This document shows positions 1 through 33,475 of a stretch of DNA of 33,475 bases, piece by piece. The notes below the pieces were generated by a model that saw nothing but the letters and a program-made list of their open reading frames with translations, did not search any database and was not told where the DNA came from. How positions within the stretch are numbered: the stretch's first letter is position 1; each line of letters starts with the position of its first letter. Origin of the DNA: a virus. The position numbers were made by a program, and so were the translations under genes. The stretch covers positions 1 to 33,475 of the IMG/VR virus record IMGVR_UViG_3300028490_000018. The stretch is one strand, 5' to 3'.

Positions 1-10
1 ACCCCTCCAG

Positions 11-411
11 TTAATCCATCTTAATCCATCTTAATACATCTTAATACATCTTAATACATCTTAATCCATCTTAATCCATCTTAATCCATCTTATCCATTG
101 AATACCATCTTAATACATCTTATCCATTGAATACCATCTTAATACATCTTAATACATCTTAATCCATCTTAATACATCTTATCCATTGAATACCATCTTA
201 ATACATCTTATCCATTGAATACCATCTTAATACATCTTAATACATCTTAATACATCTTAATCCATCTTAATACATCTTATCCATTGAATACCATCTTAAT
301 ACATCTTATCCATTGAATACCATCTTAATACATCTTATCCATTGAATACCATCTTAATACATCTTATCCATTGAATACCATCTTAATACATCTTATCCAT
401 TGAATACCATC
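11..411. repeat. Two-unit tandem repeat array (10-bp and 19-bp units)
   Basis: The stretch can be parsed without gaps into 23 copies of a 10-bp unit (TTAATACATC, variant TTAATCCATC) and 9 copies of a 19-bp unit (TTATCCATTGAATACCATC). The 19-bp unit looks like a 9-bp plus a 10-bp degenerate copy of the short unit, so the array keeps a period close to one helical turn. Short units are clustered on the left; on the right 10- and 19-bp units alternate as 29-bp repeats. Stops occur in the units on both strands, so it is not coding. There are no unique spacers, so it is not CRISPR. Candidate roles are a protein-binding array such as a partition site, replication origin or packaging site, or simple expansion by slippage. 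Confidence 0.95.
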
Positions 412-757
412 TTAATCATTCTAAGATAAAAAAGTATATTTTAAAATAAGACTGTAGAATAAAAAGTCACTCGAGTTGTTGATGTTGGGATAAAAATATA
501 ATTTAATAAAAGATAATTTATAAAGTTTTATAGATTAATCTGTAACCATTTAATGTTAATATAAAAATATAATTTGATTAAATAAATATACTTTTTTATA
601 GTTATAAATATATAATTTAATTTAATAAATGATGTGTTTTATAGTGAAATCACCTCATCGTTAGCCCTTGTTTAAATCGCTTGTATATTAAGTTAAATTA
701 TATTTTTAATGTTCTTGACCTTCTAAGTTATAAAATAAGTTAAAATACGGGATGTTT

Positions 758-786
758 GAGGTTATATAGGGGTATGCCTCTTTTTT
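758..786 (+). terminator. Rho-independent terminator-like hairpin
   Basis: AGGGG (768-772), loop TATG, CCTCT (777-781) forms a tight stem with one G:U pair. An alternative outer stem is GAGGT with GCCTC. Six T residues follow directly (781-786). It would stop rightward transcripts entering from the repeat side before the capsid operon promoter. Confidence 0.6.
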
Positions 787-791
787 ATACA

Positions 792-816
792 ATACCGCCC
801 CTAAAAATGGGGGTAT
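792..816. other. Stable hairpin upstream of the capsid promoter
   Basis: ATACCGCCCC and GGGGGTAT pair around the loop TAAAAAT, as four plus four base pairs with a two-base bulge. It is one of the few GC-rich spots in the region. There is no T-run after it on the + strand, so an operator or RNA structure is as likely as a terminator. Confidence 0.45.
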
Positions 817-849
817 TTACAGATTACAGAAATACCTAAATACAACTAT

Positions 850-910
850 CAAAATAAAAAAAACAAAAAAAACCGAGAATATTGACAAAAAGTAAAAAAA
901 TATATATAAT
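850..910 (+). promoter_or_regulatory. Consensus sigma70-type promoter with A-tract upstream element
   Basis: TTGACA (882-887) and TATAAT (905-910) both match consensus exactly and are separated by exactly 17 bp. A-tracts at about 850-873 lie where an UP element would be. The promoter ends about 25 bases before the scaffold-like gene at 935 and should drive the head operon strongly. Confidence 0.85.
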
Positions 911-934
911 TAAAGAAAAAGAGGTATAAATTAT

Positions 935-1660
935 ATGTTTGATAAACTAAAAGAGTTATTAGGGGACAATACAGAGGCAATAAGTGAATTATCTTCAATA
1001 AGTGATAATTATAGTAAATTAATTGAGAGAGCAGACAAGGCTGATAATTTAGTAAGTAATTTAAAGGAAGAGAAAAGTAAAATGAAATCTTTTATAGCAG
1101 CTACTAAGACAGCATTAAATATTGAGGAAGGTGAAGAATTATCATCAGAAACAGTAAATAGTAAATTTGATACTATTAAAACTAAATTAAAATCAACAGG
1201 AAGCAAGAAAGAACAAGACTTAATGGACCAGATAGCTAATTATGAAAAAGTTGTATCAACATTAAAGAGTGAGAAGGAGGAAGTAATTACAACATCCAAA
1301 GCAAATGAACTTGATAGATTGTTAGAGATAGAGTTATTAAATTCAACACAAGGGATAGATACACATAATGATGATTCAGCAAAAGTAATAAGGGATTTAT
1401 TAAAGAGTGGGTTATCATATGAGGACGGTTCAAGTGTATATAGAAATAACGAGGGTTCAATAGTAAAAGGGGCAGATGGGATAACAAACAAGAGTTTATC
1501 AGATACATTAGATGAGTTAAAGGACAATGAGAGGTATTCATATTTATTCAAAAGTAAGAAGACACCAGGGACTGGGACAGAGACAGCAGACAATGGAAAA
1601 GGTGATATTGAGGACGATTCAATTGAGGCAAGAATGGCAAGAAGAGCAGCGGCGAAATAG
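935..1660 (+). CDS. Scaffolding-like protein
   Basis: The 241-aa product is acidic and highly charged, with a long predicted helical, coiled-coil-like N-terminal half (about residues 1-135) and a disordered tail rich in Gly, Thr, Asp and Glu that ends in a basic ARMARRAAAK-type segment. That layout, together with its place directly before the major capsid gene, is typical of phage scaffolding proteins that guide procapsid assembly and bind coat through a basic C-terminus. The ATG at 935 follows AAAGAGGT with good spacing and sits just downstream of a consensus promoter. No protease domain is seen. The call rests on composition and gene order, not on catalytic motifs. Confidence 0.65.
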   Translation: MFDKLKELLGDNTEAISELSSISDNYSKLIERADKADNLVSNLKEEKSKMKSFIAATKTALNIEEGEELSSETVNSKFDTIKTKLKSTGSKKEQDLMDQIANYEKVVSTLKSEKEEVITTSKANELDRLLEIELLNSTQGIDTHNDDSAKVIRDLLKSGLSYEDGSSVYRNNEGSIVKGADGITNKSLSDTLDELKDNERYSYLFKSKKTPGTGTETADNGKGDIEDDSIEARMARRAAAK

Positions 1661-1884
1661 GTGTAAGAAATAGTAGTCAAAAAAATATGTTATACTTTGA
1701 GTAAGAAAATTTTTGTTATGTTAGCAAATATATCTTGATAATTGATTATTGAGAAGAATTTATTTTCCAAATTAGAGGAAACATTGTTTTTGACTGAGTC
1801 AAGAAGTTTAAGAGATTAACGGGTTTAATTTTAAGGACAACAATAAAGTAATCACAATAAAAATAAAAAAAGAGGATAAAAACT
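1661..1884 (+). promoter_or_regulatory. Capsid leader with an extended -10 promoter
   Basis: TGTTATACT at 1688-1696 fits an extended -10 element. The roughly 180-nt untranslated leader that follows contains a small hairpin (TTGAC, loop TGA, GTCAA at 1790-1802) and ends in AAAGAGG before the capsid ATG. A long leader in front of the most abundant protein may serve mRNA stability; this is inference. Confidence 0.45.
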
Positions 1885-2877
1885 ATGGGAACAAATCAAG
1901 CAGACATAAGATTAGTAGAGTTGTATACAATGGAAGATTATATGAAAGACCTTTCAGAGAACACATTACTAAAATCAGGACTTGTTAAGACAAGTAAGAC
2001 AATTAAAGAGAAAATTAACGCGGCAGACTTTGGACTATCATTAAGATTACCATACATTCCATCACAAGCATTTGATGAAGGTGAGATTGTAGATGATTCA
2101 ACAAATGAGATTCAAGGAACAGGGATTGTATTTGGACATATGACAGCAGCATTAAATAACAGAGCTAAGGCATGGGATTTTGCTAATATCACTGAGCAAG
2201 TTAAACCAGGACTTAAATTAACAGATATCGTTGTTAGAGAAGGTCAAAGATGGCACAACAAAATGTTAGAGAAGATTCTTGAGGCATCATTAGATGGTGT
2301 AATAGCGTCAAACATTGCTAACGAGGGTGGAGACATTGTTTTAGATAATGGAACAGATGCTATCGATTGGAGTACAATTGTAAAAGCAAGAAATTTAGCA
2401 CATAAGCAAACGTTTAATCACATTGTAATGGGAATTGATGTAGCATCAGTATTAGAAGTTAAATACCCTGAGTTATATATGAGAAAAGACAAAGTTTTAG
2501 GATATGGAATGGATACATTCGGTGGAATGAAAGTTATTATATCTGATACATTAGGAGCAGAGGCAGATGCTAAGAAGACAGTTTATTTACTATCTGATGG
2601 AGCAATAATTCAAGATTTCAAAGACATTGATGGAACAATAGGTTCAGCAGGACCATTTAAATTAGTTGAGAACAAAGCAGCTGGTATGGGTGGAGGAAAT
2701 AAGAAGTTTATTTTCAATATGGCAGAAGTTACACATGTAGATGGATATTCTTATTCAGTAGCACCTACAAAGACAAATGGTTATACATTGGCAGAGTTGG
2801 CAAACCCAGCACTATATACAAGAGTAGCACCACAAGAGAACACAGGAATCGTAGCTATAAAAACAGAAGCTAAGTAA
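1885..2877 (+). CDS. Major capsid protein
   Basis: The 330-aa product forms the capsid shell. It looks like a full-length HK97-fold coat protein: an N-terminal arm, then a P-domain/E-loop-like stretch (about residues 50-120, with conserved-looking GTGIVFGHMTAA and RAKAWDF segments), then a mixed alpha/beta core with DIVVREGQRWHNKM and a GTIGSAGPF turn. It follows the scaffold-like gene, precedes connector genes, and is flanked by its own leader and a double hairpin, as expected for the most abundant virion protein. The ATG at 1885 has AAAGAGG upstream. The fold is inferred from sequence character and gene order. Confidence 0.85.
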   Translation: MGTNQADIRLVELYTMEDYMKDLSENTLLKSGLVKTSKTIKEKINAADFGLSLRLPYIPSQAFDEGEIVDDSTNEIQGTGIVFGHMTAALNNRAKAWDFANITEQVKPGLKLTDIVVREGQRWHNKMLEKILEASLDGVIASNIANEGGDIVLDNGTDAIDWSTIVKARNLAHKQTFNHIVMGIDVASVLEVKYPELYMRKDKVLGYGMDTFGGMKVIISDTLGAEADAKKTVYLLSDGAIIQDFKDIDGTIGSAGPFKLVENKAAGMGGGNKKFIFNMAEVTHVDGYSYSVAPTKTNGYTLAELANPALYTRVAPQENTGIVAIKTEAK

Positions 2878-2883
2878 GACCTT

Positions 2884-2922
2884 AGGGGGCACTTGCCCTC
2901 TTTAAAGAGAAGCTTGCTTCTC
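2884..2922 (+). terminator. Double hairpin after the capsid gene
   Basis: AGGGGGC (2884-2890), loop ACTT, GCCCTCT (2895-2901) forms a 7-bp stem with one G:U pair. GAGAAG (2907-2912), loop CTTG, CTTCTC (2917-2922) forms a second perfect 6-bp stem. There is no long T-run, so the pair may act as partial terminator, RNA-stability element or processing site separating capsid from downstream expression. Confidence 0.6.
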
Positions 2923-2969
2923 ACATCAAAATAAAATACCACAAACACTTTTCAAACATATATAAAATA

Positions 2970-2978
2970 TGATATAAT
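2970..2978 (+). promoter_or_regulatory. Extended -10 promoter for connector genes
   Basis: TGATATAAT, an extended -10 element (TGn plus a consensus TATAAT), lies 27 bases before the gene at 3005 and after the capsid hairpins. No good -35 is visible. The same element recurs before many genes in the window. Confidence 0.6.
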
Positions 2979-3004
2979 ACATTAAACAGCAAGAGGATAT
3001 TATA

Positions 3005-3289
3005 ATGACTAAAAGAGAAATAATGGAATATTTAGAGAACAACAATATAAAGTATGATGAGAAATCATTAAAGGCAGAGTTGCTTGAAGTGATTGAGAAG
3101 CATAAGGGAGAGAAAGCTGAGAAGGTAGCTGAGAAGATTGAGAAGATAAAGGAAGTGAAGGAAGTGTCAGTGAATACTGGGAGTGATTACACGGGGATTA
3201 AGTTTATGAATGGTTTTTATATTGTATTAAGGGACAATACAGCGTTTAGGACAGCTAAGGAAGCGGCAGAATATAACGGTAGTATATAA
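3005..3289 (+). CDS. Small HeH/LEM-like head protein
   Basis: This 94-aa protein starts with a short helix-extension-helix pattern (TKREIMEYLENN..., LKAELLEVIEKH), like the HeH/LEM or SAP-like domains common in small phage head proteins. A charged Lys/Glu linker follows (about 32-55), and then a compact hydrophobic C-terminal segment with GIKFMNGFYIVLRDNTAFRT. The linker resembles flexible tethers. The gene overlaps the next one by a single base, which implies coupled expression with the connector genes. A DNA- or capsid-binding accessory role is inferred; no exact family is claimed. Confidence 0.55.
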   Translation: MTKREIMEYLENNNIKYDEKSLKAELLEVIEKHKGEKAEKVAEKIEKIKEVKEVSVNTGSDYTGIKFMNGFYIVLRDNTAFRTAKEAAEYNGSI

Positions 3290-3750
3290 TGTTTAAGGCA
3301 TATACAAAGGTAGATAAGGAGACTGCCAATTCATATATTACAGTTGATGAGTTCATTGAATTTCAGACGATTGATTTTACATTAACAACATTAATAATGC
3401 CAAATAATGAGCAAGAGATATTATTAATGAATGCGACACATATAATTGATTCATATTATAAGTATGTAGGGAGTAAGTTTGATAGTGTTCAGAATCTTGA
3501 ATTTCCAAGAGATTTTGAGGTAGAGGCTATAAATAAAGATATAAAAAGGGCTACAGCACAGATAGCATATGATTTATATATAAACAAAGAGGATTATTTA
3601 TCAGGTGGAACAGTGAAGAGAGAGAAATTTGAAGGAATGGAAGTAGAATATTTCAATAACAGTTCAACAGATGAGATAAAGGGATATACATATAAGTTAA
3701 TAAAGAAATATGTAGATTATGGACAGATATTAGAAACTTGGAGGTCATAA
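3289..3750 (+). CDS. Head-tail adaptor (DnaT-like family connector)
   Basis: The 153-aa product has the pattern of the adaptor/head-completion family often labelled DnaT-like ssDNA-binding: ETANSYITVDEFIEF at the N-terminus, a helix with ATHIIDSYYKYVG, the characteristic L-E-FPRDF turn, and a C-terminal helix (DIKRATAQIAYDLYI). Such proteins sit under the portal and form the first connector ring. Position three genes after the capsid and before stopper and tail-terminator genes supports this. The start overlaps the preceding stop. The DNA-binding label of the family is probably misleading in this context. Confidence 0.7.
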   Translation: MFKAYTKVDKETANSYITVDEFIEFQTIDFTLTTLIMPNNEQEILLMNATHIIDSYYKYVGSKFDSVQNLEFPRDFEVEAINKDIKRATAQIAYDLYINKEDYLSGGTVKREKFEGMEVEYFNNSSTDEIKGYTYKLIKKYVDYGQILETWRS

Positions 3751-3751
3751 G

Positions 3752-4117
3752 ATGAATTCAGGAGATGCTGCGAAAAGATTAGTAAAAAGATTTGGAACAG
3801 AGTGTAAGATAGTTAAAACAGTGAAGGGAACATATAATCCAACACTTGGGAAGCATGAAGTAGTTTCTGAGGAAGAGAGGAAGGGGATTATAGTAGTTTT
3901 ATCAAATACATTAAATAAATCAAGCAAATTCGATTTAGATTTAGATGTAAATATTGATGAGGGAGAGATAGTAGTAATTATTGACATTGATAAAGGGATA
4001 GATATAGCAGAGAGTATTATTCATAATGGGAAAACATATGATATTATAAAACATAGGGAGATAGAGCAGAAAGGGGTTATTTTATTACATAAGTTAGTAA
4101 TAAGAGAAGTAAAATGA
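3752..4117 (+). CDS. Head-closure (stopper) protein
   Basis: The 121-aa product begins with a helix (GDAAKRLVKRFG) followed by a beta-rich body containing GTYNPTLGKHEVVSEEERKGIIVVL and a C-terminal HREIEQKGVILLHKLVIRE strand pair. This is the usual build of phage head-closure or stopper proteins that plug the connector after packaging. The gene starts one base after the upstream stop, behind a GGAGG-like site (TTGGAGGTCATAAG), and overlaps the next gene by ATGA. The call rests on size, secondary-structure pattern and conserved gene order. Confidence 0.6.
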   Translation: MNSGDAAKRLVKRFGTECKIVKTVKGTYNPTLGKHEVVSEEERKGIIVVLSNTLNKSSKFDLDLDVNIDEGEIVVIIDIDKGIDIAESIIHNGKTYDIIKHREIEQKGVILLHKLVIREVK

Positions 4118-4443
4118 GAGAGTATTTAGATGGATTAAATGAGTTTATTGAGAGTGTGGATGATGATGTGATGGAGGAGACGAGGGATGCTTTCCAACAT
4201 TATCAGGACAATTTATTAACTCCAATAACACCTATTTGGACAGGAGAGTTGGAATCATCTTATAATAAGGTGAGGATAGAGGGGAAGAGCATAGTAATGA
4301 GTAATAGGGCACAGCATAGTATGAGAATTTTATGGTGGGCATCAGCAGTATTTGGGGAAGGGATGTATTCAAAGAAGTTGCCAGATGGGATGCGGCCAAG
4401 TTTAGTAGATTTTATAAATAAAGAGGGGGGAGACTTAAAATGA
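4114..4443 (+). CDS. Tail completion / neck protein
   Basis: This 109-aa protein has a long N-terminal amphipathic helix (about 1-35), then TPIWTGELESSYNKVRIEGKSIVMSN-type sequence: the xTPxxTGxLxxS pattern of HK97 gp10-like minor tail or neck proteins. In that family the protein helps join tail to head. It overlaps both neighbours (ATGA at its start, and its end overlaps the 4440 start), so it is made in a coupled block with the stopper and tail terminator. The WWASAVFGEGMYS segment is unusual but fits a compact C-terminal domain. Confidence 0.6.
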   Translation: MREYLDGLNEFIESVDDDVMEETRDAFQHYQDNLLTPITPIWTGELESSYNKVRIEGKSIVMSNRAQHSMRILWWASAVFGEGMYSKKLPDGMRPSLVDFINKEGGDLK

Positions 4444-4826
4444 AACAATATGAATTAAAGGTAGCGATAGAGGAGTATTTTGCTAACAGTATAGATGGTG
4501 TAGTATCAAAAGTATTTTTTGACACAGATGATAATGAGTATAAGAAGGGGATATATTTAAAGTATATAGGACAGACACCTAAGTTAGTTGAGTTAGGTGT
4601 TGGAAAGGAAGGTTTTGATATAGTAGCAACATTAAGGATAACTATACTAAGTGATATGCCAACAAATGTATTTAAGTTAATGGGAGAATTAGAAGGAGTA
4701 ATAAATTATAAGACACTTAATAAAGTTTATTATGTAGAGAGTTTTGTGGGCGGTAGCACATTTAAGGTTGACAATTCAGGATTGTATCAGGGGTTTGTTG
4801 ATTACAGTGTAAGATTATGTCAATAG
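4440..4826 (+). CDS. Tail terminator protein
   Basis: The 128-aa product has an N-terminal helix (YELKVAIEEYFAN), a beta strand and turn, and the FDIVATLRITILSDMP ... TNVFKLMGELEGVINY pattern of phage tail-terminator proteins, which cap the tail tube after the tape measure sets its length. It is the last gene before the tail tube, exactly where this family sits in lambda-like clusters. It starts inside the preceding gene's end, behind the run GGGGGGAGAC. No enzymatic motif is present or expected. Confidence 0.65.
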   Translation: MKQYELKVAIEEYFANSIDGVVSKVFFDTDDNEYKKGIYLKYIGQTPKLVELGVGKEGFDIVATLRITILSDMPTNVFKLMGELEGVINYKTLNKVYYVESFVGGSTFKVDNSGLYQGFVDYSVRLCQ

Positions 4827-4833
4827 ATATATA

Positions 4834-4842
4834 TGATATAAT
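4834..4842 (+). promoter_or_regulatory. Extended -10 promoter for the tail tube gene
   Basis: TGATATAAT lies 31 bases before the tail tube ATG at 4874. AAAAGAGG, a strong ribosome-binding site, stands between them. No consensus -35 is visible. Confidence 0.6.
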
Positions 4843-4873
4843 AATAATATAAAAAATAAAAAGAGGTAATAAT

Positions 4874-6238
4874 ATGTCAAAGTGTATTCAGATTTCAGGA
4901 AAGCAAGGTTCATTATATATAAGAGATGAAGACGAGTTCGGTAAGAGTTATACAACAGGGTTTAGGAAGGTTCCATTTAATAGTTTATCATTAAGTGAGT
5001 CTCAAAACACAGTTAAGAGTGAAGAAATAGTATCAGGAAAGGAGCCATCAAGACCAGGAAAAGGAAATCTTGAATTAACAGGTTCAGTAGAAATGTATTT
5101 AAGAAGTGAGGCTATTTATCCATGGTTCAAACCATTGTTTGGAAGTGTTTCAACAGTAGCGGCAGGAGCTTTACATAAGCATACATTTACAAATACAGAA
5201 GGATGTTCAGATTCTATTCAATTAGATTTACAATATAAAGGAGAAGGTGTTTCTTATAAAAATAAAGGTGTTAAAGTAAATTCTATGAGTTTTAATCTTG
5301 TTGAAGAGGGAGATGCTAAGGTATCTATGGATTTAATCGGTTCAAGACAAAAATTAGTTAAGATAATCCCAGATTCATTTGAGATTGAAGTAGAAGTAGC
5401 AGCAAACATTAATAGTAAGACTTTGGATGTAGTAGCAGGATTTGATTTTGACGAGTTAAGTGTTGGAGACAATGTAGTAATGAGTTTTGTAGGTGGAACA
5501 ACAGCATCAGCATATACAGGAGTTAAATCTTTAAAGTTAACAGCAGGACATGGTGTTTCAAGATATGACAATGTTTTAGTAAATGGTGTAGAGTATGATG
5601 TAACATCAGTAGCAGGGGACATTATAAGTTTAGGAGACAACATTACAGTAGCAGCAGGAGATACAGTAGAAGTATTAAATGAGACTAACAAGGTTGTATC
5701 AAAGGATGTTGCTCTTTCAACAATTACATTAGTGAATGGAATTAAGAAAGATTTAGCGGTAGGAAGTAAAATAAAAGTTTCTAAATCTCAAAGTGATAGA
5801 TTATATGGAAAAGCGTTTAACAACTTTTCAGTATCAATTAATTCAGGAGATGGAAGATTAACAACAGGGATTGAGAGTTTTACATTAAATTTCAATACTA
5901 ATAAAGAAGCTAAGAGAGATATCAATTCAAGTGGTTCAGTAAGTTCAATTTCAGATGGTGATATTGAGATGACAGTTGAGTTAGGTCTTTTATTTACATA
6001 TGAGAAAGCACAATTATTAAATGATGCTAAGAATGGACTTGTAACTGATATGACAATTACAATGACAAACGAAGATGGTGAAACATTAGAGTTTATATTA
6101 CCACAAGGAGATTTAACTGGTTCAACACCAGAGACTACACCTGCTGGAATATCTACAACAATTACATTTACACCATTTGCTACAGAAGCAAGTAAGATGT
6201 TAAAAGTAGAATTAACAAACTCAATAGCTTCATATTAA
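4874..6238 (+). CDS. Major tail tube protein with inserted beta domains
   Basis: The N-terminal 150 residues resemble the Phage_tube_2-type tail tube family: the VKSEEIVSGKEPSRPGKGNLELTGSV pattern, then SEAIYPWFKPLFG and a beta strand rich in hydroxyl residues. The C-terminal 140 residues (about 300-454) return to tube-like sequence with FNNFSVSINSGDG and GIESFTLNFNTN. At 454 aa it is far longer than a simple tube monomer. The extra part is a roughly 120-residue beta-rich insertion (about 170-290) with repeated short motifs such as TLDVVAGFDF and SVGDNVVMSF, likely surface-exposed. It has its own promoter and is followed by a terminator, which suits an abundant protein. Confidence 0.8.
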   Translation: MSKCIQISGKQGSLYIRDEDEFGKSYTTGFRKVPFNSLSLSESQNTVKSEEIVSGKEPSRPGKGNLELTGSVEMYLRSEAIYPWFKPLFGSVSTVAAGALHKHTFTNTEGCSDSIQLDLQYKGEGVSYKNKGVKVNSMSFNLVEEGDAKVSMDLIGSRQKLVKIIPDSFEIEVEVAANINSKTLDVVAGFDFDELSVGDNVVMSFVGGTTASAYTGVKSLKLTAGHGVSRYDNVLVNGVEYDVTSVAGDIISLGDNITVAAGDTVEVLNETNKVVSKDVALSTITLVNGIKKDLAVGSKIKVSKSQSDRLYGKAFNNFSVSINSGDGRLTTGIESFTLNFNTNKEAKRDINSSGSVSSISDGDIEMTVELGLLFTYEKAQLLNDAKNGLVTDMTITMTNEDGETLEFILPQGDLTGSTPETTPAGISTTITFTPFATEASKMLKVELTNSIASY

Positions 6239-6240
6239 GA

Positions 6241-6280
6241 CAAGAGGGCCTCTCGGCTCTTGATTTATTTTTCTTTATCT
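6241..6280 (+). terminator. Rho-independent terminator after the tail tube gene
   Basis: CAAGAG (6241-6246) pairs with CTCTTG (6257-6262) around GGCCTCTCGG, or CAAGA/TCTTG plus GCC/GGC with a two-base bulge. T-rich sequence (ATTTATTTTTCTTTATC) follows. A new -10 element starts at 6283. Confidence 0.75.
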
Positions 6281-6282
6281 TG

Positions 6283-6288
6283 TATAAT
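6283..6288 (+). promoter_or_regulatory. Promoter -10 for tail assembly chaperones
   Basis: TTGTATAAT with consensus TATAAT lies 21 bases before the ATG at 6309, directly after the tail tube terminator. The ribosome-binding site AAAGAGG lies between. Confidence 0.5.
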
Positions 6289-6308
6289 AAAAGAAAAAGA
6301 GGAATAAT

Positions 6309-6680
6309 ATGTTAAAAATCCAAACAAAAGTAAAAACAAAAACAATTACAAACAAAGATGAAGTATTTAAGGATAGTGATTTTTCAGGAGTAGAATTTTC
6401 AGTAGATATCAAAGAGTTAAAGTATGATGAGTTAATGGCAATTGAGAAGGCATCTGAGAAAACTGATGATATGAAGGCAATGATGAAGAAATTTTTATCT
6501 TCTCAGATTATATCATGGACTGGATTTTGTGATGAGGATGACAAGGAGATTCCATTTTCAAAGAAAGCATCAGATGAGATATTTGACTATACAGGAAACT
6601 ATGATTTTGCTGTAAAATTAGTGGAGGCTATTCAATTAGCATTCATTGATGTAAAAGAGGAAGAACTTAAAAAAAAATAG
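6309..6680 (+). CDS. Tail assembly chaperone, short form (gpG-like)
   Basis: This 123-aa protein lies between the tail tube and the tape measure, the invariant place of the lambda gpG-type tail assembly chaperone that coats the tape measure during tail building. It has an N-terminal beta part and a helical body (KYDELMAIEKASEKTDD..., DEIFDYTGNYDFAVKLVEAIQLAF). It ends in Glu-Glu-Leu-Lys-Lys-Lys encoded by CTT and nine A residues, immediately followed by TAG. That A-run is a textbook slip site for -1 frameshifting into the next reading frame, which is open. The short form is what normal termination gives. Confidence 0.75.
   Translation: MLKIQTKVKTKTITNKDEVFKDSDFSGVEFSVDIKELKYDELMAIEKASEKTDDMKAMMKKFLSSQIISWTGFCDEDDKEIPFSKKASDEIFDYTGNYDFAVKLVEAIQLAFIDVKEEELKKK
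6669..6680 (+). promoter_or_regulatory. Probable -1 programmed frameshift site
   Basis: Nine A residues (6669-6677) precede the TAG stop (6678-6680). In the zero frame they read AAA AAA AAA, giving an A_AAA_AAA slippery heptamer. In the -1 frame there is no stop from the A-run through 6701 to 7123 (ATA GAA GAT ACA TTT AGA TGG GCT ATG), so a slip yields a G-GT-type fusion. The downstream frame has no ribosome-binding site of its own. Confidence 0.8.
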
Positions 6681-7123
6681 AAGATACATTTAGATGGGCT
6701 ATGTTAAAGCAAGCTAAATGTTCTAAATGTATAAAAGATTCAAAAAATCTTACAGGAGGGGAACCTGTCTGTAAGTTTGCTACAAAAGAAGAGAACAACA
6801 ATCCATATATAAAATTAATAGAATATGAAGACGGTTATGTTTGTGATAACTATCATGAATGGGTAAATGGGAATTATTCAAATAAGATAATAACAATATT
6901 AATGACAGGATTTAGGATAAGGGACATGAATGGAAATATTGAGATAGGTTCATTAATTAAATATCTTGAATTGTATGTTAATGATGAGAATGATAGAAGA
7001 AATTATTTAGAGTTAATATTAAGTGTTGCTATTGAATATGACAGTAAAGATGATATTAAAAAGAATGAAGATGAAGAAAGTGATATAAAAGAAGAGAGTC
7101 AAGAAGGTGATGAGTGGCAATAG
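6677..7123 (+). CDS. Tail assembly chaperone extension (gpT-like), by -1 frameshift from 6309
   Basis: This frame is in the -1 register relative to the short chaperone and joins it at the A-run, giving a fusion of about 271 residues (123 plus 148). The first possible ATG in this frame is at 6701, but no Shine-Dalgarno sequence precedes it, so frameshift expression is favoured. The extension carries Cys residues in a CSKC ... VCKF ... YVCDNYHEW arrangement that may bind a metal, and an acidic C-terminal tail. In lambda-like phages the long form (gpGT) links tape measure to tail tube during assembly. Location directly before the tape measure supports this. Confidence 0.75.
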   Translation: MEDTFRWAMLKQAKCSKCIKDSKNLTGGEPVCKFATKEENNNPYIKLIEYEDGYVCDNYHEWVNGNYSNKIITILMTGFRIRDMNGNIEIGSLIKYLELYVNDENDRRNYLELILSVAIEYDSKDDIKKNEDEESDIKEESQEGDEWQ

Positions 7124-7130
7124 AAAATAA

Positions 7131-7139
7131 TGATATAAT
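7131..7139 (+). promoter_or_regulatory. Extended -10 promoter for the tape measure gene
   Basis: TGATATAAT lies 26 bases before the tape measure ATG at 7166. AGAGGT lies between them. Confidence 0.6.
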
Positions 7140-7165
7140 TATATAAAAGATAGAGGTATTTAATA

Positions 7166-10100
7166 ATGGCAATTAAAGGAGAGAGATTAAATTTAAAGAT
7201 TAATGTTGATGTTAAGGGTGGGGAGAAGTTTTCAAAGATAACTAAGGACGCCAAAGCACAAGAGAAGGCATTAATATCTCTAAATAAGCAATTAAAACTA
7301 TATATAACAGGGATGTCCAAGATAAAGGGAACTGTATTTCCAAAGGCACCTAAGAGTCTATCAACAAGTTCATCAAGTGCTACAAGTAGTGAGGGTGTAA
7401 AGAAAAGAAATAATGAGTTAATAAATACATTAAAGATAGAGAAGGATATAGCAAAAGCTCTTGGAGACAATAACAAGGTATTAAAGATAGAGCAAGCTAT
7501 AGTAAGAGAAACTTATAATGAGAAAAAAGTATCAATATCCAAGATAGAAGAATTAGAGAAGGCACAACTTAAAGCATTTGAGGCGAGAGAGGCTAAGAAG
7601 CAGGCTATTGAGAAAGGAAGACTTGAAGCTATAAGAAAGGCTAAGGAAAAAAGTGACTTAAAGATAATTGCTGCTAAAGAAAAGAGTGATTTAAGAGAAG
7701 AGAACATAAGAAAGAGAGCAATAGCGGCTAAGGAGAAGAGTGATTTAAGAGAATCAAAGTTAAGAATTAAGGAACTTGCTGCTAAAGAGAAAAGTGATTT
7801 AAAGGAAGCTCAAAGAAAGATAAAAGAGATTGAGGCAAGTAAGAAAGTTGAGGCTAATAATAATAAAAAAGAAGGAATAAATAAGGATAAGAATAATTTA
7901 AAGGAAATTGTTAAAAAAGAGAAAGAGATAGCAGAGGCTAAGAAGAAGGCGTTAATAGAAGCTAAACTAATGAGAAGAGTAAGTAAAGATATCCTAAGAA
8001 TAGAAAGGGATACTTATAAGGCTGTTGGGAAAAGAGGGTTAGCATATTTAAAGAGTCAGCAATTATCTAAACAGAATTATATTGATAAAGGGATATCTCC
8101 TGATAAAATAGCTAAATATGAGAAGGCACAAGAGAAAGAATTCAATGACATAGCTGAGAAAAGAAGAAAGACGGCAAAAAGAGCTCAGGAAGTATTAAAT
8201 GATAGAAGACAAAATGCTGCTTTAAGAGAGATAAGATTAAATAAGAAATTAGCAAATGAAACTGAAAACAGATATGAAAGAGAAAAGTTAAAGATACAAG
8301 AGATAGTTGCTTTAAAGAAAAAAGCAGGTCAAAGCGATAGTAGTATAGCTGCTTATGAGAAGGAGCAAACTGTATTAAATAAAATAAAGAATGACTTATC
8401 TAAAAGTGTTTTTCCTTTGGACAATGTTAAAAAGGCAAGTAATTTATTTGATAATTTATCATTAAATATAAAGGAATCAATAGTTAATAGTAAAAAATTA
8501 AGTGCTACTTTTAGAGTTATGTCATTAAGTGTAAGAACTGTGGTTAGGTCTGTAAAAATATTAAGAAAAGGTATAAAGGTATTAGTGACTCCATTAAAGA
8601 TAGCAACAGGTCTATTAAAGAAGATGGCATTAATTGGAGCATCATTTTATGTAGCAAAAGCTTTTATAGGTAATATAATTCAAGGATTTGGAGATTTTTT
8701 TCAAGTTGGAGCTATGTTTGAAGATACAAGAATTAAATTAACAGCTTTAACAGGTTCCGCAAAAGAAGCTGGCGAAGCGATGACATTTTTAAGAAAATAT
8801 TCAAGAGATGCCGCTATAGACCTTACTGCTGCTGGTTCAACATTAGCAAAAATGTCCGCATATGGTATAGGAACAGTTAGGGAAAACATTAAGTATTATA
8901 AGATATTTGCTGATACTGCTGCAGCAACAGGGAAGACAGCAGACCAGGTTTCAGAGGCTATTGTTGATGCGATGCAGGGTGAGAATGAGAGAATGAAAGA
9001 GTTAGCTATTAGAGGTAGAATAGCTGGTGACAAAGTTGTATATACATATAAATCAATAACTGGTGAGATGAAAAAAATTGCTGTTGAACAGAATCCTGAT
9101 AAAATATTAGGTGCGTTAACAACAATAATGAAAGATAAATATGAAGGTCAAATTGAAGCTATTTCAAGAGGATGGAATGGAGTAATACAAAGAATAAAAA
9201 ATACATGGACTCTATTAATAGATAAGGTATTAACATCTGATGGACTATTTGATAAAATGAAAGATAAGTTAGTATTTATTTTAGATAAGCTTGATGGATT
9301 ATTAGATAAGAAAGACCCGGAATTATTTAATTCATTATCAAAGAACATAGAAGGTTTTATAGATGGTGTTATTAAGACAGTTAGAACACTTGTATCTATA
9401 TTTTATGATATTCAGAAAACAATGGCAAGAATTAGCAATAGTTTCGGTGGTAAATTATTTGGATTAGATGGAGATAATAGTAGTAAAACTATAACAAGAA
9501 ATGATGAAACAAATAAGGAAATTGAAAATGTAAATAAAGTAAGAGAAGAAAAAGAGAAATCTTGGGCAATGGAACTTCTTAGTTATACTACGCTTACTGG
9601 TAAATTATCTGAGGCTAAAAACATATTAGTAGATAAGTTTAAGATATTTGATGATGAAGAAACAGAAAACTATTTAAAAGGAATAGAAGAGCAGAAACAA
9701 AAATCTTTAGCTTTCTTTGATAGTCTTTTAGAGATGGATGATAATAAAAATATGTCTATGATAAGAGGAATGAATAATGTAAAATATGGTTTTCTGAATA
9801 ATTTAGAAGACATGAAAGGAGGTTATTTGAATTTCATGACTTCAGTAAGTAATACTAAATTAAATATGACAAATATATTGGATGAAGCTGAGATTAAGAA
9901 AGGTATTAAACATTATGATAAGTTGTTGAAAGCTGAATTTAGTAAGTCAGATGGTAAAATAACAGAGTCAAACAAAAAAAATATAAATGATTTAACTAAA
10001 ATGAGAGATACATATAAACTTATGAAGTCAGAAAATTTACAGTATGAGAGAGCAAGAGTTAAAATAACTAATAAAATGAACATTGCTGATTCTAAGGCAC

Positions 10101-11284
10101 ACCTTCATTTATTAGAAACAAAAAATGATTTATCAGAAATAGGTATAAAATATAGAGCTAATGCTGCTGGTGTCCAAGAGTATAATACAGCTATATCAAA
10201 AGGTTTAACTCATGAAGAAGCAACTGAATTAAAGATATTGACTATTAAAAAGAAAACACTTAGTCTTGAAAAACAAAAATCAGCAGCAGCAAGGTCAGGA
10301 GTTGCGGCAAGAAACAGAAGTTTATCATTACATAAGAAAGAAGTTAAATTAGTTACTGATAAAATGAAGGCAGAAGCTAAGTATAATCAGGAAATGGCTA
10401 ATCCTGATTTAAGTTATGGAGATAAAAATGAGGAAGAGAGAGCATTCTATGCTGAAAAGATTAAGATTGATTTACTTTTATTTAAAGAATCATTAATTGA
10501 AAGTGGATTGGAAATGGATAAAGTTAATGAAGCAATGGATGCTCGTTCTCAAAGAGTTTGGGAAAACTTAAAGAAACAAGAGCAGTCATTCAGTAATGGT
10601 GTTGCTTTATATGCTGAAGATTTACAAAAGAGACTAAATGATACAAATGGAATGATGTCAGGATTATTAAATAGTATTGAAGGAAGTATAAATAGTGGAT
10701 TTGATTCATTATTTGATGGATTTATTGATGGAACTAAGTCAGCTAAGGAATCATTTAGTGATATGGCAAAGAGTATTTTAAAAGACCTATTGAAAGTAAC
10801 TACAAAAGCTGCTACAATGGACTTGATGGCATTATTTACAGGTAAAGAAGGTGGAGCAGTTGGAAAAGGTGCTACATCATTTTTATCATCATTATTTTCA
10901 TCTGTATTTTCAGCTGATGGAAATGCTTTTGATAATGGTGGAAAGGTAGATTATTTTGCTAATGGTGGTCAATTTACAAATAGTGTAGTAAATACACCTA
11001 CAGCATTTCCATTAGGAGTAATGGGAGAAGCAGGACCAGAAGCAATTGTTCCATTAAATAGAGATAACAGTGGTAAATTAGGTATTGAAACACAAACACC
11101 TATGTTAAATCAAGTTATTAATAATAATGCGAGTGGAGTAAGAGTAAGTTCAAGAACAGATGAGAGAGGTGTTAATCAATTAACAATAGAGGAGGTGGAA
11201 AACCACCTTTCAAATAGATTAGCTAATGGAACAGGGAATTTTAATCAAGCATTAAATAATTCATATAATATAAATAGGAGATAA
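7166..11284 (+). CDS. Tape measure protein
   Basis: The 1372-aa product is the largest in the window and sets tail length. The N-terminal third is a Lys/Glu/Ala-rich coiled coil with four copies of EKSDL at residues 161, 172, 190 and 208. A hydrophobic segment follows (about 470-520, with KMALIGASFYVAKAFIGNIIQGF), then the conserved tape measure core (about 520-680: RIKLTALTGSAKEAGEAM, SAYGIGTVRENI, DAMQGENERMKELAIRG). The C-terminus carries the GEAGPEAIVPL signature typical of lambda-like tape measures (about 1287-1297). At about 0.15 nm per residue the tail would be near 200 nm (inference). It starts at ATG 7166 behind AGAGGT. Confidence 0.95.
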   Translation: MAIKGERLNLKINVDVKGGEKFSKITKDAKAQEKALISLNKQLKLYITGMSKIKGTVFPKAPKSLSTSSSSATSSEGVKKRNNELINTLKIEKDIAKALGDNNKVLKIEQAIVRETYNEKKVSISKIEELEKAQLKAFEAREAKKQAIEKGRLEAIRKAKEKSDLKIIAAKEKSDLREENIRKRAIAAKEKSDLRESKLRIKELAAKEKSDLKEAQRKIKEIEASKKVEANNNKKEGINKDKNNLKEIVKKEKEIAEAKKKALIEAKLMRRVSKDILRIERDTYKAVGKRGLAYLKSQQLSKQNYIDKGISPDKIAKYEKAQEKEFNDIAEKRRKTAKRAQEVLNDRRQNAALREIRLNKKLANETENRYEREKLKIQEIVALKKKAGQSDSSIAAYEKEQTVLNKIKNDLSKSVFPLDNVKKASNLFDNLSLNIKESIVNSKKLSATFRVMSLSVRTVVRSVKILRKGIKVLVTPLKIATGLLKKMALIGASFYVAKAFIGNIIQGFGDFFQVGAMFEDTRIKLTALTGSAKEAGEAMTFLRKYSRDAAIDLTAAGSTLAKMSAYGIGTVRENIKYYKIFADTAAATGKTADQVSEAIVDAMQGENERMKELAIRGRIAGDKVVYTYKSITGEMKKIAVEQNPDKILGALTTIMKDKYEGQIEAISRGWNGVIQRIKNTWTLLIDKVLTSDGLFDKMKDKLVFILDKLDGLLDKKDPELFNSLSKNIEGFIDGVIKTVRTLVSIFYDIQKTMARISNSFGGKLFGLDGDNSSKTITRNDETNKEIENVNKVREEKEKSWAMELLSYTTLTGKLSEAKNILVDKFKIFDDEETENYLKGIEEQKQKSLAFFDSLLEMDDNKNMSMIRGMNNVKYGFLNNLEDMKGGYLNFMTSVSNTKLNMTNILDEAEIKKGIKHYDKLLKAEFSKSDGKITESNKKNINDLTKMRDTYKLMKSENLQYERARVKITNKMNIADSKAHLHLLETKNDLSEIGIKYRANAAGVQEYNTAISKGLTHEEATELKILTIKKKTLSLEKQKSAAARSGVAARNRSLSLHKKEVKLVTDKMKAEAKYNQEMANPDLSYGDKNEEERAFYAEKIKIDLLLFKESLIESGLEMDKVNEAMDARSQRVWENLKKQEQSFSNGVALYAEDLQKRLNDTNGMMSGLLNSIEGSINSGFDSLFDGFIDGTKSAKESFSDMAKSILKDLLKVTTKAATMDLMALFTGKEGGAVGKGATSFLSSLFSSVFSADGNAFDNGGKVDYFANGGQFTNSVVNTPTAFPLGVMGEAGPEAIVPLNRDNSGKLGIETQTPMLNQVINNNASGVRVSSRTDERGVNQLTIEEVENHLSNRLANGTGNFNQALNNSYNINRR

Positions 11285-11287
11285 TAG

Positions 11288-11809
11288 ATGAGAACAAATT
11301 TGCCAAAATATAAGCAGGATTACTTTGAGAATGTAAATGCTGAACTTATTGAGATAGATACACTGGAGATTAAACATCCAGCGTTATCTAAAACATACAG
11401 AATATGTAGAGATACAGAGAACAATAGGTTTAGACTTGAAAACGATAGTATAGTAACATTTACAGCTGTTAACTTTTCAGTGAAACCTATAAGACTTGAT
11501 GAGAGAATAGAAGCAGCATTAGATTTTCAAATAGATATAGTTAACTTTGAGTTAGTTTCTGAATTAGATAAGATATTTGGGAAGTTTCAAACAGACAACC
11601 TTACAATAGTATATAGAACATATATAAAAGGTAAATTAGATTCTCCATTAATAGCTCCAAATTATTTTGAGTTAAAGGGGTTTAATATAAAAGATGGTAA
11701 ATTAGTAGCATCAGCGACTATACATGAGTTTGTAAATACTAAATTTCCAAAAAGAACATTTGACAGGAGGATATTTCATGGATTCAGTTTTGCTGAGAAG
11801 AGCGAATAG
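11288..11809 (+). CDS. Minor tail protein, DUF1833-like
   Basis: The 173-aa product looks like DUF1833 tail-tip proteins: an N-terminal NLPKYKQDYFENVNAELIEIDTLEIKHP segment, then TYRICRDTENNRFRLENDSIVTFTAVNFSV and a DFQIDIVNFELV strand. In related phages this gene stands between the tape measure and an NlpC/P60-type peptidase, which is exactly the order here, and takes the place of lambda gpL/gpM-type tail-tip proteins. The next gene begins inside its 3' end. No catalytic motif is seen. Confidence 0.7.
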   Translation: MRTNLPKYKQDYFENVNAELIEIDTLEIKHPALSKTYRICRDTENNRFRLENDSIVTFTAVNFSVKPIRLDERIEAALDFQIDIVNFELVSELDKIFGKFQTDNLTIVYRTYIKGKLDSPLIAPNYFELKGFNIKDGKLVASATIHEFVNTKFPKRTFDRRIFHGFSFAEKSE

Positions 11810-12173
11810 TTTAATAGGTAAATCATTTATCAATTGTTCTTATGCTGTTGCGGAGGTAGTTCCAGAGTATAGGGATTTATTAATACCATATGCTGACCCA
11901 TCAAGTGATAAGTTCAATAGAAGGAGAGCATTTGATGAAGGCAAATCTAAAATGATTAAGTTAGATACCCCAAAAGACGGGGCAATAGCTGCTTTTATAG
12001 ACAATAGAGGGTTCTTTGGACATGTTGGGATTTATATAAAAGGATATATATATCATTATCAAAATGACAGTAGATTTTTATCAACTGATTCTGATATAAT
12101 ACTAAATACAATGAAATTCTGTAAGATAGAATACTATATAAACGAGGAAATTATAAATGATTACATTAAATAA
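11778..12173 (+). CDS. NlpC/P60-like tail-tip peptidase (gpK-like)
   Basis: The 131-aa product has the core of an NlpC/P60 cysteine peptidase: an N-terminal helix with the nucleophile in FINCSYAVAEVV (Cys20) and the catalytic His in FFGHVGIYIKG (His82), followed by a YHYQND strand. Such domains at the tail tip cut peptidoglycan peptide links during DNA entry. The ATG at 11778 is preferred over the upstream TTG because AGGAGG (11765-11770) stands seven bases before it. The gene overlaps the DUF1833-like gene and the gpJ-like gene. It is shorter than gpK because the extra Mov34/JAB-type N-terminal domain is absent. Confidence 0.8.
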   Translation: MDSVLLRRANSLIGKSFINCSYAVAEVVPEYRDLLIPYADPSSDKFNRRRAFDEGKSKMIKLDTPKDGAIAAFIDNRGFFGHVGIYIKGYIYHYQNDSRFLSTDSDIILNTMKFCKIEYYINEEIINDYIK

Positions 12174-14745
12174 AAACATATTAGAATCAAAATCAGTAGA
12201 ATATATTGAATATGAGGGGCTTTTATCAGACTTTATAATGAATGATATATATAGAGAATTATCAGAAGGTTATGTGATTCAAACTGTTTGTAATGATAGT
12301 GTGATTGATTTCTATAAAGAAGATTTTGAAATAAGTGAAGGTGATGATATTCAAATATCTATAAGCCCAGCAGCAACTGCTGTTGTAGGGTTTGTAATTA
12401 ATTTAGCGATAAGTTTTGCTATTGCTTGGCTATTAAAGAAGTTAACTGAACCAGATATGGATGGAATTAAGGATAAGGGTGGAGAATTATATCAAATATC
12501 TATAAATAGTATGGAGATGAAACCTGATGCTGTAATAAAGGAAATATTTGGAACATTTTTAACATATCCAGATTTAATTGCTGCACCATATAAGAGATAT
12601 GAGGATGGAGAGGAAGTTACATTTTTAACAACAGTATTGGGAGTAGGTGAATATTCTATTGATGAGATGTATTTAAATGGAGAGAAAGCAGGAAACATAA
12701 TATTAAATTCAGTAAGATATAGTAATACAGTGAATAGAATATCTGAAACTATGATTGATGCTTTTGATACTATTATTGAGGATGGTTTTAATCCTAATAG
12801 TAATGTTAATGGAGGAACAGTTGATTTTGGAAGTGATAGTGAAATAAGCACTTATTTTAATCCAAATGCTGATATTCAAGGGGCTATAGATGAAAGAAAT
12901 GCTGGAATGGGAACAACAGGAAACAGTAGAATGATGAAAAGCACAATAGGTGGAAGTAGTAATGGTAGCAATGGAGTTTCTATGACAAGTAGTCATGGAA
13001 GTAGTGGACATAGAGTAACAATGGGTGGAACAGCTCATGAAGGAGGTCTTGGGGATTTTTGGGAATCAATTTCAGAAACAATACAAGAGACAGTAAAACA
13101 TTTAAATGAGACACATATAAATCCAAATATATGTGATGGATATGCTAACAATGGTGTAATGGAATGTTTAAATGTAAAGCAAGACAATTTAAATATAGTT
13201 AAATTAGATGGATATGTAAATTCAATATCACAATTAGGAGATGTAAGGTTTAATAATTATAGATATTTAGTTCATGAGTTAGTTGATTTTAAGGATTTTA
13301 GTTTAATTGATTTTGATAGGACTCAATATGTAAAGGCTAATCCTGATGATGAAGAAGGGGAACATTTTCAGTTAACAGATGCTTTAACAAAATCTTCAAG
13401 ATTAGATTATAAATTTCCAATTGATTCATTTGAGGTTGATATTTCAACTCCAGATGGAATATATAGAATTACAGAAGGAGGGGCATTTGATGGACCTGAA
13501 TCAAAACCTACAACAATTGAATTTGATATATTTTGTTATCAGTTAAATGACCAGGGAATACAAGTAAATGAGCAGTTTTTCCATTGGGAAAAGAAACTTG
13601 AAACTGGGAAGAAGCAAAGATGGACAGAGAAATATAATCTTCCAAATGGTTCAGGATGGTATATTCAATTTAGGAATGGAACAATACCTGGTGATTTAAC
13701 AGACCAGATAGTAAATAACTTTACAATAGATAGAGTAAAGGGATTATCTTCAACAAGTGTAGTCGGAACACAAGGGTTAACATATTTAATATTTAGAATT
13801 AAAACAGGGGAAGTATTTAAATCAAATACTAACTTAAAGATAGGAATCAAAGCGACAAGAAGAGGATTAACAAGGATGAATGATGTAGTTAATTATATAT
13901 GGAAGAGTTCAGGATATAATTTTCTTGAGTTAGCAAATACAAATGAATTACTATCAAAATATCAGGTTCATGGGGCTATGGATGCTTCTGCTCCTTTATA
14001 TGAACAGATTAATAGGGTTTTAAGAGCACAAGAGTTATATTTAATTCCAACTATAAGTGGATTTAAAGTTAGAGAAGATTTAATAAGACATAATTTAACA
14101 TATAATTTTGACAAAGCTAATATAATTAAGGATAGTATAGATATTTCTTATATCAATTATAATAAGGCTATTAATGATGGCTATAAGGCTATATATATAG
14201 ATTATTTAGGAGAGAAACAAGAAGAAGTATATCCATACAATGCTTATCATCCTAAGGAACAGATAATATTTGGGATAAGAGACCAGGCGATAGCAAGAAG
14301 AAGAGCAAGAATTGGATATCAAAGAATGATAGGTCAAAGCAAGACTATAAAGATAAAAACTGAAAAAGAGGGATATATTCCTGAGTTAGGGGATAAGATT
14401 GGAATAACTGAGAATCATATTTCTGATACATTTGTAAGTAATCAAATAGGATATAATGGCAATGTAATACATCTTGATAAAGAGATTTTATTAAAAGGTA
14501 ATGATTATGTATCAATAAAGAGTGAGTTAGAAGATAGTGAAGTAAGAAGGAAAGTGTTGACAGCTCCTGGATATACAAGAAAGATAGTTATTGAAGGATA
14601 TCGTCCTAATCATCACAAAACAGCATTTGTAATTGGAGTTGAAAGAGAACTATATAGACATTATTTAGTAAAAGAAATAAATCCAAGTGATACAGGAGAA
14701 CTTGAAATAACATGTTTAATTTATAATGAGAGGGTATATTCGTGA
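12157..14745 (+). CDS. Tail tip attachment protein (gpI-gpJ-like fusion)
   Basis: The 862-aa product combines two lambda functions. Residues 1-70 look like a ubiquitin-fold domain and residues 71-95 are a hydrophobic AATAVVGFVINLAISFAIAWLL segment, the layout of lambda gpI. From about 105 on it resembles the gpJ central hub (VIKEIFGTFLTYPDLIAAPYKRYEDGE..., TVLGVGEYSIDEMYLNGEKAG). A Gly/Ser/Met/His-rich flexible loop occurs at about 248-300. The rest carries gpJ-like domains (NDVVNYIWKSSGYNFLELA, RRRARIGYQRMIGQSKTIKI, ELGDKIGITENHISD). It should form the tail-tip hub on which the fibre proteins encoded downstream assemble. Confidence 0.85.
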   Translation: MITLNKNILESKSVEYIEYEGLLSDFIMNDIYRELSEGYVIQTVCNDSVIDFYKEDFEISEGDDIQISISPAATAVVGFVINLAISFAIAWLLKKLTEPDMDGIKDKGGELYQISINSMEMKPDAVIKEIFGTFLTYPDLIAAPYKRYEDGEEVTFLTTVLGVGEYSIDEMYLNGEKAGNIILNSVRYSNTVNRISETMIDAFDTIIEDGFNPNSNVNGGTVDFGSDSEISTYFNPNADIQGAIDERNAGMGTTGNSRMMKSTIGGSSNGSNGVSMTSSHGSSGHRVTMGGTAHEGGLGDFWESISETIQETVKHLNETHINPNICDGYANNGVMECLNVKQDNLNIVKLDGYVNSISQLGDVRFNNYRYLVHELVDFKDFSLIDFDRTQYVKANPDDEEGEHFQLTDALTKSSRLDYKFPIDSFEVDISTPDGIYRITEGGAFDGPESKPTTIEFDIFCYQLNDQGIQVNEQFFHWEKKLETGKKQRWTEKYNLPNGSGWYIQFRNGTIPGDLTDQIVNNFTIDRVKGLSSTSVVGTQGLTYLIFRIKTGEVFKSNTNLKIGIKATRRGLTRMNDVVNYIWKSSGYNFLELANTNELLSKYQVHGAMDASAPLYEQINRVLRAQELYLIPTISGFKVREDLIRHNLTYNFDKANIIKDSIDISYINYNKAINDGYKAIYIDYLGEKQEEVYPYNAYHPKEQIIFGIRDQAIARRRARIGYQRMIGQSKTIKIKTEKEGYIPELGDKIGITENHISDTFVSNQIGYNGNVIHLDKEILLKGNDYVSIKSELEDSEVRRKVLTAPGYTRKIVIEGYRPNHHKTAFVIGVERELYRHYLVKEINPSDTGELEITCLIYNERVYS

Positions 14746-15470
14746 TTTTATTTAAAAAAGAAATTAAACCTAAAAAGTTTAGTTATTCAAAACAAAGTGG
14801 TGAAGCTATACCTTTTGATAATGGAACAATAAGAAAAAGAAATGAAATACAAGGTTTTATCGATGTTTCTGTAAGTTTCCTAATGAATGTTGAGGAATTA
14901 ACATATTTCAATTATTTTTATGAGACAGAGATTAACAATGGTGAAGATACATTTGAAGCATATTGGGATACAAGGAAGAATAGGTTTACTATAATTAGTG
15001 AGATATTGTATACATATAATGAGGGAACTAATGAGTTATGTGAGGTTTCATTTAATGTATCTTATCAATTAAGAGAATGTGATGTTTATAGAAAACAATT
15101 ATTAGTGGATATAAATAGAGAATTAAGTATATTGACATGGGTAGACCCTGATTTCTTGAATTTCAAAGGTTGTGATAAGAATAGAGAGATGATGAATTTC
15201 TTAGTTGATGAAGAATTAGCGATATTATCATTAGGGTTTTCAGAAGCAGGACAATATTATTTTTCAGAAGGATTAGTTGTAATAGATGAGGTTTTACCTA
15301 CTGATTGTGATGTAGTTGTAGATGATTTAGTATCAGCAATAGATGTTGAGTTATCAGCATTAGGAAATGTGGCTCCAAGTCCATTAGTTGTTGCTAATGT
15401 TAGTTTTGAAGCGATAATAAAGAAAATAGGTGATGAGACAGAAAAACATAGAGAGGTAATGACAAAATGA
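14742..15470 (+). CDS. Tail tip / baseplate-associated protein, unknown family
   Basis: This 242-aa protein starts with GTG at 14742, overlapping the upstream stop (GTGA), behind GAGAGG eight bases upstream. Residues 1-110 are beta-rich with KPKKFSYSKQSGEAIPFDNGTIRKRNE and TFEAYWDTRKNRFTIISE, reminiscent of small distal-tail or hub-accessory proteins. The second half repeats the theme NRELSILTWVDPD, EELAILSLGFSEAG, DVELSALGNVAPSP, suggesting three degenerate copies of an Asp/Glu-L-S-L unit. Translational coupling to the gpJ-like hub and to the next gene suggests a tip component. No family is claimed. Confidence 0.6.
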   Translation: MILFKKEIKPKKFSYSKQSGEAIPFDNGTIRKRNEIQGFIDVSVSFLMNVEELTYFNYFYETEINNGEDTFEAYWDTRKNRFTIISEILYTYNEGTNELCEVSFNVSYQLRECDVYRKQLLVDINRELSILTWVDPDFLNFKGCDKNREMMNFLVDEELAILSLGFSEAGQYYFSEGLVVIDEVLPTDCDVVVDDLVSAIDVELSALGNVAPSPLVVANVSFEAIIKKIGDETEKHREVMTK

Positions 15471-15823
15471 ATAAATTTCCAGAAGAATTAGGTCTATTTG
15501 ACCTTTCAAGTCATAAAAGAACAGATGGTAAATATTTTAATGACTTAGATAAGAAGTTTTTAAAAGTAAATAAACATCAAACTCAACAAGATGGAGTTTT
15601 TTATAATGTTAGTTTAGAAATGTGTATTCAAAAGTTTGAAATACTTGAAAGTTTTTTAATAGTTGATTTATATAATGCTTCATTACCATTCAATGTAAAA
15701 GTATTAAAAGACAAAGTAGTTGAAATAAATTGTATTATTATGGGTGGAGTAAGCATATCTTATAAAACTAATAGAGTGTTTATTTCTTTTACCATAATTG
15801 AGAACTATGAATTATTATCTTAA
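15467..15823 (+). CDS. Hypothetical tail-region protein
   Basis: This 118-aa protein overlaps the upstream stop (ATGA) and is followed by a new promoter. It is rich in beta-strand-forming residues (GVFYNVSLEMCIQKFEILESFLIVDLYNA, CIIMGGVSISYKTNRVFISFTI) with no signal peptide or membrane segment. It closes the tail-tip block before the fibre array. Function is not recognisable; a small structural part of the tip is the simplest reading. Confidence 0.6.
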   Translation: MNKFPEELGLFDLSSHKRTDGKYFNDLDKKFLKVNKHQTQQDGVFYNVSLEMCIQKFEILESFLIVDLYNASLPFNVKVLKDKVVEINCIIMGGVSISYKTNRVFISFTIIENYELLS

Positions 15824-15825
15824 TA

Positions 15826-15834
15826 TGATATAAT
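15826..15834 (+). promoter_or_regulatory. Extended -10 promoter for the fibre array
   Basis: TGATATAAT lies 22 bases before the ATG at 15857, with AAAGAGG between. It starts the run of fibre-like genes. Confidence 0.6.
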
Positions 15835-15856
15835 TAAATAAAAAAAGAGGAAAACA

Positions 15857-16495
15857 ATGACTGAACAAGAAATGATAAATGCTTTTGAAGCACATTCTAA
15901 TGAAATTACAGCTTTACTTGAAGGAAGTGATGCTACAACTATTAATGGCAAAGATTCAGTAAGAAAAATAGTAAAAAGATTTATAAATACATTGGCAAGA
16001 AATTGGAGTATATCAAGAAGATATGTTGTAGGAGATGTAGTTACTTATAATACTAATTTATATCTATGTAAGTCTTGCCATCATGGAATAAATCCAGCTA
16101 TTGAACCTGACACATGGCTTCAAGTTAATGCTAATGAAAACTTAGGTGAATCAGGATTTTCAAAAAAATGTTGTGTAAGAGAAGGTAAAATTATATCTGG
16201 TAATGATTTTTTCTCTTCATATACTGTAAGAGTTAATAGTGATTCAAATCAATTAAAATTTGTATTCAAAAGGGCAGCAGCTAATGACAACTATATTATA
16301 ATTCCAACTTATGTTAATAAAGATACATATGCTGTTTTTGATTTAGGTGTTCCAGATGAAAAGAAGAATAGGTATGGATTTACATTATTATCAAGAAACA
16401 ATGCTTCATTGGATTCACACTCAGACGCTGGAACGTCGACTATTGAACAAAGTCATGAACCTTATGAAATAAATATAGCAATAAAGGAGGTTTAA
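15857..16495 (+). CDS. Fibre-array protein 1 (helix, CBM-like motif, beta head)
   Basis: The 212-aa product has three parts seen again in its neighbours: an alpha-helical N-terminus (about 1-50), a carbohydrate-binding-module 5/12-like motif (about 54-92: RRYVVGDVVTYNTNLYLCKS ... PAIEPDTWLQVN, matching Y..GD.V.Y...LY.C......P....W..V), and a beta-rich C-terminal head (about 100-212). This layout suits small tail fibres or receptor-binding proteins: helix for trimer or docking, module for sugar binding, head for recognition. The next gene begins two bases after its stop. Family placement rests on motif pattern only. Confidence 0.65.
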   Translation: MTEQEMINAFEAHSNEITALLEGSDATTINGKDSVRKIVKRFINTLARNWSISRRYVVGDVVTYNTNLYLCKSCHHGINPAIEPDTWLQVNANENLGESGFSKKCCVREGKIISGNDFFSSYTVRVNSDSNQLKFVFKRAAANDNYIIIPTYVNKDTYAVFDLGVPDEKKNRYGFTLLSRNNASLDSHSDAGTSTIEQSHEPYEINIAIKEV

Positions 16496-16496
16496 T

Positions 16497-17225
16497 ATGA
16501 ATTTAAATTCAGTAAGTAATTTATATAAAGATACAATAGATAATTATTCAGAAGTTGTATTCAATACAAATGGTGGTGTTGGATTACCAGCTTCTATGGA
16601 GACTATTGATAAATTAACAAAAGCACAAGAAGACCATATCGGTGGGTTATGGAATCCAGCAAAATCATATTCATCAGGAGACTTAGTATCTTCTGATAAT
16701 ACAACATTATATATATCATTAATTAATGGTAATACATCGACATTAGATAATGAATCATCTTGGAAAGTAGTTAGAGAAAACTATTTTGCCGATGGTGAAA
16801 TTAATATTGTTGCCTCAGCTTATATTTCATATAGGTCAGTTGATGAAATGGATGGTGGTAATGGGGTGGGTATCTTATCTCATAATATTGAAGCTGAAGG
16901 GATTACGAGAGTTAGATATATAAATAGAGGAACAGTTGATGGTAACGGAAACCCAGTCAAGGATAAAGAAATATCAACAATGGACCTTAGGGTTATATTA
17001 AAGGCAGGAGCAAATATAGAAGATGATAAGTATACTGTTCTTGTTAGTTGTCCAAAGTTAAAAGCGTCATCAGGTGGTATGGCATACTCGGCATATACAA
17101 GAGTTTTTGACAAAACTAAAACAGGATTTACAATAAGTGCTTCAAGAGATAGGATAGGTAGTGAAGAGTGGTTGCCAGGGTGGTCGAGTGCCTATGCTAT
17201 CATAAGTGTAGTAATAATAAAATAA
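16497..17225 (+). CDS. Fibre-array protein 2 (helix, CBM-like motif, beta head)
   Basis: The 242-aa product repeats the plan of its left neighbour: N-terminal helical segment, a CBM-like motif (about 50-90: WNPAKSYSSGDLVSSDNTTLYIS ... ESSWKVV), and a beta-rich head (about 95-242) with GILSHNIEAEGITRVRYIN and YTVLVSCPKLKASSGGM. The head shows no close similarity to that of its neighbours, which suggests different ligands. AGGAGG precedes the start at close spacing. A role in host surface recognition is inferred from position and architecture. Confidence 0.65.
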   Translation: MNLNSVSNLYKDTIDNYSEVVFNTNGGVGLPASMETIDKLTKAQEDHIGGLWNPAKSYSSGDLVSSDNTTLYISLINGNTSTLDNESSWKVVRENYFADGEINIVASAYISYRSVDEMDGGNGVGILSHNIEAEGITRVRYINRGTVDGNGNPVKDKEISTMDLRVILKAGANIEDDKYTVLVSCPKLKASSGGMAYSAYTRVFDKTKTGFTISASRDRIGSEEWLPGWSSAYAIISVVIIK

Positions 17226-17235
17226 GGAGGGTGTT

Positions 17236-17937
17236 ATGGGAAGTTTTAAAGAATGTGATATAAGATTAAAAGGTAAGTTAGAATTAATAACTAAGGCTTT
17301 TAATAATACAATGTGTAATACTGAGACAGATATAAACGGTAATAAAATATTTGGATTTGAGCAGGATATAGTTAAATCTATTCCTCAAAATGGGTCTACT
17401 TTTAAAGATAATACAATTTATGTAAAAGGAGACATCATTAGTTTTAAAGGGGCAGTTTATGTAGCAAAAACATCCAGTCAAGGTCAGAAACCTTATGATA
17501 AATTTTATTTTAGAGAAGTTAATCCTGATTTAAAATATTTAGGTGTTGGATTTAATATAAGAGCATATATATCAAGTAAAGTATCTAATACACCTTATGT
17601 TAATGCTAATGGAGATGTTGTTAATAACATGGTTAAAGTTGTTAAATATGGAAATTCAAAAGGTGTTGAAGATGATGGATATTCTTTGGCACCCAGACCA
17701 TTAGATGCTAAATTCTCTATTGATTTTTTCATGGATGGAAATAATTTACCTACATTTATAAATTTCATGGAACCATCAATGATTAGAAATAATGTAAATG
17801 GAAATCAAGAACTTATTTTCCCACATGTTAATTCAGTCCTTCAAGGTGATTCAAAGTGGGCATTACAAGCTGGGGGAACATTTGAGACAGATAAACATTA
17901 TGCTTTTAATGCTATCGCTATTCAAATGAATACATAA
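17236..17937 (+). CDS. Fibre-array protein 3 (helix, CBM-like motif, beta head)
   Basis: The 233-aa product has a helical N-terminus (about 1-50), a CBM-like motif (about 55-95: DNTIYVKGDIISFKGAVYVAK ... KFYFREV), and a beta-rich head with NIRAYISSKVSN and KFSIDFFMDGNNLPTFINF. AAGGAGGG lies just upstream of ATG 17236. It keeps the order of parts seen in the two preceding genes but little sequence identity outside the motif. This points to an old duplication followed by diversification of the head. Confidence 0.6.
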   Translation: MGSFKECDIRLKGKLELITKAFNNTMCNTETDINGNKIFGFEQDIVKSIPQNGSTFKDNTIYVKGDIISFKGAVYVAKTSSQGQKPYDKFYFREVNPDLKYLGVGFNIRAYISSKVSNTPYVNANGDVVNNMVKVVKYGNSKGVEDDGYSLAPRPLDAKFSIDFFMDGNNLPTFINFMEPSMIRNNVNGNQELIFPHVNSVLQGDSKWALQAGGTFETDKHYAFNAIAIQMNT

Positions 17938-17939
17938 TT

Positions 17940-18566
17940 ATGAATATAAGTAACTCTTTCAAAGAACTGAAAAAACATGGAGATGTTTTAATATCAGTTA
18001 TAACAGGTGACAAGAACTTTATAGATATTAATGGAAACAAATCAATAAGAAATATAGTTTACAATACATTAAAAAATGCTTCATCACAATATAAAGATGG
18101 GATAGGTGAAATATATACAAGTAAACTTGGAGCTGCTCAGGAATTAGACCATGAACAGTCAAGAAGAGCTTTTCATAGTATAAATATTAATTTAGAAGAT
18201 AATAAAACTAAAAGAATGAATACAAGGGTTACATATAATGGACCTTATTTAAAAACAGCAAGAATAGTTAGTTTAGATGATACTATACTTGATTATACAA
18301 TGTCTAAATATTTTAATGTAGATTCAGAGAATATAACAAAATGGGATTTAGTTAATTATAATATAACAGAAACTAAAACAGGTTCATTTTTCTGGATATA
18401 TATGCCAAATACTATATCAGAAATAAAAAATTATGGGGTCTTAAATGTTCCTTATTATCAAACAACAGATGAAAGAAGAGGAATACCATTTAGATTACAT
18501 AAAGAGAGTTTTATAGATGCTGATGGGAATACAGTAGATATGTATCTTAAAATAAGGGAGGGTTAA
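17940..18566 (+). CDS. Fibre-array protein 4 (divergent)
   Basis: The 208-aa product has the helical N-terminus of the array, including an INGNKSIRNIVYNTLKNASS segment comparable to INGKDSVRKIVKRFINTLAR of the first array protein. In place of a clear CBM-like motif there is DGIGEIYTSKLGAAQELDHEQ. The C-terminal part is beta-rich (MNTRVTYNGPYLKTARIVSL..., SFFWIYMPNTISEIKNYGVL). It starts only two bases after the upstream stop. It is the member with the weakest middle motif. Confidence 0.55.
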   Translation: MNISNSFKELKKHGDVLISVITGDKNFIDINGNKSIRNIVYNTLKNASSQYKDGIGEIYTSKLGAAQELDHEQSRRAFHSININLEDNKTKRMNTRVTYNGPYLKTARIVSLDDTILDYTMSKYFNVDSENITKWDLVNYNITETKTGSFFWIYMPNTISEIKNYGVLNVPYYQTTDERRGIPFRLHKESFIDADGNTVDMYLKIREG

Positions 18567-18567
18567 T

Positions 18568-19182
18568 ATGACATTAGCAAAAATACAAGCAATAGTGACA
18601 GGTTATGCTGGGAAAGCACAAAAGTTTCTTGATGTTTTAAGTAATTCATCAACTATATATGATAACATTAGTGAAATTGAAGCAGAAATGATAAATAGTC
18701 AAGGAAGATATTTAGATGAAAATGCTACAAAAACACCTGGTGATATATATACAATAGCAGAAAAAGATTATAATGAAGGTGTAAATAGTTTTATATATAT
18801 AGATAATGAAATAGGTAATTTAACTATATTTGATGAAGTTATATTTAGAGAGCAAGATGAGGCAAATATTATATTATCAGGATATTATAGAAGGGAGACA
18901 CCTTTATTAATTGAGAATGGATTAACGATAACTAAGGTTGGAGCTGATGATAAGTTTAATATTGTTTTTAATGTTACTGAATTAGACCCATTATTTACTT
19001 TCTTTATAATTCCAGTTTACAAGGAACAAACATATACTCCAGATGGTCCACCTATTGTAAGAGTTATTAAATCTATAAGTAATGTTAGTATGGATGGATT
19101 TACAGTTGAATTTAAGCAAGGGGATAACCTATCAATAGATATGGTTGAAAATTTTAAAGTATTAATAATGAGAGGTAATTAA
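18568..19182 (+). CDS. Fibre-array protein 5
   Basis: The 204-aa product starts two bases after the previous stop with an AGGGAGGG-like ribosome-binding site overlapping that gene. An N-terminal helical segment (about 1-50) is followed by a degenerate CBM-like stretch (about 57-95: KTPGDIYTIAEKDYNEG ... FDEVIFREQ) and a beta-rich head with RRETPLLIENGLTITKVGADDKF and LFTFFIIPVYKEQTYTPDGPP. Same plan as its neighbours, with a different head. Function in adsorption is inferred from context. Confidence 0.55.
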   Translation: MTLAKIQAIVTGYAGKAQKFLDVLSNSSTIYDNISEIEAEMINSQGRYLDENATKTPGDIYTIAEKDYNEGVNSFIYIDNEIGNLTIFDEVIFREQDEANIILSGYYRRETPLLIENGLTITKVGADDKFNIVFNVTELDPLFTFFIIPVYKEQTYTPDGPPIVRVIKSISNVSMDGFTVEFKQGDNLSIDMVENFKVLIMRGN

Positions 19183-19184
19183 AA

Positions 19185-19646
19185 ATGAATTGTCAAACAA
19201 TATATGAGAAAATAATATTTCTATTAAATCATTTCTATTATAGAGGGTTTTTAGATAATTTATGGGGATATGAAGAGAAAGTAAAATCAGCATTAAATAA
19301 TGAGTATAAGATACCTTATTCATCAACAAGAACATATCAAGAGGGTGATTTATGTTCATTTGAAGCTAATTTATATATATGTCATACTGTAAGCACTAAT
19401 GTAGACCCAGATAATGGGAATTTTAGATTAATAAATAATGAGAACTATTCTATTCAATGTAAGTTAACAAAGGGGTATTTTAGATATTCAGATAATCTTC
19501 AAGTAAATTTAGCTGAAATACCAGAGGATGACTTAATTATAGAAAATAGATTTGTAAGAGGTAATATAAATGGTATTGATAAATCAAGAATATATATAGT
19601 TTATTATTATACAGGTTCAGGAGACAATGCTATCTTAATATCTTAA
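19185..19646 (+). CDS. Fibre-array protein 6 (short head)
   Basis: The 153-aa product has a helical N-terminus (IYEKIIFLLNHFYYRGFLDN), a well-kept CBM-like motif (about 45-82: STRTYQEGDLCSFEANLYIC ... DPDNGNFRLIN) and a short beta head (about 85-153). The head is much shorter than in members 1-5, making it an intermediate between those and the headless members to its right. It ends before a gap that carries a new promoter. Confidence 0.6.
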   Translation: MNCQTIYEKIIFLLNHFYYRGFLDNLWGYEEKVKSALNNEYKIPYSSTRTYQEGDLCSFEANLYICHTVSTNVDPDNGNFRLINNENYSIQCKLTKGYFRYSDNLQVNLAEIPEDDLIIENRFVRGNINGIDKSRIYIVYYYTGSGDNAILIS

Positions 19647-19666
19647 TTTACATTTATTTATAAAGA

Positions 19667-19675
19667 TGCTATAAT
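19667..19675 (+). promoter_or_regulatory. Extended -10 promoter inside the fibre array
   Basis: TGCTATAAT matches the extended -10 pattern and lies 25 bases before the ATG at 19701, with AAAGGTGA between. It would drive the three headless array genes and the adhesin. Confidence 0.55.
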
Positions 19676-19700
19676 AATATTATAAATAAAGGTGATATAA

Positions 19701-19961
19701 ATGACTTATGATGAAGCAAATGCTAAATTAGTATTATTAACAGATGAATTAACTGATTTATTATCAGGAATTGATTCAGCTGACAAATTATCAACAGAAT
19801 CTATATGTAATCTATATGCTCAGGAATCAAGTAGTTATAATCCAAATGTAATATATGTAAGAGGAACACTTGTTTTTGTAGTTGATAAATATTATAGATG
19901 TAGGGAAGAAAATAAAAATATAGCAGTAACAGATACTAATTATTGGAAGGTGATGAAATGA
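19701..19961 (+). CDS. Fibre-array protein 7 (headless)
   Basis: This 86-aa protein keeps the N-terminal helix (DEANAKLVLLTDELTDLLSG) and a CBM-like motif (about 48-86: NPNVIYVRGTLVFVVDKYYRC ... DTNYWKVMK), and stops right after it. It therefore lacks a beta head. Its stop overlaps the next start (ATGA). A short adaptor or a small sugar-binding subunit of the tail is likely; either is inference. Confidence 0.6.
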   Translation: MTYDEANAKLVLLTDELTDLLSGIDSADKLSTESICNLYAQESSSYNPNVIYVRGTLVFVVDKYYRCREENKNIAVTDTNYWKVMK

Positions 19962-20239
19962 CTTTAACAGAACTAACAACAACATATAACTCATATAAAG
20001 AACTTGTAGCAAGAATAAGAGAAGTTTTAACTAACGAAGGAGTAACGACTTTGCCTCCTGAAATGAAAAAGATAATTGAATTAACTAATAAAAGACATAC
20101 ATTTAAGAAATGGGAGTCAGGAATAACATATTTAGATAATGATATAATTTCATTTAATTTAGATATGTATAGATGTTTAGCATCAAATACTGGGATAGAC
20201 CCAACAGACACTACAAAATGGGTGAAAGTAAATGTATGA
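19958..20239 (+). CDS. Fibre-array protein 8 (headless)
   Basis: The ATG at 19958 overlaps the previous stop and has GGAAGGTGA upstream, so it is preferred over an in-frame TTG at 19943. The 93-aa product has a helical N-terminus with VLTNEGVTTLPPEMKKIIELTN and a clean CBM-like motif (about 55-92: ESGITYLDNDIISFNLDMYRC ... DPTDTTKWVKVNV) at its very end. As in member 7 there is no head. The next gene begins inside its 3' end. Confidence 0.6.
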   Translation: MTLTELTTTYNSYKELVARIREVLTNEGVTTLPPEMKKIIELTNKRHTFKKWESGITYLDNDIISFNLDMYRCLASNTGIDPTDTTKWVKVNV

Positions 20240-20564
20240 TGTAGAATTACAAAAAAGATTTAATGATTATGTAGATAGAATTACAAAAGAAGTAAATCAA
20301 AATCAAGAACAATCAACAGATTTAGAATATGGATTAACATTATATGGATATGAATCAACAATTATTAATTGGGCTAAGGATGAAAGCTTTAATTTTAACA
20401 TAGATAAAATTTATGATGAAGGTGATATTGTATGGTATGAATATAAATATTTTGTAGATGATGATGGATATATTGAGGAATCATACTTTGTATGTAAATT
20501 AGATTTAACGGTAGGTAAAAAACCTACTGATGATACATTTTTTAAGAGGTTAACATTATCATGA
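20232..20564 (+). CDS. Fibre-array protein 9 (headless)
   Basis: This 110-aa protein has an N-terminal helix (DVELQKRFNDYVDRITKEVN), a middle segment LEYGLTLYGYEST, and a CBM-like motif (about 60-110: DKIYDEGDIVWYEYKYFV ... KPTDDTFFKRLTLS) carrying an acidic insertion (DDDGYIEES). It overlaps the preceding gene and the adhesin gene (ATGA), so it is likely translated together with the adhesin. It may connect that adhesin to the tail. Confidence 0.6.
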   Translation: MYDVELQKRFNDYVDRITKEVNQNQEQSTDLEYGLTLYGYESTIINWAKDESFNFNIDKIYDEGDIVWYEYKYFVDDDGYIEESYFVCKLDLTVGKKPTDDTFFKRLTLS

Positions 20565-22255
20565 ATACATTAAAGAGAAACAGTAATGCTATGTTTTTAT
20601 ACAACAGTAAAGAAACATTAGCAGAAGCAGCATATTTTATAACATCTTGGGAAACAGATGCTTCAAATAAGGTATATATACCTGTAAACTCAGCATATAC
20701 ATACGATTATAGTATAGATTGGGGAGATGGTAACAAGGAACAAATAACTGTAAATACTAATCCTGAACATGAATATGTGAATTCTGGAATATATGACATT
20801 AAGATATATGGACAATTCCCTCATTTTTATATAAATAGTAATTCAACAATAGGTTCAAAATTAAGAGATGTAAAACAATGGGGATATATTAAATGGGAGA
20901 GTTTTCACAGAAGCTTCATGGGTTCTTTTTCAACGGAGACATTAGTTTCTGTTATTGATAGTCCTGATTTAAGTTTAGTTACTGATTTTCAATTTGCTTT
21001 TTATGGTATGAAAGCAAATTTTACAAGTATAAATTGGGATATTCCAATAGCTACAAGTTTAAGTTCTTTATTTCAATCATGTTCAAATTTAAATTGTGAT
21101 ATTACTATTAATGCTCCATTAGTTGAAGATTGTTCAAATATGTTTTCAGGTAATTATTATAGTGAAGGTTTAATAACTGTAAATACAACAAGTGCTTTGA
21201 CAAACGTTTCAAATATGTTTTATTATCATACAAAGAGAACAGTGTTACCAGTTGTTTCAAATATGAGTAATGTAACGAATTCAAAATACTTCATGAAAAA
21301 TAACTTTAAATTTAATAGTTCAATTAATGATTTAGTTGATGTAATGGGGTTAAAAACTCTTGAAGGAATATTATTGGGATGTAAAGAATTTAATCAACCG
21401 ATTTCATTTACATCTAATATTGTGACAAATATGAAAGAAATGCTACATACTTGTAAGAAATTTAATAGTCAAATAACTGCTGATACAAGTAATGTTGTTA
21501 ATATGGCATCATTATTTAGGGAATGTATAATATTTAATCAAGAGATAATTATGGATACAAGTAGTGTTACTGATATGTCAAATATGTTTAATAGAACTTC
21601 TGTTTTTAATAATGGAGGACAACCTTTCTCATTTAATACAAGTAATGTAAGTGATTTTGAAGGTATGCTTACTTATTCATCTGAGTTTAATCAAGACATA
21701 TCTAATTTAGATTTCTCAAAAGCTACAAATATAGAGCAGTTCTTACAAGGTTCTGCTTCATATAATAATGCTGGACTTCCTATTACAATGAACTTAGATA
21801 TAATCTACGGTGGATATAGTGGAACTGTCCAAGCATTTTCTGGTTGTAATTCTCTAAATCAAACAATAACATTGACAGGTTGTAATAACTTAAATGGACT
21901 ACCTCACTTTGTAGCAGGATGTGCTATATTTAATAGTCAAATTAATATAGAAAATACAAGCAAGATATATAATATGTCATATATGTTCTATAACACAACA
22001 GCATTTAATCAAGATATTAGTTCTTGGGGTTGGGACTACAGTAAAGTAATATATTATAGTTCAATATTATCAGGAACAGCACTTGATACAACTAATTATT
22101 CTAAATTATTGATTGAACTTGATGCTCAAACAGTTAAACCTAATATATCATTTAGACCTGGAAATACATTAACTTATAATTCAACTGCTGAAGTAGCAAG
22201 ACAAAGCTTAATAGATAATGATTCTTGGACAATTACAGATGGAGGGTTAGTATAG
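20561..22255 (+). CDS. PKD plus BspA-like (DUF285) adhesin 1
   Basis: The 564-aa product begins with a PKD-like domain (about 20-95: YFITSWETDASNK, DYSIDWGDGNKE, HEYVNSGIYDIKIYG) and continues as a DUF285/BspA-type leucine-rich solenoid (about 115-520) with repeats such as FNQEIIMDTSSVTDMSNMF. It ends in a capping segment with FRPGNTLTYNSTAEVARQ and TDGG. BspA-like repeats mediate surface binding, so this is probably the tip adhesin. It is coupled to fibre-array protein 9. The last 95 bases of homologous sequence (22151-22245) are identical to those of a second adhesin gene at 27883-29604. No signal peptide is present, consistent with a virion protein. Confidence 0.85.
   Translation: MNTLKRNSNAMFLYNSKETLAEAAYFITSWETDASNKVYIPVNSAYTYDYSIDWGDGNKEQITVNTNPEHEYVNSGIYDIKIYGQFPHFYINSNSTIGSKLRDVKQWGYIKWESFHRSFMGSFSTETLVSVIDSPDLSLVTDFQFAFYGMKANFTSINWDIPIATSLSSLFQSCSNLNCDITINAPLVEDCSNMFSGNYYSEGLITVNTTSALTNVSNMFYYHTKRTVLPVVSNMSNVTNSKYFMKNNFKFNSSINDLVDVMGLKTLEGILLGCKEFNQPISFTSNIVTNMKEMLHTCKKFNSQITADTSNVVNMASLFRECIIFNQEIIMDTSSVTDMSNMFNRTSVFNNGGQPFSFNTSNVSDFEGMLTYSSEFNQDISNLDFSKATNIEQFLQGSASYNNAGLPITMNLDIIYGGYSGTVQAFSGCNSLNQTITLTGCNNLNGLPHFVAGCAIFNSQINIENTSKIYNMSYMFYNTTAFNQDISSWGWDYSKVIYYSSILSGTALDTTNYSKLLIELDAQTVKPNISFRPGNTLTYNSTAEVARQSLIDNDSWTITDGGLV
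22151..22245 (+). repeat. 95-bp exact direct repeat, copy 1
   Basis: This segment of adhesin 1, encoding its C-terminal cap, is base-for-base identical to 29500-29594 in adhesin 2, including synonymous positions. The genes differ on both sides. Both copies point the same way. Confidence 0.95.
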
Positions 22256-22257
22256 AG

Positions 22258-22290
22258 ACAACCTATTTAGGTTGTTCTACTTTTACTTTA
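22258..22290 (+). terminator. Terminator at the end of the rightward structural region
   Basis: ACAACCT (22258-22264), loop ATTT, AGGTTGT (22269-22275) is a perfect 7-bp stem. T-rich sequence (TCTACTTTTACTTTATCTTT) follows on the + strand. The stem overlaps the last codons of the convergent portal gene; the - strand side lacks a T-run, so it acts mainly on the rightward operon. Confidence 0.65.
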
Positions 22291-23603
22291 TCTTTATTTG
22301 AAGGATTTAAATATTCTTGTTGTTCTTTAAGTTGTGTTTTAGCTTGATTATAATCAAAATCAGGAATAATTTCTCCATCAATTAATGTATCCCAAAAGAT
22401 ATCTAAAGGTAATGAATTATTATCTATCATAGTATTTAAAGCAAATATTGTTTGAGAATCTAATTTAGTATCATTAAAATCTTTATTTAATGTAAGTTTA
22501 AAATCAATTGACTCACCATAAAATTCTTCTGCTATTGAAATACATTGTTCAATACCTTTTTCAATATTTATAGCTATATCAACTAATAATAAGTTTGAAT
22601 TCTTATCATGAAGATTTGCTTCTGTTGCTGTATTAAATGTTTTGTTCATAATTGAACTTGTTTTCTTAACAATTTCTTCTTTAATATCTTTTAAAACATT
22701 TCTTGAAGTTTCAATAGTTGAACCTTTTGCTTCTACAATTTCTAATCCTTCTTCTTGTTTATTTCCAAAAGATAAAGCTTTATTTACACCTACTTTAACA
22801 TTATTGTCTTTTCCCATTTCTTGTTCAAGACCATGAAATACATACATAGGTGTATTAGTCATATGTAAGTTATATCTTAAATCAGAATAAATATTATAGT
22901 GGTCTAAGTTTAAGTCTGCTAAATCCTCATAAGGCATATTATGACCTGATTTGATTTTTATTAATGGCATTACTCCAATGTTTAATACATCCTCCTTTAC
23001 TTTTTCGCCATTACTATCAAAGAATTTAATTCTTTCAGCAGTTATATCAATATATATTTCTTCTTCTTTTGTTTCATATTCACTTCCAATTACATCAACT
23101 GTAATAACTTGTTTGATTACAGCTTGAACAAGAGTTTTAACTCCATTTATTTTTTTATATTTAGGATTTATTACATTTATTCTATCTATTTGAGTAAAGT
23201 ATGGATTCCAGTTTACATCAGTAATATCACTACCAGCATCAACCCATACAAATGTATGCCCATCTCTTTGAACTTTATCAGATACATTCATAAGAAATTG
23301 ATAAATGTTATCTCCTTCTCCATTTATATTATTTATAAATTTATCATATTTTACTTTATAATCTACAATAGGCTTAATTCTAAATAATTTAGATGTAGAA
23401 TCATCAAGAGCTTCTTTTAGATAGTTATAAAATGAACTTCTGTTTAATCTTTGTTCAAATTTATCATCTTCTTCAAGGGCATGCTTGTCTAAATACTTAG
23501 ACCCTTGTTTTTTTACACTGTCATTACCAGCATATAATTCACTCATTTTTATTAATTTAGCATGGTTCTCTTTATATTCTGGTGTTTGAAATTTTATTGA
23601 CAT
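22263..23603 (-). CDS. Portal protein (DUF4055-like)
   Basis: The 446-aa product resembles DUF4055 portal proteins: an N-terminal YLDKHALEEDD ... FEQRLNRSSFYNYLKEALDDSTSKLFRI segment, the FLMNVSDKVQRDGHTFVWVDAG region, a beta-rich clip, and MPLIKIKSGHNMPYEDLADLNLDHYNIYSDLRYNLHMTN-type stem helix sequence. Portals form the dodecameric DNA gate. It lies just downstream of the large terminase but in its own transcription unit, with an extended -10 promoter and AAAGAGG. Being on the - strand and 20 kb from the capsid gene is unusual, since the portal is normally just upstream of scaffold and capsid. Confidence 0.8.
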   Translation of the reverse strand: MSIKFQTPEYKENHAKLIKMSELYAGNDSVKKQGSKYLDKHALEEDDKFEQRLNRSSFYNYLKEALDDSTSKLFRIKPIVDYKVKYDKFINNINGEGDNIYQFLMNVSDKVQRDGHTFVWVDAGSDITDVNWNPYFTQIDRINVINPKYKKINGVKTLVQAVIKQVITVDVIGSEYETKEEEIYIDITAERIKFFDSNGEKVKEDVLNIGVMPLIKIKSGHNMPYEDLADLNLDHYNIYSDLRYNLHMTNTPMYVFHGLEQEMGKDNNVKVGVNKALSFGNKQEEGLEIVEAKGSTIETSRNVLKDIKEEIVKKTSSIMNKTFNTATEANLHDKNSNLLLVDIAINIEKGIEQCISIAEEFYGESIDFKLTLNKDFNDTKLDSQTIFALNTMIDNNSLPLDIFWDTLIDGEIIPDFDYNQAKTQLKEQQEYLNPSNKDKVKVEQPK

Positions 23604-23629
23604 ATCTATTTAACCTCTTTTATTATTTT

Positions 23630-23638
23630 ATTATATCA
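23630..23638 (-). promoter_or_regulatory. Extended -10 promoter for the portal gene
   Basis: On the - strand TGATATAAT lies 26 bases before the portal ATG, between it and the large terminase stop. Confidence 0.55.
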
Positions 23639-23642
23639 TTTT

Positions 23643-25061
23643 TTAAGTAGGAATATCAACCTGAGTAAATTCCTTCTTCTTGATTGGGAATAAAAAATAA
23701 ACTAAATAACCTAAAGCATCTAACATATGGTCTTGACCTGATTCTTTATCAGGCTCACCTTTCTTATTATATACTTGTTGATTTAAATTGCTTATTAAAT
23801 TTTCACATTTGTCATCTATTGCTATTCTGTTCTGATTGAACATAGCATTTACAGATAATACTCTATCCTTTACACGAGGATTCTTTAATTTTGCTTTTAC
23901 TATAAATCTTGCTTTTCTTAATAGTATTATATCAGATATAGAGGCATCAGACGACTTTGTATTTTTACCTGAAGCATCTGGATATATAAATATATTTCCA
24001 CCTATATCTTTTTTCATAATTTCTTCAATCATAGCTGGGGTATCATCAACTCCATATATTTCATCAATTATTTCTATTTTACCATTTCTTATATGAGTTA
24101 TTACAGCTGACATCTTTCCAACGTTAAAGTCCATTCCTATATGAACATCTTCAAAAGTGTATTCTAATCCTTTACTTAAATGTCTCTTCATATCAAATGA
24201 ATCATATACAACATGACCTTCCAAGTTCATAAATTCACCTGCCATATAAGCATTTAACTTATCTGCTGGATATATCAATCTTAATGAATCAAAATATGAT
24301 TGTTTTAAATATATATTATCTTCTGTATGACCTTTGATTGGGATATATTTTTCTAAATATTGTTTATCCTCAGCACTTAGTTTTTCTTTCTTTTTAATGT
24401 CTCTAATGTTCTTTTCCCAGAATTCCCACATAAATCTAAATCCTTCTGGTGTAGTTGTGACTGAAATACTGTTTTCTCCTGATGTAGTAAGTCTATTTCT
24501 TTCAATTATCTTTCTCCACACTTCTTTTGCTTTGTCCCCTGGTAAAGTATCTAATTCATCAATCCAACATCCACCATGTTGATATCCAACAATTTTAGAT
24601 GGGTCTGACATATTAATAAATTTAATTGTTCCTAATTTTGGAAACTTAATTGTTCTATTTGATTTATTTAAAACATATTGATATCCTAAATCTTGAATAA
24701 TGGCTTCAAATCTTTCATAAAGAACAGTCTCAATTAAATCATATGTAGGTTCATATACTCCAAACATATATATTCTTCCTTGTTTTTTTAGTTCAGGTCC
24801 ATATTTTAACATATGTTTCATTGTTCTTATAATACCTGCTTCTGTTTTCCCACATCCAAATCCACCTATCAAGGCAGGAAATGTTGCTTCACTATTTACA
24901 AACTCATCTTGATGTTTAAATAACTTTATATCCATCTTTTTAATTTTTTCTTTTGAAGAAACATCGGTATCATCATATAAAATATCATTAAAATAGTCAT
25001 TATCTACACTAAAATCATCAAACATGTCATCATCTAATGTGTTCCAATCAAAATCACTCAT
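23643..25061 (-). CDS. terL: Terminase large subunit
   Basis: The 472-aa product has an ATPase domain with Walker A GGFGCGKT (residues 66-73) and Walker B with catalytic glutamate in CWIDELD (Asp168, Glu169). The coupling motif lies near SVTTTPEGF. The C-terminal RuvC-like nuclease is marked by HIGMDFNVGKMSAVI, IYPDASGKNTKSSD and GQDHMLDALGYL with the expected acidic residues. It packages DNA into the head through the portal. Its ATG overlaps the small subunit stop (TAATG) behind GGAGG. The acidic first 35 residues are an N-terminal extension beyond the usual core. Confidence 0.95.
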   Translation of the reverse strand: MSDFDWNTLDDDMFDDFSVDNDYFNDILYDDTDVSSKEKIKKMDIKLFKHQDEFVNSEATFPALIGGFGCGKTEAGIIRTMKHMLKYGPELKKQGRIYMFGVYEPTYDLIETVLYERFEAIIQDLGYQYVLNKSNRTIKFPKLGTIKFINMSDPSKIVGYQHGGCWIDELDTLPGDKAKEVWRKIIERNRLTTSGENSISVTTTPEGFRFMWEFWEKNIRDIKKKEKLSAEDKQYLEKYIPIKGHTEDNIYLKQSYFDSLRLIYPADKLNAYMAGEFMNLEGHVVYDSFDMKRHLSKGLEYTFEDVHIGMDFNVGKMSAVITHIRNGKIEIIDEIYGVDDTPAMIEEIMKKDIGGNIFIYPDASGKNTKSSDASISDIILLRKARFIVKAKLKNPRVKDRVLSVNAMFNQNRIAIDDKCENLISNLNQQVYNKKGEPDKESGQDHMLDALGYLVYFLFPIKKKEFTQVDIPT

Positions 25062-25843
25062 TAAACATCCTCCTCTTTTTCTTTTTGATTATTTGTTAAT
25101 TTAATAAAGTCTCTATATTCATCAGCAGATAATACAATCTCTTCTTTACCATCTTTAGCATTAAGATTAATTAAATTTAATTCAGCTATCTCAGAACTTA
25201 ATGATTTATCTTCTTCTAATGATAATCCTCTACTAACACCTAATGTATCTAAAACTCTAAATACTGATTTTTCTTTTCCTTTGGCAATATTATTTCTTAA
25301 TGCTGTCATTGCTTCATCTACTATTGTGCTATCAATATTATTTAATTCTTCCTTAAATACAGCATTGTCTCTTTTCCAAGTTCTATATGTAATCATCTTT
25401 ATACCTGATTTCTTTAATGCAGCATTTACATTTCCTGGATTATTTAATAATGTTGTTAAGAAAACAATTTGTCTCTCACTTAATATTTTATCTTTATAGT
25501 CTAAATAATAAGGTGAATTTCTTAAAAATCTTTGTTTTCTTTGATATTGATTATATAACTGTTTTTGTCTTTCTTCTTCTCGTTCAGTTAGTTTAGCTGT
25601 CATCTCATCAGTATTTCTTCTACCTTTAACTATAACTTCAAATCCTGAATTCTTAGCTAATTCTCTAATTATAGATAACTGGTCTTTTTGATAATCATTA
25701 AAATCTAATTCTATCTCCTTACCTTTATTTTCCTCATATTTCTCTTTATTTAACCTAATATCATTCTTTCTTTTCTTAACTTGTTCAGTTTTATGAACCT
25801 TTTCTTTAGTTTTTCTAACTACTGGAACCCCTTTTGGCATCAT
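25061..25843 (-). CDS. terS: Terminase small subunit (phBC6A51-type HTH)
   Basis: The 260-aa product has a basic N-terminal segment and a long charged coiled-coil-like region (about 20-110), followed by a helix-turn-helix domain (about 115-180: LSERQIVFLTTLLNNPGNVNAALKKSG..., MITYRTWKRDNAVF) like that of small terminases of the phBC6A51 type. It should recognise the packaging start and regulate the large subunit, whose gene follows with overlap. Two ATGs are adjacent; AAAGGAGGT is better spaced for the second (at 25840), so the first Met may be absent. It is longer than most family members because of the N-terminal region. Confidence 0.75.
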   Translation of the reverse strand: MMPKGVPVVRKTKEKVHKTEQVKKRKNDIRLNKEKYEENKGKEIELDFNDYQKDQLSIIRELAKNSGFEVIVKGRRNTDEMTAKLTEREEERQKQLYNQYQRKQRFLRNSPYYLDYKDKILSERQIVFLTTLLNNPGNVNAALKKSGIKMITYRTWKRDNAVFKEELNNIDSTIVDEAMTALRNNIAKGKEKSVFRVLDTLGVSRGLSLEEDKSLSSEIAELNLINLNAKDGKEEIVLSADEYRDFIKLTNNQKEKEEDV

Positions 25844-26316
25844 TTACCTCCTTTACTTATTTTTTCTAACATCTCATTTACATTATATGAAATTATTGTT
25901 AATTCTTTATGTAGCTTTGGAAAATGAACTTCTACATCTCTTATATCCCTTAAATAATATTCTAAATTATAATACTTATCACTTTCACCTGATAAATCAA
26001 AATTAGAAAGCTTTATAAAATTATTTATGTCATCCTTACTACTATCAAGTATTCTATTAAAAAACCATCTGTATTTCTCTAATCCAGCTCTAACTGATAA
26101 ATCAATTTTAGTTTTAGATTTTTGAAATTGAAATTCAGCTATCTTTAAATCAATCTCAATTTCATCAGGTTCTTTATTGTTTCTAACACATGATATTTCA
26201 TTGTTTCTTGATTGTGTAGATATAAATGACATATGTAAAACTATCGCTACAATATTGTCATCATAAGAATACAGGACATCTTCAAATAAACTTTCTATGG
26301 TTTCTTTATTGTCCAT
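25840..26316 (-). CDS. Hypothetical protein upstream of the terminase genes
   Basis: This 158-aa, mostly helical, acidic protein overlaps the small terminase start by ATGA and so is first gene of the packaging operon. Features seen are a Glu/Asp-rich N-terminus, VAIVLHMSFISTQSRNNEI, and a long helix EIDLKIAEFQFQKSKTKIDLSV. No membrane segment or catalytic motif is seen. Coupling to packaging genes suggests a packaging or nuclease-modulating accessory, but I do not recognise the family. Confidence 0.6.
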   Translation of the reverse strand: MDNKETIESLFEDVLYSYDDNIVAIVLHMSFISTQSRNNEISCVRNNKEPDEIEIDLKIAEFQFQKSKTKIDLSVRAGLEKYRWFFNRILDSSKDDINNFIKLSNFDLSGESDKYYNLEYYLRDIRDVEVHFPKLHKELTIISYNVNEMLEKISKGGK

Positions 26317-26336
26317 TGTCGTCCTCTTTTAATGAT

Positions 26337-26346
26337 ATTATAATCA
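26337..26346 (-). promoter_or_regulatory. Promoter -10 for the packaging operon
   Basis: On the - strand TGATTATAAT contains a consensus TATAAT, with AAAAGAGGA just before the ATG at 26316. It is back to back with the spanin promoter at 26370. Confidence 0.45.
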
Positions 26347-26369
26347 AGTATTCTATAAAAGTCAATATA

Positions 26370-26378
26370 TGATATAAT
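26370..26378 (+). promoter_or_regulatory. Extended -10 promoter for the spanin genes
   Basis: TGATATAAT lies 24 bases before the i-spanin ATG at 26403, with TAGGTGA between. Confidence 0.55.
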
Positions 26379-26402
26379 CTAAATTAAAAATAGGTGATTA
26401 TA

Positions 26403-26741
26403 ATGTGGTCTTTCTTGACAGGTAAAATGATAGGTATAGGTGTAGCAGTTGCTTTTCTATTTAGTTCTTTTGCTTATGTAAAATATAAAATAGAAAAACT
26501 AAATGAAGCTGAAAATAAGATAGTTATGTTGATTAAAGAAAATGAAAAGATATTAGCTGATAAAGAAATACAATTACAAATAAAAGATACATATATAACT
26601 AAACTAATAGAAGATTTTAACTTTTATAGACTTAGTGAAGATAAAAAACAAAAAAGAGATAAAGATATAAGTAAAAGTCTTAAAACAGATATATATACAT
26701 ATGATAATGTATTTAAAAAAATAAACCGAGGTTCAAAATGA
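26403..26741 (+). CDS. i-spanin (Rz-like)
   Basis: The 112-aa product has a single N-terminal membrane segment (about residues 10-25: IGIGVAVAFLFSSFAYV) with few charges ahead of it, then a long periplasmic charged coiled coil (about 28-90). That is the Rz-type inner-membrane spanin plan. The ATG at 26403 is preferred to the GTG at 26394 because TAGGTGA stands eight bases before it. Its 3' end overlaps the lipoprotein gene by four bases, as in two-component spanin pairs. With its partner it fuses inner and outer membranes at the end of lysis. Confidence 0.75.
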   Translation: MWSFLTGKMIGIGVAVAFLFSSFAYVKYKIEKLNEAENKIVMLIKENEKILADKEIQLQIKDTYITKLIEDFNFYRLSEDKKQKRDKDISKSLKTDIYTYDNVFKKINRGSK

Positions 26742-27106
26742 AAAAAATACTAACAGTATCTATATTATTCTTTATGTTGGAAGGATGTTCAACTAATGAA
26801 ATAAAAATAGAAAATAAGAAAATATTTATTCCTAACTCTTTATTGAGTCCATCAAAAGAACCTTTGACTCCTGAATTTCATAATGAAGAAGAAATATCTG
26901 AATATATCCTTAAACTTTATAAAGGATTTAAAATTAATGAAGGTAATATATATCAAATAAAAGATATAGTTAATAGATATAATTTTGATTTTGATAAGAT
27001 AAATGAAAAAATAAAAGATGAAGAAAAAATAGATGAAGAAAATACTCTATGGAATTCTTTCACTTCTATATTTAAAATATTTGAGAAAAATAAGAAAGAA
27101 AAATAG
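26738..27106 (+). CDS. o-spanin lipoprotein (Rz1-like)
   Basis: The 122-aa product begins with a short lipoprotein signal: basic start, hydrophobic core and lipobox LEGC with the acylated cysteine at residue 17. Next comes FIPNSLLSPSKEPLTPE, which resembles the proline-containing P-x-x-LL-x-P segment of Rz1 proteins, and then a longer acidic helical tail than usual. It overlaps the i-spanin gene. An outer-membrane lipoprotein spanin implies that the host has an outer membrane. The tail (about 50-122) is an unusual extension. Confidence 0.75.
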   Translation: MKKILTVSILFFMLEGCSTNEIKIENKKIFIPNSLLSPSKEPLTPEFHNEEEISEYILKLYKGFKINEGNIYQIKDIVNRYNFDFDKINEKIKDEEKIDEENTLWNSFTSIFKIFEKNKKEK

Positions 27107-27142
27107 CTATATAAATTAAGGAATATTATAGAATCAGACAAA

Positions 27143-27164
27143 TAGAGGAATTATAACTCCTCTA
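27143..27164 (-). terminator. Hairpin between convergent spanin and endolysin genes
   Basis: TAGAGGA (27143-27149), 8-nt loop, TCCTCTA (27158-27164) gives a perfect 7-bp stem overlapping the end of the amidase gene. The downstream - strand sequence begins TTTGTCTGATTC, only weakly T-rich, so termination is possible but not certain. Confidence 0.45.
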
Positions 27165-27774
27165 AAAACTCAGCATAAGCTGTAATTAATCTGTCTCTAT
27201 GTAATCCTTTTTCATAGTTAGATGTTTTTGAAGCAAAGAAAGGCTCAGCTATTATAGAAGGGTATCTACCTCTTCTTAAAAATCCATATCCTCTTTTAGT
27301 TGTTCTTTTAACTCCTCTATCATCATTTAATAAATAAATATTAAATTTATCTTTTAACTTTAATCCTAAATCTCTTCCTTGTTTACTTAAATATAAAACT
27401 TCATGTCCATCAACACTTTTATCATCACAAGCATTAAAATGAAATTCAATAGCATAGTCTACATTACCCCATTGTTTTATTTCTTTTCTCATTACATCTT
27501 GTTCATAAGCATAACTTCTTGATGCTGGTCTATAAAATATCTTATATGTATTCTTTTTATTTACATGATTTAATACATCTTCAATTAATTTCTTATTGAA
27601 ATCATATTCAAAAACATTATTGTTCCCTAATGCTCCTTTACTTCTACTATTGTGCCCAATACATAGTGCTATTCTTTTTTTATTCTTTGTTCTACCTTTT
27701 GAAAATAATGATTCTAATATTATCGTGAATGAAGCAAAAATCTTCAAAAAGGTTCTTCTTGTCATCTTGCTCAT
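27151..27774 (-). CDS. N-acetylmuramoyl-L-alanine amidase endolysin with Tat-like signal
   Basis: The 207-aa product is an Amidase_3-type zinc enzyme that cuts the amide bond between muramic acid and the stem peptide. All four key residues are present: His41 in CIGHN, Glu56 in FEYDFN, His112 in EFHFNA, and the catalytic Glu177 in IIAEPFF. The N-terminus has MTRRTFLK (Arg6-Arg7) followed by a hydrophobic stretch, a good match to a twin-arginine signal, so export through Tat is inferred. There is no separate cell-wall-binding domain. It is transcribed alone, convergent to the spanin pair, behind AAAGAGGT. A signal-anchor-release mode is the alternative. Confidence 0.85.
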   Translation of the reverse strand: MSKMTRRTFLKIFASFTIILESLFSKGRTKNKKRIALCIGHNSRSKGALGNNNVFEYDFNKKLIEDVLNHVNKKNTYKIFYRPASRSYAYEQDVMRKEIKQWGNVDYAIEFHFNACDDKSVDGHEVLYLSKQGRDLGLKLKDKFNIYLLNDDRGVKRTTKRGYGFLRRGRYPSIIAEPFFASKTSNYEKGLHRDRLITAYAEFLEEL

Positions 27775-27802
27775 CTTTACTTACCTCTTTTTTATTAATA
27801 AT

Positions 27803-27811
27803 ATTTTATCA
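27803..27811 (-). promoter_or_regulatory. Extended -10-like promoter for the endolysin
   Basis: On the - strand TGATAAAAT (one mismatch to TATAAT) lies 28 bases before the amidase ATG. It is divergent from the adhesin 2 promoter at 27849. Confidence 0.4.
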
Positions 27812-27848
27812 TAATATATATACACCCTTTACCTTGACTTTGATATTA

Positions 27849-27857
27849 TGATATAAT
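27849..27857 (+). promoter_or_regulatory. Extended -10 promoter for adhesin 2
   Basis: TGATATAAT lies 25 bases before the ATG at 27883, with ATGGTGA as a weak ribosome-binding site. Confidence 0.55.
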
Positions 27858-27882
27858 TAAATTAAAATATGGTGAATAATTT

Positions 27883-29604
27883 ATGAAAAAACTTAACCTT
27901 AAAAATAGAAATATGATGTCTATGTTTCTATTACAAAAAAAGAAGAAAGAAATGAGTGGTGGTGAGTCTGAACCTGCTATTCCTGAAACATCTCATTTTA
28001 TAACAACTTGGGATACTAATAATAAAGTTATAACTATTCCTACAAAATCTGGATTAACTTATGATTATAGAGTAGATTGGGGTGATGGAGCAATAGATAA
28101 TAATGTAAATGGTGATGCTACACATACATATGCTGATAATGGTTCTTTTGATGTTAAGATATCAGGAACATTCCCTCAAATATATATAAATGGAAATAAT
28201 AGTTGTAAAAAATATATTACAGAAATAAAACAGTGGGGAAATATTAAATGGGAATCTTTTAGTAGAAGTTTTATGTATTGTAGTAACCTTACAAGTCTTC
28301 CAACTATTGATTCACCTGACCTAAGTTTAGTTTTAAATTTTGAGTATGCCTTTTATCAATGTAATATATTAAAAGGTGGTAATTTGATATGGGATATGCC
28401 AGAGGCTACTAATATGTATTATATGTTCAGTGGTTGTAAAAAACTGGATGAGAATGTAATTACATTTAATGCTCCAGAAGCTGTTGATATTTCAAATATG
28501 TTTAGCAATTGTTATACTAATAATGCTGATATAACTTTATATACTACAAGTAAATTGAAAAAAGTAAGATGGTTCTTGTCTGACAATAAAATAAATACTA
28601 AATTGCCAACTATATCAAATATGAGTTCTGTATTTGTTGCTTCTGGAATGCTTGTTAGGAACTTAAAATTCAACAAGTCAATAAATGATTTAATTGATGT
28701 TATGGGACTAAGAAAAGTAGATGGTCTTCTTATTGGCTGTAAAATATTTAATCAACCTATTGACTTTACAACAAAATTATCAGGTAATTTAACCTCTCTT
28801 TTGGAAGGATGTTCAAAGTTCAACAATATTATATCTATTGACACATCAGATATAACGAGGATGGATAATATGTTTGCTCAATGTAGTTCATTTGATAAAG
28901 AAATTACATTTGATACAAGTAATGTAACTAACATGAATGCTATGTTTATTAGAGCATTAAGCTTCAATAACGGAGGACAACCTCTTTCATTTAATACAAG
29001 TAAAGTTACTGATATGAAATATATGTTTTTGGGAGCAAGTAAATTTAATCAAGATATATCTAACTTAGATTTTTCTAAATGTTTAAATACTGAAAGGATG
29101 TTTTATCATTGTTCTGTATTTGATAATAATGGAGCTACTATTAATATGAATTTTGATGTTATGGCTTCTCATACAAATTATACTTTTGCTTATTGTTCTG
29201 AATTAAATCAAGATATAAATATTACAGGTTGTTCTAAATTAGGTTCATTGACTTACTTTGTATCTGATGCTAATAAATTCAATAGTAAAATAACAGTTGA
29301 AATTCCAAATAAGATTACTAACCTATCATTTACTTTTAGTAAATCAAAAGTGTTTAATCAAGATGTAGGTTCTTGGGATTGGGATTACAGTAAAGTAATA
29401 TACTATGATAATATGTTTGATGGAACAGCAATGGATACTGATAATTATTCTAAATTCTTGATTGAACTTGATGCTAAAACAGTTAAGTCAGGTATTAACT
29501 TTAGACCTGGAAATACATTAACTTATAATTCAACTGCTGAAGTAGCAAGACAAAGCTTAATAGATAATGATTCTTGGACAATTACAGATGGAGGATTAGC
29601 TTAA
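27883..29604 (+). CDS. PKD plus BspA-like (DUF285) adhesin 2
   Basis: The 573-aa product is a paralogue of the adhesin at 20561-22255, with the same plan: PKD-like domain (about 35-105: HFITTWDTNNK, DYRVDWGDGA, HTYADNGSFDVKISG), DUF285 repeats (about 120-530, e.g. FDKEITFDTSNVTNMNAMF) and an identical C-terminal cap. Its first 35 residues are lysine-rich and differ. It stands alone with its own promoter between the endolysin and the TnpB region, away from the tail genes, which makes it look like a moron-type or duplicated cargo gene. It may be an alternative adhesin or a surface protein; no signal peptide is visible. Confidence 0.8.
   Translation: MKKLNLKNRNMMSMFLLQKKKKEMSGGESEPAIPETSHFITTWDTNNKVITIPTKSGLTYDYRVDWGDGAIDNNVNGDATHTYADNGSFDVKISGTFPQIYINGNNSCKKYITEIKQWGNIKWESFSRSFMYCSNLTSLPTIDSPDLSLVLNFEYAFYQCNILKGGNLIWDMPEATNMYYMFSGCKKLDENVITFNAPEAVDISNMFSNCYTNNADITLYTTSKLKKVRWFLSDNKINTKLPTISNMSSVFVASGMLVRNLKFNKSINDLIDVMGLRKVDGLLIGCKIFNQPIDFTTKLSGNLTSLLEGCSKFNNIISIDTSDITRMDNMFAQCSSFDKEITFDTSNVTNMNAMFIRALSFNNGGQPLSFNTSKVTDMKYMFLGASKFNQDISNLDFSKCLNTERMFYHCSVFDNNGATINMNFDVMASHTNYTFAYCSELNQDINITGCSKLGSLTYFVSDANKFNSKITVEIPNKITNLSFTFSKSKVFNQDVGSWDWDYSKVIYYDNMFDGTAMDTDNYSKFLIELDAKTVKSGINFRPGNTLTYNSTAEVARQSLIDNDSWTITDGGLA
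29500..29594 (+). repeat. 95-bp exact direct repeat, copy 2
   Basis: It is identical to 22151-22245. It begins right after a diverged stretch and ends eight bases before the stop codon of adhesin 2. Confidence 0.95.
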
Positions 29605-29616
29605 ATATTCTTAGAA

Positions 29617-29676
29617 GTGCTATCAAAAGTTAAAAATGAACTTATCAAAATACAAAACGGAGTCTTTTGATAGCAC
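29617..29676. repeat. 13-bp perfect inverted repeat
   Basis: GTGCTATCAAAAG (29617-29629) and CTTTTGATAGCAC (29664-29676) flank a 34-base loop. It lies 13 bases after the adhesin 2 stop. There is no T-run on either side. It could be an element end, an RNA stability structure or an atypical terminator. Confidence 0.8.
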
Positions 29677-29689
29677 ATATAAAAATACT

Positions 29690-29793
29690 TGGCTACCGAG
29701 TTTAGGGATTGAACCTAAAAATCTTACTAATTAATTGCTCATAAGATAATAGTCTTTTAATTACATATAAAAATATGTAAAACTACCTCAGTA
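29690..29793 (-). other. tRNA-like cloverleaf ending in CCA
   Basis: On the - strand the segment starts TACTGAG (29793-29787), which pairs over 7 bases (one G:U) with CTCGGTA (29700-29694), followed by G and CCA. The arm before it is a perfect T-arm, TTAGG TTCAATC CCTAA, with the canonical T-loop. Two further hairpins (8 bp at 29761-29780; 6 bp with a 15-base loop at 29721-29747) occupy the D- and anticodon-arm places. It is not an ordinary tRNA: 104 bases, T-stem plus acceptor of 13 bp, no normal anticodon loop and no GG in the D-loop. It may be a decayed tRNA, an attachment-site fragment or part of the TnpB guide RNA. Confidence 0.45.
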
Positions 29794-29965
29794 TAAATTA
29801 ACACAAGGGCTTATAACCCAAGGTTTGAAATTGGAAGATACGATGATTTGTAAGATGTATCAGTCTTTTAATTACTCTTTAAAGTAAGTTATGGTTGTTT
29901 ATCTATCAAACATAAACATAGTATAGCAGAATTTTGAGATTCTGTTTAAAACTTGGAATAAGAAT

Positions 29966-31129
29966 TTATCTTTTTATCACAATTGGATGTAATAATACAT
30001 TATCCCTATTCTTTATCTTTATATCAATTAACTTAACCATAATCTGAGCAGCACCATTTATATCTGAATTTAATTCTATTCCACTTTCAGTTCTAAACAA
30101 TCCTCTTTTAACTCTCTTTCCTTTATATCTACTTTGTTTCTCTGGAAGTTCTAAATCTAAGAATGATGTTTTAGATGTATAACTCTCATCATCAAATATC
30201 GTCTTTATTCCAAATTTTAATCCCATATCTCTTATCTTTCTTCTTATTTTTGAATGTGGAATATAAAAGAAATGTCTGGCTACCTTATTTTCTTTAATAT
30301 CTTTAAAAAATCCAACTGCTATTTCATTCACTCCATTATGACGAGCTACTTTGAATATATAATTAATATATCTGTTTATCTCTTGTTCTATTTGTCTTTC
30401 TCTTTTTAAATTTATCTTATCATTATCAACTCCATCATTAGACATTCTCTTTAACATATGATGATTAATATTCTTTATCTTTCTTCCTGATATCAAAACA
30501 GGTTTAATGTCTTTCTTCTCATTATACATATACATAGCAAATAACTGATTCATACCTAAATCTATACTCATTTTAGTCCCTTTATTGATTAGTTTCTCAG
30601 ATTCTGGCTTGTAGGTGTAAACTATCATATATTTACCTTGTTTCTCTTGTAATCTTATTTGAGTAGTTGAACCACTATATTTAAAATTCTTTGGAATAGG
30701 TATATCTAAAAATGATTTACAATTATATTTCTTTTGAAAATCTTGTCCAAGATATAATGATAGACTTCCATTGTTTTTAAAATTAACCATGTTTCCAAAA
30801 AAAGCTATGAAAAAATCTTTTTGTCTCCAATTAGGTCTTCTTAAATTGCCTTCACCTTTTTTATTTTTGAAATAGTTTTTGAAATTAATATCTAAGTTTC
30901 TTATTATTGAAGTTGACATCATATTTCCTAATAACTTATAATTCTTTGTATGCTTTAATTCATCACATACAATATTCCATGTTGGATATCTTTCATATGT
31001 ATCATTGTAGTAATTGATGAAATATAAAGCTTGATTGTATAACTTAGCAGATAGTCTAAAAAGGTTATTTAAAACTCTCTCATCGACTGTCTTTAAGTTC
31101 TGGACAAAGTATCCGTTATTTACTTTCAC
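29966..31129 (-). CDS. tnpB: TnpB-like RNA-guided nuclease (IS200/IS605 OrfB family)
   Basis: The 387-aa product has an N-terminal helical region, a wedge-like part, and a RuvC fold with Asp190 in MSIDLGMNQ and Asp356 in LNSDINGAAQI. The usual RuvC-II glutamate position holds Gly273 (IAVGFFKDIK); Glu315 in FDDESYTSKTSFLD is the likely replacement, as in the sub-family with RNQxF..IPH and dEsYTSK..SFLD motifs. The Cys4 zinc finger is absent (only two cysteines in total, Cys55 and Cys137). It starts with GTG overlapping a tiny upstream reading frame and is last in an operon of small genes; no TnpA gene is nearby. Either an active nuclease or a domesticated protein is possible. Confidence 0.85.
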   Translation of the reverse strand: MKVNNGYFVQNLKTVDERVLNNLFRLSAKLYNQALYFINYYNDTYERYPTWNIVCDELKHTKNYKLLGNMMSTSIIRNLDINFKNYFKNKKGEGNLRRPNWRQKDFFIAFFGNMVNFKNNGSLSLYLGQDFQKKYNCKSFLDIPIPKNFKYSGSTTQIRLQEKQGKYMIVYTYKPESEKLINKGTKMSIDLGMNQLFAMYMYNEKKDIKPVLISGRKIKNINHHMLKRMSNDGVDNDKINLKRERQIEQEINRYINYIFKVARHNGVNEIAVGFFKDIKENKVARHFFYIPHSKIRRKIRDMGLKFGIKTIFDDESYTSKTSFLDLELPEKQSRYKGKRVKRGLFRTESGIELNSDINGAAQIMVKLIDIKIKNRDNVLLHPIVIKR

Positions 31130-31175
31130 TTTGTTTTCTCGTTATCTTTTTTAATTTACTTTTAGAATGTTTCAT
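31116..31175 (-). CDS. Tiny basic coupling ORF before tnpB
   Basis: This 19-codon frame starts within TAATG overlapping the upstream stop and ends inside tnpB, past its GTG start. The peptide is almost entirely Lys/Arg/Ser (MKHSKSKLKK...). It may only carry ribosomes onto the weakly signalled tnpB start. Whether it is a real peptide is open. Confidence 0.35.
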   Translation of the reverse strand: MKHSKSKLKKITRKQSESK

Positions 31176-31318
31176 TATTTACACACCTTTAAGTCATAAT
31201 ATCCAACCTTAAAACCCTTACAATCAATTATATTAGTCTTTCCATTACTTGTTATTTTGTTTAGATTCATTTTCTTTAACTTTAATCCTGCTATTCTCAT
31301 TAATGTATTCTCTCTCAT
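31175..31318 (-). CDS. Small hypothetical basic protein
   Basis: The 47-aa frame begins at an ATG overlapping the stop of the gene before it (TAATG) and its stop overlaps the next ATG in the same way. The sequence is basic with NTLMRIAGLKLKKMNLNK at the start and CKGFKVGYYDLKVCK at the end, holding two cysteines. It forms part of a chain of translationally coupled early genes. No family is recognised. Confidence 0.5.
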   Translation of the reverse strand: MRENTLMRIAGLKLKKMNLNKITSNGKTNIIDCKGFKVGYYDLKVCK

Positions 31319-31509
31319 TACACTAACTCCATAATCACATACATTACTTGATAAACTACTACAAACTTTAAAAATAATATTTGTAATGTTCTGTCTTTCT
31401 TAGCAGGTGCCATTTTTCTTAAATGATTAAAATCAAAATCTATATTGTCTCTTTTTAGTTTCTCTAACTTAGTTTCTATCACTATTGTGTTTGTATTTTT
31501 ACTTGTCAT
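31318..31509 (-). CDS. Small membrane protein, early operon
   Basis: The 63-aa product has a charged N-terminal half (KLEKLKRDNIDFDFNHLRKM) and one C-terminal hydrophobic segment (about 44-61: ILFLKFVVVYQVMYVIME), a tail-anchored layout. The ATG follows CGAGGTAAG with good spacing. Its stop overlaps the next start. The upstream sequence resembles the leader of the gene at 33081 (TATATAAAA(T/C)AAAACGAGGTAA). Function unknown. Confidence 0.55.
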   Translation of the reverse strand: MTSKNTNTIVIETKLEKLKRDNIDFDFNHLRKMAPAKKDRTLQILFLKFVVVYQVMYVIMELV

Positions 31510-31535
31510 TTTACTTACCTCGTTTTATTTTATAT

Positions 31536-31544
31536 AGAATATCA
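31536..31544 (-). promoter_or_regulatory. Possible extended -10 promoter of the tnpB-distal genes
   Basis: On the - strand TGATATTCT (two mismatches in the hexamer) lies 27 bases before ATG 31509, ahead of the shared leader with CGAGGTAA. Confidence 0.3.
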
Positions 31545-31581
31545 TAAAAAATATAGATATTCTAAAAAACGAGAATAAGAA

Positions 31582-31950
31582 TTATCTATTTATGAAATGC
31601 CATGATTTCTTTAGTTTTCTTTTATCTCTTTGTTTATCTTGTTCTTTTGATAAAATATATAAAGATACTTCTGATAAAGTTGTATTATGTTCTTTCTTTG
31701 TCCATCTTTCTCTATTTTTAGTCTCAGCTAATATCTCAGATACAGTTTTTATTGTTTTATATTTATAATTCTCTTCTGTAAAATTATTATCTAAATATAT
31801 ATCTACCTCTACACCATCTTTAAAAACACCTTTTGATACTAATGCTCCAAATCCATTTTTGAAAAGATAATATACAGAGTTTCCACCCTGTATCTCCCAC
31901 TCAATCATGACATATTTTTCCATTTCATCTAATATTTTATCTACTTCCAT
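31582..31950 (-). CDS. Hypothetical early protein
   Basis: The 122-aa product has an N-terminal alpha/beta part (MEKYVMIEWEIQGGNSVYYLFKNGFGALVSKG..., VEVDIYLDNNF) and a very basic C-terminal tail (KEQDKQRDKRKLKKSWHF) that could contact nucleic acid. The start follows GAGGAG and overlaps the end of the preceding gene. Directly at its stop is GAATAAGAAT on the + strand, a motif shared with two other gene ends in this operon. Confidence 0.55.
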   Translation of the reverse strand: MEVDKILDEMEKYVMIEWEIQGGNSVYYLFKNGFGALVSKGVFKDGVEVDIYLDNNFTEENYKYKTIKTVSEILAETKNRERWTKKEHNTTLSEVSLYILSKEQDKQRDKRKLKKSWHFINR

Positions 31951-32249
31951 TATACTCTCCTCTTTATTGTTAGATATTTATATTCTGATTTTTCATAATC
32001 ATAAATTAATTTAGAAAACTTATGTCTCTCATTTGTAATTACAAAATCAACTAATCTTATATCTCTTATATTCTTCCTCATTAGATAATTATAAATACTA
32101 TTTAATAACTTATTATATTCTTCATATTCATAATCCTCATCCTCTTTTGAAAAGAAATTAACTACTTCTAATATCTTCTCATCTACCATTTGTTTATTTA
32201 AATCTTCATAATAAAACAATGAATTTACATCATTCTTATAAATATTCAT
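31950..32249 (-). CDS. Hypothetical early protein
   Basis: This 99-aa, acidic, largely helical protein contains FFSKEDEDYEYEEYNKLLNS and ends in a basic LTIKRRV. It overlaps the next gene's start. AGGT stands upstream of the ATG at 32249. No motif or membrane segment is seen. It may be a small phage protein that binds a host factor; the sequence gives no direct hint. Confidence 0.5.
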   Translation of the reverse strand: MNIYKNDVNSLFYYEDLNKQMVDEKILEVVNFFSKEDEDYEYEEYNKLLNSIYNYLMRKNIRDIRLVDFVITNERHKFSKLIYDYEKSEYKYLTIKRRV

Positions 32250-32251
32250 AG

Positions 32252-32485
32252 TTATAGACCTAATGTTTCCTTTAAATAATTATTAATTATTTTTATTCTA
32301 TAAGCATAAACTACATAACTAATTGAAATAAACATAGCTAAATTTAATAACATATCTCCTGTAAATTCATTATATAATGATACTATTGTCATGAATGCTA
32401 ACCCATTACTAACAAACAGTAATATTGTTGTTAGTAATATTAATAACTTAGTCAATTGAATCACTTCTATAAAAATCACTTTCAA
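32252..32485 (-). CDS. Small two-segment membrane protein
   Basis: This frame encodes up to 77 aa with two hydrophobic segments (LLILLTTILLFVSNGLAFMTIV and LLNLAMFISISYVVYAY) and a basic end. The first possible start is TTG at 32485, overlapping the upstream gene; a later TTG at 32455 next to that gene's stop is equally likely, so the N-terminus is uncertain. Size and topology would also fit a holin, and no holin is evident beside the lysis genes, but its place in the early operon argues against this. Confidence 0.45.
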   Translation of the reverse strand: MKVIFIEVIQLTKLLILLTTILLFVSNGLAFMTIVSLYNEFTGDMLLNLAMFISISYVVYAYRIKIINNYLKETLGL

Positions 32486-32687
32486 TTATACAACTAATTA
32501 TATATCTATCAATTAAAACCTCTCTATCAACTGGATTTAAATTCTTATTGTTTATTACTTTTGAAAGTTTATCAATTGTTTTAATATTTTCTCTAATAAA
32601 TATCTCTAAATATTTCTCTGTTGAATTATGAAATTCAATTTGATATCTGAATAAATTAATGTTTCTTACTATTTTCTTTGTTTTCAT
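32448..32687 (-). CDS. Hypothetical early protein
   Basis: This 79-aa basic helical protein starts with MKTKKIVRNINLF and includes VINNKNLNPVDREVLIDRYI. AAAGAGGT precedes ATG 32687. An upstream TATAAT lies within AAAATATAATATAAA. The 3' end overlaps the next small membrane gene. Function unknown. Confidence 0.55.
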   Translation of the reverse strand: MKTKKIVRNINLFRYQIEFHNSTEKYLEIFIRENIKTIDKLSKVINNKNLNPVDREVLIDRYIISCIIESDFYRSDSID

Positions 32688-32766
32688 TGTTTTACCTCTT
32701 TTTTTTATTTATATTATATTTTATCTAAAAATTGTCCGTTTTGTGATTTATTTGGAATAAGAATAA

Positions 32767-33081
32767 TTACTTATCTCCTAAACAATAAACTCTTTCATAT
32801 TCTAATATAGTTTCAATTACATTATCTTCTTCTATAAAACTATCATTTATTTTAATTTGTTGATTTACTAAATCTAATAATGCCTTATTGTTGATTGATT
32901 TATATAATGCTAACTTTCTATTGTTTCTTCTTACATCAAATTTAATAAAATAATCATCTAACATACAAATATCTATTTGATATCTTAATATATCTAATAA
33001 CTCATCCTTTAGTCTACTGTCATTAAGCTTAACTACTTTCTCTGTCTCTCTCATTATTAAATCAAACTTCTTTTCTTTCAT
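32767..33081 (-). CDS. Hypothetical early protein
   Basis: The ATG at 33081 is chosen because CGAGGT stands seven bases upstream; a longer in-frame reading beginning at 33156 would start inside the promoter region. The 104-aa product is helical (MRETEKVVKLNDSRLKDELLDILRYQ) with a central basic patch (KFDVRRNNRKLALYK) and an acidic end. It shares its leader sequence with the gene at 31509, and the length and composition suit a small regulatory or host-takeover protein, though no family is recognised. Confidence 0.55.
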   Translation of the reverse strand: MKEKKFDLIMRETEKVVKLNDSRLKDELLDILRYQIDICMLDDYFIKFDVRRNNRKLALYKSINNKALLDLVNQQIKINDSFIEEDNVIETILEYERVYCLGDK

Positions 33082-33163
33082 CTTTTTACCTCGTTTTGTT
33101 TTATATATTCTATCTAAATAACAATAAATATTCTTAAAATAAAGAATAAGATACATTAAATAA

Positions 33164-33172
33164 TGGTATAAT
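33164..33172 (+). promoter_or_regulatory. Extended -10 promoter for the right-end gene
   Basis: TGGTATAAT fits TGnTATAAT and lies 20 bases before ATG 33193, with AAAGGTGA between. It is divergent from the early operon. Confidence 0.5.
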
Positions 33173-33192
33173 AATAAAAAAAGGTGATTAAA

Positions 33193-33475
33193 ATGATAAA
33201 CTTTATGATATTTATATTATTAGCAGGGGTAGGCTTCTATTTCATTAGAGAAGATGTTCTTAAAAAGAAAAGTGATAAGAAACAACAAGAAAGAATTAAG
33301 GTTGAAGCTGAAACTATTAAAGAACAAACACCAGTTGAAGTAATTAAACCTGTATCTGGTCCTTGTGATGATAAAAGAAATGGAAAATATAATCCTTCTT
33401 GGGATAGAACTACTTGTAATAAAAATGGATACTTCTTCTGTCCTATTTCTAACAGATGTATTCCATCTTCAGTAA
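33193..33475 (+). CDS. Membrane-anchored Cys-rich protein (runs off the window)
   Basis: At least 94 codons are open to the edge. An N-terminal hydrophobic segment (about 3-18: NFMIFILLAGVGFYFI) is followed by a charged linker and then a cysteine-containing domain with PCDDKRNGKY, TTCNKNGYFFCPISNRCIPSS. The C...FFC....CIPS spacing is reminiscent of the first half of an LDL-receptor class A repeat. If the window were circular, the frame would read on from base 33475 into base 1 and stop at 12-14, giving 98 residues. It is likely a small membrane protein facing the periplasm. Confidence 0.6.
   Translation, partial: MINFMIFILLAGVGFYFIREDVLKKKSDKKQQERIKVEAETIKEQTPVEVIKPVSGPCDDKRNGKYNPSWDRTTCNKNGYFFCPISNRCIPSSV

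Follow-up and report, generated by a model that had tools for sequence, protein, structure and literature searches.

Iteron origins and ParR-bound centromeres are both built on repeats of 10 to 20 bp (PMC9426499, PMC5016525, PMC7145576). The repeats bound by ParR measure 10, 11, 17 or 20 bp (PMC9426499), and the origin of a phage satellite provides a precedent for iterons located in a non-coding region that holds several repeat types (PMC7145576). Here we describe an array of at least 32 head-to-tail short repeats in metagenomic phage DNA, a 33,475-base virus record of 28% GC (the whole of this stretch was analysed and is hereafter referred to as the window). The unit lengths of the array fall within the range of known ParR-bound repeats. 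As in ParR/parC-type sites, tandem short direct repeats are gathered at one non-coding locus, and as in iteron origins, direct repeats lie beside an AT-rich region. Host DnaA boxes, another element of iteron origins, were not found: no TTWTNCACA is present on either strand of the window, and the nearest DnaA-like site in the array (TTATCCATT, within the nineteen-base unit) matches TTATCCACA at 7/9 positions. Not every phage origin needs DnaA boxes. We tentatively interpret the array as an iteron-type direct-repeat site for protein binding, of the origin or partition type, that may have been enlarged by tandem duplication; we rate this interpretation a little below an even chance, and a neutral minisatellite is nearly as likely.

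Structure and setting of the array

The array parses without gap or mismatch into 23 ten-base and 9 nineteen-base units that together span 401 bases, confirming to the base the tiling reported in the first-pass annotation (Table 1). The ten-base units have the core TTAAT(A/C)CATC and occur in two forms, TTAATCCATC (seven copies, termed c) and TTAATACATC (16 copies, termed a), which differ at a single polymorphic position and display no decay across 401 bp. The nineteen-base unit (L; TTATCCATTGAATACCATC) is present in nine copies, with no further variant inside the array. L can be aligned to a fused c+a pair if small indels and a single substitution are allowed, in support of the earlier proposal that it is a degenerate fusion of two short units. 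Read from 11 to 411, the unit order is ccaaacccLaLaacaLaLaaacaLaLaLaLaL. An independent TRF call placed the array at 11–417 with a period of 10 (41.6 copies, score 432), and a second call had a period of 98 (score 486). Beyond the array, the window contains one c unit (on the reverse strand), two a units and no L; the array is far beyond chance expectation.

No reading frame is open across the array, which is thus non-coding. The units have no dyad. As single-stranded DNA, the plus strand of the array forms no hairpin, and the hairpins of the minus strand are weak and no better than those of shuffled sequences. A-tracts of three or more bases are absent from the array, so no A-tract bending would be expected.

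The array lies within the largest non-coding stretch of the window (1–934); the second largest (361 bp) is located beside a tnpB-like gene. In the adjoining AT-rich segment, an element resembling TATAAAAATATAATTTAAT is present in three diverged direct copies (at 479, 550 and 593) and one inverted copy (686–708). These copies span 479–708, with the array on one side and a promoter on the other. The promoter is one of two exact consensus matches in the window and is predicted from its sequence to serve the scaffold/capsid operon. The earlier description of two non-randomly ordered, non-coding unit types ahead of the capsid operon is upheld. The terminator that had also been placed there is weak, with one terminator-like site found where 0.5 would be expected by chance.

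Table 1. Features of the array and of the region leading into the capsid operon
Feature	Position	Strand	Evidence
Tandem array, 23 ten-base and 9 nineteen-base units	11..411		exact parse, TRF
Left block: eight short units only (ccaaaccc)	11..90		exact parse
Middle block: LaLaaca then LaLaaaca, 88/98-bp higher-order duplication	91..276		
Perfect 29-bp period run (aL composite), 155 bp	262..416		
AT-rich segment, 19% GC (8% at 560–645), adjoining the array	412..760		
Weak terminator-like stem with a T run after it	768..781	+	
Consensus sigma-70-type promoter, TTGACA-17-TATAAT	882..910	+	12/12 matches
Scaffold-like protein gene, first in the capsid operon	935..1660	+	phrog_206 E=5e-7
Major capsid protein gene	1885..2877	+	phrog_247 E=1e-23

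Unit order, duplication and relatives

The alternation LaL occurs six times, a number reached in 0/5000 shuffles of the unit order. The ten-base period had been thought to place each unit on the same face of the helix. This holds, roughly, for the first eight units taken alone (vector strength 0.78 at 10.5 bp), but not across the entire array: at 10.5 bp, unit starts have a vector strength of R = 0.10 when all units are included and 0.11 when L units alone are considered, and shuffled orders match or exceed the observed phasing in 62% and 73% of cases, respectively. Each 10-base step lags a 10.5-bp turn by half a base, and every 19-base unit adds a further shift, so that any phasing is local at best.

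Autocorrelation of the array peaks at 29, 98, 88 and 10. Since repeated duplication of the 29-bp composite yields alternation, strict alternation is no argument against slippage, and duplication of the 29-bp aL composite and of the 88/98-bp blocks reproduces the unit order. The argument that two unit types would not stay in phase under slippage is thus not sustained. The unit order can be brought down to an 8-unit core by undoing eleven exact tandem duplications, but shuffled orders perform about equally well, and the minimal duplication history of the array is not distinguishable from that of shuffled unit orders.

The periodicity at 10, 29, 88 and 98 bp, the clustering of variants and the near-perfect identity of the units all fit turnover by slippage and, with the 8-unit core, speak for a neutral minisatellite, in which a short duplication arising by chance in a non-coding spacer would have grown through unequal recombination and slippage during replication and would not serve in binding. 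We regard this as a credible alternative, with a probability of about one in three. Were the array neutral, its neat alternation and ten-base period alone would imply neither helical phasing nor binding.

The array was found in no relative, which is also consistent with a neutral minisatellite. Searches of viral contigs with an array 33-mer and a degenerate 20-mer returned no match, array DNA had no relative in phage and plasmid collections, and no such array is present in distant phages with a shared terminase; this absence is only suggestive, because the virus's own record or near-identical genomes were possibly left out of the searches. One viral contig matched a 19-mer by coincidence, inside coding-like DNA and without a repeat. 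The nearest protein relative recovered in capsid, terminase and portal searches (L006; 28% GC, 4.45 kb) is remote (TerL 49% identity) and does not carry the array. Relatives of TerL in 80 genome contigs are mostly gammaproteobacterial with 41% identity or less, and the host is therefore not fixed.

Three observations speak against neutrality. In about 3.1 Mb of related loci, comparable non-coding arrays of short units, at least 200 bp long, were not detected by TRF, and the array is thus no background feature of this group of phages. Second, phages tend to rid themselves of spare DNA. Finally, the array occupies the sole large control region, adjoining other repeats.

Proposed protein binding and its alternatives

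In the protein-binding interpretation, the array would lie in a tailed phage's principal non-coding control region, where a phage-encoded DNA-binding protein would bind cooperatively to the ten-base cores along the DNA. A degenerate fused pair of this core would make up the 19-base unit, and the adjacent, very AT-rich segment might serve in melting or regulation. Tandem duplication of 10-, 29- and 88/98-base blocks, through slippage or unequal recombination, would have brought the array to its present size and alternating order. The binding protein itself would probably be an origin initiator or a partition adaptor, with its gene in the missing part of the genome.

Several features argue for a binding array: two unit types with one polymorphic position and no decay, a position in the largest non-coding stretch, AT-rich repeats alongside, unit lengths within the known range, absence from related loci and, if the genome is circular, a place near a divergence point. 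Against it stand the lack of a recognised partner protein in the window, of any relative with the array and of a dyad, and the loss of phasing past eight units; perfect unit identity would also be expected of a young neutral minisatellite.

The window has genes for the capsid, tail, portal, terminase and lysis. Of the genes scanned, none was recognised as encoding a replication, integrase or partition protein, and an open reading frame is interrupted at the right end of the contig. Together, these observations make it probable that the contig is a fragment. Neither an initiator nor a ribbon-helix-helix protein was recognised in the window, nor was a parM/parR-type operon, the left flank and early region lying outside the contig. 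The partition or origin role suggested by the first-pass annotation is possible, but no partner gene was recognised in the fragment. All genes to the right of the array up to 22255 run rightward and most of those at the far right run leftward, which would place the array near a divergence point in a circular genome. Origins and control regions often sit at such points. The GC-skew pattern can be accounted for by gene-strand-linked skew with no need of an origin, which counts against the binding-array interpretation.

The terminase and portal genes (22263–25843, minus strand) oppose the capsid/tail operon (935–22255, plus strand). In the relatives inspected (L170, Shewanella phage 3/49, L087 and L088), the scaffold gene comes after the portal and head-morphogenesis genes and shares their strand, whereas in the window the portal and terminase genes are on the strand opposite to the scaffold gene and 20 kb off, an apparent inversion judging from gene order; no head-morphogenesis gene was recognised in the window. 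The array thus sits where the ancestral gene order is broken, an observation to which we attach no mechanism.

Two DUF285 repeat proteins are encoded on the same strand, 5.6 kb apart (20561–22255 and 27883–29604), and share their C-terminal part, where 404 aligned bases are about 81% identical at the DNA level; their genes may be alternatives for a fibre or adhesin and capable of recombination. Nine small tail-end genes follow each other at 15857–20564, with weak CBM_5_12 carbohydrate-binding matches in two and a similar Y-x-x-G-D...C motif in four, and are possibly a tandem family of receptor-binding proteins. The TnpB-like gene (29605–31129, minus strand) has the 361-bp non-coding stretch as its flank, with a 13-base inverted repeat (GTGCTATCAAAAG/CTTTTGATAGCAC) at 29617 and 29664, a possible guide RNA and transposon-end region. 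Searches for RNA families and tRNAs found none.

A more specific form of the protein-binding interpretation, which we consider improbable, has one protein bridging the full and fused sites of an interleaved 10/19-base partition or origin array whose strength would depend on its rapidly changing number of units. If the array is functional in any of these ways, it marks the control or maintenance region of an orphan phage and offers a ready probe for its DNA-binding protein.

The composition of the array could also fit another role. With 98 C and 9 G in 401 bases, the plus strand is rich in C and almost devoid of G, and a rightward transcript of it, C-rich and unstructured, could load Rho and stop read-through into the capsid operon. 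C exceeds G by at least 15 in every 78-base window of the array, none of the top-ranking plus-strand C-over-G windows in the rightward-transcribed half lies outside it, its DNA is without secondary structure and a consensus promoter is located downstream. The rule used by RhoTermPredict calls for a C every 11–13 nt within 78 nt (PMC6407284). The array has the excess of C over G of a Rho utilisation site but not this cytosine spacing, and a scan approximating the rule missed it because its period is 10. A rut site, moreover, can be as short as about 80 nt and does not have to be built of tandem repeats. An insulator of this kind therefore seems unlikely.

Copy number could also reflect assembly. 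The longest exact repeat within the array is 126 bases and all its 127-mers are unique, which fits the limit of an assembly at k=127. Published JGI metagenome assemblies were made by metaSPAdes with k up to 127 (PMC7171226), and this contig may have been assembled in the same way. In a k=127 graph, longer 29-bp runs would shrink to 127–155 bases, and 155 are seen; the unit count is best taken as a lower bound, and the 29-bp run at the right end of the array may have been collapsed by the assembler and under-counted. However, a genuine 155-base run would look identical to a collapsed one, and the irregular left and middle blocks could not be produced by collapsing a uniform repeat. We give little credence to the view that the unit count and the tidy right-hand alternation of an otherwise real array were partly shaped by the assembler. 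Were the array neutral, it would caution that unit counts at the ends of short-read contigs are unreliable.

Packaging (pac or cos) and telomere-like readings, which place the array at or near a physical genome terminus, have little support and are very improbable: only ten bases of left flank separate the array from the contig end, but short-read contigs commonly end near repeats, nothing similar is present at the opposite end, which cuts an open reading frame, and pac sites are usually located at the terminase genes, which occupy 23.6–25.8 kb here, with terS and terL some 23–25 kb from the array, so that the packaging role first proposed gains no support.

Comparison with known systems

The parC centromeres of R1, pB171 and pSK41 (type II partition, ParR-bound) are, like the array, non-coding tandem short direct repeats at one locus, and that of pB171 has the same 10-bp unit length. 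By contrast, parC sites contain far fewer repeats, and the array mixes two unit lengths; no parM or parR was recognised in the window, and no partition operon lies downstream of the array in the part seen. Iteron origins known from plasmids, phages and phage satellites (for example, the RepA-bound PLE origin) resemble the array in having direct repeats next to AT-rich DNA within a large non-coding region. The 19-base unit has the length of an iteron, whereas the 10-bp unit is short for one, and no initiator gene was recognised in the fragment. Bacterial and phage minisatellites (variable-number tandem repeats) have in common with the array head-to-tail units and duplication at several scales; the array differs from them in being limited to two unit types and a single polymorphic position.
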